A stretch of DNA of 64,000 nucleotides, taken from NCBI RefSeq assembly GCF_003932495.1, contig NZ_QZMT01000010.1:62001-126000 (forward strand). The letters are read 5' to 3'. The position numbers and the translations under genes were made by a program. Positions 1-64,000 of the stretch are shown piece by piece (position 1 is the first letter of the stretch; every line of letters starts with the position of its first letter). Origin of the DNA: Guyparkeria sp. SCN-R1 (GTDB taxonomy: Bacteria > Pseudomonadota > Gammaproteobacteria > Halothiobacillales > Halothiobacillaceae). The notes under the pieces were generated by a model, which worked only from the letters and a program-made list of their open reading frames with translations, did no database searches and was not told where the DNA came from.

Positions 1-1
1 G

Positions 2-484
2 GTGTTCGTGCCGCTGATCCAGAAGCCGTTCCCGGAGATCGTCGACTTCTACCTGCCGCCGGAGGGCTGCTCCTACCGCATGGCCGTGGTGTCGATGAAA
101 AAGCAGTACCCGGGCCATGCCAAGCGCGTGATGATGGGCGTGTGGAGCTTCCTGCGCCAGTTCATGTACACCAAGTTCGTCATCGTGGTGGACGACGACG
201 TCGACCCGCGTTCCTGGGAGGACGTGATCTGGGCGATGACCACGCGCATGGACCCGGTGCGCGACACGCACCTGGTCGAGAACACCCCGATCGACTACCT
301 CGACTTCGCCTCGCCCGTCTCCGGGCTGGGCGGCAAGATGGGGCTGGATGCGACTAGCAAGTGGCCGGGCGAGACCGACCGCGAATGGGGGCGGCCGATC
401 CGGGCCGACAGGCAGGCCGAGCAGGCGATGGCCTCGGTCTTCGAGGCGGTCATGGCCCGGGCCGAGGCGGCGCAGAAGGGCTGA
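2..484 (+). CDS. ubiD: UbiD-family 4-hydroxy-3-polyprenylbenzoate decarboxylase, C-terminal part (gene starts outside window)
   Basis: This is the last 160 codons of a UbiD decarboxylase, the prenylated-FMN enzyme that removes the carboxylate of 3-polyprenyl-4-hydroxybenzoate in ubiquinone synthesis. The visible part contains the family's conserved stretch [21 protein letters not shown] and, further on, the [11 protein letters not shown] and [15 protein letters not shown] motifs that are characteristic of the UbiD C-terminal half. The reading frame is open to the left edge, so the N-terminal two thirds, including most of the cofactor site, lie outside. It converges with the minus-strand diguanylate cyclase that ends 14 bases downstream. 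Identity is secure at family level; the respiratory-quinone role is inferred from the family. Confidence 0.9.
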
Positions 485-497
485 AACGCCTGAAAGG

Positions 498-1910
498 TCA
501 GTCGACCGTGTCGGCCGAGAGCACGCAGCGGTTGCGGCCCTTCTCCTTGGCCTGGTAAAGCGCGTCGTCGGCGCGCGCGAAGACCGTTTCCATCTCCTCG
601 CCGGGCGTGAATTCGGCCAGTCCACAGGAGGCGGTGACGCCGATTTCGCGGCCGCGGTAGCGCAGCTTGGTACGTGCCAGCTTCTCGCGGATGCGCTCGA
701 CTACCTTGAGGGCGTCCTCGCCGGCGGCGGCCGGCAGCAACATCACGAACTCCTCGCCGCCAAATCGCGCGATGATGTCGACGTCGCGGATCAGGTTCAT
801 GAAGGTCTTGGCGACGATGATCAGGGTCTTGTCGCCGGCCTGATGACCGAGCTGGTCGTTGATCTCCTTGAAGCGATCCAGGTCCCAGATCGCCAGTGTC
901 AGCGGGGATTCGTCGCGACGCATGCGCGCCATTTCCAGGCGCACGCGGTGATCGAAGGCCAGCCGGTTCGGCAGCCCGGTGAGGTTGTCGCGGAACAGTT
1001 TCGCCTCGCTCTGCTTGAGCTGTTCCTCGAGCATGCGCGTCTGGTCCTCGAGTCGCGCGAGTCGTTGCCGCAACTGTTCGTTGTCCGCCTCGACATCTTC
1101 CTGGCGGCGTTCTTCGCCCTGCTGGAAGGCCTGCACCTGCTGGCGGATGCGGTTGATCCGTTCGCGGACCACGAGCTTGAGGCCATCGAGATCGTCGGCC
1201 GATTCCACCTGCGCGTCGATGTCGTCGACCTGCTGGCGCAGCGAGTCGTCGAGCTTGAGGCGGGCGTCTCGCTGCACGAGCAGGTCGTCGCTCTGCGCCT
1301 GGCTGAACTGGTCGATGTCGGCCAGTGCGTCGGTGACCTGCTCGAGAAAGCGGGTGAGCTCGCCCTTCTCCTTCTCGATCGCCTGGCGCATGTCATTGAT
1401 CAACGTGGCGCTGCGGTCGATCAGGATGCTGGGCAAGGTGCGGTCGTTGGGGTCGTCGATGGCCGCGATCAGTCGCGCGCGGCGACCTTCCATCGCATCG
1501 ACGAAGGCGATGCGGTCGAGCAGCAGGGGCAGCACCTCACGAACATGTGAGGCCGAGCCGTTGTGCGTGCCATGACTGGCCGGGGCGGCCTCCGGCCGCG
1601 GTGCGTCGTCGGGCTGGCTGGCCTCGAGTTCACGGATGCGCCGCGCCAAGTCTTCGAGCTCGCCCTTGAGCCGGCCGACCTCGAAGGCATGCTCGTCCTG
1701 CTTGCGGGCCTTGTCGCGGATGCGGGCGGCGGCGTCGGCCAGCTCCGGGTAGGCCTTGTCGACGGCGAACAGCACCCGCGTGAGGGTGATCTTGAGCAGC
1801 CCGCCCAGTTCCTGGTCGTGGTCCTCCAGTCGGCCGAGTTCACCTAGCAGCTGTTCGTAACGCTCCCGGTAGTCGTCGTTTTCCGTCGACGCGGTGGGTG
1901 CCTCGGCCAT
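498..1910 (-). CDS. Cytosolic diguanylate cyclase (GGDEF domain, N-terminal coiled coil)
   Basis: The 470-residue protein ends in a GGDEF domain that makes cyclic di-GMP from two GTP. The signature is FGGEEF, and an RDVD inhibitory I-site lies five residues before it, so the enzyme should be active and product-inhibited. The first 290 residues are charged and heptad-like, with no signal peptide or membrane segment, so it is probably a coiled-coil sensor or dimerisation region in the cytoplasm. The start codon lies 34 bases after the EEP gene in the same direction, so they are probably cotranscribed. From memory, the Pseudomonas aeruginosa order GGDEF-EEP-dsbA-cc4-engB is similar, which suggests an old linkage. 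The input signal is unknown. Confidence 0.9.
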   Translation of the reverse strand: MAEAPTASTENDDYRERYEQLLGELGRLEDHDQELGGLLKITLTRVLFAVDKAYPELADAAARIRDKARKQDEHAFEVGRLKGELEDLARRIRELEASQPDDAPRPEAAPASHGTHNGSASHVREVLPLLLDRIAFVDAMEGRRARLIAAIDDPNDRTLPSILIDRSATLINDMRQAIEKEKGELTRFLEQVTDALADIDQFSQAQSDDLLVQRDARLKLDDSLRQQVDDIDAQVESADDLDGLKLVVRERINRIRQQVQAFQQGEERRQEDVEADNEQLRQRLARLEDQTRMLEEQLKQSEAKLFRDNLTGLPNRLAFDHRVRLEMARMRRDESPLTLAIWDLDRFKEINDQLGHQAGDKTLIIVAKTFMNLIRDVDIIARFGGEEFVMLLPAAAGEDALKVVERIREKLARTKLRYRGREIGVTASCGLAEFTPGEEMETVFARADDALYQAKEKGRNRCVLSADTVD

Positions 1911-1944
1911 CGTTTCGGTCTCTCCATAGGGTGAAGTGCCTAGA

Positions 1945-2784
1945 CTAGTGCTGTTTATGCGGCAATGGTAGCGCGATGCTCATCGCCACCGGGATGTGGT
2001 CCGAACCGCCGATCGGGCGGGCCTCGGTGCCGCGGATATCGAGCGACTGGCTTACCGCGATGTGATCAATCGCCCGTTGCGGTTGCCAGCGCGGGTAGGT
2101 CAGCGGGGGGCGCTTGGGCAGCTTCAGGCCGTTCTCGATGCACCACTGCTGCATGCCGGGGTCGTCAGGTTCGCAGTTGAAATCGGCCATCACCACCACG
2201 TAGCCCGGGACGTCGGCCAGCTCGCCCAGCTGGTCGAACTGCATCTGGCGGGCGCGGCGGCTCAGGGCCAGATGGGTGTCGATCACGCGCAGCGGGTGAC
2301 CGTCCCAGAGGAAATCCGCTACCAGTGCCCCGCGGCCGGGCATGCGACCGGGCAGCGGACACTGGGTGATCTCCCGTGGCTGGATGCGGCTGATCAGGCC
2401 CAGAGCGTGCTTACCGAACTGGCCGAGATCGCGGTTGACGCGCACCGCCCAGTGGGAGAGTTCGGCCAGTTCGGCCAGGTGCTCGGCCTGGTTGAGAAAG
2501 CGGCTGCGGATCGAGCCGGCATCGGCCTCCTGCAGGCCGATGATGTCGAAGTGCGACAGGGTGGGGGCGATCGCGGCTAGGCTGCGGGCGCGGTCGGCAC
2601 TGGGCAGTAGGTGCTTCCAGCCGCCGGTAAGATAGTCGCGGTAGCGATGGGTGGCGATGCCGACCTGGATGTTGTGGGACAGGAGCCGCAGCGGTTGATG
2701 GCCCCGCACGGCAATGAAATCCTCGGGTCCGCCGGTGGCCGTGCTGCAGCTCAGGCCGCGTTGGCTGGCCGCCCGGCGGGTCAT
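1945..2784 (-). CDS. Endonuclease/exonuclease/phosphatase (EEP) family protein
   Basis: This 279-residue protein has the EEP (DNase I-like) fold motifs in order: SHNIQ near residue 36, LQEAD, DTHLALS, VMADFNCEPDD, and the C-terminal IDHI and GSDHIPV. These supply the metal-binding Glu, the catalytic Asp/Asn pair and the closing Asp-His pair, so a metal-dependent phosphodiesterase or phosphatase is expected. The substrate (nucleic acid, lipid or sugar phosphate) cannot be read from the sequence. Its start overlaps the stop of the acetolactate synthase-like gene by four bases (ATGA), so the two are translationally coupled. A second, distinct EEP gene lies at 10502-11236. Confidence 0.85.
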   Translation of the reverse strand: MTRRAASQRGLSCSTATGGPEDFIAVRGHQPLRLLSHNIQVGIATHRYRDYLTGGWKHLLPSADRARSLAAIAPTLSHFDIIGLQEADAGSIRSRFLNQAEHLAELAELSHWAVRVNRDLGQFGKHALGLISRIQPREITQCPLPGRMPGRGALVADFLWDGHPLRVIDTHLALSRRARQMQFDQLGELADVPGYVVVMADFNCEPDDPGMQQWCIENGLKLPKRPPLTYPRWQPQRAIDHIAVSQSLDIRGTEARPIGGSDHIPVAMSIALPLPHKQH

Positions 2785-4448
2785 CCGCCCACCAGGGTCT
2801 CGCCGAGTCGACGCGTGAGCTGCTCGTTCTCACGGTAGTCCACGGGCACGTCGATCACGCAGACCGACGCGCTTGCCATCGCCTCCTTGAGGATTGGCAG
2901 TAGCCCGTCGCCGGATTCGACCCGGTAGCCCTTCGCGCCGAAGCTCTCGGCCAACTGGACGAAGTCGGGGTTGCCGAAGTGCACGCCGGTGCTGCGTCCG
3001 AATCCGCGGCGCTGCTTCATGTCGATCAGGCCGTAGCCGCCGTCATTCCAGATCAGCACGATGATCGGTGTCTTGCAGCGCACGGCCGTTTCCAGTTCCT
3101 GCACGTTCATCAGGAAGCCCGCGTCGCCGGTGGCGGCGACGATGTGGCGCTCCGGGTAGAGCAGCTTGGCGGCGATCGCCCCGGGCAGGGCGATGCCCAT
3201 GCTGGCAAAGCCGTTGGAGATGATGCAGCTATTGGGCTGCTCGGAGCGGTACATGCGCGCGAGCCACATCTTGTGGGCGCCGACGTCCGAGATGACGATG
3301 TCCTGGCTGGAGAGTGCGGTGCGCAGGTCCCAGATCAGCTTCTGCGGCTTGATCGGCATGCAGTCGTCGTCGGCGTGCCGGTTCATGTCCTCGATCAGCG
3401 CCTCACGCAGGTTGCGGAAGGCCGGTCCGTCACGCGGGGTGGTCATGTCGCCGAGACGGTTCATGGCGGTGTTGATGTCACCGACGATGCTGGTCGCCAC
3501 CGGGTAGTAGGCATCCACCTCGGCGGCCTCGGTGTCCACATGGATGATGTGGCGATCGCGGGTGGGGTGCCAGAGCTGGGGGTGGTATTCCACCAGGTCG
3601 TAGCCGATGCAGACGATCACGTCGGCCTGGTCGAAGCCGACGTTGACGTAGTCCTTCGATTGCAGGCCGACCGAGCCCAGCGCCATCGGGTGGCGGAAGG
3701 GGATCACGCCCTTGGCCATGAAGGTGTTGGCCACGGGGATGTTGAGGCGCTCGGCAAGACTCGCCAGTGCCTCGCTGGCCTCGGCGCGGACCACGCCATG
3801 GCCGGCGAGGATGATCGGGTGCCGGGCCTCGCTCAATAGCCGAGCCGCCTGTTTGAGGCTGGACTCGCGCGGTTCGCTCGCCCCGTTGGCGGTCACCCGC
3901 AGCGGCTCGGCGTAGCCCGACTCCACCGGCATGGCGGCGACGTCTTCGGGCAGCTCGATGAAGCTCGCCCCGCCCTTGCCGGCCTCGGCAAACTTGGTCG
4001 CGCGACGAATGGTCTCGGGGATCGCCGACGGGGTGACGATCCGCGAGGCATAGCGGGTGATCGGTTCGAACATTCGCACCAGGTCGAGCACCTGGTGCGA
4101 CTCCTTGTGCAGCCGGTCGATGCCGGCCTGCCCGGCGATGGCGATCAGCGGGGCGTGGTCCATGTTGGCGTCGGCCACGCCGGTGACCAGATTGGTCGCG
4201 CCGGGACCGAGCGTGGAAAAGCAGACCCCCGGCTTGCCGGTGAGCCGACCGACGAGATCGGCCATGAACGCCGCGCCCTGTTCATGGCGCGTGACGATCA
4301 GCTCGATCGACGACTCGTTGAGTGCATCGACGAAATCGAGGTTTTCCTCGCCCGGGATGCCAAAGACGTACTTGACGCCCTCGTTCTCGAGGCAGCGCAG
4401 CAGCAGTTGGGCGCCGGTGGTCACGGGGCGATCAGTCTCGTTCGTCAC
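2781..4448 (-). CDS. Acetolactate synthase-like thiamine diphosphate enzyme (large subunit, AlsS-like)
   Basis: The 555-residue protein belongs to the ThDP-dependent acetolactate synthase family, which condenses two pyruvates to 2-acetolactate. The N-terminal domain has FGIPGEENLDF and the RHEQGAAFMA segment with the catalytic Glu, followed by GRLTGKPGVCFSTLGPGATN. The C-terminal domain has the ThDP/Mg motif starting GDAGFLMN and running to WNDGGYGLIDM. The RHEQ-AAFMA and VGRLTGKPGV segments resemble the catabolic AlsS/BudB branch more than IlvB/IlvI, and no small subunit or alsD decarboxylase is nearby. It overlaps dsbA by 17 bases upstream and the EEP gene by four bases downstream. Another decarboxylating or ligating ThDP activity cannot be excluded. 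Confidence 0.8.
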   Translation of the reverse strand: MTNETDRPVTTGAQLLLRCLENEGVKYVFGIPGEENLDFVDALNESSIELIVTRHEQGAAFMADLVGRLTGKPGVCFSTLGPGATNLVTGVADANMDHAPLIAIAGQAGIDRLHKESHQVLDLVRMFEPITRYASRIVTPSAIPETIRRATKFAEAGKGGASFIELPEDVAAMPVESGYAEPLRVTANGASEPRESSLKQAARLLSEARHPIILAGHGVVRAEASEALASLAERLNIPVANTFMAKGVIPFRHPMALGSVGLQSKDYVNVGFDQADVIVCIGYDLVEYHPQLWHPTRDRHIIHVDTEAAEVDAYYPVATSIVGDINTAMNRLGDMTTPRDGPAFRNLREALIEDMNRHADDDCMPIKPQKLIWDLRTALSSQDIVISDVGAHKMWLARMYRSEQPNSCIISNGFASMGIALPGAIAAKLLYPERHIVAATGDAGFLMNVQELETAVRCKTPIIVLIWNDGGYGLIDMKQRRGFGRSTGVHFGNPDFVQLAESFGAKGYRVESGDGLLPILKEAMASASVCVIDVPVDYRENEQLTRRLGETLVGG

Positions 4449-5064
4449 GGATCTGTTCGATCAGGGCGTCGACGACCTCCAGCATCTCGACGTTGCCGCC
4501 GGCCAGCCGCCCGGTGACGAGGTAGCGGCCATCGACCAGCAGGGACGGCACGCCCTGCACGCCGGCATCCTGGGCGATTTGCCCGGTCTGGCGGATGGCG
4601 TTCTGGGTGCCGAAGCCCTCAAAAGCCTCGAGAAACGCCTCGCGGTCGACGCCCTGCTCGGCGTAGAAGTCGGCGATCGAGTCGGCGTCCGTCAGACGGT
4701 TGCCTTCCTCGTGGATGGCGTGGAATACCTTGGCGTGCGTCTCGTCGACCACGTCGAGCTGGTCGGCGGCGTAGAAGGCGCGTGTCAGCGGCACCCAGTG
4801 CTGGCCGAGTGCCACGGCGCGGCGCTCGAACACCACGTCCTCGTCCAGTTCCTCGAGCCACGGCTCGAGTTCACCCTCGAGGTAGTAGCAGTGCGGGCAG
4901 CCATACCAGAAGAACTCCTGGACCAGGACCTTGCCCTCCGGCGAGGTGACATCGGTTTGCACCTCCTTGTAGCCAGATCCTGCGGCCATCGCGGGGGCGG
5001 CCAGGGCCAGGGCGGTGGTGGCGAGCAGCGCGGTGACGAATGACTTGAGGCGATTGACGAGCAT
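4432..5064 (-). CDS. dsbA: Periplasmic thiol:disulfide interchange protein DsbA
   Basis: DsbA introduces disulfide bonds into exported proteins. The 210-residue precursor starts with a Sec signal peptide (positive residues, then TALLATTALALAAP, cleavage expected after AMA). The active site CPHC is at residues 56-59 in FFWYGCPHCYY, and the cis-proline loop appears as GVPSLLVDGRY. The length is normal for the family. It lies downstream of the system II cytochrome c assembly genes ccsB and resB, a sensible setting because apocytochrome cysteines pass through the oxidising periplasm. The gap to ccsB is 136 bases, and the downstream acetolactate synthase-like gene overlaps it by 17 bases. Confidence 0.95.
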   Translation of the reverse strand: MLVNRLKSFVTALLATTALALAAPAMAAGSGYKEVQTDVTSPEGKVLVQEFFWYGCPHCYYLEGELEPWLEELDEDVVFERRAVALGQHWVPLTRAFYAADQLDVVDETHAKVFHAIHEEGNRLTDADSIADFYAEQGVDREAFLEAFEGFGTQNAIRQTGQIAQDAGVQGVPSLLVDGRYLVTGRLAGGNVEMLEVVDALIEQIRDERD

Positions 5065-5200
5065 GGAATGTCTCCGAGATTCGATCAGGTGGGGCGTTCA
5101 GTGCGGGGCCGAGTCGGCCGGTGCCCCTGAACGAAGTATGGGGCAAGCCCGCTGTCCTTGCAGCCGGCCGCCCCATGCGTGTTCATTCGGTTTGGGCGGA

Positions 5201-6409
5201 TCAGAGTTCGCCGTAGGAGTGCAGCCCCGAGAGGAACATGTTCACCCCGAGGAAGGCGAAACTGGTGATGAACAGGCCGCCGATGCTCCACCAGGCCATG
5301 ACCGGACCGCGCCAGCCCTTAGTCAGGCGCATGTGCAGCCAGGCGGCGTAGTTCAACCAGACGATCAGCGCCCAGGTCTCCTTCGGGTCCCAGCTCCAGT
5401 AGCCGCCCCAGGCCTCGGCCGCCCACATGGCGCCGAGGATGGTGGCGATGGTGAAGAAGGCGAAGCCCAGCGCGATGGCCTTGTACTGGATGTCGTCCAT
5501 CACGGCCAGCGACGGCAAACGATCGTTCGGCCCGTCACCGCCCATCTTCTGCTTGATCAGGTAGGCGATGCCGACCATGGCGGCGATGGCGAAGGTGCCG
5601 TAGCCGACGAAGTTCGCGGGCACGTGGATCTTCATCCACCAGCTGTTGAGCGCGGGGACCAGCGGCTCGATGACGTGGGCCTCACGGTCGAACTGGTACC
5701 AGAGCAGGAAGGCCAGCGAGATGCCGATGATCAGCATCACGAAGCCGCCCAGGCTGCGGTTGTTGTAACGCTTCTCGTAGTAGAGATAGAGCAGCGCGGT
5801 GAACACGGCGAATACGATGAATACCTCGTAGAGGTTGCTCACCGGGATGTGGCCGTAGTCGAGGTTGATCAGGTAGCCCTCGCGCCAGCGGGTGAAAAAG
5901 GCGACAAAGCCCATCAACGAGCCGGTCCAGACCAGCGCCGAGCCGACCTTCAGTCCGTAGTTCGAGCGCACCAGGGTGGCAATGAAGTAGGTGGGGATCG
6001 CCAGGAAGTAGAGCGCGACCATCCACATCGTCGCCGCGGTGCTCGACAGGAAGTACGTGAACAGGAAGGTGGATTCCTGGAATTCCGCCAGCCCGTCACG
6101 GCCCACCGGCCCGTCGGCGCCGAGGATGTTGTACTGCCAGACGGCGAAGGTGGAGATGATGGCCACGACCCCCACCAGCCAGCGGGTGGCCGGCCAGACC
6201 CAGCCGAGGAAGCCCAGCCCCAGGGCGGTACCGAACAGCGTGCCGGTGGCATAGAAATCGAGAGATTCGCTGTACTGCACGTAGCCGATGCCGGCGATGA
6301 CCAGCATCGCGACCGTCCACAGCACGTCAATCAGGCCGACGTGCCGTGGTGCCGGCAGGTTCGAAGTGGGTTGATAGCCGTTGACCATCTGTTCGTTCGG
6401 GACAGACAT
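5201..6409 (-). CDS. ccsB: System II cytochrome c biogenesis protein CcsB (CcsA/ResC family)
   Basis: This is the multi-membrane haem-handling half of the system II synthetase that exports haem and ligates it to apocytochrome c. The 402-residue protein has about eight hydrophobic segments and the tryptophan-rich WWD-type motif as WGGYWSWDPKETWALIVW near the C-terminus, with conserved histidines in the flanking loops. It is called CcsB in bacterial annotation and CcsA or ResC elsewhere. It follows resB by 35 bases in the same direction. Cytochrome c4 two genes upstream is an obvious client. The assignment is firm. Confidence 0.93.
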   Translation of the reverse strand: MSVPNEQMVNGYQPTSNLPAPRHVGLIDVLWTVAMLVIAGIGYVQYSESLDFYATGTLFGTALGLGFLGWVWPATRWLVGVVAIISTFAVWQYNILGADGPVGRDGLAEFQESTFLFTYFLSSTAATMWMVALYFLAIPTYFIATLVRSNYGLKVGSALVWTGSLMGFVAFFTRWREGYLINLDYGHIPVSNLYEVFIVFAVFTALLYLYYEKRYNNRSLGGFVMLIIGISLAFLLWYQFDREAHVIEPLVPALNSWWMKIHVPANFVGYGTFAIAAMVGIAYLIKQKMGGDGPNDRLPSLAVMDDIQYKAIALGFAFFTIATILGAMWAAEAWGGYWSWDPKETWALIVWLNYAAWLHMRLTKGWRGPVMAWWSIGGLFITSFAFLGVNMFLSGLHSYGEL

Positions 6410-6444
6410 CGTCGTTTTCTCCTGCGCGGATTAGTCCGGCGCCT

Positions 6445-8514
6445 CTAGCCCTTGCCGGGCGTCGTGGACGCGTCATTTTGGTCGTTGGACCCGGTCTGAC
6501 GCATGAGCTCATCGCTGAACTGGGCGAAGGCCTGGTCGAAGTCGATGTTCTTGCGGGCATCCGTGCCGGCCACCACTACACGGTGGCGCGTTGACTCCCC
6601 ATCATCGTTCACGTCGGCCGGTTTGATCAACACCCAGAGCCGACGGTAATGAATGTAGAACAGCATGAAGATGCCCAGGGTCAGCATCAGCGAGCCCAGG
6701 TACACCCAGAACATGCCCGGCGACCGGGTGATCTCCAGCCCGGTCGACTGGATGTGGTTGAAGCCGGTGGGCGCGACGAAGATCGGCGAGCCATAGTTGG
6801 GAATGACCGTGACCACGTCGAGTGCCTTCTCGAAGAAGTCCTCGTCGCGATCGCCGAATTCCTCGACCCCCTGATCCTGCAAGGTCTCCATGTAGGCGCG
6901 CATGAGCACCGACTGAACCACTCGGAACGAGGATTCGCGCGCCTGCTCGGCCATTTCAGGCGGCATGTCGCGCTCGGCCATCTGCTGGTCGACCTGCTCG
7001 GTCAGCGCGGAGAAGCCCTGCTCGACGAAGGTCTCGACCATGCCGGCGATTGAGCGGGCAGCCGAACTCTGGGCCGCGCCACCCTGACCACCCTGCGGGG
7101 TCTGCGCGACCAGGTCGGCGGCGATGCGGGTGATTTCGTCGCGGTCCTTGAGCGTGGCGTAGAACGCCATGAAGGTTTCGATCGAATCGTTGCGGTCGGC
7201 CGGGATGAACAGGAACTGCTGCTGGGCACCGACCTCCGGGGTCACGCCGCTGAGGAAGTACTTGGTGCCGTCGAACTCGACCGGCTGGAAATAGTTTTCG
7301 TACTCGATCGCCTCGCCGGCGGCGTCACGCAGGCGGAAGGTGACCGACGGGCCGAAGTTGGTGTTCTCGCGGCTGCCGTCGGGGCCCTCGGTGGGGTTGA
7401 CGTTGAACAACGAGAAATCGCGGAATTCGAGCTTGTACTTCTCGCCGTTGAACTCGAAGCTTCGTTCCTGATTGACCGTGCCCTCGAGCGCCTGCTTGGT
7501 GCCAGCCTTGCCGAACAGCTGCCAGGCATCGAACTCCAGCTCCGTGCCGCCGTCGCCGAAGCTCGACTGGAAGATGTTGTAACCCTTGTAGCGCAGCGGG
7601 TGATTGACGCGGATGGTCTCATCGATCGATTCACCGGTTTCCTTGTCGGTGAGCGTGATCTTGGAGTTGAAGGACTTGGGCATGCCGGTGTCGTAGTGCT
7701 CGACAAAGAAGTCCTCTATCTCGATCTTGAACGGCAGGTTCTGCACCACGTAGCCGTCCTTCAGCCCGATGAAAGCGACATCGCCCCACTTGCCCTCGGG
7801 GATGTTCACCGAGCCGCGGAACCCGGCCAGCGCGCCCGGCGGCAGGTGCGATTCCTCGGGCACCTGGCTGACCGGCAGGTCGCGGGTCTCGACCTCGACC
7901 ACGCCCAGCATGTTGAGCGTCTTGAGGTACATCTTGCTGTCGATCAGCCCGCCGACCAGGATCACCACCATCCCTAAGTGGGTAAGCACGTAGCCGATGC
8001 GGTTCATGCCGCCCTTGCGCGCGGCCACCAGGGTCTCGCCCTCGCGTTCCTTGACCCGCGCCTTGTAGCCCAGCTGCGCGAAGATCTCCTGGGTGCGTTC
8101 GACGATGGTCGCGGCGGAGAGGTCGCTCTCGTACTGGCGGGAGTGACGGAAGGCACGCAGCGACTTGTCCTGCGCATTGAGGCGGAAGCTCTTGATGTCG
8201 CGCATGAAGCCCGGCGTGTTGCGGATCAGGCAGGCGCTGGTCGAGGCGAGCAGGAACAGCAAGATGGTGACGAACCAGCCGGCCGAGTAGACGTCGTAGA
8301 GCTTGAGGGCATTGAAGGCCTCGTACCAGAACGGGCCGAACTCGATCAGGTAGTCGTTGACCGGCTGGTTCTGCTGCAACACGGTGCCGATCACCGAGGC
8401 GATCGCCAGGATCGAGAGCAGCGCGATCGCCAGGTTCATCGACGTGAGCCAGGTGTACAGGCGCGAGCTCAGGCTGCGGCGGCGTTTGCGGGCGGTTTGG
8501 GCCTGGGAGGTCAT
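6445..8514 (-). CDS. resB: Cytochrome c biogenesis protein ResB (Ccs1 family)
   Basis: ResB is the partner of CcsB in system II and is thought to bind and chaperone apocytochrome c. The 689-residue protein has the expected plan: an N-terminal cytoplasmic segment, three early membrane helices (around NLAIALLSILAIASVIGTVL, FVTILLFLLASTSACLI and YVLTHLGMVVILVGGLI), a large periplasmic domain, and a final helix (FWVYLGSLMLTLGIFMLFYI). The periplasmic motif NHPLRYKGYNIFQSSFGDGG is a family hallmark. A Gln/Gly/Ala-rich insert (PQGGQGGAAQSS) lengthens the domain compared with small ResB proteins. It lies 139 bases downstream of cytochrome c4 and 35 bases upstream of ccsB. Confidence 0.93.
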   Translation of the reverse strand: MTSQAQTARKRRRSLSSRLYTWLTSMNLAIALLSILAIASVIGTVLQQNQPVNDYLIEFGPFWYEAFNALKLYDVYSAGWFVTILLFLLASTSACLIRNTPGFMRDIKSFRLNAQDKSLRAFRHSRQYESDLSAATIVERTQEIFAQLGYKARVKEREGETLVAARKGGMNRIGYVLTHLGMVVILVGGLIDSKMYLKTLNMLGVVEVETRDLPVSQVPEESHLPPGALAGFRGSVNIPEGKWGDVAFIGLKDGYVVQNLPFKIEIEDFFVEHYDTGMPKSFNSKITLTDKETGESIDETIRVNHPLRYKGYNIFQSSFGDGGTELEFDAWQLFGKAGTKQALEGTVNQERSFEFNGEKYKLEFRDFSLFNVNPTEGPDGSRENTNFGPSVTFRLRDAAGEAIEYENYFQPVEFDGTKYFLSGVTPEVGAQQQFLFIPADRNDSIETFMAFYATLKDRDEITRIAADLVAQTPQGGQGGAAQSSAARSIAGMVETFVEQGFSALTEQVDQQMAERDMPPEMAEQARESSFRVVQSVLMRAYMETLQDQGVEEFGDRDEDFFEKALDVVTVIPNYGSPIFVAPTGFNHIQSTGLEITRSPGMFWVYLGSLMLTLGIFMLFYIHYRRLWVLIKPADVNDDGESTRHRVVVAGTDARKNIDFDQAFAQFSDELMRQTGSNDQNDASTTPGKG

Positions 8515-8653
8515 CGGCTAGCCTTCGCGGGATCGGATAGGTTCATGGCGACTGTCGGCATCGGGATGCGTTCGCCAACGGATTCAGGCGTCTCGCCGCC
8601 GCCCGGGTGCCCCGACAAGCGGCGGCCCGGGCGGTACGGTGACGTGTTGGCGC

Positions 8654-9289
8654 TCAGTCGAGGCTGGCGATGTGTGCGGCCAGTGCGTCGATTTCGTCGT
8701 CGGTCAGCTCGGCGGCCAGCGGGGCCATCAGGGTGGCCTGACCATGGGCGCGCGCGCCGCTGCGGTAGTCCTTGAGCGACTGGGCGACGTAGCCGGCAGT
8801 CAGCCCGCGCAGGGCCGGGAAGCCGGCCGGCTGGTTGCCGAGCGCTTCGCTGTGGTGACAGGCGGCACAGGCGGCGACGTTTTCGCGACCCTGATGGTAC
8901 AGGTCCGCGCCCAATTCTGAACCCTCGTCGGCGGGGCTTGCCACCTTGCGCTCCTGGGCGGCGTAGTAGGCGGCGATGTCCTGGATCTGCTGGTCGCTGA
9001 GACCGGAGGCCTGTCCATTCATGATGGCGTTCTCGCGCTTGCCGTCGCGATAAGCGGTCAGTTGCGAGGCGACATACTTGGCCGGCTGGCCGGCAAGCGA
9101 CGGGAAGGCCGGGTTGTTGCTGTTGCCCTTGTCGCCGTGACAGGCGGCGCAGGACTGGGCTGCCTCGCGGCCGGCCTTGATCGAGCCGGCCTCGCTGGCC
9201 TGTGCGGCGCCGGCGAGAAAGGAGAGCCCCATCAGCATGCCGGCGGCGAAACGGCCGCGACGCGGCATCGGGTGAACTGCTGTCATCAT
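8654..9289 (-). CDS. Dihaem cytochrome c4
   Basis: Cytochrome c4 is a periplasmic dihaem electron carrier that feeds terminal oxidases. The protein has two class I cytochrome domains, each with a CAACH haem motif (CAACHGDKGNSNNPAFPSLA in the first, CAACHHSE in the second) and a distal Met region (IMNGQASGLS and ATLMAPLAAELTD). A signal peptide ending near GAAQA precedes the mature protein. The frame extends upstream to 9337, but the ATG-ATG pair at 9289/9286 gives a more normal leader, so I use 9289; the ribosome site is weak and the start uncertain. It heads the block with resB, ccsB and dsbA, so the carrier is encoded beside its own assembly machinery. Confidence 0.9.
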   Translation of the reverse strand: MMTAVHPMPRRGRFAAGMLMGLSFLAGAAQASEAGSIKAGREAAQSCAACHGDKGNSNNPAFPSLAGQPAKYVASQLTAYRDGKRENAIMNGQASGLSDQQIQDIAAYYAAQERKVASPADEGSELGADLYHQGRENVAACAACHHSEALGNQPAGFPALRGLTAGYVAQSLKDYRSGARAHGQATLMAPLAAELTDDEIDALAAHIASLD

Positions 9290-9485
9290 CGCTAACAATC
9301 TCGTTGTGGTTCGCGTTCGGCCGGCCCTGGCCTTCATAAAAGGTGTTTCGGAGCGCCCCGATTATAGGAATTCAGTCGAGCAATTCACCGCGGTATTCCC
9401 AGATTGGGACGGGGCGTCGCCAAAACGACCCGTAATCAAACCGCATAAGTCACTCGCTTGCAACCTTGTGGCGTGGCAGGATGCC

Positions 9486-9755
9486 TGGGGAAGGTCTGCA
9501 CGACTACCAATGCCTCTGGCTTGCCGGCGTGTTCGCCATCAAGGCGCCGATTCGAAGGCGGGCTCGTTGCCCGGCGAGAATCGGCAACACCGAGGGCGGG
9601 CAAGCCGGCAAGCCCCGTAGGGCGGGACGCCAGACGCCCATCTGCGGCGTTGCAGCGCTTGCCAATGACGACGGCCATTGGGCGGCGCACTTGCGCCTAG
9701 CAGCTGGACGTCTGGCGTCCCGCAGAGGCGTTGGTAGTCGTGCAGACCTTCCCCA
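9486..9755. repeat. Structured dispersed repeat, copy 1 (long terminal inverted repeats)
   Basis: A 270-base non-coding element is bounded by 32-base inverted repeats at 9486-9517 and 9724-9755 that match at 31 of 32 positions. Nested inside are further complementary arms, for example GGGACGCCAGACG with CGTCTGGCGTCCC, GGCTTGCCGG with CCGGCAAGCC, GCCGATTC with GAATCGGC, and GCCAATG with CATTGGGC. A diverged second copy in the opposite orientation lies at 28619-28884. No transposase or credible ORF is present. It sits in the 9338-9820 gap between cytochrome c4 (divergent) and engB; the remaining flanks of that gap probably hold their promoters. It could be a non-autonomous mobile element or a structured RNA. 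Confidence 0.75.
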
Positions 9756-9820
9756 ATGGGAAAACACGGGTTTGGGTCCGTTGGCTTTTCCTCCTCCCCT
9801 TCAATGCCTGGTTGAACCGC

Positions 9821-10459
9821 ATGACCGACGACGCCACTCGACACCAACGCCGCCTGTTCGACGCCGCCTCCTTCATCAAGAGCGCCCCGCGCCTGACCGA
9901 CATCGGCGAGGACATCGGCGCCGAGGTCGCCTTCGCCGGACGGTCGAACGCCGGCAAGTCCACCGCGCTCAATGCCCTGGTCGGGCAGAAGGCGCTGGCA
10001 CGCACCTCGCGCACGCCGGGACGCACCCAGATGATCAACCTGTTCGGTCTGGGCGGGGAGACGGAGGGTGCTCGCCGCCGGCTGGTCGACCTGCCCGGCT
10101 ACGGTTATGCCAAGGTGCCCGAGCGGGTACGTCGCGCCTGGGGCGATGCGATGGCGCAGTACTTCGCTGAGCGCCAGTCACTGGTCGGCGTGGTGGTGAT
10201 CATGGACATTCGCCACCCGCTCAAGGCGCTCGACCAGCAGATGATCGAGTACGCAACCGCGCGCGGCCTGCCGGTACTTGCCTTGTTGACCAAGGCCGAC
10301 AAGCTCAGCTTCGGCCAAGCCAAGCAGACGGTGGCACGACTGGCGCGCGAGCATCCCCTGCCCGATGGCCAGTGGATGGCCTTTTCCGGCACCAAGGGCA
10401 CCCATGTGCGCGAGGTCCGCGACGTGATCAGCGAGTGGCTGGACCGGGCGCCTGACTGA
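9821..10459 (+). CDS. engB: Ribosome biogenesis GTP-binding protein EngB (YihA/YsxC)
   Basis: EngB is an essential small GTPase needed for late assembly of the large ribosomal subunit. The 212-residue protein has the P-loop GRSNAGKST, the switch II motif DLPGYGYAKV, and the base-recognition motif LLTKADKL. The frame is open upstream to 9731, but the ATG at 9821 gives the usual leader (MTDDATRHQRRLFDAASF, close to the FxxS start of EngB proteins), so I take it. The upstream 480 bases contain the structured repeat. The neighbour on the other side is convergent. In Pseudomonas engB is also near cytochrome c4 and dsbA genes, which supports the call. Confidence 0.95.
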   Translation: MTDDATRHQRRLFDAASFIKSAPRLTDIGEDIGAEVAFAGRSNAGKSTALNALVGQKALARTSRTPGRTQMINLFGLGGETEGARRRLVDLPGYGYAKVPERVRRAWGDAMAQYFAERQSLVGVVVIMDIRHPLKALDQQMIEYATARGLPVLALLTKADKLSFGQAKQTVARLAREHPLPDGQWMAFSGTKGTHVREVRDVISEWLDRAPD

Positions 10460-10501
10460 ATCGGTGCGGCCAGCGGGCGGCCGGCACGACTCCGATGGCG
10501 C

Positions 10502-11236
10502 TCAGCGCGTCTCGATCGTCAGGTCGGCGACCAGCGGCAGGTGGTCGGAGATGCGCGGCACGATCGGATCGCGGATCGCCCTGAGTGCGTGGGCGTGCAG
10601 CGGGCCGCGAATCCAGATCTGATCGAGCGGCAGCAGCGGGCGCCCGGCGGGAAAGGTGCGTCGCACCGGCAGGCGGGTCAGCTCGCGGTGGAGTACCCGC
10701 AGGCTCCTGGCCCGCGGCAGCCATTCATTGAAATCACCGGCCAGCAGCAGCGGCGCATCGGGCGACAGCTCGGCGAGTGCCTTGGCCAGTCGTCGCCCCT
10801 GCTCGCGACGCTCGACCAGGCCCAGCCCGAGGTGCACCACCCAGCAGTGCAGCGTGCTTTCGGGCAGGTCGATGCGCGCTCTCAAGGCCTGGCGGGGCTC
10901 GCGGTCGACGTGCGAGAGCTCCAGCGGGGTCTCGGGGTGAATCGGCCAGCGCGAGGCGATCAGGTTGCCAAATCCGGTCACCTCGCCGGGGCGGTGCTGG
11001 CAGCCACGCTCGTGGGTCGGGGCGAACAGCCAGTGCGGCAGGATCGGTTCGATTGCCCGCAGCAGGCGGTCGTCGGCCGGGTTACTGGCGAGGTTGGCTT
11101 CCTGTAACGCCACCACGTCCGGCGCGAGCAGGCGCAACACCCGCGCGGTGCGCTCCGGGGTGTAGCGGCCGCGGTGGTCGATGCAGCTGTGGATGTTCCA
11201 GGTCACGACACGCAGCCGACGCCCGGCGTCCGTCAT
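10502..11236 (-). CDS. Endonuclease/exonuclease/phosphatase family protein, coupled to phospholipase D-VTT gene
   Basis: This is a second EEP-fold hydrolase of 244 residues, distinct from the one at 1945-2784. Motifs run VVTWNIHSCIDHRGRY, VVALQEANL, WVVHLGLG, LLAGDFNEW, LDQIWIRG and ISDHLPLVADL, giving the complete metal and catalytic set. The frame extends to 11287, but the ATG at 11236 overlaps the stop of the phospholipase D-VTT gene as ATGA, which decides the start and implies translational coupling. EEP proteins next to phospholipase D-like genes suggest a shared phospholipid or phosphodiester role, but this is inference; there is no signal peptide. Confidence 0.83.
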   Translation of the reverse strand: MTDAGRRLRVVTWNIHSCIDHRGRYTPERTARVLRLLAPDVVALQEANLASNPADDRLLRAIEPILPHWLFAPTHERGCQHRPGEVTGFGNLIASRWPIHPETPLELSHVDREPRQALRARIDLPESTLHCWVVHLGLGLVERREQGRRLAKALAELSPDAPLLLAGDFNEWLPRARSLRVLHRELTRLPVRRTFPAGRPLLPLDQIWIRGPLHAHALRAIRDPIVPRISDHLPLVADLTIETR

Positions 11237-13383
11237 GATGCCCCCGAGGCCTGTTCGCGCAGGGCCAGCCACCGTGACAACCCCCAACCGATGCCGATGA
11301 ATACCGCGGTGATCAGTACCAGCACGCCGATCGTGGCCGGTGAAGGCTCGAGCAGCGTGCGCAGCAGTTGGTCGGAGAAGATCGTCAGCGCCACGGTGCC
11401 CGGAACGAGGCCGGCCAGGCTGCCGATCAGGAAATCGCGGAAACGAATCCGGCTGGCGCCAGCGACCAGGTTGACCACCGCGAAGGGGGCCAGCGGGACC
11501 AAGCGCAACGAGAATACGGTCAGGATGCCGCGGCGGGCCAGGGTGCGAGACAACCGATCGAGCCGCTTGCCTGCCAGCCGGCGCAGCGCCTCGGCACCGA
11601 GGAACTGGCCGACGAGAAACCCGGTCAGTGCGGTGGTCACCAGCGCGCCGTAGGCCAAGCCGAAACCGGCCCAGGCCCCGAACAGCAACCCGGCGGCCAC
11701 CACCACCGGCGTCGCCGGCACGCCCAGCAGCAGCCCGATCACGGCCAGGCCGAGAAAGGCCCAGGTTCCGCCGGGCGCGTCGCGGAGATCGGCCAGTCGA
11801 TCGATCAGTTCCCCGGGGGCCAGCGCTTCGCCCAGCGGGGTGAATTTGAGCATGGCGGCGATCACCACGAACAGCGCGATCAACAGGGCAAAGGCGGCTG
11901 CCTTGCGTCGCACCGGCCCACGCGACTTCTTCTCGATGAACATGTCGATCAGTTCCTCTGGTGGGCGGGCACGTTCGGGGTCGATGACCGCGGCATCGGG
12001 CACCTGGCGGTCGATTTCCGGGTCGAGCGTGATGGTCAACGGTTCGAGCCAGCGCTCGCTCCCGGGGCGGTTGAGCGCGTCGATCGCCGCGGCGACCGAG
12101 CCGTGTTCGTCCTCGGCGGCCGCGACCGCCGACGGCGTGGTGCCTAGATGCTCGGCGAGCAACTCGCGGCGCATGGCGGCGATGGCCGCGCGGCTTTCCT
12201 CGCGATCGCCCAGCACGGCGAGGTTCAATTCGCTGTCAAAGCCCATCGAGCGATTCGAGGTGTTGGCCGAGCCGAGGTTGATCTCGTGGTCGTCGCCGAT
12301 CACCAGCTTGGAATGCAAGCTCACCATGGCGGGCTCCAGGCCGGCCACGGCCGGGTAATAGATCCGCAGGCGGCCGTGCCGGTCGGCGGCGCGCAGGCGC
12401 TCGATCAGGCGGGCGCGCAGCACGTCCATGGTCACGCGTTCGAGCCAACCGTCCTTTTCCCGCGGCAGCAACAGGATCACCTCTGGGCCGGACTCTTCCT
12501 CCAACCGTGCGATCAGCGCCTCCCCGATCCGGTGGCTGGTGAAGTACTGGTTCTCGATGTAGATACAGTCGCGTGCCTCGCCGATCAGTCGGCACAGCCG
12601 AGTCTCGATCTCGCGTACCTCGGTCTGATCACGCCAGGCGGGCAGTGTGCGTGCAATGCCTACCCGGGCATTGTCGAGGACGACGGCGACGTGCTCGGCC
12701 GGCCAAGGTGCGGGGTGATCGGTCTGGCTGGGTGGGTCGAGGTGCTCCCCGGTGGCCCGCTGCCAGCGCGCGCGTGTGAGCTCGCCGAGATCGCGGCAGA
12801 TCGGCCCGGTCACCGCGAAGGCCAGGTCATGGAACGGCGGGTACGGCTGGCCGTCGGGATCGCGGCGCAGTGACTCGTCCGCGGCGTGGGCGCGCCGGTC
12901 CCAACGCCACTTGGACGGGTCGAAGCCGCCGATCAGCGCTGCCCGGTCGTCGATGACCAGCATTTTCTGGTGCTGCGAGGCGCCCATGGGGTGTTCGCCG
13001 TCGTAGTGCACCTTGAGGCGCGGATGGCGGGCCATCGGGCGCGAGAACAGCGGCAGCCATTCGCGCTCGAAGGCGTAGATCATGGCGAAGTCCCAGGGGA
13101 GCAGGTGGATCGTCAGCCCCGGGTTGTCCTTCAGTGCGTGGTGCAGCACGGCGGTCAGGTGACACGGGGCCTGATCCGCCTCGCAGGGGCGGTGCATCTC
13201 GACCCGGCTGTCGATGTCCCAGCAGAGGATGATGGCCTGGTGGCGGGCCTGCGCGAGCATCTCGGCAAACGCCGGGAACCAGTGCTCGCCATCGATCACT
13301 AGGCCAAGACGATCGGCCCGGCCGGTACGCCAGAAGCCCTCATCTGTCGGGGCAACCTCATCGTTGGTGTCGGTGGTCGTCAT
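11233..13383 (-). CDS. Phospholipase D-like protein fused to a VTT/DedA-type membrane domain
   Basis: The 716-residue protein joins two modules. The N-terminal 450 or so residues carry two HKD phosphodiesterase motifs (HQKMLVIDDRAALIGGFD and HSKLVIGDDHEINLGSAN), as in phospholipase D and cardiolipin synthases. After a linker, about 220 C-terminal residues form a VTT (SNARE-associated/DedA) domain with several membrane spans, including the GVPATPVVVAAGLLFG and LRLVPLAPFAVVN motifs. The HKD part lacks an obvious signal peptide, so it probably faces the cytoplasm. A role in phospholipid exchange or cardiolipin-like synthesis at the inner membrane is inferred from the domains. It is followed by the coupled EEP gene. 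Confidence 0.85.
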   Translation of the reverse strand: MTTTDTNDEVAPTDEGFWRTGRADRLGLVIDGEHWFPAFAEMLAQARHQAIILCWDIDSRVEMHRPCEADQAPCHLTAVLHHALKDNPGLTIHLLPWDFAMIYAFEREWLPLFSRPMARHPRLKVHYDGEHPMGASQHQKMLVIDDRAALIGGFDPSKWRWDRRAHAADESLRRDPDGQPYPPFHDLAFAVTGPICRDLGELTRARWQRATGEHLDPPSQTDHPAPWPAEHVAVVLDNARVGIARTLPAWRDQTEVREIETRLCRLIGEARDCIYIENQYFTSHRIGEALIARLEEESGPEVILLLPREKDGWLERVTMDVLRARLIERLRAADRHGRLRIYYPAVAGLEPAMVSLHSKLVIGDDHEINLGSANTSNRSMGFDSELNLAVLGDREESRAAIAAMRRELLAEHLGTTPSAVAAAEDEHGSVAAAIDALNRPGSERWLEPLTITLDPEIDRQVPDAAVIDPERARPPEELIDMFIEKKSRGPVRRKAAAFALLIALFVVIAAMLKFTPLGEALAPGELIDRLADLRDAPGGTWAFLGLAVIGLLLGVPATPVVVAAGLLFGAWAGFGLAYGALVTTALTGFLVGQFLGAEALRRLAGKRLDRLSRTLARRGILTVFSLRLVPLAPFAVVNLVAGASRIRFRDFLIGSLAGLVPGTVALTIFSDQLLRTLLEPSPATIGVLVLITAVFIGIGWGLSRWLALREQASGAS

Positions 13384-13465
13384 GCAGGCGCTTTCGCCTC
13401 CGCTGCGGGTATCGGGTTAGATCGTAGTTTAATCGGCGGTAGTCGCCCGGCGGCAGTCGGGATCG

Positions 13466-14080
13466 TCAGGCGGTCAGTAGCGCCCACCAGGTCAGTGCCG
13501 AGATCGAGAGCCAAGCCACCGGTAGGGCGAGCAGGATTCCGCGTAGCGGCAGGCAACCGCGCCGGGGCACGCGGGCCATCAGCAACAGACCGATGGTGGC
13601 AATGGCCGTGGGATCGGGTGCGACGGCAAAGAGTTCCGTACCCGCCAGTGGGCGTCCACCGGCAAGCCAGGCGATCGGGTGGAGCGCCAGCCCCCAGAGG
13701 GCAAGTCCCAGCCCGAGCCAGTGACGGGGCCGTTGCGGGCGGGCAAGGGCGAGCCCCGGTCCGAACGCGGCCAGCGCCAGCAGCATGACGGCTTGGCCCG
13801 CGAACAGGACGGCAAACCAGGGCGCGGCCAGGTTGATCTGTGCGTACAGCCCGAAAAAGCGCCATGCCACCCAGCCCCAGGCGATGGCAAGCAGCGCGGC
13901 TGCCAACCGGTGAGCGACGTGGGTGCGTGAACCGGCCAGAACCAGCATCGCCACGCTCAGGGCAGCGAGCAGCACGTGGCCGGGCCACAGGGCGTCGTTC
14001 ACCCGCTCGAACAGCCGGACATATATGGCCGGCGAGAACATCAGCAGGTCCGTGAGGCGGTAGCTCAGCCAGGTTTCCAT
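13466..14080 (-). CDS. Small multi-pass membrane protein, DUF6064-like
   Basis: This 204-residue protein has about six hydrophobic segments with short loops and no catalytic motif that I can see. The N-terminus (YRLTDLLMFSPAIYVRLFE) resembles the start of the DUF6064 family of uncharacterised inner-membrane proteins; that match is from memory. It lies seven bases upstream of the next minus-strand frame boundary, directly downstream of the aldo/keto reductase gene, so the two are probably cotranscribed. A longer overlapping frame (13380-13988) on the same strand is Arg/Pro-rich and looks like a shadow. Function unknown. Confidence 0.7.
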   Translation of the reverse strand: METWLSYRLTDLLMFSPAIYVRLFERVNDALWPGHVLLAALSVAMLVLAGSRTHVAHRLAAALLAIAWGWVAWRFFGLYAQINLAAPWFAVLFAGQAVMLLALAAFGPGLALARPQRPRHWLGLGLALWGLALHPIAWLAGGRPLAGTELFAVAPDPTAIATIGLLLMARVPRRGCLPLRGILLALPVAWLSISALTWWALLTA

Positions 14081-14087
14081 GGGTGTC

Positions 14088-15020
14088 CTAGAACGCCTGC
14101 AGGTGTTCGATCATGCGACGCCGCAGTGACTCGTCGGGGAGTGGTCCGCGCAGCGCGGTCATGTTTTCCCGCATGTGCTCGACCCGGCTGGTGGCGGGGA
14201 TCGCGCAGGTGACGCCCGGGTGGGCGATCAGGAACTTGAGCAGGTAGTCGGCCCAGTTCGCCAGCCCTGCCTCGCTCGCCCACTCGGGGAACGGATGGCG
14301 CTTGACCCGATCGATCAGGCGTCCGCCCTGGAAGGGGCGATTGGCGATGAAGGCGATGCCCCGCTCCTTGGCCAATGGCAGCAGGCGGTCTTTGGCCTCG
14401 CGGTTGGCCAGGCTGTAGCTGGCCTGGACGAAATCGATCGGCCACTCGCGCATGATCCGCTCTATGTCGGCGTGCCGCCGCCCATGCGAGGTGGTGATGC
14501 CGACGAAGCGCATCCGGCCTTGCTCGCGCATCTCCAGCAGGTATTCCAGGTGCGCCTTCCAGGCGACCAGGTTGTGCACCTGCATCAGGTCCATCTGCTC
14601 GAGCCCCCAGCGACGCTCCGACTGGGCGACCTGCTCGGCGGTGGCGTCCCCGTCCGGGGTCCAGACCTTGGAGGCGGAAAACACGGGCGGCTTGCCGCCG
14701 ATCTCGGCCAGCGCGTGACCGACCACCGCCTCGGCCGAGCCGTACATGGGCGAGGAGTCGACCAGTGCGCCCCCGGCCTCGAGGAAGGTGCGCAGCACCT
14801 CGGTGCGTCCGGCTCGGGCCTCGGGGTCCGAGCCGACGTTGAAGGTGATCCAGGTGCCCATGCCGATCGCCGGCAGGTCATGGTCGTCCGGCAGGCGCCG
14901 GGTGATGATGTCTCTGTGTTCCGGCTGGTCCTGGCCGAACGTGCCGGGCAGCCAGCCGGCGCCCAGGCCGGCGGCGGCCAGTTGCAGCATGCGTCGTCGA
15001 GAAAGGTCGGTGTCTGACAT
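14088..15020 (-). CDS. Tat-exported aldo/keto reductase
   Basis: The 310-residue protein is an aldo/keto reductase with a twin-arginine signal (SRRRMLQLAAAGLGAG) at its N-terminus, so it should fold with its nicotinamide cofactor in the cytoplasm and be exported. Catalytic-tetrad residues are recognisable: Asp and Tyr in DSSPMYGSAE, Lys in FSASKVWTPD and His in MQVHNLVAW. The frame is open to 15092, but the ATG at 15020 has a GGGAGG ribosome site seven bases upstream and places the Tat signal at the right spot. Substrate unknown. It is divergent from the GGDEF-EAL gene across a 350-base promoter region. Confidence 0.85.
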   Translation of the reverse strand: MSDTDLSRRRMLQLAAAGLGAGWLPGTFGQDQPEHRDIITRRLPDDHDLPAIGMGTWITFNVGSDPEARAGRTEVLRTFLEAGGALVDSSPMYGSAEAVVGHALAEIGGKPPVFSASKVWTPDGDATAEQVAQSERRWGLEQMDLMQVHNLVAWKAHLEYLLEMREQGRMRFVGITTSHGRRHADIERIMREWPIDFVQASYSLANREAKDRLLPLAKERGIAFIANRPFQGGRLIDRVKRHPFPEWASEAGLANWADYLLKFLIAHPGVTCAIPATSRVEHMRENMTALRGPLPDESLRRRMIEHLQAF

Positions 15021-15240
15021 GGCCGGGCCTCCCGTGTGCGTCGAGGCTCCCCCGATGGCATCGGGGAAGACTGGCTTGACCATAGTCGCCACGCGAGCGA
15101 GTGGCCAATGGTTTGCCCTGGGTTTTGATAACCCACCACCACCGTTTTAAAGCGCCGTTCGTGGAAATGGCCGGGTTATTGAAAACAGAATATTCAAATA
15201 TTTGATAATACTGGCTTTAAGTCTGATTTCAGTCGCTGCT

Positions 15241-15270
15241 TTGACGGCGTTATGCTGACCGGCCAATAAT
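15241..15270 (+). promoter_or_regulatory. Candidate sigma70 promoter for the GGDEF-EAL gene
   Basis: The 15021-15372 gap between two divergent genes is AT-richer than its surroundings. Within it TTGACG (15241-15246) and AATAAT (15265-15270) are 18 bases apart, close to a sigma70 promoter, and would start transcription about 95 bases before the GGDEF-EAL start codon. An AT-rich stretch with repeated AATATT/ATATTT (about 15187-15210) lies upstream. It is a visual match only. Confidence 0.45.
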
Positions 15271-15291
15271 GACCACACCGGTTTTGTGGTC
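15271..15291. promoter_or_regulatory. Inverted repeat at the predicted transcription start (possible operator)
   Basis: GACCACA at 15271-15277 and TGTGGTC at 15285-15291 form a perfect 7-base inverted repeat with a 7-base spacer, immediately after the candidate -10 box. It could be an operator or a hairpin at the 5' end of the transcript. There is no long T-run, so it is not a good terminator. Confidence 0.4.
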
Positions 15292-15372
15292 TTGTCGCGG
15301 TGGACCACGGAGCGTACGTCATCAACAGCCGAGCGGTTGGCGGCTTTCTCGACCAGGGATGGGTAAAAGCCA

Positions 15373-18018
15373 ATGGGGAACAGTGGGAAATCATCGGGGC
15401 GAAAGGCGGCAGGCCCTCTCGCTCATGTGATCGGCTGGTTCCGATCCCTGCGCGCGCTGATGCTGGTCGTGGCGTTGGTGGTCTCGGTGGCGGTCACAGC
15501 GGCGGTCTACCTGGCCACCGAGGCGGTCTTCACCCAGGCGGTGCAGCGCGCGTCCGTGCAGAATGCCCGGGTGCTGGCCGACGGCACCTTCAATGCCATG
15601 TACCAGATCATGCGCCAGGGCTGGACGCGTGATCAGCTCAACGAGTTTCTCGATTCCCTCAACCAGCGCGCCGACCCCGGTGCGGTGATCAACGTCTATC
15701 GCGGCTCGCGGGTCAACGAGCTGTTCGGGCGCCTCGAGCAGCCCGCCCCGGACAAGACCGCCATGGCCGCCTTCGAGACCCGCCGGACCCACGTCGAGGC
15801 CGGCGACCAGATGGTGCGCTACGACCGCCCCCTGGTCGCCAACGCCGAATGCCTGCAATGCCACGTCAACGCCAATGCCGGTGACGTGCTGGGCGTACTC
15901 TCGATCCGCCAGCCGGTCGGTCCGATGATCGAGCAGGCGCACGACGAACTGGTCGACCGGTTGATGCTGATCGTCCCGGCGCCGCTGCTGGCCGCTCTGC
16001 TGATCGCGGGGCTGCTCAGCTGGCGGCTGGGCCGGTCGGTCAAGCGGCTCAACCGTTCGATCGAGCAGGTCAACCGGGTCGAGGACCTGGTCGACCTGCG
16101 TTTCGCGGGCGCCTCGACCGGCTTTACCGAGTTCGACGACGTGCTCTCGCGGGTCGATGCGCTGACCGACAAGGTCCGCCACGTGGCGATCGACCGCAAC
16201 CTGCTGGAGTTCGAGATCGGCCTGCTCGAGCATTTCGTCATCACCTCCGACGTGGTGCGCGACTGGCGCCGTTACGTGCGCGACCTGCTCGAGGAGATCA
16301 ACAAGCAATTCACCGTGCACGGCGTGTTCACCGCCTTCTCGATTGCCGATCGGCCCATCGGCGTGGACGTGTTCTGGCATGGCGAGGTCGACGAGGTGGT
16401 CGCCGCCCGTCTCGACCACGAGGTCAGCCGACGGGTGGGCGAAGGCTTCGGTAACCAGTCGCACGAGATCACGCCGCGTCAGCACCCCGGCCGGGAGGGT
16501 CCGCCGGTAACCGATGCCGGCCGCCTCGACCTGCACACAAAGACCCTCTCGATGGACCTGCCGCCGATGCGCGGGATGGTGGGGCTGATCGTGCCGATGG
16601 GCGAGGCGCGTGTGCCGGTGAAGAAGTTGGTGATCGAGTCGATTCTCTCGACCCTGATCAACGTGGTCGGCTCGGTGCGCGCGATCGAGCGGCACACCGA
16701 GGACCTCGAGTACTTCGCCACCCGCGACCCGCTCACCCGCCTGTACAACCAGCGCATGTTCTGGTCGCTGCTCGACTACGAGATCGGCCGCGCCCAGCGT
16801 CACGAGTACCGCTTCGGCCTGATGGTGATCGACCTCGATGACTTCAAGCGGGTCAACGATCGCTATGGCCACGGCTTCGGCGACGACTACCTGCGTCGCG
16901 TCGCTGATCTGTTGACCACCAGCCTGCGTGACGGCGATATCGTCGCCCGGTACGGCGGCGACGAGTTCGTTGCCATCCTGCCCGATGCCGACGACGCGAC
17001 TGCCGAGCAGGTCGCCGACCGTCTGCTGGCCCGGGCCCAGCAGACGGTGGTCGCCGCCCCCGACGGCGAATCGCTCGTCCTGTCGCTCTCGATCGGTCTG
17101 GCCGTCGGGCCCGTGGATGCGGCCGACCCGGCCTCGGCGCAGGCGCTGTTCTCGCTGGCCGATCAGGCGATGTACCGCGCCAAGGCCGCCGGCAAGAACC
17201 GGCTGGCGGTGGCTAATCGCGACGAGGTCCGAGCGATCGAGCAGGCCGACGGTGCGTCGCACGAGGCGATCACCGTGATCGACCCGGCGTCGGTGTCGGT
17301 GGTCTACCAGCCGATCCGCCGGGCCGATGGCGAGGTGGTTGGTGCCGAGGTGTTCGCCCGCACCCAGGTGGGCGACCGGTTGGTGCCGGCGGCCGAGTTT
17401 GTGCGCGCCCTGGGCCGGGATCAGTTGGTCGACGGGGTCGACCGGCAGGTGGTCGAGCGCGCGCTGGGCGACCCGGTCATGCAGGGCTTTGCCGGGCAGC
17501 TGTTCTTCAATATCGCGCCCACCAGCCTGATGGAGGCACGTTTCATCGACTTCCTGCTCGCGGCCATCGAGGCCTCGCCGCTCGAGGCCCCGCAGGTCGT
17601 GATCGAGATCAGCGAAAGCCCGCTGGCCGGCGAGATCGGCGCCCTGGTCGGGCCGTTGGCCGACCTGCGGGCCGCCGGGGTGGGCCTGGCGATCGATCAC
17701 GCCGGCTCCGGCCGCGAGACCCTGAGCTACCTGCGCCGCTTCGATGTCGACTACGTCAAAATCGAGGCCGACTGGCTGTGCGACCGCAAGGTCAGCCGCC
17801 GAGACCGCGCCTTCATCGACGGTTTGTTGACCATTGCAGAGACCCTCGGCGTCGCCGTGATCGCGGTCAACGTCGAGACCGACGCCCAGGTGGAGCTGAT
17901 CCGTGGGCTGGCGATCGATCGGATGCAGGGCTACCGCTTCGCGCGAGAAAGCCCCACCCCGCCCGTGGTGCGGTTGTCGCCGTCCGAGACGTTCAGCGAC
18001 CGGGGCGGGCGAGCGTGA
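15373..18018 (+). CDS. Membrane sensor diguanylate cyclase with periplasmic CxxCH domain and degenerate EAL domain
   Basis: The 881-residue protein has an N-terminal membrane helix (about 30-52), a periplasmic domain with one c-type haem motif CLQCH at residues 160-164 followed by GDVLGVLSIRQPVG, a second helix (about 200-217), and a linker. An intact GGDEF motif at 528-532 follows an RDGD I-site, so cyclic di-GMP synthesis is expected. The C-terminal EAL domain is altered at catalytic positions: EAL reads EVF (from 659), DDFG reads DHAG and EGVE reads VNVE, so phosphodiesterase activity is unlikely. The haem site suggests redox, NO or gas sensing. Its 3' end overlaps the convergent metR gene by 26 bases. 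Confidence 0.9.
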   Translation: MGNSGKSSGRKAAGPLAHVIGWFRSLRALMLVVALVVSVAVTAAVYLATEAVFTQAVQRASVQNARVLADGTFNAMYQIMRQGWTRDQLNEFLDSLNQRADPGAVINVYRGSRVNELFGRLEQPAPDKTAMAAFETRRTHVEAGDQMVRYDRPLVANAECLQCHVNANAGDVLGVLSIRQPVGPMIEQAHDELVDRLMLIVPAPLLAALLIAGLLSWRLGRSVKRLNRSIEQVNRVEDLVDLRFAGASTGFTEFDDVLSRVDALTDKVRHVAIDRNLLEFEIGLLEHFVITSDVVRDWRRYVRDLLEEINKQFTVHGVFTAFSIADRPIGVDVFWHGEVDEVVAARLDHEVSRRVGEGFGNQSHEITPRQHPGREGPPVTDAGRLDLHTKTLSMDLPPMRGMVGLIVPMGEARVPVKKLVIESILSTLINVVGSVRAIERHTEDLEYFATRDPLTRLYNQRMFWSLLDYEIGRAQRHEYRFGLMVIDLDDFKRVNDRYGHGFGDDYLRRVADLLTTSLRDGDIVARYGGDEFVAILPDADDATAEQVADRLLARAQQTVVAAPDGESLVLSLSIGLAVGPVDAADPASAQALFSLADQAMYRAKAAGKNRLAVANRDEVRAIEQADGASHEAITVIDPASVSVVYQPIRRADGEVVGAEVFARTQVGDRLVPAAEFVRALGRDQLVDGVDRQVVERALGDPVMQGFAGQLFFNIAPTSLMEARFIDFLLAAIEASPLEAPQVVIEISESPLAGEIGALVGPLADLRAAGVGLAIDHAGSGRETLSYLRRFDVDYVKIEADWLCDRKVSRRDRAFIDGLLTIAETLGVAVIAVNVETDAQVELIRGLAIDRMQGYRFARESPTPPVVRLSPSETFSDRGGRA

Positions 18019-18919
18019 TGTCGCCGAGGCGCTCGCCGGCCTGTTCGCGGGCCAGGCGCAGGAAGGCATCCATGTAGGCGAGTCGATTCTCGTCACGGCG
18101 CACCGCCAGGTGCATGGTCGCCGACAGGCCGTCGCCCAGCGGCCGGGCCGTGACGATGCCCCGGGTGAGCTCGTCGCTGATGGCCCATTTCGGCAGGGCC
18201 GCCACGCCGTGACCGCTGGCAACCCACTGGGCGATCATCGCGGTGAGCTCCGATCGGCGCGATCCGGCCGGTTCGACGCCCGCCGGATCGAGAAAGCGTC
18301 GGTAGATGTCGAGTCGATCGCGCTCGACCGGGTAGCCGATCACGGTCTGGTCGGCCAGCATCTCGGGCGTGATGCGCGCCTCGGCGGCCAGCGGGTGGCC
18401 GGGGGCGAGCACCAGCACCACCGGGTAGTGGAACAGCGGCTCGAAATGCAGCTCCGGGTCATCGACCGGATCGGAGCTGATCACCCCGTCGAGCTGACCG
18501 CGGCGCAGCGCCTCGATGGCATCGAAACTGAACGACATCGACAGGTCGGTCTCGATCGAGGGCCACTGCGCCCGGTAGTGCTCGAGCGTGGGGATCAGCC
18601 AGGTGAAGCAGGAGTGGCATTCCAGCGCGAGGAACAGTCGGCCGGTCGCCCCGCCGGCAATCTGGCGCAGGTCGCGATCGAGTCGATCCACCTCCGGCAG
18701 CACCGTGTCGGCTGCTGCCAGCAGACGCCGCCCGGCCTCGGTCAGCCGCATGGGGCGCGAGCTGCGCGAGAACAGGGGCGTCTCGTAATACGACTCCAGC
18801 GCACGGATCTGATGCGACAGGGCCGACTGCGTCAGGTGCAGGCGTTCGGCCGCCGCGGCCAGCGACCCGGTCTGCTCGATCGCTCGGATGGTCTTGAGGT
18901 GGCGCAGTTCCAGGAACAT
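17993..18919 (-). CDS. metR: LysR-family transcriptional regulator MetR
   Basis: MetR activates methionine genes such as metE using homocysteine as co-effector. The 308-residue protein has the LysR helix-turn-helix (ELRHLKTIRAIEQTGSLAAA through SQSALSHQIRALE) and the MetR-typical region LALECHSCFTWLIPTLEHY, plus HPLAAEARITPEMLADQTVI in the effector domain. The frame can begin with GTG at 18934, but ATG at 18919 has a GAAGG ribosome site and matches the family N-terminus. It lies downstream of gor beyond a strong terminator, so it probably has its own promoter or is expressed by readthrough. No metE or metH is in the window. Confidence 0.88.
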   Translation of the reverse strand: MFLELRHLKTIRAIEQTGSLAAAAERLHLTQSALSHQIRALESYYETPLFSRSSRPMRLTEAGRRLLAAADTVLPEVDRLDRDLRQIAGGATGRLFLALECHSCFTWLIPTLEHYRAQWPSIETDLSMSFSFDAIEALRRGQLDGVISSDPVDDPELHFEPLFHYPVVLVLAPGHPLAAEARITPEMLADQTVIGYPVERDRLDIYRRFLDPAGVEPAGSRRSELTAMIAQWVASGHGVAALPKWAISDELTRGIVTARPLGDGLSATMHLAVRRDENRLAYMDAFLRLAREQAGERLGDITLARPGR

Positions 18920-18936
18920 GGGCGTTGCCTTCACTC

Positions 18937-18975
18937 AAAAAAATTGGCCGACCGGGTTGTCCCGCGCCGGCCAAT
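18937..18975 (-). terminator. Intrinsic terminator after gor
   Basis: Read on the minus strand, ATTGGCCG (18975-18968) and CGGCCAAT (18950-18943) form the base of a GC-rich stem, with further pairing of CGGG and CCCG around a short loop, followed directly by a run of seven T (18943-18937). This is a textbook rho-independent terminator between gor and metR. Confidence 0.85.
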
Positions 18976-19004
18976 GGGGTTGCGTGGCGAGAGCCTGTCG
19001 CGGG

Positions 19005-20369
19005 TCAGTCCCGCGGGGTCTTCAGGGTCACCAGCTCCTCGGCTGAAGTCGGGTGCAGGGCGACGGTATCGTCGAACTGGCCCTTGGTCAGGCCGGCCTT
19101 CACCGCCACGGCAAAGCCCTGCAGCATCTCGTCGGCGCCGTCGCCGACCAGGTGCAGGCCGGCGACGCGCTCCTCCTTGCCGACGCAGACGAGCTTCATC
19201 GCCGTCTTGAAGCCGTGGGCCGAGAGCGCGTAGCGCATCGGCGTGAACGTGGTCTCGTAGATCGTCACCTGCTTCTTGCCGAAGCGCTCGACGGCCTGTG
19301 GCTCGGTCAGGCCGACCGTGCCCAGCGCCGGGTGGGCGAAGACCACCGTCGGGATGGTCTCGTACTCGAGGTGCGCGTCGTTCTGGCCGTCGAACAGGCG
19401 GTCGGACAGGCGCCGCCCGGCGGCGATGGCCACCGGGGTGAGCGGGTACTTGCCGATGATGTCGCCGATGGCGTAGATGCCTTCCACATTGGTGTTCTGG
19501 TAGGCATCGACCGGGATCATGCCGTTCTTCTCCACCGCGACGCCGGCCTTGTCCAGGCCGATATCGTCGGTGTTCGGCTTGCGGCCGACCGCCCAGATCA
19601 CCTGGTCGAACGGGCCGAGTGTCTCGCCGTCCGCGCCGTGGATGATCGTGCCCTCGTCGGTCTTCTCCAGCTTCGAGACCTTGTACGGCAGGTGGGTCTC
19701 GATGCCCATCTGATGCAGGTTCTCGGTGGCCGTCTCGCGGATCAGCGGATCGAACGGCGCGAGCACGGTGTCGAGCATGTCGAGCAGCGTTACCTCGCTG
19801 CCCAGCGAGCGCAACACGCCGGCCAGCTCCACGCCGATGTAGCCGCCACCGATGACGGCGGCCTTCTTCGGCAACTCGTCGAGCTCGAAGAAGCCGTCGG
19901 AGGTGATGCCGTGCTCGGCACCCGGTACCGGCGGGACCAGCGGGCGACCGCCGGTGGAGATCACGATGTGGTCGGCGGTGTAGGTGGTGCCGTCGACATC
20001 GACCTTGTCGCCGCCGGCCAGGCGGCCGTAGCCGTCGATGACCTCGAGCTTGAGGTCCTTGGCGTAGCCGTCCCAGAAGCGATTGATACCGGCGATGAAC
20101 TCGCGGCGCTTCTTGGTCAGCGTGCCGAAGTCCACCGCGCCCGGCGCCTCGGGAAAGCCCCAGTCGACGGCGTCTGCCCGGTCGTGGGCGAGGTTGGCGG
20201 CGTACCACATGACCTTCTTCGGCACGCAGCCGACGTTGACGCAGGTGCCGCCGAGCGCGGTCGGCTCGACCACGGCGACCCGCTTGCCGTACTGGGACGC
20301 GCGCTCGGCGACCGCAAGACCGCCGGAGCCGCCGCCGAGGACGATCATGTCGAAATGCTTGCCACTCAT
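19005..20369 (-). CDS. gor: Glutathione-disulfide reductase
   Basis: Gor reduces oxidised glutathione with NADPH. The 454-residue flavoprotein has the N-terminal FAD motif [14 protein letters not shown], the redox disulfide in CVNVGC (Cys43 and Cys48), the second nucleotide motif [13 protein letters not shown] for NADPH and the C-terminal catalytic HPTSAEE. Length and domain order are normal. It sits downstream of the peroxiredoxin-glutaredoxin fusion in the same direction, separated by 163 bases with a large hairpin. Together they form a complete glutathione-dependent peroxide-reducing pathway: the fusion uses glutathione and Gor regenerates it. Confidence 0.95.
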
Positions 20370-20452
20370 GGATGTCTCCAGAAAGGGATGTCAGAAAACA
20401 GGGTCGGGCGTCATGACCAGTCTGGCAGGCCCGCACCCGGATGGAAGTAAAG

Positions 20453-20493
20453 CGGCTTTCGTCTGCCTTGCCCTGCGTGGCAGGCGAAAGCCG
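20453..20493 (-). terminator. Hairpin between the peroxiredoxin fusion gene and gor (partial terminator or processing site)
   Basis: A 15-base stem with one G-T pair (20453-20467 with 20479-20493) and an 11-base loop lies between the two genes. On the minus strand it is preceded by a second small hairpin (GCCCGGG/CCGGGC type) and followed by CTTTACTTCC. The T-run is weak, so readthrough into gor is likely. It could set the ratio of the two products. Confidence 0.5.
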
Positions 20494-20532
20494 GCCCGGA
20501 AACCCGGGCCGTGTCTCGGCAACCAGGCGCGA

Positions 20533-21273
20533 TCAGTAGCCGTTCTGCTTGAGCCAGGTTTCCACTTCTTCGCTGCCACCGATGCGCTGACCGTCGATGT
20601 AGACCTGCGGGACGGTCTCGGTCTGGGCGACGGCACGCAGGGCGCGCAGATTGACGTCGTCGCCGACGACAATCTCGTCGAACTCCAGCTCCGCGTCGTG
20701 CAGCATGCCCTTGGCGCGGGCGCAGAACGGGCAGCCCTTGCGGGTGAACAGCATGATCGAGTGCGGCTTCTTGGCGTTCGGCGCCAGCCAGTCGAGCATG
20801 GTGTCGGCGTCGGAGACTTCGTAGGGGTCACCCGGCTTCTCCGGCTCGATGAACATCTTCTCGATGGTGCCGTCCTTGACCAGCATGGAGTAGCGCCAGG
20901 AGCGCTTGCCGAAGCCGAGATCGTCCTTGTCGACCAGCAGGCCCATGCCGTCGGTGAAGTCGCCGTTGCCGTCCGGGATGAAACGGATACGGTCGGCGTC
21001 CTGGTCCAGGGCCCACTCGTTCATGACGAAGGCATCGTTGACCGAGATGCAGACGATCTCGTCGACGCCGTGCTTCTTGAATACCGGCGCCAGCTCGTTG
21101 AAGCGCGGCACGTGGCTCGAGGAGCAGGTCGGGGTGAATGCGCCCGGCAGGGAGAAGACGGCGACGGTCTTGCCCTTGAAGATCTCGTCGGTGGTCACGT
21201 TGACCCAATCATGGTTCTGACGGGTGCGGAAGGTGACGTTGGGTACCTTCTGGCCTTCACGATTCTCCAGCAT
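20533..21273 (-). CDS. Peroxiredoxin-glutaredoxin fusion protein (Prx5-Grx hybrid)
   Basis: This 246-residue protein joins an atypical Prx5-type peroxiredoxin (peroxidatic Cys50 in [18 protein letters not shown]) to a C-terminal glutaredoxin (CPFC at residues 181-184 in [15 protein letters not shown]). Such hybrids reduce peroxides with glutathione without a separate reductant protein. The frame is open to 21435, but the ATG at 21273 is preceded by AGGAGA at good spacing. It is transcribed toward gor, which would recycle its glutathione. The 308 bases upstream (21274-21581) hold its promoter region and the lysA 3' hairpins; I saw no convincing OxyR site. Confidence 0.92.
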
Positions 21274-21489
21274 GCAAAAGTCTCCTATTTGTCTGAGGGT
21301 AAAAACACGGGGACGAAAAAACCGGACCGGGTGGCAGCGATTCGCGCTGGCATCCCGGTGCACGGAAAAATCTGGGGTCGAAACCCGCAAATGCAATGCC
21401 CCGGGAAGGCCCCGAGGAACATGCCCCAGAGGCATGGTCCGTCGGCATTGCTTTGAATGGGTTTCAGCTTAGTCGAGGGTTTCGATCAG

Positions 21490-21538
21490 GGGAAATTGAA
21501 TTTCCCGATCTTTTCGATAGCGGAAAACTATCGAAAAG
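21490..21538. terminator. Two tandem hairpins downstream of lysA
   Basis: Two perfect inverted repeats sit between lysA and the peroxiredoxin gene: GGGAAAT/ATTTCCC (21490-21496 and 21500-21506) and CTTTTCGATAG/CTATCGAAAAG (21510-21520 and 21528-21538, 7-base loop). On the minus strand they follow the lysA stop. There is no clean T-run, so they may be a 3' stabiliser, a factor-dependent terminator, or DNA-binding sites for the peroxiredoxin promoter. Confidence 0.5.
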
Positions 21539-21581
21539 TCGTCGGTCACTGGGTGGGCCGACAAGCGAGCGCTCCGACAGG

Positions 21582-22883
21582 TCAGTCGGTGGTGGGCAGT
21601 TGCTCCAGCGCCCAGAGGGAGTCGAGCGGTTCGCGACGGCGGATCTCATGGATGGCGCGGCCGTCGACCAGCACCTCGGCCGCCCGCGGCCGGGTGTTGT
21701 AGTTCGAGGCCATGGAAAAGCCGTAGGCGCCCGCGCCCAGCACGGCCAGCACGTCGCCCTCGGCCAGTTCCAGCTCGCGCTCGTGGCCGAGGAAGTCGCC
21801 GGTCTCGCAGATCGGGCCGACGATCTCCCAGGTGCCCGGGTGGCGATCGCCGGCGCCCAGGCCGGAACCTTGGCCGGCGGGGACGATCGCCATGTCGCTG
21901 CCGTAGAGCGCCGGGCGCATCAGGTCGTTCATGGCCGCGTCGACGATGGCAAACGACTTGTGCTCACCGGGCTTCAAGTACTCGACCCGGGTGAGTAGGG
22001 CACCGGCCGGGCCGGCGATAAAGCGACCCGGCTCGATCCAGATCGGCAGGTCGCGGGCCAGCGGGTCGGCGTCGACCACCGATCGGATCGCCTCGATCCA
22101 GTCGGCGGCCGCCGGCGGGGTCTCGTCGGTGTAGCGGATGCCGAGCCCGCCGCCGAGATCGAGGTGCTGGAGGGTGATGCCTCGCTCGGTCAGACGGTGG
22201 GCGAGCTTCATCACCCGCTCGGCGGCATCGCGAAACGGGCTGACGTCGGTCAGTTGCGAGCCGATGTGGCAATCGATGCCCGTCACTTCGAGCGCCGGAT
22301 GCGCGTGCGCCCACTCGTAGAGCGGCAGCGCCTCGTCGATCGCGACGCCGAACTTGTTGTCCTTGAGCCCGGTGGAGATGTAGGGGTGCGTGCGGGCATC
22401 GACGTCCGGGTTGACGCGCAGGGAAATCGGCGCGACTTGCTGCATTTCGGCGGCAATATCGGCAATACGCTGCAATTCCGCCTCCGACTCGACGTTCAGG
22501 CAGCCGATCCCGGCCTCGAGCGCGCCGCGGATCTCGTCGGCCGACTTGCCCACGCCGGAGAAAACCGTTTTGCCCGGGTCGCCGCCGGCGGCCATCACGC
22601 GGGCCAACTCGCCGTAGGAGACGATGTCGAAGCCGGCCCCCAGTCGCGCAAGCACGTTGAGGATGCCGATGTTGCTGTTGGCCTTGACCGCGTAGCAGAT
22701 GCGGTGGGCCCGATCGCCGAAGGCGGCGGTCAGGGCGTTGAAGGCCGATTCGATCGCGGCGCGCGAGTAGACATAAGTGGGTGAGTCGAAACGCTCGACG
22801 ATCTCACCGGCTCTGACCTGCTCGATCAGGAGATCGCCGGCATCGTTGCGGGAGAAGAAGGGGGGCAGTTCGCTCTGGGGCAC
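21582..22883 (-). CDS. lysA: Diaminopimelate decarboxylase
   Basis: LysA is the PLP enzyme that converts meso-diaminopimelate to lysine. The 433-residue protein has the PLP lysine at residue 67 in CYAVKANSN, the HIGSQLTDVSPF motif, the GGGLGI phosphate-binding motif and the C-terminal GPICETGDFLGHE with a substrate and dimer-interface Cys. The length is normal. It lies 15 bases downstream of the small lipoprotein gene lptM; the lipoprotein-lysA pair is conserved in gammaproteobacteria. The usual third member, dapF, is not next to it here. Confidence 0.95.
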   Translation of the reverse strand: MPQSELPPFFSRNDAGDLLIEQVRAGEIVERFDSPTYVYSRAAIESAFNALTAAFGDRAHRICYAVKANSNIGILNVLARLGAGFDIVSYGELARVMAAGGDPGKTVFSGVGKSADEIRGALEAGIGCLNVESEAELQRIADIAAEMQQVAPISLRVNPDVDARTHPYISTGLKDNKFGVAIDEALPLYEWAHAHPALEVTGIDCHIGSQLTDVSPFRDAAERVMKLAHRLTERGITLQHLDLGGGLGIRYTDETPPAAADWIEAIRSVVDADPLARDLPIWIEPGRFIAGPAGALLTRVEYLKPGEHKSFAIVDAAMNDLMRPALYGSDMAIVPAGQGSGLGAGDRHPGTWEIVGPICETGDFLGHERELELAEGDVLAVLGAGAYGFSMASNYNTRPRAAEVLVDGRAIHEIRRREPLDSLWALEQLPTTD

Positions 22884-22898
22884 GTGAAGGCTCCGGGA

Positions 22899-23078
22899 TC
22901 AGTCCTGGTTGGTGGTGTCTGCCGCTGGCGCGGTGTCATCGTCGGTTGCGGCGGCCGGCTTGTCCTCGGGGAGGTAAAGCGGCCCCTTCTGGCCACAGCC
23001 GGCCAGCAAAAGGGTGGCCAGCAGCAGCCCGGCACCGAGGCGGCGGGACGATGATGGGGTCGGCGAAGAGCGTTGCAT
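22899..23078 (-). CDS. lptM: Small outer-membrane lipoprotein LptM (YifL/LppL family)
   Basis: This 59-residue protein has a short signal peptide ending in the lipobox LLAGC, followed by the family signature GCGQKGPLYLPED and a disordered Asp/Ala/Thr tail. LptM assists disulfide maturation of the LPS transporter LptD. The frame is open to 23153, but the ATG at 23078 has a GGAG six bases upstream and a proper signal peptide, so I take it. Its position just before lysA matches the conserved arrangement and supports the call despite the short length. Confidence 0.85.
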   Translation of the reverse strand: MQRSSPTPSSSRRLGAGLLLATLLLAGCGQKGPLYLPEDKPAAATDDDTAPAADTTNQD

Positions 23079-23162
23079 GCGGACTCCGGGGCCCGGCGGG
23101 CCGTTGGTACAGCGGTGTTCAAATGGAATCGGGAGCCCCCGATTATGCCTCAAGATGATGGT

Positions 23163-24506
23163 TCAGGCGGTCGGCTGGCTGCCCAGCGGGCCGGTCGGTG
23201 CCTGCAGGCAGGCGATGAAAAAGCCATCGCAACCGTGGCGATCGGGCCGCAAGCGGATCCACTCGTCCGCGGTGAAGGCGTCTTCGGGGAGACCGTCGAG
23301 CGACGGGCGGATCACGCTCCAGCCAGGATGTTGGGCGAGAAAGGCCTCGACGATGGCCTCGTTCTCGGTCGGCCACAGGCTGCAGGTGGCGTAGACCAGC
23401 CGCCCGCCGGGACGCGTGGCCTGGCTGCCCTGTTCGAGCAGTCGACTCTGCGTCTCGGCGAGCGCGTCCCAGTCGATGGCGGCCCAGCGCAGCTCCGGGT
23501 GGCGTCGCCAGGTGCCCGATCCGCTGCAGGGGGCGTCGATCAGCACCCGGTCGAAGCCGGCCAGATCGGCGGGCAGTGGCTGGGTGGCATCCAGCGCGCG
23601 AAGGTCGAGTTCCGTATCGCCATGACGTTGAGCGCGCGCCTGCAGCCGATCCAGGCGCTCGGGGTGAAGGTCGCAGGCGGTCAGGCGCAACTGGCCGCGG
23701 GTTTCGTCGAGCAGCCCGAGGGTCTTGCCGCCGGCCCCGGCGCAGAGGTCCAGTACCCGCTCGCCGGGTCGGGTCTGCAGGGCGCGCACCACCCACTGGC
23801 TGCCGGCATCCTGGACCTCGAATCCACCCGCCTCGAAGGCGGTCAGGCGGGTCAGGCGTGCGGGTCGCTCGAGTCGGATGCCCAGCGGCAGGCCGGGGAT
23901 CGTTCCGGCCGCGATCTCCGCCTCGGCCAGTTCGTCGAGCAGCGCGGCACGATCGCCCCGGCGGGGGTTGGCGTGCAGATCGACCGGGGCGCGGGCATCC
24001 AGTGCCCGGGCCAGCAGCTCCGGGGCGTCGGGTTGCCAGGCCTGCCATTGCTCGGCGGCGGCCGGGGCCAGGTTGAAACGAACGGTCCAGGGCAGGGAGC
24101 CGAACCGCTCGGCGCGACGCCGTGACAGGGCGGCGGTGGCCTCGGGAGTCAGTCCGGCCGCCTCGGCGAGCACCGGGTCGAGCGCATCGGCCAGAGACAG
24201 GGCGGCGGCGACCCGCGCGGCCATGCTCGGTGTGCTGTCATCGAGCAGCCAGTCGAGCACCCGGCGCTGACGCAACACGAACAGGGTCAGTTCGCGTACC
24301 CGCTCGCGATCCCGTCGGCCCATCTTGCGTCGCGCGGCCAGTTCGCGCTGCAGGCTGCGGTCGGCGGGCAGGCCCTGTTCGGTGATGCGCTCGAGCAGTT
24401 CGGCGGCCAGCTGCAACCGGGCCGGGAAGGTGCGCCCGCGGGGCAGGTCGGGGGCGGGCCAGTCGTCACCGGGTGTCGGGTGTTGGGGCGGGATCGAGTC
24501 GGTCAT
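23163..24506 (-). CDS. rsmB: 16S rRNA (cytosine-967-C5)-methyltransferase RsmB
   Basis: RsmB methylates C967 of 16S rRNA. The protein (447 residues from the ATG at 24506) has an N-terminal NusB-like RNA-binding domain and a C-terminal SAM-dependent domain with VLDLCAGAGGKTLGL, the catalytic-site motif DAPCSGSGTWRRHPE and the nucleophile region VYATCSLWPTENE, giving the two cysteines used by m5C RNA methyltransferases. An upstream GTG at 24551 is also possible. It is the first gene of a minus-strand run leading into lptM and lysA. In many relatives rsmB is beside fmt and def; that is not so here. Confidence 0.9.
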   Translation of the reverse strand: MTDSIPPQHPTPGDDWPAPDLPRGRTFPARLQLAAELLERITEQGLPADRSLQRELAARRKMGRRDRERVRELTLFVLRQRRVLDWLLDDSTPSMAARVAAALSLADALDPVLAEAAGLTPEATAALSRRRAERFGSLPWTVRFNLAPAAAEQWQAWQPDAPELLARALDARAPVDLHANPRRGDRAALLDELAEAEIAAGTIPGLPLGIRLERPARLTRLTAFEAGGFEVQDAGSQWVVRALQTRPGERVLDLCAGAGGKTLGLLDETRGQLRLTACDLHPERLDRLQARAQRHGDTELDLRALDATQPLPADLAGFDRVLIDAPCSGSGTWRRHPELRWAAIDWDALAETQSRLLEQGSQATRPGGRLVYATCSLWPTENEAIVEAFLAQHPGWSVIRPSLDGLPEDAFTADEWIRLRPDRHGCDGFFIACLQAPTGPLGSQPTA

Positions 24507-24607
24507 GGGGTGCTCGGCGGTCAGTGAGGCTGGCGTTTGGTAGTATCTCACGATCTCGCATGCCCCTGATCGGGGGGCGATTCCATTAATAGGACCATGT
24601 CATTTCA

Positions 24608-25438
24608 ATGAGTACGCAAGCAAACGGCGCGGCAAACGCGGCGGTCGATCTGCACTTCGAGGAGCGCGGCGGCGGTCTGCCGGTGATCATCATGCACGGG
24701 TTGTTCGGGTCGCTGTCCAACTGGCGCGGTATCGCCCAGTCGTTGAGCGCGAACTACCGCGTCATCAACGTCGACCTGCGCAATCATGGCCGTTCACCCC
24801 ACGCCCCGGGACTTTCCTACGAGGCGATGGCCAACGACATCCTGGCGGTGATGGATCGGCTCGGGGTCGAGCGCGCCCATCTGATCGGGCATTCACTGGG
24901 CGGCAAGCTCGGCATGGTGCTGGCCGACCGCCACCCCGAGCGGGTCGCCCGGCTGGCCGTGGTCGATATCGCGCCGAAGTGGTATCCGCCCTGGCACAAG
25001 GATGTCTTCGCCGCGCTGGATGCCGTTGAGCTCGAGACGCTTGAGTCGCGGGAGCAGGCGCGCCAGCAGATGGCCGCGCACGTGTTCGAGCCCGAGGTGC
25101 GGTCTTTCCTCGCGGCCAACCTCGAGCAGGTCGACGGGCAGTGGCGGTGGCGGTTCAACCTGCCCGAGCTCAAGGCTGCCTACGAGCAGACCTCGGACAT
25201 GCCCGCGCTGTCGGGCTTCTACCTCGGCCCGGCGTTGTTCATTCGCGGGGCCCAGTCGGCCTACATCGAAGCCGGCGACGAGGAGCGCATCGCCCGCGAC
25301 TTCCCGCAAAGCTGCATCGTCACCCTGGAGCAGGCGCGTCACTGGCCGCACATCGAGGACACGGCCGGATTCCTCGATGCGGTCACCCGCTTTTTCGCCC
25401 ACGGTTGCCACGATTTTCCGGAGCAATCGATCGGCTAA
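24608..25438 (+). CDS. Alpha/beta-hydrolase, YbfF-like esterase
   Basis: This 276-residue protein has the alpha/beta-hydrolase fold: HGLFGSLSNWRGIAQSL near the N-terminus, the nucleophile elbow IGHSLGGKLGM, and a catalytic His near EQARHWPHIED. The DLRNHGRSPH and YEAMANDILAVMD segments match the YbfF acyl-CoA thioesterase/esterase group. No signal peptide, so cytoplasmic. The physiological substrate is unknown. It is divergent from rsmB and directly precedes the GGA-rich non-coding region; its stop codon is eight bases before the palindromic GacA-like box. Confidence 0.87.
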   Translation: MSTQANGAANAAVDLHFEERGGGLPVIIMHGLFGSLSNWRGIAQSLSANYRVINVDLRNHGRSPHAPGLSYEAMANDILAVMDRLGVERAHLIGHSLGGKLGMVLADRHPERVARLAVVDIAPKWYPPWHKDVFAALDAVELETLESREQARQQMAAHVFEPEVRSFLAANLEQVDGQWRWRFNLPELKAAYEQTSDMPALSGFYLGPALFIRGAQSAYIEAGDEERIARDFPQSCIVTLEQARHWPHIEDTAGFLDAVTRFFAHGCHDFPEQSIG

Positions 25439-25446
25439 TTGCCCCG

Positions 25447-25464
25447 TGTAGGAAAATTCCTACA
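25447..25464. promoter_or_regulatory. GacA/UvrY/LetA-type response-regulator box
   Basis: TGTAGGAAAATTCCTACA is a perfect 18-base palindrome with the layout TGTAGG-N6-CCTACA. Established GacA boxes upstream of rsmX/Y/Z and csrB genes follow TGTAAG-N6-CTTACA, so this matches in length, spacer and ends. It lies 70-90 bases before the likely 5' end of the GGA-rich RNA, the expected place for activation by a GacS/GacA-type system. It is the only such site I noticed in the window. Confidence 0.8.
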
Positions 25465-25534
25465 AAAGAAATCGAAAAATCCTACGAAACTTTAGGCGAT
25501 TTCGTCTGTTCAGTCGGCTTCGAGGCGCGCATCA

Positions 25535-26166
25535 TGCACCCGTGCTTGGATGCACAGGGCAGGAAGCCCACCCGGCCAGGAGGCCGAGGGATCGTACGGC
25601 GGACAGGATGTTCGCGCAGGATGCACCGGCAGAGGATCTGCCAATTCGGGTAGTCGGGTTCGCTCGACGCGCGCACGGCGCTCTTTGTAAGGAAGCGCAC
25701 CGTAAACAACCGGACCTCAGGATAGAGTTCAGGTTTTTTGCGGGCCGCCAGGAAGGCCGCGGCGCGTTCGGCAAGGATGCCGGGCCCGGGTAACGGATCT
25801 TAGCCAAGCGCCCAGGACGGGTGCTGCCACGGACGGCAAGGGACGATTCCGCGCAGGACGCGCGCTCGATGCAGGATGGCATCGCTTAAAAAAACGGTGG
25901 TAGACGCCGGCAACAACAAGAAACCGCAGGAACGGTCAGCGGCGAGACAAGAATCAACAGGATCGGCAACGGATACTGCCCTTGTCTTAAGGAAAAGCAC
26001 TCGCCACACCGGACCCAGGGATTGGGACCCACGACTCAGCGCAGGGACAACGCGCCGGATCCATGCCGCAGGGCAGGATCGCTTCCCGGCCAGGAAGGCC
26101 CTCCTCCTTTTTCGCGACAGACGACCCAGAACCACCCTCTGAGTGACTCAGAATCGGGTGTTTTTT
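25535..26166 (+). ncRNA. CsrB/RsmZ-type regulatory RNA (CsrA/RsmA-sequestering, GGA-rich)
   Basis: About 630 bases carry no credible ORF but roughly thirty GGA triplets on the plus strand by hand count. Many sit in hairpin loops as AGGA: GGGC-AGGAA-GCCC (25557-25569), CGGCC-AGGA-GGCCG (25573-25586), GGCAGA-GGA-TCTGCC (25628-25642), CGGCA-AGGA-TGCCG (25769-25782), AGCGCCC-AGGAC-GGGTGCT (25807-25825), CGATGC-AGGATG-GCATCG (25867-25884), GGCC-AGGAA-GGCC (26088-26100). AGGATG in loops is the known CsrA target of E. coli CsrB. A GacA-like box precedes it and an intrinsic terminator ends it. The 5' end is approximate. At this length it may be two tandem RNAs. Role inferred: titrating the translational regulator CsrA. 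Confidence 0.82.
26133..26166 (+). terminator. Intrinsic terminator of the GGA-rich RNA
   Basis: CACCC (26133-26137) pairs with GGGTG (26156-26160), enclosing TCTGAG/CTCAGA around a TGA loop, followed by six T at 26161-26166. It lies about 170 bases before queA and closes the non-coding gene. Confidence 0.85.
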
Positions 26167-26336
26167 GCGTGTGTGTTTCGGCATCCCTGCCCGTCACCCT
26201 CCGTGGTGACTCGTAACCGTGCTTGGTTGGTGTCGCCTGCCCGGGGTGCTCCCTGTAACCGTTGGTGGCCGTGCGGCGGCCGTGGTCGATGTTCCCGGTG
26301 GCCTGTCCCCGCGCGGCGGGGTAGACTGCGCCCGCC

Positions 26337-28558
<2,222 letters not shown>

Positions 28559-28618
28559 TCGTCATTCGGGACGGACAATGTAATCCCCCGGGCTTGTGGC
28601 ATACTCCGGGGCTGTTTT

Positions 28619-28884
28619 GGGAAATTCTGCGCGATTCGATAGCGTCTCTGCGGACCGCCAAGGGCCCATATGCAAGGCGCAGTCCGCCGTGAAGGGCCGT
28701 CCCCTTTACAAGGGCTGCAACGCCGCAGATGGGTCCTTGGCGGCCCGCCCGGACGGGGCTTGCGGGTTTGCCCGCACTCGGCGTTGCCGTCCCTCGACGG
28801 GCAATGAGCCCGCCTTCGGTCCGGCGCCTTGATTGCGAGCAAACCCGCAAGCCAGAGATGCAATCGCATCGCGCAGAGTTTCCC
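28619..28884. repeat. Structured dispersed repeat, copy 2 (inverted relative to copy 1)
   Basis: The 28559-28928 gap between tgt and yajC holds the reverse-oriented homologue of the 9486-9755 element. Its terminal inverted repeats (28619-28650 and 28853-28884) match at 28 of 32 positions; GTTTT and AAAAC extend the pairing outside. Blocks shared with copy 1 include CATCTGCGGCGTTGCAGC and GAAGGCGGGCTC. Where the copies differ, arms usually change on both sides so that pairing is kept, for example GGCTTGCGGGTTTGC with GCAAACCCGCAAGCC and GGGCCGCCAAGG with CCCTTGGCGGTCC. No transposase or credible ORF. Confidence 0.75.
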
Positions 28885-28928
28885 TTGAAAACCACCTAAA
28901 ACAACACGAAATCGGAGCGACCACCACG

Positions 28929-29264
28929 ATGTTCTTTATCAGCGATGCCATGGCCCAGGCGGAAGGGGCCGGTGAGCCGAGCCTGCTGGCGACCTTCCTG
29001 CCGCTGCTGCTCATCTTCGCCGTCATGTACTTCCTGCTGATCCGTCCGCAGATCAAGCGTCAGAAGGAACACAAGAAGCTGGTCGAGGCGATCGAGAAGG
29101 GTGACGAGGTAGCGACTTCCGGCGGCCTGCTGGGTCGTGTGGTTAACCTGGGCGACACCCTCCTGGTGCTCGAGATCGCCGACGGGACCAACGTGGTCGT
29201 GCAGCGATTCGCCGTGACCACGGTCATGCCCAAGGGCACCATCAAGGACGCACGCGAGGCCTGA
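28929..29264 (+). CDS. yajC: Sec translocon accessory protein YajC
   Basis: YajC is a small inner-membrane partner of SecDF. The 111-residue protein starts MFFISDAMAQAEG, has one membrane helix (LLATFLPLLLIFAVMYFLLI) followed by the family motif RPQIKRQKEHKKL and a cytoplasmic domain with GDEVATSGGLLGRV. The ORF is open further upstream, but the ATG at 28929 gives the standard N-terminus and has GGAG upstream. It is followed by secD and secF. Confidence 0.95.
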   Translation: MFFISDAMAQAEGAGEPSLLATFLPLLLIFAVMYFLLIRPQIKRQKEHKKLVEAIEKGDEVATSGGLLGRVVNLGDTLLVLEIADGTNVVVQRFAVTTVMPKGTIKDAREA

Positions 29265-29279
29265 TCCTCGCCATTCCCC

Positions 29280-29312
29280 AGGGCTCGCCACGGCGGGCCC
29301 TCTCGTTTTATC
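29280..29312 (+). terminator. Attenuator-like hairpin between yajC and secD
   Basis: A 9-base stem with one G-T pair (29280-29288 with 29293-29301) around a CACG loop is followed by CTCGTTTTAT. It could attenuate transcription between yajC and secD, which are separated by 125 bases, or simply stabilise the yajC message end. The T-run is short and offset. Confidence 0.45.
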
Positions 29313-29389
29313 CGTCCGCCGGCCAGGGATGCGTGCCGGCGGGCCGCGTCCCGGTCCACGGGGCGCCTTTCCACGCGAAGGCCTAGAAG

Positions 29390-31255
29390 ATGAACCGCTA
29401 TCCCCTGTGGAAGAATCTGATCGTCGTCGTTGTCGTGCTGGTGGGGTTGTTCTACGCCCTGCCGAACTTCTTCGGCGAAGAGCCGGCCCTGCAGATCTCC
29501 AAGCGCGACGGCGGCATGGAGCAGGCCGCCCTCTCCGAGGCGCAGAGCGCCCTGCGGGCGGCCGGCATCGAGTACAGCCGTGCCGATTTGCAGGACGACT
29601 CCGGTCTGATCCGCTTCAACTCCACGGACGATCAGCTCGAGGCGGTCGACGTGGTGCGTGCCGCCCTCGGTGGTGATTACCCCGTTGCCCTCAATCTCGC
29701 GCCGGCCGCGCCGACCTGGCTGACCGACCTCGGCGCCTTGCCGATGTACCTGGGCCTGGACCTGCGTGGTGGTGTCCACTTCCTGATGCAGGTGGACATG
29801 GGTGCGGCGGTCAATACCGCGCTGGACCGCCGTGTGGACGGCATGCGTGCCGACCTGCGTGGCGAGCGCCTGCGTTATGTCTCCGCCGAGGTCACCGACG
29901 AGCAGCGCATCCAGGTGCGTTTCCGTGATGCAGAGTCCCGCGACCAGGCCATCGACCAGTTGACGGCAGACTACGAGGATCTCGAGTTCGATTCGGCCGA
30001 GATCGACGGCGAGCCGTACCTGACGGCGACGATGACCGAGGAGGGTGTCGAGACCGAGCGTCGCGCCGCCCTCGAGCAGAACATCACCACCTTGCGCAAC
30101 CGCGTCAACGAACTGGGGGTGGCCGAGCCGCTGATCCAGCAGCAGGGCGACAGCCGCATCGTGGTCGAGCTGCCGGGCATCCAGGACACCGTGCGCGCCA
30201 AAGAGATCCTCGGCGCGACGGCCACGCTGGAATTTCGCTTGGTTCACGGCTCGCCCGCCGACTGGGTCGATGCCGACGAGTCGGGTAGCGTGCCGCCGCA
30301 GGCCCGTCTCTACCAGCGTCGCGATGGCGGCCCGGTGCTCTTGAAGCGCCAGGTGATCGTCACGGGCGACCGTGTCACCGGGGCGTCCTCGGGCTTCGAT
30401 CAGGACTCCGGCTCGCCGGCGGTGTTCGTCAACCTCGACAGCCAGGGCGCGCGGCGCATGGCCGACATCACCGGCGACAACATCGGCCAGCAGATGGGCG
30501 TGGTGTTCATCGAGAACCGCATCGACACCAAGGTCGACGAGGACGGCAAGCTGAGCGAGGAAAAGAAGCTGGTCGAAGAGGTGATCAACGTCGCCACGAT
30601 TCGTGACCAGCTGGCCAACCGCTTCCAGATCACCGGGCTCGACTCCTCGCAGGAGGCGCGCGACCTCTCGCTGCTGCTGCGTGCCGGCGCCCTGCGTGCC
30701 CCGATGGATATCGTCGAGGAGCGTACCGTCGGCCCGAGCCTGGGGGCCGAGAACATCCAGGCGGGTGTGAATGCCGCCATCCTGGGCTTCGTGCTGGTCT
30801 CGATCTTCATGATGATCTACTACCGCGTATTCGGCGTGATTGCCGTGGTCGCGCTGGTGACCAACCTGATCCTGATCGTCGCGGTACTCTCGATGCTGCA
30901 GGCGACCCTGACCCTGCCGGGCATTGCCGGGATCGTGCTGACCGTGGGTATGGCGGTGGATGCCAACGTGCTGATCTTCGAGCGCATCCGCGAAGAGCTC
31001 AGGAACGGCATGACGCCGCACGCGGCGATGAAGGCCGGCTACGAGCGGGCCTTCGGCACCATCCTGGACGCGAACATCACCACCCTGCTGGCGGCCCTCG
31101 CGCTGTTTGCCTTCGGCACTGGGCCGGTCAAGGGCTTCGCCGTGACGCTGTCGATCGGCATCCTCGCCTCGGTGTTCACCGCGGTGATGCTGTCGCGCGC
31201 ACTGGCCAATCTGGTCTACGGCCGCCAGGCGCGCCTGAAGGGACTTTCCATCTGA
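29390..31255 (+). CDS. secD: Protein translocase subunit SecD
   Basis: SecD with SecF uses the proton gradient to pull preproteins through SecYEG. The 621-residue protein has an N-terminal membrane helix (NLIVVVVVLVGLFYALPNFF), the LGLDLRGGVHFLMQVD segment, a large periplasmic P1 region, and a C-terminal five-helix domain with GMAVDANVLIFERIREEL. Length is close to E. coli SecD. It is followed after 40 bases by secF. Confidence 0.97.
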   Translation: MNRYPLWKNLIVVVVVLVGLFYALPNFFGEEPALQISKRDGGMEQAALSEAQSALRAAGIEYSRADLQDDSGLIRFNSTDDQLEAVDVVRAALGGDYPVALNLAPAAPTWLTDLGALPMYLGLDLRGGVHFLMQVDMGAAVNTALDRRVDGMRADLRGERLRYVSAEVTDEQRIQVRFRDAESRDQAIDQLTADYEDLEFDSAEIDGEPYLTATMTEEGVETERRAALEQNITTLRNRVNELGVAEPLIQQQGDSRIVVELPGIQDTVRAKEILGATATLEFRLVHGSPADWVDADESGSVPPQARLYQRRDGGPVLLKRQVIVTGDRVTGASSGFDQDSGSPAVFVNLDSQGARRMADITGDNIGQQMGVVFIENRIDTKVDEDGKLSEEKKLVEEVINVATIRDQLANRFQITGLDSSQEARDLSLLLRAGALRAPMDIVEERTVGPSLGAENIQAGVNAAILGFVLVSIFMMIYYRVFGVIAVVALVTNLILIVAVLSMLQATLTLPGIAGIVLTVGMAVDANVLIFERIREELRNGMTPHAAMKAGYERAFGTILDANITTLLAALALFAFGTGPVKGFAVTLSIGILASVFTAVMLSRALANLVYGRQARLKGLSI

Positions 31256-31295
31256 GCCGGCCAGGTGCCGACAATCGAATCAGACGAGTGACACC

Positions 31296-32237
31296 ATGAA
31301 CGTATTTCCAGCCGACGCGCGATTCGACTTCTTCGGCAAGCGCTATTTCGCCTACGCCCTGTCGGCGGCCCTGCTGCTGGTCGCGGTGGGTTCGCTGGCG
31401 ACCAAGGGGCTCAACCTGGGCCTGGACTTTACCGGCGGGGTGGTGATCGAGCTGGGCTACCCCGGTGGGGCGGACATCGATGCCGTGCGTGAAACGCTCG
31501 ATGCCCAGGGCTTCGACCAGGCCGTCGCGCAGCTGTTCGGCTCGTCGGAGTCGGTGATGATCCGCCTGCCGCCGACCGACGACAGTCACGGCCGGCTGGC
31601 GGACGAGCTGCTGATTGCAATGCAGTCCGAGACCGACGACGTGGAGATGCGCCGGGTCGAGTACGTCGGCCCGGCCGTGGGCAAGGAGCTGTTCAATGCC
31701 GGCGGGCTCGCGCTCCTGGTGGTGCTGGCCGGCATCCTCGTCTACGTGGGCTTTCGCTTCCAGGTGCGCCTGGCCGGCGGCGCGATCCTGGCGTTGGCGC
31801 ACGACCTGGTGGTGGTGCTGGGCATCGTCAGCCTGCTGGGGCTGCGCTTCGACCTGACCGTGCTGGCCGCCTTCCTGGCGCTGGCGGGTTACTCGATCAA
31901 CGACACCATCGTGGTGTTCGACCGTATCCGCGAGAACTTCCAGAAGATGCGCAAGGGCACCGAGAAGGAAGTGATGAACGCCTCGGTCAACCAGACCATG
32001 TCGCGCACGGTCATCACGTCGGGCACCACCTTCCTCACCGCGTTGGCGCTGTTCGTCTTCGGCGGCGAGGCGCTTTACGGCTTCTCGCTGACCCTGCTGC
32101 TGGGTATCGCGATCGGTACGTTCTCCTCGATCTACGTCGCCTCGGCGGTGTCGCTGGATATGGGGCTAAAGCGTCAGGACCTGCTCAAGATCGATGACAA
32201 GGAGCGGCTCAAGCAGGCCGAGGACAGCGCGCCCTGA
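31296..32237 (+). CDS. secF: Protein translocase subunit SecF
   Basis: The 313-residue partner of SecD has an early membrane helix, GLDFTGGVVIEL in the periplasmic head, and the five-helix C-terminal domain with AFLALAGYSINDTIVVFDRI and SRTVITSGTTFLTALALFVFGG. Both are standard SecF motifs. It ends the queA-tgt-yajC-secD-secF run and is followed 64 bases later by a strong terminator. Confidence 0.97.
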   Translation: MNVFPADARFDFFGKRYFAYALSAALLLVAVGSLATKGLNLGLDFTGGVVIELGYPGGADIDAVRETLDAQGFDQAVAQLFGSSESVMIRLPPTDDSHGRLADELLIAMQSETDDVEMRRVEYVGPAVGKELFNAGGLALLVVLAGILVYVGFRFQVRLAGGAILALAHDLVVVLGIVSLLGLRFDLTVLAAFLALAGYSINDTIVVFDRIRENFQKMRKGTEKEVMNASVNQTMSRTVITSGTTFLTALALFVFGGEALYGFSLTLLLGIAIGTFSSIYVASAVSLDMGLKRQDLLKIDDKERLKQAEDSAP

Positions 32238-32301
32238 TCGCTGACCGGCCGTCCCGGCAACCCTGCCCGATCTCGTTACCGGGCGGATGCCGGAAAGAAG
32301 A

Positions 32302-32327
32302 AAGCCCGCATTGAATGCGGGCTTTTT
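32302..32327 (+). terminator. Intrinsic terminator after secF (also at the 3' side of suhB)
   Basis: AAGCCCGCAT and ATGCGGGCTT form a perfect 10-base stem with a TGA loop, followed by more T (five in a row at 32323-32327) on the plus strand. On the minus strand the matching AAG run gives T-rich sequence after the stem too, so it may serve the convergent suhB gene as well. Confidence 0.9.
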
Positions 32328-32351
32328 CGTGTCCGGGGTTGTCGCGGCGCG

Positions 32352-33170
32352 TTATTCGGGGCGGGACACCGAGCGCCATGCCTTTTCGCCCTTGCTGATC
32401 GCCTGCAGCATGGCGTGGACCAGCTTGGGGTTGGCGCAGATGACGTTGCCACTGCCGAGATAGTCGTCGCCGCCCTGGTTGTCGATCACCACACCGCCGG
32501 CCTCGCGGACCAACAGCACGCCGGCCGCCATGTCCCAGGGCTTGAGGCCGAATTCCCAGAAGCCGTCGAAACGGCCCGCGGCCACGTAGGCCAGGTCCAG
32601 CGCGGCCGAACCGGGACGGCGGATGCCGGCGATCGGGCCGTGCAGCGCCCGCAGGGTCGCGATATAGCGCTCGAGGTTCTGGTCGTCGCGAAACGGGATG
32701 CCGGTTCCCAGTAACGCGCCGTCCAGCCCCTTGCGCGGGGCGACGCGGATGCGGCGGTTGTCGAGGAAGGCACCGCCGCCGCGCTCGGCGGTGAACAGCT
32801 CCTGGTTGACCGGGTTGTAGATCACGCCCAGTTCCAGTCGGCCCTGGCGTTCCAGCGCGATGGACACCGCGTAGTGGCCGATGCCGTGCAGGAAGTTGGT
32901 CGTGCCGTCGAGCGGATCGATGATCCATCGAAATTCGGCGCCATCCTGCCCGGCGGCGCCGGACTCCTCGGCGAGGATGCCGTGGTCGGGGTAGGCGCGC
33001 AGCAGGGTGTCGATGATCGCCGCCTCGGCCTGGTGATCGACCTCGCTGACGAAGTCGTTGCGCTTTTTCGACTCGATGGTGAGATCGTTGACGCGATCAC
33101 GACTGCGGGAGATGACACTGCCGGCGGCGCGGGCGGCGCGCACGGCGATATTGAGCATGGGGTGCGGCAT
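32352..33170 (-). CDS. suhB: Inositol-1-monophosphatase SuhB
   Basis: SuhB is an inositol monophosphatase that also acts with the Nus factors in rRNA antitermination. The 272-residue protein has the metal-binding motifs GEEvariant-type EESGAAGQD, IIDPLDGTTNFLHGI and the C-terminal KPWDMAAGVLLVREAGG. Position between secF and a divergent trmJ matches Pseudomonas and supports SuhB over other IMPase paralogues. A second family member lies at 58749-59570. The 165-base divergent region to trmJ presumably holds both promoters. Confidence 0.92.
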   Translation of the reverse strand: MPHPMLNIAVRAARAAGSVISRSRDRVNDLTIESKKRNDFVSEVDHQAEAAIIDTLLRAYPDHGILAEESGAAGQDGAEFRWIIDPLDGTTNFLHGIGHYAVSIALERQGRLELGVIYNPVNQELFTAERGGGAFLDNRRIRVAPRKGLDGALLGTGIPFRDDQNLERYIATLRALHGPIAGIRRPGSAALDLAYVAAGRFDGFWEFGLKPWDMAAGVLLVREAGGVVIDNQGGDDYLGSGNVICANPKLVHAMLQAISKGEKAWRSVSRPE

Positions 33171-33335
33171 AATGGTCTGGTCGGCTCGACGAGCGAATGG
33201 TGGATGACGGGCCGTGACACGCGGTTTGCCCGCTGCCAGAGGCGCGTCCGGGCCGGTCGATCGGACCGTGATGCCCGGTCGGGGCGCTGATGTGCCCCGT
33301 TCCTCGGATCCGGAATTATACGCGTAAACGCCCCT

Positions 33336-34175
33336 ATGTCAGCCATGCCGCATTCCTCCTCTTCCGTCACCAGCCCATCCGCCGCCACCGGCTCCACTCA
33401 GGCCCTTGCACGGATCGAGATCGTGCTTTGCCAGACATCGATGGCCGAGAACATCGGCGCCGCCGCGCGGGCGATGAAGACCATGGGCCTCTCGCGACTG
33501 GTGCTGGTCGCGCCCCGAGTTGATCGGGCGGCAATTGACGACAAGGCCCGCGCGGTGGCAACGCACGCTGCCGACCTGCTGAATGTCGCGCGGGTGGTCG
33601 AGTCGGTCGACGAGGCGGTCGCCGACTCGGTGGCCGTGTGGGCGACCACGGCGCGGACGCGCAGCTTGGCCCTGCCCTTGCTCGATGGACGGGCGGCGGC
33701 GGCCGAGGTCATGCGGCAGGTCAGCTCGCTGCCGACCGACTCCCCCGGCCGGGTCAGCATCCTGTTCGGCGCCGAACGCACCGGGCTGACCAACGAGGAG
33801 TTGGGCGTGGCGGATCATCTGCTCGCGCTGCACGCCAATCCCGACTACCCCGTGCTCAACCTTGCCCAGGCGGTCCAGCTGGTGGCCTACGAGCTGTTCC
33901 ACGCCTCGCGCCAGCCGGAACCGCTGGAGTCCGGCGGCGAGCCGCCGGCCCGCAAGGCCGAGCTTGCTACACTCTGCGCTCGTCTCGAGGCGGCGCTGGC
34001 CGAGCGCGACTACTTCCCCGGCGATGGCGCGGCGGAGACCGAGCGACACGCCCGTCGCCTGATGCAGCGCCTGCGCGTGATGCTCAACCGGGCCGAGCCG
34101 CGCCGCGACGAACTGCAGATCCTGCAGGGCATGCTGACCGCGCTTTCCCGGGAGCGGCGTGGCGGGACGGATTGA
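33336..34175 (+). CDS. trmJ: tRNA (cytidine/uridine-32-2'-O)-methyltransferase TrmJ
   Basis: TrmJ is a SPOUT-fold enzyme that methylates the ribose of nucleotide 32 in tRNAs. The 279-residue protein has the opening [20 protein letters not shown], the [19 protein letters not shown] motif and the knot region [22 protein letters not shown], all typical. Two ATGs (33336 and 33345) are possible. It is 23 bases upstream of cysE in the conserved suhB-trmJ-cysE-iscR order. Confidence 0.93.
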
Positions 34176-34198
34176 TCGATAGATTGCGGAGCAAGTGC

Positions 34199-35011
34199 AT
34201 GGGTTGGTGGAAAACGATTCTCGATGACGTCGACAGCGTGTTCGACCGCGACCCGGCCGCGCGCAGCCGCTGGGAGATCGCGCTGACCTACCCGGGTTTG
34301 CATGCCGTCTGGTGGCATCGCGTCGCCCACGCCCTCTGGCGGCGCAACTGGCGCCTGCTCGCCCGGCTGATTTCCAACGTCAGCCGCTGGCTGACCGGGA
34401 TCGAGATCCACCCCGGTGCCGAGATCGGGCGCCGCTTTTTCATCGATCACGGCATGGGGGTGGTGATCGGCGAGACCGCCGAGATCGGCGACGACTGCAC
34501 CCTGTATCACGGCGTCACCCTGGGAGGGACCACCTGGCGGGAGGGCAAACGTCACCCGACCCTGGGTGCCGGCGTGGTAGTCGGGGCCGGGGCGAAGATC
34601 CTCGGGCCGATCACCCTCGGCGAAGGGGTGCGGGTCGGCTCGAACGCCGTGGTGCTCAGGGATGCGCCCGACGGCGCGACCCTGGTCGGCATCCCCGCGC
34701 GCATGGTCGAGCAGCGCGCCGAGCAGAACGAGACCAAGCGTCGCGTGGCCCAGCGCCTGGGTTTCGATGCCTACGGGGTGGCCCGCGACATGCCCGATCC
34801 GGTGGCGACGGTGGTCGATCGCCTCTTGGATCACGTCCAGACGGTCGACGGCCAGCTCGACGAGATGGCCGACGCCCTGCGCTCGTTGGGGGTGGATGTC
34901 TCCCGACCGAGTCGCCCGAGCCTGGATGGCTGCCACCTCGACGAGGAAGACGGGCTGGTCAATTGCGGTCGCGACGAGCCGGTCGACGAGACCTCGGATC
35001 GGCGGGACTGA
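34199..35011 (+). CDS. cysE: Serine O-acetyltransferase
   Basis: CysE acetylates serine as the first step of cysteine synthesis. The 270-residue protein has the left-handed beta-helix with hexapeptide repeats ([40 protein letters not shown], and later [20 protein letters not shown]). Active-site His residues are in FIDHG and LYHGVTLGG. The shorter N-terminal domain resembles the type encoded beside iscR in Azotobacter and Pseudomonas. The ORF is open far upstream, but ATG at 34199 has GGAG and begins [20 protein letters not shown], the expected start. It links cysteine supply to iron-sulfur regulation by its position. Confidence 0.93.
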
Positions 35012-35053
35012 TCCGGGCGGCGCACGCCCATATACAGCGCGGTGTCGCCGGAC

Positions 35054-35093
35054 TATGATGGGGCGACTATCCCCGAGAATCCCGCTCGGGATT
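35054..35093 (+). promoter_or_regulatory. Candidate promoter and inverted repeat upstream of iscR
   Basis: In the 126 bases between cysE and iscR, TATGAT (35054-35059) resembles a -10 box, although the -35 region is poor. AATCCCG (35078-35084) and CGGGATT (35087-35093) form a perfect 7-base inverted repeat just downstream. It could be a hairpin at the start of the iscR message or an operator. I did not find a clear match to the known IscR type 1 site. Confidence 0.35.
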
Positions 35094-35137
35094 GACCCGT
35101 TTGGGCGGCCCCGACAGGGGCTGCCGGGAGGTTTGCA

Positions 35138-35638
35138 ATGAGGCTGACGACCAAGGGCCGCTACGCCGTCACGGCCATGCTGGACCTGGCCATCCATGAC
35201 CGCGGCCAGCCGACGGCACTGGCCGACATCGCCGAACGACAGTCATTGTCGCTCTCCTACCTCGAGCAACTGTTCGCCCAGTTGCGCCGCGGGCAGCTGG
35301 TCAGCAGCGTGCGTGGCCCCGGCGGCGGTTACCAGCTGGCGCGTGAGCCGGCGCGGATCAACATCGCCGAGATCGTCCATGCGGTCGACGAGGTGGTCGA
35401 CGTCACCCGCTGCGGTGGCCGCGGCAACTGCCAGGATGGCGGCAAGTGCCTTGCTCATGACCTGTGGATGGGGCTGTCGGCCCAGATACAGGGGTTCCTC
35501 GAATCCATTTCGCTGGCCGACCTGGTGGAGCAGCCCGACGTGCTCGACGTCTCCGCTCGCCAGGATGATCGGCTGCAGCAGACGCGCGACGAGCGCTCTG
35601 AGGCCGCCGCTGCCGGCATGCGGGGCGTCGGTCCCTGA
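35138..35638 (+). CDS. iscR: Iron-sulfur cluster regulator IscR
   Basis: IscR is an Rrf2-family [2Fe-2S] repressor/activator that adjusts Fe-S assembly genes. The 166-residue protein has the winged helix ([42 protein letters not shown]) and all four cluster ligands at the same positions as in E. coli: Cys92, Cys98, Cys104 and His107. It should therefore be fully functional. The genes that normally follow, iscS to iscX, are missing and ndk comes next. IscR may act on a suf operon elsewhere in the genome. Confidence 0.95.
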
Positions 35639-35731
35639 TCGACTCCCCTCGCGGGATGACGAGGGCGAACGATCTCCACACGCTTCGCATGGATTGTTGC
35701 TCGGTGACTCGTTAAACTATCGCGCTTTGCG

Positions 35732-35754
35732 GCCGCTCGCCCCCGGTGAGCGGC
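35732..35754 (+). terminator. Hairpin between iscR and ndk
   Basis: GCCGCTC (35732-35738) and GAGCGGC (35748-35754) form a 7-base stem with a 9-base loop, followed some bases later by a pyrimidine-rich tract (TTTCCCTTTTCTTTTTC). It may be a weak terminator of iscR or a 5' UTR hairpin of ndk. It lies where the isc genes stand in relatives. Confidence 0.4.
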
Positions 35755-35827
35755 AGCTACCTGTTTCCCTTTTCTTTTTCACGTTTCACCGGGGCGGATT
35801 GATCCCGCCCGATCAGGAGATAACTTC

Positions 35828-36253
35828 ATGGCCGTAGAACGCACCCTTTCGATCATCAAGCCCGACGCCGTTGCCAAGAACGTGATCGGCCAGATCATCT
35901 CGCGCTTCGAGGACGCCGGTCTGTCGGTGGTTGGCGCGCGCATGCTGCAACTGACCCGCGAGCAGGCCGAAGGCTTCTACGCGGTCCACAAGGAGCGCCC
36001 GTTCTTCGGTGAACTGGTCGGCTTCATGATCTCCGGCCCGGTCTTCGTCCAGGTGCTCGAGGGCGAGGACGCCATTGTCAAGAACCGTGATCTGATGGGC
36101 GCGACCAACCCGAAGGAAGCCGAGCCGGGCACCATCCGCGCCGACTTCGCCGAGTCGATCGACGCCAACGCGGTCCACGGTTCGGACAGCGCCGAGAACG
36201 CGCGCACCGAGATCGATTTCTTCTTCAAGCCCGACGAGTTGACCAGCCGCTAA
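35828..36253 (+). CDS. ndk: Nucleoside diphosphate kinase
   Basis: Ndk balances NTP pools by transferring phosphate through a histidine. The 141-residue protein starts [20 protein letters not shown] and has the active-site His in the segment [21 protein letters not shown] precedes the ATG. Its position just before rlmN matches Pseudomonas, but there it follows iscX. Confidence 0.97.
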
Positions 36254-36294
36254 GACCGCTGGCACCTTTTCGGGTCGACATACGGGTGGCCTGA

Positions 36295-37425
36295 ATGACT
36301 TCGACCGACGAACGCATCAACCTGCTGGGCCTGGCGCCCAGCCGCCTGCGTGCCTGGTTCGCGGAGATGGGTGAGAAGCCCTTCCGTGCCAACCAGGTGC
36401 TCAAGTGGGTGCACCAGCGTCGGGTCGAGGACTTCGACGCGATGACCGATCTCGCCAAGAGCCTGCGCGAAAAGCTTAAGGAGATCGCCTGCATCCAGGC
36501 CCCCGAGATCCTGCTCGACCAGGAATCGAAGGACGGGACGCGCAAGTTTCTCGTCGATACGGGCGGCGGCAACTCGGTGGAGATGGTCTACATCCCCGAG
36601 GACGACCGCGCGACCCTCTGTATTTCCTCGCAGGTGGGCTGTTCGCTCACCTGTACCTTCTGTTCGACCGGCCGACAGGGCTTCAATCGCAACCTGTCGA
36701 CCGCGGAGATCGTCGGTCAGCTCTGGCTGGCCGAACGGTTGATCGAACGTCGCCTGCCGACCGGCAAGGCGATCAGCAACGTGGTCTTCATGGGCATGGG
36801 TGAGCCGCTCTTGAACGAGCAGGCGGTGGTCGATGCCGCCGAGCTGATGCTCGACGACCACGCCTACGGCCTGTCCAAGCGCCGCGTGACCATCTCTACC
36901 TCCGGAATCGTCCCGGCGATCGACCGGCTGGGCGAGCGCCTGCCGATCTCGCTCGCCATCTCCCTGCACGCGCCCAACGACGCGTTGCGCAACGAGCTGG
37001 TGCCGATCAACGAGAAGTACCCGCTCGACCAGCTGATGGCAGCCTGCGATCGCTACGCCGAAGTCGTGCCCCACGGCGCGATCATCTACGAGTACGTGAT
37101 GATCCAGGGCGTCAACGACACCCCCGAGCATGCCGACGAGCTGATCGAGCTGCTCGGCCCGCGCAAGGAAGCGGTCAAGATCAACCTGATCCCGTTCAAC
37201 CCCTTCGAGGGCTCCGGCTACGAGCGCTCCTCGCGCAACCGGATCGAGCGGTTCCGGGCGCGGCTCAAGGCCGTGGGCATCAACACCGTGCCGCGCAAGA
37301 CGCGCGGGGACGACATCGATGCCGCCTGCGGCCAGCTCGCGGGCAAGGTGGCTGATCGCTCGCGGCGGCAGGATCGCCTGGCGCAGATGGGCCTCGGCCA
37401 GGGCGTCGTGGAGGTGACTCGATGA
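36295..37425 (+). CDS. rlmN: Dual-specificity 23S rRNA/tRNA adenine-C2 methyltransferase RlmN
   Basis: RlmN is a radical-SAM enzyme that methylates A2503 of 23S rRNA and A37 of some tRNAs. The 376-residue protein has the cluster motif CSLTCTFC (C-x3-C-x2-C), the GMGEPLLNE motif, and the C-terminal Cys in [14 protein letters not shown] used in the ping-pong mechanism. Its stop overlaps the pilF start by four bases. Confidence 0.96.
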
Positions 37426-38201
37426 CGCACCGGCTGCTGACCCTGTGTGCGCTGGTCCTGCTCGGCTTGACCGGCTGTGCGACGACCGGCCTGGAGGGCG
37501 ACCGTGGCTCGATCGAGCGCCACGTCGGCGAAAACCGCCAGGCCGCCGAGATCAACACCGAGCTGGCCGCCGGCTACATGCGCGAGGGCGAGCTCAAGGT
37601 CGCCATGGAGAAGATCCGGCGCGCGATCCGGTTCGACAGCGGCTATGCCCCGGCCCACCACGTCCATGCCCTGCTGCTCCAGCGCCTGGGTGAGGACGAG
37701 AAGGCTGGCGATGCCTTTGCCCGTGCCGTGCGTCTCGATGGCGAGAATTCGGACATGGCCAACAACTACGGCGGTTTTCTCTGCTCGCAGGGCGATTACG
37801 AGCGCGCCCAGGCGATGTTCCGCCGGGCCTACAGTGACCCCTTGTACGAGACCCCCGAGTACGCCCTGGTCAATTCCGGTCGCTGCTACCAGCAGGCCGG
37901 TGATCAGGCCCAGGCCCTGGCCCAGTTCCGCCGTGCGCTGGACGAGGGCGCGCGCCAGCCGGGCGCCCTGCTGGGTGTCGCTCAGGCGTTGCTGGAAACC
38001 GGCGAGGCGGACGAGGCAGCCGAGGCGATGCGGCGGTACGAATCGCGTCATCGGCACACCGCACGGTCGCTTGGCGTCGCGATCGCGATCGACCGCGCAG
38101 TGGGTGACGAACAGGCATTGAAGAACCACCGCCTGATCCTGCGCGGCCGATTCCCGGATTCGTCGGAGGCCCAGGCACTGGAACAGGGAGGCAGTCGATG
38201 A
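37422..38201 (+). CDS. pilF: Type IV pilus pilotin/stability lipoprotein PilF (PilW-type TPR protein)
   Basis: The 259-residue lipoprotein has a signal peptide with lipobox LTGC and then six or so TPR motifs, for example [20 protein letters not shown] and ARPLYE-like repeats. In Pseudomonas PilF is the pilotin that targets the PilQ secretin to the outer membrane; in Neisseria the homologue is called PilW. Position between rlmN and rodZ is conserved. It fits with the pilus minor-pilin cluster at the right end of the window. Both ends overlap neighbours by four bases. Confidence 0.9.
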
Positions 38202-39277
38202 GCGAGCAGGAGCGGCGTGAGCCCGCGGTCGGAGCAACGGCCCGCGAGCCGGACGAGGCGATCACCTTTGGACAGGAGGCAGCCGGCCCTAGCGTCGGCG
38301 AACGAATCCGGGGCGGCCGCGAAGCCGCCGGTCTGAGCGCCGCCGACCTGGCCCAGCCGCTCAACCTGGATCTGAAGGTGATCGAGTGCATCGAGCGCGA
38401 CGAGCTCGATGCTGTGCCAGGCCGTCCATACATCCTTGCCTACCTGCGCGCCTGGGCCGGACAACTGGGCCTTGACGGCGATGAGCTGATCGCGCAGTAC
38501 AACGCCCAGCGGGCCCCGGACAACGGCGCGGTGCAGGGTGGCATCCACCCCACACTGGATGTCATGGAGCCCCGCGGTGGCGGCTCTGGTCGCCGCTTGC
38601 TGGGGTGGCTCGGTATCCTGATCGTGATTGCGATTGTGGTGCTCGCCCTCTCGCGCCTGGACGCCGATCGCGTGCAGGCATGGTGGTCCGACTTGCAGGG
38701 TGAGACGACCGAGCCCTCGACCAACTCGGACTCGGTGCCCGTGGACGAGGAGCGTTCGGGCGACGAGCGTCCCGCCATTGAAGGGGCGCTCGACGAGCCC
38801 CCGGCACCGCCGACCGAGGCCCCTTCGTCGACCGAGGGTGCGGCTGACGAGACGAGCGCGGGGGCGGCCGAGGGCATCTCGCTGGCACTGCCCGCAGAGC
38901 GCCTGGCTGCGATCGGTGCCGCGACCGAAGAGCGGGAGCCCGTCGAGAGCGAGTCCAGCCCATCCGTCGGTGAGGGCGAGAACGAACCCAACGCCGATGA
39001 ATCAACGTCGTCGGCCGCCGACAAGCCGCCGGCCCTGCTGCTGCGTGCCACGGGTGCCGACAGCTGGGTCGAGGTGCGCGACGGCAATGGCGAGCGGTTG
39101 ATGTACGACGTGCTGGCCGCCGGCGAGGAACGCGAGTTTGCCGATGCCACCGGGCCGTTCTCGCTGGTATTGGGGCAGCCCGAGGGGCTCGAGGTCGAAT
39201 ACCAGGGCGAGCCGGTGGAACTGGGTGAGTCGAGCGGGGACACCGGCGTGCTGCGAACCACCGTGGGGAATTCATGA
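38198..39277 (+). CDS. rodZ: Cell-shape protein RodZ
   Basis: RodZ links the MreB cytoskeleton to the envelope. The 359-residue protein has an N-terminal cytoplasmic helix-turn-helix ([20 protein letters not shown] to [17 protein letters not shown]), a membrane helix ([19 protein letters not shown]), a long acidic, low-complexity periplasmic linker rich in Glu/Ser/Pro, and a C-terminal DUF4115 domain ([19 protein letters not shown]). It is coupled by overlap with pilF and ispG. Confidence 0.92.
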
Positions 39278-40395
39278 GTTTTCAACCGGTTCCGGTGACG
39301 CGTCGCCTGTCCCGTCGGATCCAGGTCGGGTCCGTGGGCGTGGGGGGTGATGCGCCTATCTCCGTCCAGTCGATGACCAACACCGACACCTGCGATGTCG
39401 ATGCGACGGTCGCGCAGATCGAACGCCTCGCCGCCGCGGGTGCAGACCTCGTGCGCGTTTCCGTGCCCAACATGGATGCTGCCGAGGCCTTCGGCAAGAT
39501 CAAGCAGCGGGTCTCCATTCCGCTGATCACCGACATCCACTTCGACTATCGCATCGCCCTGCGCGTCGCCGATCTCGGCGCCGACTGCCTGCGCATCAAC
39601 CCGGGCAATATCGGCCGCGAGGATCGTGTGCGCCAGGTGATCGATTCGGCGCGTGATCACGGTATCCCGCTGCGCATCGGCGTCAATGCCGGTTCGCTCG
39701 AGAAGGACCTGCAGCAGAAGTACGGCGAGCCCACGCCGGACGCGCTGGTCGAGTCCGCCCTGCGGCATATCGACATCCTTGACCGGCTCGACTACCCCGA
39801 ATTCAAGGTCTCGCTGAAGGCCTCCGACGTCTGGATGACGCTGGGCGCCTACCGCAAGTTGGCAGACCAGATCGAGCAGCCGCTGCATCTTGGTATCACC
39901 GAGGCGGGCGGCCCGCGCGCTGGGGCGGTCAAGTCGGCCGTGGGTCTCGGCATGCTGCTGGCCGAGGGCATCGGCGACACCTTGCGCGTGTCGCTGGCCG
40001 CCGACCCGGTCGAGGAGGTCAAGGTCGGCTGGGATATCCTCAAGTCGCTGAAACTGCGCAGCCGCGGCGTCAACCTGATCGCCTGCCCGTCCTGCGCCCG
40101 CCAGGAGTTCGACGTGATCAAGACCGTCAACGCCCTGGAAGAGCGCATCGAGGACATCGACCTGCCGATGGACGTCGCCGTGATCGGCTGCGTGGTCAAC
40201 GGGCCCGGCGAGGCCCGCGAGGCGGCCATCGGCCTCACCGGCGGCCAGCCCAATCTCCTGTACGTCGACGGCAAGCCCTCGCGCAAGCTGTCCGAGGAAG
40301 AGCTGGTCGACCAGATCGAACACACCATTCGCGAGCGCGTTGCCCGGGACAAGGCCGCCCATGAGGCCGCCCACGATTCCAGCGACGACCGATAA
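39274..40395 (+). CDS. ispG: 4-hydroxy-3-methylbut-2-enyl diphosphate synthase IspG
   Basis: IspG is a [4Fe-4S] enzyme of the MEP isoprenoid pathway. The 373-residue protein has [17 protein letters not shown] near the N-terminus, [10 protein letters not shown]-like and NPGNIG motifs, and the cluster ligands in [14 protein letters not shown] and [14 protein letters not shown]. It depends on Fe-S assembly, so with the isc genes absent locally its cluster must come from a system encoded elsewhere. It overlaps rodZ by four bases. Confidence 0.96.
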
Positions 40396-40407
40396 CCTGA
40401 TCCCACG

Positions 40408-41658
<1,251 letters not shown>

Positions 41659-41676
41659 CGTATTTCGGGAACCCCT

Positions 41677-42300
41677 ATGGTCGCCTCAGACGAAGAACAG
41701 ATTGAACGCATCCGCGATTGGTGGTCGGAGCACGGCAAGACGGTGATCGCCGGGGTCGTGCTCGGTATTGCCGGCCTGATTGGCTGGCAGGGCTGGCAGG
41801 GCTGGCAGGACAACCGCGTCGCCTCGGCCTCCGCGGCCTTTGCCAATCTCGAGCAGATGGCGGCAAGCGGTGACGGTGACGTGGTCGAGCGGGCGCGTGA
41901 GGTTGCCACCAGTCACGACGGCACCAGCTACACCTCGTTGGCCTGGCTGATCGGCGCCGGTGCCGCCGTCGAGAACAACGACCTCGAAACGGCCACGTCC
42001 TATCTCGAGCGGGCACGCGAGAGCGCCGATCGGGCCCAGCTGGTCGCGACGGTCGACCTGCGGCTCGCCCGCGTGCTCTGGGCCCAGGGCGAGCATGACG
42101 CTGCGCTCGAGCGACTGGCCAATCCGCCGGCCGGGTTCGACGGGCTGTTCGCCGAACTGCGCGGCGACATCCTCGCCGAGCGCGGCGACCTGGTCGCCGC
42201 CCGCGAGGCCTACGAAACCGCCGTCGAGTCGGATGCCGCCAATGGCCTGCTGCAGATGAAGCTCGACAGCCTGCCGGCGAATGCAGAGGAGGCGTCATGA
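41677..42300 (+). CDS. yfgM: YfgM family tetratricopeptide membrane protein (SecYEG-associated)
   Basis: The 207-residue protein has a short cytoplasmic N-terminus (DEEQIERIRDWWSEHGKTVI), one membrane helix and a periplasmic TPR-like domain. In E. coli YfgM binds the SecYEG/PpiD complex and helps outer-membrane protein biogenesis. Residues just after the helix are WQGWQGWQD, encoded by a 9-base tandem repeat. The gene overlaps bamB by four bases, the usual order. Confidence 0.9.
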   Translation: MVASDEEQIERIRDWWSEHGKTVIAGVVLGIAGLIGWQGWQGWQDNRVASASAAFANLEQMAASGDGDVVERAREVATSHDGTSYTSLAWLIGAGAAVENNDLETATSYLERARESADRAQLVATVDLRLARVLWAQGEHDAALERLANPPAGFDGLFAELRGDILAERGDLVAAREAYETAVESDAANGLLQMKLDSLPANAEEAS

Positions 42301-43451
42301 TCACCACGCAATACAACAACCGTTGGACCCTGCCGCTGGTCGCCGGTCTTGCGATCGCTCTGGCCGGTTGCTCGGCACCGCGCGAGCTGGTCAAGCCCAC
42401 GCCGCTGCAAGAAATCGAGAACGAGAACCCGCCCCAGGTCGCCTGGAGTGTCTCCTCCGGCGGCGATCAGGAGAATCATCTGACCGCCATCGCGCCGGTC
42501 GAGGACGAAGGCCGTGTCTTCGTGGCCGGTCCGAAGGGCGACGTGCTTGCTTACGATATCGAGTCGGGCAAGCGGCTGTGGTCGGTTGATCTTGATGCCG
42601 ACCTGAGTGTCGGTGGTGGGGCTGGCGAAGGAATCGTCGTCTTCGGTAGCGAGGACGGTCGTGTCTTCGCCCTGGCCGCCGACAGTGGCGAGCGCCGCTG
42701 GGATGCCTCGATCCGCAGTTCCGTGGATACCGCGCCGTCGGTCGGCTTCGGTGACGTGGCCGTGCGTGGCCGTGACGGCTCGCTGGCCGTGCTGGACGCC
42801 GAGAGCGGTGACGTGCGCTGGCGCCAGTCGAAGAATCCGCCTGCCCTGACCCTGCAGGGGCAAGGCCGCGTGCTGATGTTTCCCGACGCCCTGGCCGCCG
42901 GTTTCGATGACGGCACGATCGCCGTTTTCGCCCGCGAGGATGGCCGCGAGCTGTGGAGCCAGGCCGTGGCGCTGCCGACTGGCCGGACCGACGTCGATCG
43001 CATGGTGGACGTCGATGCCACGCCGGTGTTCGCCGATGGCGTCTTCTACGCCGCGACGTACCAGGGCAAGCTGGCCGCCATGGCCGCCCAGGGTGGCCGC
43101 GAGCTATGGTCACGCGACTTCTCCAACACCAACAACATCGCTGCCGGCGGTCGCGCGCTCTACCTGAGCGACGCCGACGGCGTGATCTGGGCCATCGATC
43201 GCCGCAGCGGCGATGCCCTCTGGCGGCAATCGGATCTCAAGCACCGCGGCCTGACCGGTCCGGCCCTGATCAACGGTTACCTGATCGTCGGTGATCGTGA
43301 GGGCTACGTGCACGTGCTCTCGACTACCAGCGGCGCGCTGGTCGGCCGGGCCGATTGGGGCGATCCGTTGATCGACCCGATCCAGCAGGTCGACGGCCAG
43401 GGCCTGGCGGTCACCCGCGACGGCAAGCTGCGGATGTTCTCACTTGACTAA
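42297..43451 (+). CDS. bamB: Outer-membrane protein assembly lipoprotein BamB
   Basis: BamB is a beta-propeller lipoprotein of the BAM complex. The 384-residue precursor has a lipoprotein signal (ALAGCSAPRELVKPTPL, lipobox LAGC) and repeated PQQ-like blades, for example VFVAGPKGDVLAYDIESGKR and VFALAADSGERRWDASIRSS. Length is normal. It lies between yfgM and der as in most gammaproteobacteria. Confidence 0.95.
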   Translation: MITTQYNNRWTLPLVAGLAIALAGCSAPRELVKPTPLQEIENENPPQVAWSVSSGGDQENHLTAIAPVEDEGRVFVAGPKGDVLAYDIESGKRLWSVDLDADLSVGGGAGEGIVVFGSEDGRVFALAADSGERRWDASIRSSVDTAPSVGFGDVAVRGRDGSLAVLDAESGDVRWRQSKNPPALTLQGQGRVLMFPDALAAGFDDGTIAVFAREDGRELWSQAVALPTGRTDVDRMVDVDATPVFADGVFYAATYQGKLAAMAAQGGRELWSRDFSNTNNIAAGGRALYLSDADGVIWAIDRRSGDALWRQSDLKHRGLTGPALINGYLIVGDREGYVHVLSTTSGALVGRADWGDPLIDPIQQVDGQGLAVTRDGKLRMFSLD

Positions 43452-43487
43452 TTCCGGCATCTGCCAATCCACGAGTCCTTTGACGCG

Positions 43488-44906
43488 ATGAAACCCGTTA
43501 TCGCCCTGGTCGGCCGTCCCAACGTGGGCAAGTCGACCCTTTTCAACCAGCTCACTCGCAGCCGCGATGCGCTGGTGGCCGATTTCGCCGGCCTCACCCG
43601 CGATCGCCAGTACGGTGCGGCTCGCCACGAGGAGCGTGACTGGCTGGTGATCGATACCGGCGGGCTGACCGGCGAGCGGGGTGGCATCGAGGCCCTGATG
43701 GAGGACCAGGCCTGGCTGGCCGTCGAGGAGGCCGACCTGATCGCGTTCCTCGTCGATGGGCGTGCCGGCCTGACCGCTGCCGACGAGCAGATCGCCGCCG
43801 AGTTGCGCCGTGCCGGCAAGCCGGTGCTGCTGGTGGTCAACAAGACCGACGGTGTCGACGAGCACGAGGTGCAGGCCGAGTTCTGGGCGCTGGGCATGGG
43901 TGAGCCGGAGTACATCGCCGCCTCGCACGGGCGCGGTATCGGCGGGCTGTGGGAGCGGCTCGAGACCATGCTGCCGCCGGAACTCGCCGAAGAGCCGGCC
44001 GAAGAGCCCGAGGGACGTGGCATTACCGTCGCCCTGGTCGGCCGTCCCAACGTGGGCAAGTCCACCCTGACCAACCGGTTGCTGGGCGAATCGCGCGTGC
44101 TCGCCTTCGATGAGCCGGGCACCACCCGCGACTCGATCAAGATCCCCTTCGAGCGTGACGACAAGCCCTACACGCTGATCGACACCGCCGGGGTGCGGCG
44201 CAAGTCGCGCGTCGGCGAGGCGATCGAGAAGTTCAGCATCGTCAAGACCTTGCAGGCAATCGACGCGGCCAACGTCGTGATCCTGGTGCTCGATGCGCAC
44301 ACCGGCATCACCGAGCAGGACCAGCACCTGCTGGGCTTTATCAACGAGCGTGGCCGGGCGCTGGTGATCGCGGTCAACAAGTGGGACGGGCTGGAGCCGG
44401 ACGTGCGTGAGCGCGTGGCGTCGGAGATCGAGCGCAAGCTCGGTTTCATCAACTACGCCGAGATCCACCGCATTTCCGCGCTGCACGGCACCGGCGTGGG
44501 CCACCTGTTCGAGAGCGTCGACCAGGCCTATGAGGCCGCGATGCGCTCGATCTCGACCAACGCGCTGACCCGCACCCTGAGCGCTGCCGTGGAGCAGCAC
44601 CAACCGCCGCTGGTGCATGGCCGGCGCATCCGCCTGCGCTATGCCCACCAGGGCGGCAGCAACCCGCCGATCATCGTCATTCACGGCAAGCAGACCAAGC
44701 GCCTGCCGGGGCATTACCACCGCTACCTCGAGTCCTACTTCCGCCGCGAACACGACCTGATGGGCACCCCGATCCGGATAGAATTCCGCACCGACTCGAA
44801 CCCCTACGAGGGCAAGGTCGACCGCCGCACCCCGCTGCAGAAGGTCAAGCAGAAGAAGGCCGAGTCCCGTCGACGCTCGGCGGGGCGCGAACCGCGCAAG
44901 GGCTGA
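43488..44906 (+). CDS. der: Ribosome biogenesis GTPase Der (EngA)
   Basis: Der is the double-GTPase needed for 50S assembly. The 472-residue protein has two G domains, each with GRPNVGKST (about residues 8-16 and 184-192), switch motifs DTGGL and DTAGV, NKTD and NKWD, then a C-terminal KH-like domain. A 34-base segment encoding both P-loops (43501-43534 and 44029-44062) is identical at the DNA level. A basic tail ([17 protein letters not shown]) ends the protein. Confidence 0.97.
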
Positions 44907-44994
44907 AGTCCGGCCTGGCCGGGCAGGCTCGCAGGCAGGGCGGGGGACACGCGCCGCCGACCTCCAAGGTTGCGCCGCTTCCCTCTTTCCGTTC

Positions 44995-45750
44995 TCAGCT
45001 CTCTCGTCTGAGCGCCTTCCCCTCGAATCCCTCGACCCACATCCGGGTCGCCCCGCAGACGCCCACTGGCATGGCGAAGAAATTCGCCACTGGCACCATG
45101 GTCATCAGCGTCATCAGGCTGCCGAAGCCGAGCGTCAGTGCGGGGCGTTGGCGCAGCCGACGACGTTGCTCGGCAAATGACAGGCCATGGTTGCCGGCCG
45201 CGTTATCCACATATTCCAGGCTCATCATCCAGGCCGAGAAGACGAACCAGGCGAACGGGGCCAGCAGGTTCAGGCCCGGGATGAACCACAGGATCAGCAG
45301 CGGGATCGCCCAGGCCGCAAGATAGAGCAATCGGCCGACCTCGCCGGCCACTGCGCTAACCGCCCCGGCAATCACGCCCTGGCCGTCTTCGGGCGGTGGC
45401 TCGCCGGTCAGGTGCGCCTCGACCCTTGCGGCGAGCACGGCATTGAACGGCGCGGCGATCAGGTTGGCGACCAGCGTGAAGGTAAAGAAGGTCGCCAGCA
45501 GCAGGCCGAGCACCACGATCGGCATCAGCAGCCAGTAGAGGAAATCGAGCCAACCGGGCAGCAGGCCCTCGACCCAGTCGCCTGCGAGGTTCAGCAGCAG
45601 CCAGCCGGCCAGGCCGAACAGCAGGGTGTTGATGAAAAGCGGGATCAGGGTGAAGCGGCGCAGGCCGGGTTGCCACATCAGGCGCAGGCCGGCCAGCCAG
45701 TAGCCCAGCCCCCCCATTTCGCGTGCCACCTGTGTGAGTGGTTGGGTCAT
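44995..45750 (-). CDS. cysZ: Sulfate transporter CysZ (EI24 family)
   Basis: CysZ is an inner-membrane protein that imports sulfate. The 251-residue protein starts GGLGYWLAGLRLMWQPGLRR, then has several membrane segments (FTLIPLFINTLLFGLAGWLL, FLYWLLMPIVVLGLLLATFF) and the EI24 motif LIAAPFNAVLAARVEAHLTG. Its start overlaps the stop of the upstream sugar-kinase gene by four bases. The minus-strand order is queF, kinase, cysZ. The 3' end faces der across 88 bases without a clear terminator. Confidence 0.9.
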   Translation of the reverse strand: MTQPLTQVAREMGGLGYWLAGLRLMWQPGLRRFTLIPLFINTLLFGLAGWLLLNLAGDWVEGLLPGWLDFLYWLLMPIVVLGLLLATFFTFTLVANLIAAPFNAVLAARVEAHLTGEPPPEDGQGVIAGAVSAVAGEVGRLLYLAAWAIPLLILWFIPGLNLLAPFAWFVFSAWMMSLEYVDNAAGNHGLSFAEQRRRLRQRPALTLGFGSLMTLMTMVPVANFFAMPVGVCGATRMWVEGFEGKALRRES

Positions 45751-47009
45751 GTTCCCTCTCCGTTCGCCAATGCCGCGAGGCGTGCCGCGCCCACGGCCGC
45801 CTCGGTGTGCTCGGCCGTCTGCACGGGCACGCCCAGTGCGCGTTCGCGGATGCGGGCGAACACCTGGTTGTTTGCCCCGCCGCCGGAGGAGAGCACTCGA
45901 CGCACGGTCGTGCCACCCAGCGCGGCGAAGCGCCGATAACCCAGCGCCTCGATCCTCGCGATGCCGCGCAGCATCCCGCCGAGGAAGAGGGCCGGGTCGG
46001 CCGGGCGCGGCGTCAGGCGCGGGCGCATGTCGGGGGCGACCACCGGGAACCGCTCGCCTCGCCCGACCAGTGGCCAGTAACCCAGGGTGTCCGGGGCCGC
46101 CGGGTCGATCGATTCGCTCAGCTGGGCCAATGCCTCGCTGTCGAAGAAAGTGGCCAGTACGCGACCGCCGGTATTGGACGCCCCGGAGACCGCGAACCGG
46201 TCACCGAATCGATGGCTATATACCCCGCTGGCCGCATCACTCACCGGGCGGGTGCTGATCAGTTTCAACGCCAGCGTCGAGCCCAGGCTGGTCACGCCGT
46301 CACCTTCCTCGGCCGCCCCGCTGGCCCAGAGGGCGGCCATCGAGTCGGTGGTGCCGGCGGCCACGATCACGCCCTCCCGCAGGCCCCAGCGTTGGGCAAG
46401 GTCGGGCGTGACGGGTGCGATCGCGGTGCCCGGGCGATGCACCTCGGGCAGCCGGTCGCCGAAGCGTTCGATAAGCGCGGCCGGCCATTGCTCGGCCACC
46501 GCGTCGAATCCCCACTTGAGCGCGTTGTTGCTGTCGCTGACATGCTGGCCGGTCAGGCGAGTGACGAACCAGTCGGCCTGACTGACCGGTCGGCCGCTCT
46601 GGCCGCGCTCCTCGGCCAGGAATCGCCAGCGGGCCAGCGCGGACAACTGGGTGTCGGGGTCGAGGTCGAGTTGCTGCAGCGCCTCGATCTGCCCGTGCCC
46701 GCGCGGGTCGTCATACATCAGGGCGGGGCCCTCGGCGGCACCGTCGTCGGTCACGGTCAGCACCGTGCCGGAGGTGCCGGCAAAGGCGATCGAGGTGACC
46801 TCGGCCAGGTGTGCCTGCTGGCCCAGCCGTCGCATCAGGTCGTCGAACGCCACCCACCAGTCGGCCGGGGTCTGCTCGTGACCGTCTGGTGTCGGTGGCA
46901 CCGGCCAGTTCGCCTTTTCCAACCAGAGACAGTCGCCCGCAGCATCCAGGGCGGCGACGCGCAGCCCCGAGGTGCCGACGTCGATACCGAGGTGTCGGGC
47001 TAGCGTCAT
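45747..47009 (-). CDS. FGGY-family sugar kinase (xylulokinase/D-ribulokinase-like)
   Basis: The 420-residue protein is an FGGY carbohydrate kinase: an N-terminal phosphate-1 motif HLGIDVGTSGLRVAALD, GTSGTVLTVTD-type strands, the adenosine region VTSLGSTLALKLIS and a C-terminal GGTTVRRVLSSGGGANNQVF. The compact size and NQVFARI segment suggest the xylulokinase-like/D-ribulokinase group, but the substrate cannot be settled by eye. The frame reaches 47060; ATG at 47009 has AGAGG upstream. It lies 17 bases after queF and overlaps cysZ by four bases. Confidence 0.82.
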   Translation of the reverse strand: MTLARHLGIDVGTSGLRVAALDAAGDCLWLEKANWPVPPTPDGHEQTPADWWVAFDDLMRRLGQQAHLAEVTSIAFAGTSGTVLTVTDDGAAEGPALMYDDPRGHGQIEALQQLDLDPDTQLSALARWRFLAEERGQSGRPVSQADWFVTRLTGQHVSDSNNALKWGFDAVAEQWPAALIERFGDRLPEVHRPGTAIAPVTPDLAQRWGLREGVIVAAGTTDSMAALWASGAAEEGDGVTSLGSTLALKLISTRPVSDAASGVYSHRFGDRFAVSGASNTGGRVLATFFDSEALAQLSESIDPAAPDTLGYWPLVGRGERFPVVAPDMRPRLTPRPADPALFLGGMLRGIARIEALGYRRFAALGGTTVRRVLSSGGGANNQVFARIRERALGVPVQTAEHTEAAVGAARLAALANGEGT

Positions 47010-47026
47010 GGGAACCTCTGAACGAA

Positions 47027-47416
47027 TCAGGGCAGCTCGACTTTCGGCGCCGGCGTCCAACCGTCCTGGCGGTGTTCGACCACCACGTTGGTCCAGATGC
47101 CGCCGCGCACGTTCCAGCGGCCGGTCAGGCGCAGAAAGCGCGGGTTGATCGCGGCGACAATGTCATCGGCGATGCGGTTGGTCATCGCCTCGTGAAAGCC
47201 GCCTTCCTCGCGGAACGACCACATGTACATCTTCAGTGACTTGAGCTCGACACACTGCTGGTCCGGCACGAAGTCGATCAGGATGGTGGCGAAGTCCGGC
47301 TGGCCGGTCTTGGGGCACAGGCAGGTGAACTCGGGCACCTCCATGTGAATGGTATAGTCCCGTTCCGGATGCGGGTTGGGGAAGGTTTCAAGTGTCTTGC
47401 TGGGTTGCGTCGACAT
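47027..47416 (-). CDS. queF: NADPH-dependent 7-cyano-7-deazaguanine reductase (short QueF)
   Basis: QueF reduces preQ0 to preQ1, the base inserted by Tgt. This 129-residue version is the single-domain type with the substrate Cys in [14 protein letters not shown], the family motif [13 protein letters not shown] and the His/Glu in [12 protein letters not shown]. It completes the queuosine set with queA and tgt. It is divergent from smc across 188 bases, which include a small GTGGGAGCTTGCC/GGCAAGC inverted repeat (about 47530-47554). Confidence 0.93.
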
Positions 47417-47604
47417 GGATGACTGTCCTGCGGTGTGTGACGAGGTTCTGTTGAATCGGGGGCGGAAGTATAAGTCCCCGACCCGGGCCTTGCCGACCGT
47501 AACGGCTGATTACGGTTTCACGCTGTCCCGTGGGAGCTTGCCCGGCAAGCGCGTGGCTCCGCTTCGGCCTGCCGCCTCGTTTGCACCGGGGGTGTATTGA
47601 TCCC

Positions 47605-50600
47605 ATGCGCCTGACGCGCCTGTATCTTGCCGGCTTCAAGTCCTTCGCCTCGCCCACCGAGATCCGCCTGCCGGCGAACACGCTGGCGATCGTCGGGCCC
47701 AACGGCTGCGGCAAATCCAACCTGATCGACGCACTGCGCTGGGTGATGGGCGAATCCTCGGCCCGCCACCTGCGCGGCCAGGCCCTCGATGACCTGATCT
47801 TCGCCGGCAGCGGTGAGCGCGCCGCGGCCAGTCGCGCCGTGGTCGAGCTGACGCTCGACAATCGCGAGCGCCGCATCCACGGCCCCTTCGCCGCCTACAA
47901 CGAACTGACCGTCCGGCGCAGCCTCGACCGCGACGGGCAGTCCCGCTACGAGATCAACAACACCCGCGTGCGTCGCCGCGATGTGGTCGACCTGTTCCTC
48001 GGCACCGGGGTGGGCGCACGCTCGTACTCGGTGATCGAGCAGGGGCAGGTTAACCGCATCGTCGATGCCAAACCCGACGAGCTGCGCGGCTACCTCGAGG
48101 AGGCCGCCGGCATCTCGGTGTACCGCGAGCGCCGCCGCGAGACCGCCAATCGCATCGGCCACACCGAGGAAAACCTGTCGCGGCTGAACGACATTGCCGC
48201 CGAGCTCGAGCGCCAGGAGGCCACGCTGGCCCGCCAGGCGCGTGCCGCGCGGCGATACCGCGAGCTCTCGGCGGTGCGCCGTCGCCGCCAGGTCGAGGCC
48301 GCGGCCGTTGCCCTGATCGAGGCCCGCGAGGAACGTCAGCAACTCGATCGGATTGTCGCCGACACTGGCAAGACCGAGGCGGCCTGCGAGTCGCGCCTTG
48401 CCGCGGCCGAGGCCGCCCAGGACGAGGCCGAGCGCGCCGTCCAGAGCGCTGGCGAGCGGCTGGCCGAGCTGTCTGCCGAGAAGTATCGGCTGGCCAATGA
48501 CCTCAATGCCGTCACCACGCGCCAGGCCGAGCTCGATGCGCGGCTCGAGGGGCTCGATCGGCAGGCGCACCACGACCGGGAGACCGCCGAGCGCCGCGAG
48601 GGCGAACGCCGCGAGGCCGACACCCGCCGCGAGCGGCTGACTGTCGAGCAGCATGACACCCGTTCCTCTCTGGATGAGCTCGCCGCTGCCCATGAGCGCG
48701 CCCGCGATCATCGTTCGGCGGCCGAGGCCGAACTCGACTCACTGCGCCGCGAGGCGATGACCGCCGCCGAGGCGCGTATCGGTCCGCAGCGTGAACAGGC
48801 GCGGCTCGGCGAGCGTCTCGATGCCGTGGCGCGCGAATGCCGACGACTCGAATCCGCCCCGGCCGCCGCCGAGCTGGCCCGCGCCCGCGAGGAACGGGCC
48901 GAGTTGGAGCGCGAGCATAAGCAGCATGGCGGCCAGATCACCACGGCCGAGGCGGCCCTCGAGGTGGTGGAGCGCGATCATGACGAAGCGGTGGCGACTG
49001 CCGAGGCCAGCGAGGCCGTCCTGCACGATCACGAGGAGGCCCGGCGGCAGGCGCGCCACGTACATGACGGGCTCACCGCCGAGCAGCAGGCCCTCGATCG
49101 GCTGATCGCCGCGCATGCGCCGCAGGCTTCCGATGACCGCTCGGGGCCTCGACTGGTGGAGCGGCTGGTCGAGGCCGATATCCGAGAGCCCTGGGTGGGC
49201 CACGCACTGGGCGAGGCACTGGAGGCCGAGCTGGTCGACGACCTCGACGCGATGGTGGCCGCCGAGATCGATCGGTTCAACCAGACGGAAGGCGCCGGGG
49301 GCTGGTGGCTCGAGGCGCAGGCGGATCGAGATGCCGACTGGCTCGCCGAGCGGGTGCGCGACTTTCCGGGGCGGCCAGTCGAGGATCTGGATGCCGCCCT
49401 GGCTCGTCGTCCGTCCCTGGCGACAGGCGAGTTCCTGATCACCCCGGCCGGATGGTGGGTCGGGCGGCACTGGGTGGGGCGCAGCGGCAACGCGGGCGCC
49501 GCGACCCACCTTGCCCACCTGGCCCGGCGCCGCGAGCTCGAACAGGAGGTCACCCAGGCCGAGGCCGCGGTGGAACGGGCCGAGACGGCGCTGGGCGAGA
49601 GTCGGCGGCGGTTCGAGGCCGACCGCAAGGCCGTCGAGGCCATACGCCAGGAACGCGACAAGCAGGCACGCGCGCTCGAGTCGGCACGATTGGCGGGCCG
49701 GCACCTCGGCGAGCGCCTCGAGCGTCTGGCGCAGACCGTCGAGACGCTCGAGGCTCGCGCGGGCGCCGAGTCCGAGGAGCTGGAGGTCGCCCGCCGGGAG
49801 CAGGCACGCCTCGAGGCCGAGCGCGATGCGGCGGCGGATGCCGTGGCCCAGGCCGATCAGCGCCGCAACCAGGCCGTCGAGCGACAGGAGTCGGCTCGCG
49901 AGGCTCTGGAAGGGGCCCGCGAGACCGCGCGGGTCGCGGCCGACCGCTTTCATCGTGCCCGCCGCGAGATAGAGCAGCGCGACGAGAGCGTCGCGCGCCT
50001 CGGCGATGAGATCCGCCGGCTGGATCACGAGCGCGAGGCGATCGCCCGTCGTCTGGATGAGCAGGCCCGCGAGCGCGAGCGGGCCCAGGCCGAGCGCGAG
50101 GGGCTGTTGACCGAACGGCGCCGTCAGGAGGAGCGCCTCGCCGAGGCGGAGGCGGCCGAGGTACGGGCGCGCGAGGATCAGCGGGTGGCCACCGAGGCCC
50201 AGGCCTCGGCGCGTCAGGCGGTCGCCGAGGTGCGTGGCGAGCGCGATACGGCGCGGGCGAAGAGCGAGCAGGCCCGCATCGATCGCGCCCAGGGCGAGAC
50301 CCGCGAACAGCATGCCCGCACTCGCCTGGCCGAGGCCCGCGACCAGCTCGCCGACGACGAGGAAGAGCCCGAGGCCGAGGCGATCGAGCGACTCGCCGCC
50401 GAGCCGGGGGTGGCCGAGCGACTGGCCGCGGAGCTTGCCGATCTTGAGGCCCAGATTCGTCGGCTGGGCGCGGTCAATCTCTCCGCGATCGAGGATCACC
50501 GCGAGGTTGAGCAGCGTCGCGAGGAATTGGCCGGCCAGATCGAGGACATCGAGTCGGCGTTGGCGCAACTGGCCGAGGCGATCGAGACCATGGATCGCCA

Positions 50601-51078
50601 GACCCGTGAGCGCTTTCGCGAGACCTTCCATGCGGTCAACCAGCGCCTGGGGCCACGCTTCGAATCGCTGTTCGGTGGCGGCGAGGCCCGCCTGGAACTG
50701 ACCGGCGACGATCCCCTCGATGCCGGGGTGGCCCTGATGGCCCGTCCGCCCGGCAAGCGCATCAGCCATCTCTCGTTGCTGTCGGGCGGCGAGCGGGCAC
50801 TCACGGCCACCGCACTGATCTTCGCGATCTTCGAGCTCAACCCCGCGCCGTTTTGCATTCTCGACGAGGTCGACGCCCCGCTGGACGAGGCTAACGTGGG
50901 GCGGTTCTGTGCTATGGTTTCGGCCATGTCCGACCGGGTGCAGTTCATGTACATCACCCATAACAAGACCACCATGGCGAGCGCCTCCGCGCTGGTCGGC
51001 GTCACCATGCGGGAGGCCGGTGTCTCGCGGATCGTGTCCGTCGATATCGACGCCGCGGTGGGCCTGGTCGAGACCTGA
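47605..51078 (+). CDS. smc: Chromosome segregation ATPase SMC
   Basis: SMC organises and segregates chromosomes. The 1157-residue protein starts MRLTRLYLAGFKSFASPTEI, with Walker A GPNGCGKSN at residues 32-40, two long coiled coils, a central hinge about 510-650, the ABC signature LSGGERALTATALIFA and Walker B FCILDEVDAPLDEANV. The coiled-coil DNA is extremely GC-rich with long antisense frames that are artefacts. The frame is open upstream, but ATG at 47605 gives the standard start. smc-zipA-ligA is the conserved gammaproteobacterial order; no scpA/scpB here. Confidence 0.96.
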   Translation: MRLTRLYLAGFKSFASPTEIRLPANTLAIVGPNGCGKSNLIDALRWVMGESSARHLRGQALDDLIFAGSGERAAASRAVVELTLDNRERRIHGPFAAYNELTVRRSLDRDGQSRYEINNTRVRRRDVVDLFLGTGVGARSYSVIEQGQVNRIVDAKPDELRGYLEEAAGISVYRERRRETANRIGHTEENLSRLNDIAAELERQEATLARQARAARRYRELSAVRRRRQVEAAAVALIEAREERQQLDRIVADTGKTEAACESRLAAAEAAQDEAERAVQSAGERLAELSAEKYRLANDLNAVTTRQAELDARLEGLDRQAHHDRETAERREGERREADTRRERLTVEQHDTRSSLDELAAAHERARDHRSAAEAELDSLRREAMTAAEARIGPQREQARLGERLDAVARECRRLESAPAAAELARAREERAELEREHKQHGGQITTAEAALEVVERDHDEAVATAEASEAVLHDHEEARRQARHVHDGLTAEQQALDRLIAAHAPQASDDRSGPRLVERLVEADIREPWVGHALGEALEAELVDDLDAMVAAEIDRFNQTEGAGGWWLEAQADRDADWLAERVRDFPGRPVEDLDAALARRPSLATGEFLITPAGWWVGRHWVGRSGNAGAATHLAHLARRRELEQEVTQAEAAVERAETALGESRRRFEADRKAVEAIRQERDKQARALESARLAGRHLGERLERLAQTVETLEARAGAESEELEVARREQARLEAERDAAADAVAQADQRRNQAVERQESAREALEGARETARVAADRFHRARREIEQRDESVARLGDEIRRLDHEREAIARRLDEQARERERAQAEREGLLTERRRQEERLAEAEAAEVRAREDQRVATEAQASARQAVAEVRGERDTARAKSEQARIDRAQGETREQHARTRLAEARDQLADDEEEPEAEAIERLAAEPGVAERLAAELADLEAQIRRLGAVNLSAIEDHREVEQRREELAGQIEDIESALAQLAEAIETMDRQTRERFRETFHAVNQRLGPRFESLFGGGEARLELTGDDPLDAGVALMARPPGKRISHLSLLSGGERALTATALIFAIFELNPAPFCILDEVDAPLDEANVGRFCAMVSAMSDRVQFMYITHNKTTMASASALVGVTMREAGVSRIVSVDIDAAVGLVET

Positions 51079-51202
51079 CACGAATGCCCTTGGAATTTGT
51101 CGTGAGCGGACCAGTGAGCCAGCAGACGTATCGAACCGACGGACCCGTCATGAGTCTCTGGACGACGGGCGGCGACGCACCGGTTTTCGGGGAGTAGACG
51201 GT

Positions 51203-54530
<3,328 letters not shown>

Positions 54531-54644
54531 CCTCTTCCCCTCCTGTCGCCAAATCGTCAAGACGGCGACACGCCGCTGTCATCCAGTCGGCCTAGCGTCT
54601 GACTCGTGGGGCACTCTCGCCCCGGAGTCAGACCGAGGTGCCGA

Positions 54645-55790
54645 TTGGACATCCGACTGGTGACGGAAACCTTTCCGCCCGACATCAACGGGGTGGCGAC
54701 CACCCTGGGTTGCCTGGTCGCAGGCCTGCGTGAGCGCGGTCATCGCGTGGCGGTGACCTGCCCGAAGGCGGCCGTGGCGCGCGACCTGGGCGACGGGGCG
54801 GAGGTGCCGGGCGTCGCGCTGCCGTTCTACCGCGAGGTGCGGTTCGGTCTCCCGCGCCGGCGTGCCTTTCTCGCCGACTGGCGTGACGATCCGCCGGATG
54901 TGGTGCACATCGCCACCGAGGGCCCGCTGGGTGCCTCGGCGCTGGCGGCCGCGCGCGCCTTGGGGTTGCCGGTCACTACGTCATTGCACACCAATTTCCA
55001 CGCCTACGCGCGCGACTATCGGCTGGGCTGGCTGGCCAGCCCGGTGATGCGCTACCTGCGGCGATTCCACAACCGGTCGGCGCACACCTTCATCCCCACG
55101 GCCATGCAGGCCGATGAGCTCTCGGCACAGGGTTTCGAGCGACTGGTGGTGCTGGGGCGTGGCGTCGACACCGAGCTGTTCAACCCCGATCGTCGCGACC
55201 CGGCCCTGCGCGCCCTGTGGGGCGCTGATGAGACCACGCCGGTGCTGCTGCATGTCGGACGCCTTGCCGCCGAGAAGAACCTGGACCTGCTCTCGGAAAG
55301 CTGGTCGCGGGCGCGTAAGGCCGAACCGGGAACCTGCCTCGTGATTGTCGGAGATGGGCCCGAGCGGACCCGTCTCGAGCGTCTGCTGCCGGGCGCCGTC
55401 TTTGCCGGGGTCTTGCGGGGCGAGGCTCTGGCGCGGCATTACGCCTCGGCTGACGCCTTCCTCTTTCCCAGCCTGACCGAGACCTTCGGCATCGTACTGC
55501 TGGAGGCCATGGCCAGCGGGCTCGACTGCCTGGGTTTCGACTACGCCGCGGGGCGGTTGCTGATCGAGCCGGGCGCCAACGGATTGCTGGCCCCCACCGA
55601 TACCCGTGACGCCTTTCTCGACCAGGTGCCGGCATTGCTGGCCGGCGGTGCGGGCGATCGTCGGCGCCGCGCCCGCGAGACGGCGCTGAGATACGGCTGG
55701 TCTGCGATCATCGATGCCTTCGAGCAGCACCTGCTGGACGTGATCGATGCCACCGAGCGGCAAGCACAATGGCGGGCGGAGCGGGCATGA
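54645..55790 (+). CDS. GT4-family glycosyltransferase
   Basis: The 381-residue protein is a GT-B fold, family 4 glycosyltransferase. It begins LDIRLVTETFPPDINGVATT, with HIATEGPLGASALAAARALG, LHTNFHAYARDYRLG, LLHVGRLAAEKNLDLL and the donor-site SLTETFGIVLLEAMASG with the E-x7-E pattern. TTG at 54645 follows GAGGTG at good spacing and fits the family N-terminus, so I prefer it to GTG at 54606. The closest type is GDP-mannose-dependent alpha-mannosyltransferases; the substrate is not certain. It overlaps the PAP2 phosphatase gene by four bases, which suggests a glycolipid pathway. Confidence 0.85.
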   Translation: MDIRLVTETFPPDINGVATTLGCLVAGLRERGHRVAVTCPKAAVARDLGDGAEVPGVALPFYREVRFGLPRRRAFLADWRDDPPDVVHIATEGPLGASALAAARALGLPVTTSLHTNFHAYARDYRLGWLASPVMRYLRRFHNRSAHTFIPTAMQADELSAQGFERLVVLGRGVDTELFNPDRRDPALRALWGADETTPVLLHVGRLAAEKNLDLLSESWSRARKAEPGTCLVIVGDGPERTRLERLLPGAVFAGVLRGEALARHYASADAFLFPSLTETFGIVLLEAMASGLDCLGFDYAAGRLLIEPGANGLLAPTDTRDAFLDQVPALLAGGAGDRRRRARETALRYGWSAIIDAFEQHLLDVIDATERQAQWRAERA

Positions 55791-56350
55791 GTCTGTTGCG
55801 TCCACGGTTCGTCGAGCCGGCGCGGTTGTCGCGGCACCTGGGTGCCTATCTGGCCTGGGAGGCGCTGGTGACCGAGCGCTGCAATCGCATTCATCGCCGG
55901 CGCGTCCCGCGGGCGGTGTTCGCACTGGCCTCGCGGCTTGGGGATGGTGTCGGCTGGTACGTGCTTGCCCTGATGGTGCTGGCCGTTCACGGTGGGGTTG
56001 CAGTCGAGCCGATGCTGGTCATGCTGCTCTCCGGTGGTGTCGGTGTGCTGGTGTACCTGACCATCAAGCGGCGTACCGGCCGGTTGCGGCCGCTTCATCG
56101 GAACGTGCGGATTGAGGTAAGTGTCGCGCCGCTCGACCAATACAGTTTCCCCTCCGGCCACACCCTCCATGCGACGAACTTCGGTATCCAGCTCCTTGCC
56201 TTCGAGCCCTCGCTCGCGCCGCTGATCGTGCCGTTCGCCCTGCTGGTCGCGAGCTCCCGCATGGTGCTCGGTCTTCACTATCTCTCCGATGTGCTCGTCG
56301 GCGCCGCTATTGGCGGTCTGATCGCCTCTTTCAGCCTTTCCCTGTTGTGA
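55787..56350 (+). CDS. PAP2-family membrane phosphatase
   Basis: This 187-residue protein has the three-part PAP2 phosphatase signature: KRRTGRLRP, then PSGHT in YSFPSGHTLHATN, and the C-terminal SRMVLGLHYLSDVLVGAAIG. Several membrane segments place it in the inner membrane. ATG at 55787 overlaps the glycosyltransferase stop (ATGA) with GGAG six bases upstream; an alternative ATG is at 55769. The pair may make and dephosphorylate a lipid-linked sugar, by analogy only. Confidence 0.85.
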   Translation: MSLLRPRFVEPARLSRHLGAYLAWEALVTERCNRIHRRRVPRAVFALASRLGDGVGWYVLALMVLAVHGGVAVEPMLVMLLSGGVGVLVYLTIKRRTGRLRPLHRNVRIEVSVAPLDQYSFPSGHTLHATNFGIQLLAFEPSLAPLIVPFALLVASSRMVLGLHYLSDVLVGAAIGGLIASFSLSLL

Positions 56351-56665
56351 ATCGCCATGTCGGGAGGTGCCGGCGTCCTCGGGGTTGTGGCTAGTTTCGT
56401 ATATTAGTAAAACAGTAAAAATGGTAACGGTGGGGTGGCTATTGTCCGTGGGCGCTTGAGTGGCCAGGAAATGCGATTGCCTGTCCCGTAACCGACTGTT
56501 GTTGCGTGGTTGTAATCCTGCGCCCCGTGGGTTCTATCAATGAGGGCAAAAGGATAGTCTATATATGAAGTGCAAAATAATATGGCGCAGCGGTAAGGTT
56601 GCTGGGTCCGGGCAAGGACGGCTAGTGCATGTCTGGACGACATGAAACATCGAGGAGGAGCGGGG
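56351..56665 (+). promoter_or_regulatory. AT-rich intergenic region upstream of fccAB (promoter region)
   Basis: The 315 bases between the PAP2 gene and fccA are clearly AT-richer than their neighbours, with TAGTAAAACAGTAAAAATGG near 56406 and CTATATATGAAG near 56559, which could supply a -10 box. I found no gene here. A very strong ribosome site, GAGGAGGAG at 56652-56660, ends the region. Confidence 0.45.
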
Positions 56666-57019
56666 ATGTCACAGAATCGAGAAGCGGCGATCGGCCGTCG
56701 ACTGTCGACCGCGTCCCTTGCGGCGATCGGGCTGGGCTTGATGCTGGCAGCCGGCATGTCGCAGGCGGAAAGCGATACGGAAAGGATGGAGATGAGCACC
56801 GGATCGATCATCGGGGCGACCTGCATGGGTTGCCACGGCTTCCAGGGCCAGGGCAGTGGTGATATTCCCCGCCTGGCTGGTGTGGCCAAGGAGGCCACGG
56901 CGGGCAAGCTGCTGGAATACAAGTCGGGAGCCCTCGAGGGGACGGTGATGAATCGGATCGCCAAGGGCTACACGGATGACGAGATTCAGGCCGTGGCCGA
57001 ATTCTTCGCCAAACAGTGA
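56666..57019 (+). CDS. fccA: Monohaem cytochrome c subunit of flavocytochrome c sulfide dehydrogenase
   Basis: The 117-residue protein has a signal peptide (IGLGLMLAAGMSQA) and a single class I haem site CMGCH in ATCMGCHGFQGQGSG, followed by IPRLAG and a Met ligand candidate in GTVMNRIAKGYTD. It is the electron-accepting partner of FccB: electrons from sulfide pass from FAD to the haem and on to carriers such as cytochrome c4. ATG at 56666 follows GAGGAGGAG at five bases, which decides the start over 56642. It is the short monohaem type rather than the dihaem FccA of Allochromatium. Confidence 0.87.
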   Translation: MSQNREAAIGRRLSTASLAAIGLGLMLAAGMSQAESDTERMEMSTGSIIGATCMGCHGFQGQGSGDIPRLAGVAKEATAGKLLEYKSGALEGTVMNRIAKGYTDDEIQAVAEFFAKQ

Positions 57020-57060
57020 GCCGTCCCGCTCAAGCACAAGGAACACGAGAGGTAACCGCT

Positions 57061-58347
57061 ATGAGTCTTTCCCGACGCGGATTTCTGAAATTGAGCGCGG
57101 CGATGGCCGGTGCCGGGGCCATCGGCGCGACGGTAGGCTGCCAGGGTGACGGCGCCAAGGCCGACGCTAAGCGCGTGGTCGTCATCGGCGGCGGCTTCGG
57201 CGGCGCGACCGCGGCCAAATACGTCAAACTGTTCGACCCGTCGGTCGAGGTGACCATGATCGACGGCCAGGCTAGCCACACCACCTGCCCGTTCTCCAAC
57301 CTGGTCATCGGCGGTCTCAAGGAGATCGACGAGATCACACACGACTTCACCGCACTGGAAAAGCATGGCGTGAACGTGGTCAAGGGTTGGGTCACCGGGA
57401 TCGACGCGGAGGGGCGCGTGGTCACCCTGGAGGATGGTCGGACCTACGAGTACGACCGCCTGGTCGTCTCGCCGGGAATCGACTTCAACTACGACGCGAT
57501 CGAGGGCTACTCCGAGGAAGTCGCCGACACCAAGATGCCGCATGCTTGGCAGGCGGGTGAGCAAACCTTGCTGCTGCGCAAGCAGCTCGAGGAAATGGAG
57601 GATGGCGGACGGTTCATCATGGTCGCGCCGCCGAACCCATTCCGCTGCCCGCCGGGACCGTACGAGCGGGTTTCCCTGGTCGCGAACTACTTCAGGGAAA
57701 ACAAGCCCAACTCGACGATACTGGTGCTTGATCCGAAGGCGAACTTCTCCAAGGAAGGGCTGTTCCGCGAAGGATGGGAAGCCGATTACGGGGGCATGAT
57801 CGAGTGGATCGGTCCCGACTTCGGTGGCGGCGTGGACAAGGTCGATGCCGACCGCATGGTGGTTACCGCCGGTGGCACGGAATACGACGGCGATGTCATC
57901 AACGTCATCCCGCCTCAGAAGGCCGGCTGGATCGCGCACGAGGCCGGCCTGGTCGACGATTCCGGCTGGTGCCCGATCAACACCGGCACCTACGAGTCGA
58001 CCATGCATGCCGGGGTTCACGTCGTGGGGGATGCCTGCATCGGCTCGCCATTGCCCAAGTCCGGCTTTGCCGCGAATTCGCAGGCCAAGAACTGCGCGGC
58101 GGCGATCGTGGCCATGTTCCACAACGAGAACCCGCCGGAGCCGAGCTGGGTGAACACCTGCTACAGCCTGATTGCCCCGGACTACGGCATCTCGGTGGCG
58201 GCGGTCTACCGCGTCGAGGATGGCAAGACCGTCTCCGTAGAAGGCGCCGGTGGCGTCTCGCCCCTGGGTGGCAAGAACGCTGAGAAGGAAGCCGGCTACG
58301 CCCACGACTGGTACGCCTCGATCACCGAGGATATCTGGGGCAGTTGA
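57061..58347 (+). CDS. fccB: Flavocytochrome c sulfide dehydrogenase flavoprotein subunit
   Basis: FccB oxidises sulfide with covalently bound FAD. The 428-residue protein has a Tat signal (SRRGFLKLSAAMAG), the dinucleotide fold VVVIGGGFGGATAAKYVKLF, the FAD-attachment region HTTCPFSNLVIGG, FRCPPGPYERVS and the C-terminal GDACIGSPLPKSGFAANSQ, all strongly matching known FccB. ATG at 57061 gives the Tat signal; the longer frame to 57016 overlaps fccA. With fccA it makes a periplasmic sulfide-oxidising complex, the main evidence for sulfur metabolism in this window. Confidence 0.93.
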   Translation: MSLSRRGFLKLSAAMAGAGAIGATVGCQGDGAKADAKRVVVIGGGFGGATAAKYVKLFDPSVEVTMIDGQASHTTCPFSNLVIGGLKEIDEITHDFTALEKHGVNVVKGWVTGIDAEGRVVTLEDGRTYEYDRLVVSPGIDFNYDAIEGYSEEVADTKMPHAWQAGEQTLLLRKQLEEMEDGGRFIMVAPPNPFRCPPGPYERVSLVANYFRENKPNSTILVLDPKANFSKEGLFREGWEADYGGMIEWIGPDFGGGVDKVDADRMVVTAGGTEYDGDVINVIPPQKAGWIAHEAGLVDDSGWCPINTGTYESTMHAGVHVVGDACIGSPLPKSGFAANSQAKNCAAAIVAMFHNENPPEPSWVNTCYSLIAPDYGISVAAVYRVEDGKTVSVEGAGGVSPLGGKNAEKEAGYAHDWYASITEDIWGS

Positions 58348-58384
58348 CCGTTTTCCGTGCCGCCCACGTGGCGGCTGAAGCCAG

Positions 58385-58414
58385 AAGGCCCGCCATCGCG
58401 AGATGGCGGGCCTT
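58385..58414 (+). terminator. Strong hairpin downstream of fccAB
   Basis: AAGGCCCGCCATC (58385-58397) and GATGGCGGGCCTT (58402-58414) form a perfect 13-base stem with a GCGA loop. Only TTAATCG follows, so the T-run is short, but the stem is long enough to terminate or stabilise the fccAB message. Confidence 0.75.
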
Positions 58415-58575
58415 TAATCGTTATCAGGGCATTATGACGCCGGTCCCGTATGCGTGCGGGCCTTGCCCGCGAGTGGCGCCAGCCGCCGTCCCCGTTCGAG
58501 CGTGGCAACGAGCTGAGGCCGGGACTCGCTTCCGCCGGCGCGAGGCAAGCTCCCGCAAAGGCATGCTATAACCGT

Positions 58576-58642
58576 AGGAGCGCCTTCAGGCGCGATACGT
58601 CGACGTGGCGCCAGTAGGCATCGCGGCTAAAGCCGCTCCTAC
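58576..58642. repeat. Pair of inverted REP-like elements (GTAGGAGC type)
   Basis: GTAGGAGCGCCTTCAGGCGC at 58576-58595 is a REP-like unit: a GTAG head and a GCGCC/GGCGC hairpin. At 58620-58642 a second unit in the opposite orientation reads ATCGCGGCTAAAGCCGC followed by TCCTAC. The hairpins differ in sequence but keep pairing, and the GTAGGAGC and GAT ends match. Related units are common in Pseudomonas and Xanthomonas genomes and are moved by RAYT transposases. The rest of the 58415-58743 gap has other GC hairpins (for example GCGGGCCTTGCCCGC at 58463-58477) and no gene. Confidence 0.7.
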
Positions 58643-58743
58643 GGGATGTGGGTACGTCCCACCGTGCAAGCGGGGCTTGCCCGCGCAGGCCGCCGCCGGT
58701 GGCCGTTCCGGCTTGATTTGTCCGTGCCGGCGCAACGTCGTGA

Positions 58744-58771
58744 AGCTCTCAGCTCTCAGCTCTCAGCTCTC
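58744..58771. repeat. Tandem heptamer repeat AGCTCTC x4 covering the stop codon of the next gene
   Basis: Four perfect copies of AGCTCTC run from 58744 to 58771. The stop codon of the minus-strand phosphatase gene (58749-58751) falls within them, so the last codons (ELRAES) are written by the repeat. Because seven is not a multiple of three, gain or loss of a unit would shift the frame at the end of the protein and move the stop. Confidence 0.85.
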
Positions 58772-59570
58772 CCAGCCAGTCCTCCAGCAACTCGACATGC
58801 GTCGCCGCCACCGCCGAGCGCGGCAAGGGTTCGAGCGGCCGGTCGAGGTAATCGAGTTCACCGTCAAGATCGGCGGATGCCCCGCCCGCCTCGTGCAGGA
58901 TCAGCTGCCCGGCGGCGTAATCCCACAACTTCTGCTTGCCGTGCACGTAGACCTGCACGCGATGCGCCGCCACCCAGCACCAATCGAGTGCTACCGAGCC
59001 GATCGATCGCTGTGAGCCATAGGGCGGGTCGCAGGCCAGATGCGTGGCGACATCGCGCGGCAGGCGCTTGAAGTCCACCGTGGCCAGGCAGCTCTTGAGA
59101 TCCTGCCGCGGCTCGTTGGCAAGCGACAGCCGCTCCCCGTTCAGCCAGGCCCCGCCATCACGTGAGGCATGAAAGCACTCGTCCCGGCTGGGATCGAAGA
59201 CCACGCCGAATATCGTCTGTCCGCCCACCAGCAGGGCGACCGTCACCGAGAACACCGGGAACCCGACCCGGAAGTTGCTTGTGCCGTCGAGCGGGTCCAC
59301 CACCCAGGTGGGCCGCCCGTCCAGACACTCGCGCCAAGCCGCTTCCTGAGCGGCGAGGTCCATCTCCTCGCCCAGAAAGCCGTGCGCGGGGAACCGTTCG
59401 GCCAGGCCCACCTGCAGATCCCACTGCATCGCGTGGTCGGTGGCGGTGACCCAGCTGCCGTCACTTTTCTGATCGGCCGCCTGCGTGCCTCCGTGCAGCA
59501 GGTGTCGGTGGGCGGTCTCCTGGACGAGTTGGATCACCGAAGACTGGTCGTCGGGGTTAAGCGATTGCAT
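58749..59570 (-). CDS. Inositol monophosphatase-family protein (second paralogue)
   Basis: The 273-residue protein belongs to the inositol monophosphatase fold: GEEMDLAAQEAAW near residue 70, the metal motif VVDPLDGTSNFRVGFP and KLWDYAAGQLILHEAGG. It differs clearly from SuhB at 32352-33170 (for instance TSN in place of TTN and a shorter C-terminus). Candidates are a 3'-phosphoadenosine phosphatase-like or sugar-phosphate phosphatase; I cannot choose. It stands alone, convergent with fccAB and divergent from the pilin cluster. Confidence 0.85.
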   Translation of the reverse strand: MQSLNPDDQSSVIQLVQETAHRHLLHGGTQAADQKSDGSWVTATDHAMQWDLQVGLAERFPAHGFLGEEMDLAAQEAAWRECLDGRPTWVVDPLDGTSNFRVGFPVFSVTVALLVGGQTIFGVVFDPSRDECFHASRDGGAWLNGERLSLANEPRQDLKSCLATVDFKRLPRDVATHLACDPPYGSQRSIGSVALDWCWVAAHRVQVYVHGKQKLWDYAAGQLILHEAGGASADLDGELDYLDRPLEPLPRSAVAATHVELLEDWLGELRAES

Positions 59571-59812
59571 TGCGGGAACCTCTCGTCGAAATGGCGGGGC
59601 CGGAAAATCGTGACCGGGACAGATCCTATTGTGCTCAAGTCGCTTCGATGGCGATGGTTCATCAGAAGACTGGTCTGGTTGAGCCCGGATTCTACGTGAC
59701 TTGGATCGCTCGTTGACCGTTCGTCCGTCACCTACCGCCTTTCGTCAGTTGATTGCTGGAAGCGGTCGTTCGTTCATGATTGGATCCATATGTGAAAAAG
59801 GAATCGAACCGC

Positions 59813-60388
59813 ATGACACGAATACGCGCTCCGCAACGACGGTTTAGTCGATCTTCAGGCTTCAGCTTGATTGAGTTGATGATCACCATCGTGGTGGCTG
59901 CGATTCTACTGGCTGTCGCCATTCCTGGTTTTGGCAATCTGATTCTCTCTAACAAGCTCACCACCGTGACTAACGAATGGGTCACGGCGGTCAATGTGGC
60001 GCGTTCGGAGGCCATCAAGCGTAATGCGGTAGTGGTGATCTGCGGGGAGTCAGGCGATGACAGCACGACTCTCTCCACCGGATGCGATGCGCAGGCTAGC
60101 TGGGGAGAGGTCAGAGCATTGAATAGATCGACTTCGGGCGATTCAGTCGAGGTGGTGAGGGCGCCGCTGATGGGGGACATTCCGTCTGGCATCAGTGTGA
60201 CCGGAACCAAGACGCTCCGATTTGGCGGCAACGGTATCGGCCGTCAGGAGAACCAATCCGCCCCAGATAGTGATGTGCTGATTGCGGACATCAGTGCGCC
60301 GGATCTGAGTGGTGACAATCATCGCTGCGTGCGGTTGATCACCGGCACTACGCTCAACACCGTTTCCTCGGATACATGCGGGAACTGA
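59813..60388 (+). CDS. Type IV pilus minor pilin, FimT/FimU (GspH) family
   Basis: The 191-residue prepilin has a basic leader and the prepilin-peptidase site in SSGFSLIELMITIVVAAILL (cleavage after Gly, Glu at +5), followed by the hydrophobic assembly helix and a GspH-type domain with ARSEAIKRNAVVVICGES and a C-terminal disulfide candidate. ATG at 59813 follows AAGGAA; a TTG at 59780 is less likely. It starts the minor-pilin operon that primes pilus assembly. The 242-base upstream gap (59571-59812) holds the promoter region; base composition changes here. Confidence 0.85.
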   Translation: MTRIRAPQRRFSRSSGFSLIELMITIVVAAILLAVAIPGFGNLILSNKLTTVTNEWVTAVNVARSEAIKRNAVVVICGESGDDSTTLSTGCDAQASWGEVRALNRSTSGDSVEVVRAPLMGDIPSGISVTGTKTLRFGGNGIGRQENQSAPDSDVLIADISAPDLSGDNHRCVRLITGTTLNTVSSDTCGN

Positions 60389-60390
60389 CT

Positions 60391-60906
60391 ATGAGGCTTA
60401 TCCATTTCAGGAAGGGGCAGTGTGGTGTCGGTCTAATCGAGGTGTTGATTGCCGTGCTGGTGCTCTCGATTGGCTTTCTGGGTATCGCCGCATTGCAGGC
60501 CAAGGCATTGTCAAACAACAACAGCGCCATGGCCCGCACTCAGGCGACGATTGCCAGTTACTCGATCCTCGATGCCATGCGGGCCGATCGAGCGAATGCT
60601 TTGGCAGGAGACTACGACACGACAGTCACCTATTCCGCCTCTTCCACGTCCAACGATGGCAACGTCACTGCTGCGTCGTGTTCAACGAGCACCTCCCTGA
60701 GCGGATTGGCTGATGCGCAGGTCCAGGCTTGGTGCGCTGGGGGTGGGTCAGGTGCGCCCAATGGCTTGGCGGCACTGGGCGACGGGGCGACCGGGACGAT
60801 CGTTTGTGACTCCAATGGCGTCTGCACCATTACGGTGACATTTGATGATGGAAAGGCCACGGGTGGGGAAGCGACTCAGGCCGTGGTGACCGAGGCGGGG
60901 ATATGA
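60391..60906 (+). CDS. pilV: Type IV pilus minor pilin PilV
   Basis: The 171-residue prepilin has its processing site in QCGVGLIEVLIAVLVLSIG and the conserved FLGIAALQAKAL after the helix, as in PilV. The downstream globular domain has RTQATIASYSILDAMRADRA and GTIVCDSNGVCTITVTFDD. An in-frame ATG at 60376 overlaps the upstream gene; 60391 directly follows its stop. The stop overlaps pilW by four bases. Confidence 0.85.
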   Translation: MRLIHFRKGQCGVGLIEVLIAVLVLSIGFLGIAALQAKALSNNNSAMARTQATIASYSILDAMRADRANALAGDYDTTVTYSASSTSNDGNVTAASCSTSTSLSGLADAQVQAWCAGGGSGAPNGLAALGDGATGTIVCDSNGVCTITVTFDDGKATGGEATQAVVTEAGI

Positions 60907-61985
60907 ATGTGATCATCCATAAGTTTCAGGTGGCGAGAGCGTCGCGGATGCGAGGTGATTCCGGCTTTACCCTGGTTGAGCTGATGATTGCACTCGTTTT
61001 GGGGCTGGTCATTATCGGTGGTGTCATCAGCGTGTTTCTGGCTAACAAACAGTCCTACCGAACCAACGAAGCGTTGAGCCAGGTGCAGGATCATGGCCGA
61101 ACGGCTTTCGAGTTCCTTGCGCGAGATATCCGCATGGCGGGACTGACGGGGTGTGGTAATACAGGGCGGGTTGCCAATGTCTTGAATGATGGCCCGGCCG
61201 CCGGCGGCACGGAGTGGTATTCGGATCTTTCTGATGCTGTTCGAGGCTTTGACGGGGGCCAAGGTGGCGCATCGGTTGATATCGGCACCGCTGAAGGCGA
61301 GCGAGTTAACGACACCGACATGATCCAGCTAATGGGTGTTGACGGGAACACATTTAGCATCGAGCAGCACAAGTTTGCTTCCGCCCAGTTCAAGATCAAC
61401 GAACCGACGACGACATTGGTGAACAATGACATCGTGGTGGTCTGTGATCCAGACCATGCGGCAGTCATGCAGATCACGAGTTACAACAGTAATAACGTCA
61501 CGGTGGTCCACAACACGGGGCAAGGCGAACCAGGCAATTGTTCCAAGGGGCTTGGTTTTCCGACGAAGTGTGCCTGTTCCGAAACAGGGCAGACCCCCCC
61601 AGCCTGCGTTAACGATACGGTGGGTGCGCAGTACGAGTTTGGCAAGAACTCACAGCTGGCGAAGCTTGCGGCGTCCGCCTGGTACATCGGCAACAATCCC
61701 GCCAACGGGCGGTCACTCTACCGGGCGAGCTTGACCAACCTCAGTGGGACCCTCACCACGCAGCCCACCGAGATGGTCCGCAATGTCACGGACATGCAGC
61801 TTGCGTATCACGAGGCAGGTCAGGACAGCTTTGTGGGTGCCGGTAGCGTCGGTAACTGGCTTTCTGTCGATGCAGTCCGCGTCATATTGACGCTGCAAAG
61901 CGAGCAACCGAGGGCTGGCACCGATCAGCAGGCCCTGTCTCGCACGCTCAGCACCACCGTCACGATCCGCAACCGGGTGAACTGA
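60903..61985 (+). CDS. pilW: Type IV pilus minor pilin PilW
   Basis: The 360-residue prepilin has the site DSGFTLVELMIALVLGLVII and the PilW-type sequence NEALSQVQDHGRTAFEFLAR DIRMAG after the helix (two adjacent motifs). A Cys-rich region (KCACSETGQTPPACVND) lies near residue 225. It overlaps pilV by four bases and is followed immediately by pilX. Distinct from the TPR lipoprotein at 37422, which is also called PilW in some species. Confidence 0.87.
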   Translation: MNVIIHKFQVARASRMRGDSGFTLVELMIALVLGLVIIGGVISVFLANKQSYRTNEALSQVQDHGRTAFEFLARDIRMAGLTGCGNTGRVANVLNDGPAAGGTEWYSDLSDAVRGFDGGQGGASVDIGTAEGERVNDTDMIQLMGVDGNTFSIEQHKFASAQFKINEPTTTLVNNDIVVVCDPDHAAVMQITSYNSNNVTVVHNTGQGEPGNCSKGLGFPTKCACSETGQTPPACVNDTVGAQYEFGKNSQLAKLAASAWYIGNNPANGRSLYRASLTNLSGTLTTQPTEMVRNVTDMQLAYHEAGQDSFVGAGSVGNWLSVDAVRVILTLQSEQPRAGTDQQALSRTLSTTVTIRNRVN

Positions 61986-61986
61986 G

Positions 61987-62556
61987 ATGGATTGGTTTTC
62001 CAGAAAATCGGCACAGTCAGGGATCGCGCTGGTCATTGCGCTGATCTTGCTGCTTGTGATTTCCCTGGTAGGGCTCGCGTCGATTCGCGGCACAACATTG
62101 CAGGAAAAGATGTCCAGCAACCTGCATGATCGTGACTTAGCCTTCCAAGCGGCAGAAGCCGCCCTCCGAGCTGCTGAGCGCGCGTTAGGTAGTAACTCGG
62201 CCATCATTGCCCGTGAGTGCTTCGACGACAGTGCGGCGAACGAGTGCAGCGCGAACCCGGCCGAGTGGGCCGACGATCCGCAAGGGCCCAATTGGCAAGA
62301 TGTCGATAACGCAAGCGACTTTAGCTCCAGCTTTCAGCCCAATGGCGCTCCGCCGCAATACACCATCGATGACATGGGCTTATGGCCCGACCCGACCTCG
62401 TCGACCGGGATAAATCAGAGTGGTGCCGGTACGCAGTATGGCGCCCAAGGTACGACGACAACCGTGCATTTCTATCGCGTCACCGCCCGTAGTGCGGACC
62501 CGACGGATGTCGATGACCGTGCCGTTGTCTGGCTCCAGGGCTGGGTTCGCCTCTAG
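61987..62556 (+). CDS. pilX: Type IV pilus assembly protein PilX
   Basis: The 189-residue protein starts near QSGIALVIALILLLVISLVG, the PilX hydrophobic helix with a Gly-Ile processing site lacking the usual Glu at +5, then QEKMSSNLHDRDLAFQAAEA and ALRAAERALGSN, both PilX motifs. A single base separates it from pilW; pilY1 follows after 12 bases. PilX cooperates with PilY1 at the pilus tip. Confidence 0.87.
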   Translation: MDWFSRKSAQSGIALVIALILLLVISLVGLASIRGTTLQEKMSSNLHDRDLAFQAAEAALRAAERALGSNSAIIARECFDDSAANECSANPAEWADDPQGPNWQDVDNASDFSSSFQPNGAPPQYTIDDMGLWPDPTSSTGINQSGAGTQYGAQGTTTTVHFYRVTARSADPTDVDDRAVVWLQGWVRL

Positions 62557-62568
62557 GAGGGGGAAGAT

Positions 62569-64000
62569 ATGAGTATCGAATTGCGTAATTCAGTCCGGAT
62601 GCTCCGGTTCGCTCTGGCATTAGCGGTTGGTTCTTTCGCCTTTTCGGCAGCGGTGCAAGCTGTTGATCCCCCGTCAGTCTCTATCGCTAGTGAGCCGTTG
62701 GCAACGCAGGTCAAGTTGGACCCTAACCTGGTGCTGATGTTCGACGATTCTCTCTCGATGACTTACAACTACATGCCAGATGGCCTTAGTGCCTCTGACT
62801 TGGGTTTTCGCTCGTCCGACGTGAACAAGATTTATTACAACCCAAGCGTGGCGTATGTTCCGCCGTTTCAGGAGAACGGCGATACTTACAGTCATTCCAC
62901 ATTTCCCTATGCCAGCGTCAACGGGTTCGTTTCGGATGCCGCCACGCCAAATATCCTTGCTGAGAGCGATTACTCCGAGCGTCCTGTTTACGACTCAGTA
63001 AATAACCAGAATCAGTGTGACGCCCTTAACGGTGAGTGGGACGTCACTGCAAGGCAATGCAGTGCGAAATTCAACGCATTTGTTTATCTCACCGGCACGC
63101 CGGGTTCATTCGTCAAGAACTACGTGGTCTCCAGTAGCGAGAGCTGCGCGGACATCGCCAACTGTCACGAGTCCGACGAGAGCTTGACCATTGGTTCGGT
63201 CTCGACGACGTACGGTCAGAACATTGCCAACTGGTATTCCTATTACCGGACCCGTTTGCTGGCGGCCAAGAGCGGCGTAATGAATGCGTTTTATCCGATC
63301 GGTTCGGAATTTCGCGTTGGTTATGGATCAATCAACGGAGACTCCCTGACGGACGTGGCAGCGTTTGAGGGTGACCACCGCGAGGCATTCTGGGGTTGGC
63401 TGGAAGGGCTGGTGCCATCATTTCGGGCCCCGTACACGCCGCTGAGAGGCGCCTTGGATCGTGTTGGTGAATACTACACAACAGATTCCGCTTGGGAAGA
63501 TGAAAATGGTGTGATTGCCGGCTGCCGACAGGCCTACACGGTGCTGACTACGGATGGCTATTGGAATGACGGTCGGTATGCCTCGTTCTCTTGTGGCGAA
63601 GCCTTCAATAGTATTGGCGATTCTGACGGTGCCGCCGGTAGCGAGATAAAGAATCCAAACGGGCTTGCGTACACATATGAGCCGGCTGCTCCCTACACTG
63701 ACGGCTATTCCTGCAGTGGCACGTTGGCCGACGTTGCTATGCACTACTGGAAGCGGGATTTGATGCCGGACGTCGAAAACTATGTGCCCACAACCGACCA
63801 AGATCCTGCATTCTGGCAGCACATGGTGACCTTCGCCGTTGGTCTGGGCGTCGAGCCCACCAACATCGAGCCGGCAGGTACTACTGTGGACGAAATCTTT
63901 GACTGGGCGAACGGTGGTGATGCGATCGATGGTTTTCGTTGGCCACAGCCGGATCAGAACAGTGAGAATAATGTCGCAGACCTTGCCCATGCGGCGCTGA
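62569..64000 (+). CDS. pilY1: Pilus tip adhesin PilY1, N-terminal part (runs off right edge)
   Basis: The frame from the ATG at 62569 is open to the window end (477 codons). AGGAGG precedes it. A signal peptide (FALALAVGSFAFSAAVQA) is followed by VKLDPNLVLMFDDSLSM with a DxSxS MIDAS-type motif at residues 59-63, as in the von Willebrand A-like region of PilY1. Near the edge the protein reads NVADLAHAAL, the family's N-terminal end motif before the C-terminal propeller. PilY1 controls pilus extension and adhesion and can act as a mechanosensor. The calcium-binding beta-propeller is outside the window. Confidence 0.9.
   Translation, partial: MSIELRNSVRMLRFALALAVGSFAFSAAVQAVDPPSVSIASEPLATQVKLDPNLVLMFDDSLSMTYNYMPDGLSASDLGFRSSDVNKIYYNPSVAYVPPFQENGDTYSHSTFPYASVNGFVSDAATPNILAESDYSERPVYDSVNNQNQCDALNGEWDVTARQCSAKFNAFVYLTGTPGSFVKNYVVSSSESCADIANCHESDESLTIGSVSTTYGQNIANWYSYYRTRLLAAKSGVMNAFYPIGSEFRVGYGSINGDSLTDVAAFEGDHREAFWGWLEGLVPSFRAPYTPLRGALDRVGEYYTTDSAWEDENGVIAGCRQAYTVLTTDGYWNDGRYASFSCGEAFNSIGDSDGAAGSEIKNPNGLAYTYEPAAPYTDGYSCSGTLADVAMHYWKRDLMPDVENYVPTTDQDPAFWQHMVTFAVGLGVEPTNIEPAGTTVDEIFDWANGGDAIDGFRWPQPDQNSENNVADLAHAAL

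Follow-up and report, generated by a model that had tools for sequence, protein, structure and literature searches.

The interval between a hydrolase gene and queA

In the window, the whole 64,000-nucleotide stretch of Guyparkeria sp. SCN-R1 DNA analysed here, the plus strand carries an alpha/beta-hydrolase gene and, after a gap of 898 nt, queA. The gap holds a GacA-type palindrome, a predicted core promoter, a row of hairpins with GGA in their loops and a predicted terminator (Table 1). The closest named matches of the hydrolase come from Guyparkeria and from MAGs labelled Halothiobacillus (87-98% identity), and a viral-contig search with this protein gave no match. Between 25500 and 26172 we counted 30 GGA triplets, 17 AGGA and 13 CAGGA, in agreement with the roughly thirty plus-strand GGA of a preliminary description of this DNA. 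A 600-nt window slid along either strand of the 64 kb reaches its highest GGA count here, with 30 GGA relative to a plus-strand mean of 7.8 (sd 3.4) and a minus-strand maximum of 18, and AGGA, CAGGA and AGGAT likewise peak at this place over both strands.

Table 1. Positions, in window coordinates, of the predicted RNA, its promoter elements, hairpins and flanking genes
Feature	Position	Strand	Basis or remark
Alpha/beta hydrolase (upstream neighbour)	24608..25438	+	name from reading translation
Palindrome TGTAGG-AAAATT-CCTACA, GacA/UvrY-type upstream activating box (TGTAGGAAAATTCCTACA)	25447..25464	+	
Predicted core promoter: TCCTACG, 17-nt spacer, GTCTGT	25480..25509	+	
Predicted CsrA-sponge RNA, ~650 nt (653 nt), 30 GGA	25516..26168	+	GGA counts, conservation, folding
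Hairpin 1, GTGC-TTGGAT-GCAC	25542..25555	+	folding and alignment
Hairpin 2, GGGC-AGGAA-GCCC	25557..25569	+	folding and alignment
GGA-loop hairpin	25573..25586	+	folding and alignment
GGA-loop hairpin (helix 4)	25599..25615	+	stem broken in L015 and L016
GGA-loop hairpin GGCAG-AGGAT-CTGCC (helix 6)	25628..25642	+	
Long central hairpin (helix 9), 16 pairs	25700..25743	+	all paired in 10/10 loci
GGA-loop hairpin (helix 11)	25766..25785	+	
GGA-loop hairpin (helix 12), AGCGCCC-AGGAC-GGGTGCT	25807..25825	+	three covarying pairs; quoted in preliminary description
GGA-loop hairpin (helix 14)	25850..25864	+	two covarying pairs
GGA-loop hairpin (helix 15), CGATGC-AGGATG-GCATCG	25867..25884	+	absent in L015 and L016; quoted in preliminary description
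Hairpin (helix 16), then AACAACAAGAAA	25888..25922	+	
Last GGA-loop hairpin (helix 21), GGCC-AGGAA-GGCC	26088..26100	+	
Predicted intrinsic terminator (helix 22), CACCC..GGGTG-TTTTTT	26133..26168	+	
queA (downstream neighbour)	26337..27416	+	name from reading translation

The triplets are placed preferentially in loops. Across the predicted RNA, loops with a closing stem of four or more pairs hold 17 of the 30 GGA, compared with 176 of 621 other triplets of the same RNA and with a mean of 3.8 (sd 1.75, maximum 9) loop GGA in 300 dinucleotide shuffles. The mean local unpaired probability is 0.45 for GGA and 0.22 for other triplets (p = 0.0002), the local model pairs six of the 30 GGA in full or in part, and the 25500-26172 fold, measured against 20 shuffles, is more stable than expected (z = -2.6). 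The display of AGGA and GGA in hairpin loops that had been proposed for this region thus exceeds all 300 shuffles, and the two perfect hairpins quoted in its support lie exactly at 25867-25884 and 25807-25825.

The preliminary description began at 25465, the first base 3' of the GacA-type box, and did not include the latter. This 18-nt box differs by one change per arm from the UvrY/GacA consensus TGTAAGN6CTTACA, as given in excerpts of two publications (PMC3171408, PMC4682653), with preservation of the palindrome, and is identical in all 10 aligned loci of the genus. Exact, mismatch-free TGTARGN6CYTACA occurs at two sites in the genome, the one described here and one on contig C38; across 27 genomes of the family 16 have a match, with 0-3 sites per genome relative to 0 or 1 in the reversed control. 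A 15-nt linker follows the box and leads, at a conserved distance, to TCCTACG in all 10 loci of the genus and to TCCGACG or TCTGACG in 10 of 10 loci of a second genus of the family (g4, presumably Halothiobacillus). The hexamer 17 nt further downstream varies (GTCTAT, GTCTGT, CACTAT, CGCTAC and others), GTCTAT being present in five of nine relatives of the genus. A sigma-70 scan found no promoter at the locus, and the promoter of a third genus (g2) has no such arrangement of linker and TCC motif. Based on the conserved linker, the TCCTACG-type motif and the hexamer spacing, transcription would start near 25516, which places the centre of the box some 60 bp 5' of the predicted start.

Conservation within and beyond the genus

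A DNA search located the region in nine of the ten other genomes of the genus, the tenth (G003) being 64% complete, and over the 10 loci 17 of 30 GGA are invariant as opposed to 131 of 582 other triplets (Fisher p = 9e-5). A hairpin-only structure of 120 pairs in 22 helices, derived from the RNAalifold pairs with long-range pairs dropped, is paired in 96.9% of 1188 cells. Pairs with changes on both sides number 16, relative to 6.5 (sd 1.8) in shuffles and 1-3 in slid-partner controls, and further pair types, one of five measures, do not stand out clearly from shuffles (36 of 500 reach the same number), figures for which the structure was taken from the very alignment on which it was tested, which favours it, and for which the shuffles ignore relatedness. 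Within helices G-U occupies 46 cells and A-C 11, which points to the plus strand as the one kept paired. The GGA loops, whose conservation in relatives the preliminary description had singled out as a check, are therefore preserved within covarying stems.

The same stretch contains plus-strand reading frames of 83 and 88 aa and minus-strand frames of 75-116 aa, as would be expected of small protein-coding genes. Among the ORFs that overlap the region, five of 75-116 aa lying within it were followed through the relatives, and a frame was considered broken upon a length change by a non-multiple of three or internal stops in the aligned stretch. By this measure the frames are broken in 7, 8, 9, 8 and 8 of nine relatives, consistent with the earlier judgement that no credible ORF is present. 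As the GGA loop placement also lies above all 300 shuffles and the hairpins are conserved, we assign a negligible probability to small coding genes or to DNA that is GGA-rich by chance.

In the presumed Halothiobacillus genus, a box with at most two mismatches and a GGA-rich region precede queA in 10 of 10 genomes, and the upstream neighbour is an alpha/beta hydrolase in all six loci inspected. Loop GGA number 8-16 per locus over the 10 loci, and none of 200 shuffles reaches the observed count, save two for L017. The body of the RNA is hardly alignable between this genus and Guyparkeria, and the comparison is thus limited to the 5' hairpins. For the first two, 92.1% of cells pair across 19 loci and 11 cells change on both sides relative to 4.8 in shuffles; both-side-changed pairs across the two genera (2 vs 1.7) and pair types are not raised. 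At the position of hairpin 1 the GGA is kept in seven of 10 loci of the second genus and the stem (as GTGT/ACAC) in seven of 10, and at hairpin 2 the AGGA is kept in nine of 10, with a stem that is partly broken in some.

In g2, represented by one genome, about 950 bp separate a box from the queA match downstream. The box is followed by 25 GGA in the next 600 nt, with 11 in loops (0 of 200 shuffles have as many), and the upstream gene does not resemble the hydrolase. The five genomes of another genus, g3, have neither an exact box nor a match to R1, a 142-position promoter-plus-hairpin model, and no GGA cluster lies 5' of queA in three loci with full upstream sequence; CsrA is present in all five, suggesting that the RNA may have been moved or lost in g3. 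From the survey of queA loci 7 of 23, without a recognisable start, were left out, and L080 offers only 193 nt of upstream sequence. Short matches in G020, G026, G039 and G040 were not taken for the RNA, G026 having its true locus at L074, and L022 and L026 were judged as ORFs only.

Of the 20 family genomes in which R1 gives a match, 19 served to train it; those matches therefore arise by construction, and its added value resides in its misses and in the paralogue test. In a sample of the class, 12 of 271 genomes were matched at E <= 0.001 (G000, G005 and G009 left out), and in six of seven loci inspected a box is present that deviates at one position at most. In other gammaproteobacterial families, the boxes matched by R1 at L109-L113 and L115 have at most one mismatch; L115, the richest in GGA of the inspected loci (16 GGA and 11 AGGA in 400 nt), may represent another unannotated Csr/Rsm RNA. 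Two more exact GacA-type boxes were seen in the g2 genome (L098, L099), one 5' of a gene whose small product resembles a secreted protein and the other flanked by two divergent frames.

The intrinsic terminator placed at the end of the RNA by the preliminary description is sustained in part. Its stem and T-run fold (z = -2.0, with 7 of 200 shuffles equally good) and four pairs of the helix have changes on both sides; on the other hand, the stem is interrupted, the element is not among the results of a consensus terminator scan, and the T-run is degenerate in L014-L016, where a weak terminator could allow some read-through into queA. These observations bear on whether the region is instead a long, CsrA-bound queA leader, in which a transcript from the GacA-type promoter would run into queA and CsrA would control the latter. 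Such an arrangement would account for queA being the next gene on the same strand and for a neighbourhood kept in the sister genus, yet about 170 nt lie between the end of the terminator hairpin and the queA start, and in g2 a clear stem with a T-run, 490 nt after the start of the box, leaves some 480 bp before queA. We thus consider a queA leader very unlikely.

The central hairpin stands out by an unusually long stem that is almost unchanged among the loci of the genus and by a loop GGA at 25720 that is invariant in 10 of 10 loci. The T6 at 25734-25739 was considered as a mid-gene terminator and rejected, as in the alignment fold it forms pairs with conserved A's of this long hairpin; a short form of the RNA is possible on these grounds but not favoured. 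A similar copy of the 35-nt stretch at 25888-25922 (hairpin plus AACAACAAGAA) was observed elsewhere in eight of the ten other genomes of the genus (aligned for L029, L030 and L031, with weaker matches in L032-L036), and no second copy was found in the window's own genome. The L029 copy has rplM on one side and, by reading, a glcF-like gene on the other, and is terminator-like on the rplM strand.

Comparison with Rfam, which had been suggested as a check, gave no assignment: nothing scores at the gathering threshold in the window or in the loci of eight relatives, and the four weak matches obtained at E up to 10 include CsrB (RF00018) and RsmY (RF00195) at 10.7 bits each, relative to gathering scores of 71 and 57. 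At values so far below gathering, the RNA falls outside both of these Rfam sequence families, and it is probably unannotated in these genomes. The lack of a gathering-score match, the long and nearly unchanged central stem and the recurrence in eight genomes of the 35-nt element with its AACAACAAG stretch would also suit a structured regulatory RNA with another main partner, for instance one acting by base-pairing or bound by Hfq/ProQ, in which the GGA are incidental. Such a role would leave unexplained the conservation of GGA in loops, including that at 25720, the covarying stems and the GacA-type box, and we regard it as extremely improbable.

CsrA, candidate regulators and a second box

The genome encodes one CsrA, recognized by the CsrA equivalog model above its curated cut-off and located near recA, recX, alaS and an aspartokinase gene (by reading), so that the protein whose absence would have spoken against a sponge is present. 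Among the 27 genomes of the family CsrA was found in 23, the misses being G003, G010, G021 and G022; the last three carry the RNA, and their missing CsrA perhaps reflects draft gaps. A response regulator encoded directly before uvrC has UvrY/SirA/GacA as its best NCBIfam match (191 bits, cut-off 280). A genome search found no PF09984 and no clear BarA/GacS. HPt domains occur in three frames, one of 715 aa (CheA-like by its length), one of 2206 aa and a hybrid kinase on contig C1, for which BarA is the best match over the REC-HPt end only and which has no Pfam kinase domain.

This divergent hybrid kinase is followed by a GGDEF-EAL gene on the same contig (about 251000-255400; L050, L052). Several AGGA precede one candidate start of this gene, the last as AAGGACGATG, and one AGGA lies in a GTCAC-TCAGGAACGG-GTGAC hairpin. 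The gene is a plausible CsrA target; its longest frame starts further upstream, in which case the AGGA motifs fall inside the coding part.

The preliminary description also allowed for one or more copies elsewhere, and no second copy was found in the genome: both a DNA search and an R1 search of it returned only the locus itself and a comEA-type promoter. Among the matches listed for an AGGA-triple pattern, which cover contigs up to C23 of 68, six fall within 434 nt at the locus and at most two neighbour each other elsewhere; the pattern overall is modestly above its reversed control (66+47 vs 50+33). Two of the places listed for this pattern were inspected as candidates for a second copy and set aside, one in or before a GGDEF-EAL gene and the other resembling coding-sequence surroundings.

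The second exact box of the genome (C38:3890-3907) precedes a short helix-hairpin-helix gene of comEA-like type, and the promoter features the same 15-nt linker and TCCTAC as that of the predicted sponge; by reading, 5S rRNA and a type IV pilin-like gene are nearby. An exact box with this linker and motif before a comEA-like gene is found in five of the 11 genomes of the genus, namely this one (L048) and G001, G002, G009 and G010 (L027, L100, L101 and L102); the arms of the G001 box match at all but one base. The protein at L027 scores above the cut-off of a short ComEA repeat model and below that of the full comE model. If GacA acts at this box, the Gac system would have a direct second output in the genus. 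We tentatively put forward, as a possibility that we rate as rather unlikely, that in this lineage Gac acts directly on two targets, the long sponge RNA and a comEA-like gene for DNA uptake, such that the signal relieving mRNAs of CsrA also switches on DNA uptake directly, and that the A-rich element and long central hairpin of the RNA could provide for a second partner.

A predicted CsrA sponge and its relation to known systems

GGA is the conserved content of the loops, including that of the central hairpin, while the stems covary, a pattern expected of CsrA sites. Together with the CsrA gene and the upstream GacA-type box, these conserved loops support the CsrB/RsmZ-type sponge of CsrA predicted by the preliminary description, and the region is very probably a single-copy gene for a GacA-activated, ~650-nt non-coding RNA that acts as a CsrA/RsmA sponge. 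Transcription, activation by GacA, CsrA binding and sequestration are here modelled on the CsrB/RsmZ systems. By this analogy, GacA~P (the GacA-like response regulator) would bind the palindrome and turn the gene on, and the RNA would fold into a row of short hairpins exposing about two dozen unpaired GGA, each of which could occupy one of the two RNA-binding faces in a CsrA dimer. CsrA would thereby be taken off the leaders of its target mRNAs, which would be freed.

Sulfur oxidation is common in Guyparkeria's group, and the analysis places a putative Csr/Gac switch, including the predicted sponge RNA, in the sulfur-oxidiser lineage Halothiobacillaceae. In the open-access literature we found no work on a Csr/Gac sponge RNA in this family and nothing joining Guyparkeria with CsrA or CsrB with Thioalkalivibrio; for Halothiobacillus and CsrA only a synthetic-biology review and work on Acidithiobacillus flagella were found. 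The box and the position beside queA locate the RNA where Rfam models fail, and a single RNA with ~30 GGA sites offers a simple case for studying how site number sets CsrA titration.

Among known sponges, E. coli CsrB (RF00018) similarly carries many GGA, AGGA and CAGGA in the loops of short stems, with 22 GGA, 13 of them in loops, by the script that gives 30 and 17 for the Guyparkeria RNA. It measures 369 nt (RefSeq) as opposed to ~650 nt, and its gene is flanked by syd and yqcC rather than by a hydrolase gene and queA. A GacA/UvrY-type inverted repeat is described upstream of csrB as well, at ~180 bp from the start (PMC4682653), compared with ~60 bp to the predicted start in Guyparkeria. Shewanella oneidensis CsrB1 and CsrB2, predicted at 420 and 421 bp, were likewise recognized from AGGA/ARGGA motifs and the TGTAAGN6CTTACA box, and are present as two copies, whereas one was found in the Guyparkeria genome; on Northern blots, additional csrB2 bands of about 600 and 700 were seen (PMC3171408), so the length of the Guyparkeria RNA is in itself no record.

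Pseudomonas RsmX, RsmY and RsmZ are GacA-dependent, with a palindromic upstream activating sequence and multiple unpaired GGA, as summarized in an excerpt of PMC2375449. The Guyparkeria RNA shares with them the palindromic upstream box and the many unpaired GGA. RsmX, RsmY and RsmZ are much shorter and have fewer GGA. Overall, the data are best explained by a sponge class already known in related bacteria, of which the Guyparkeria RNA would be a divergent, longer member.
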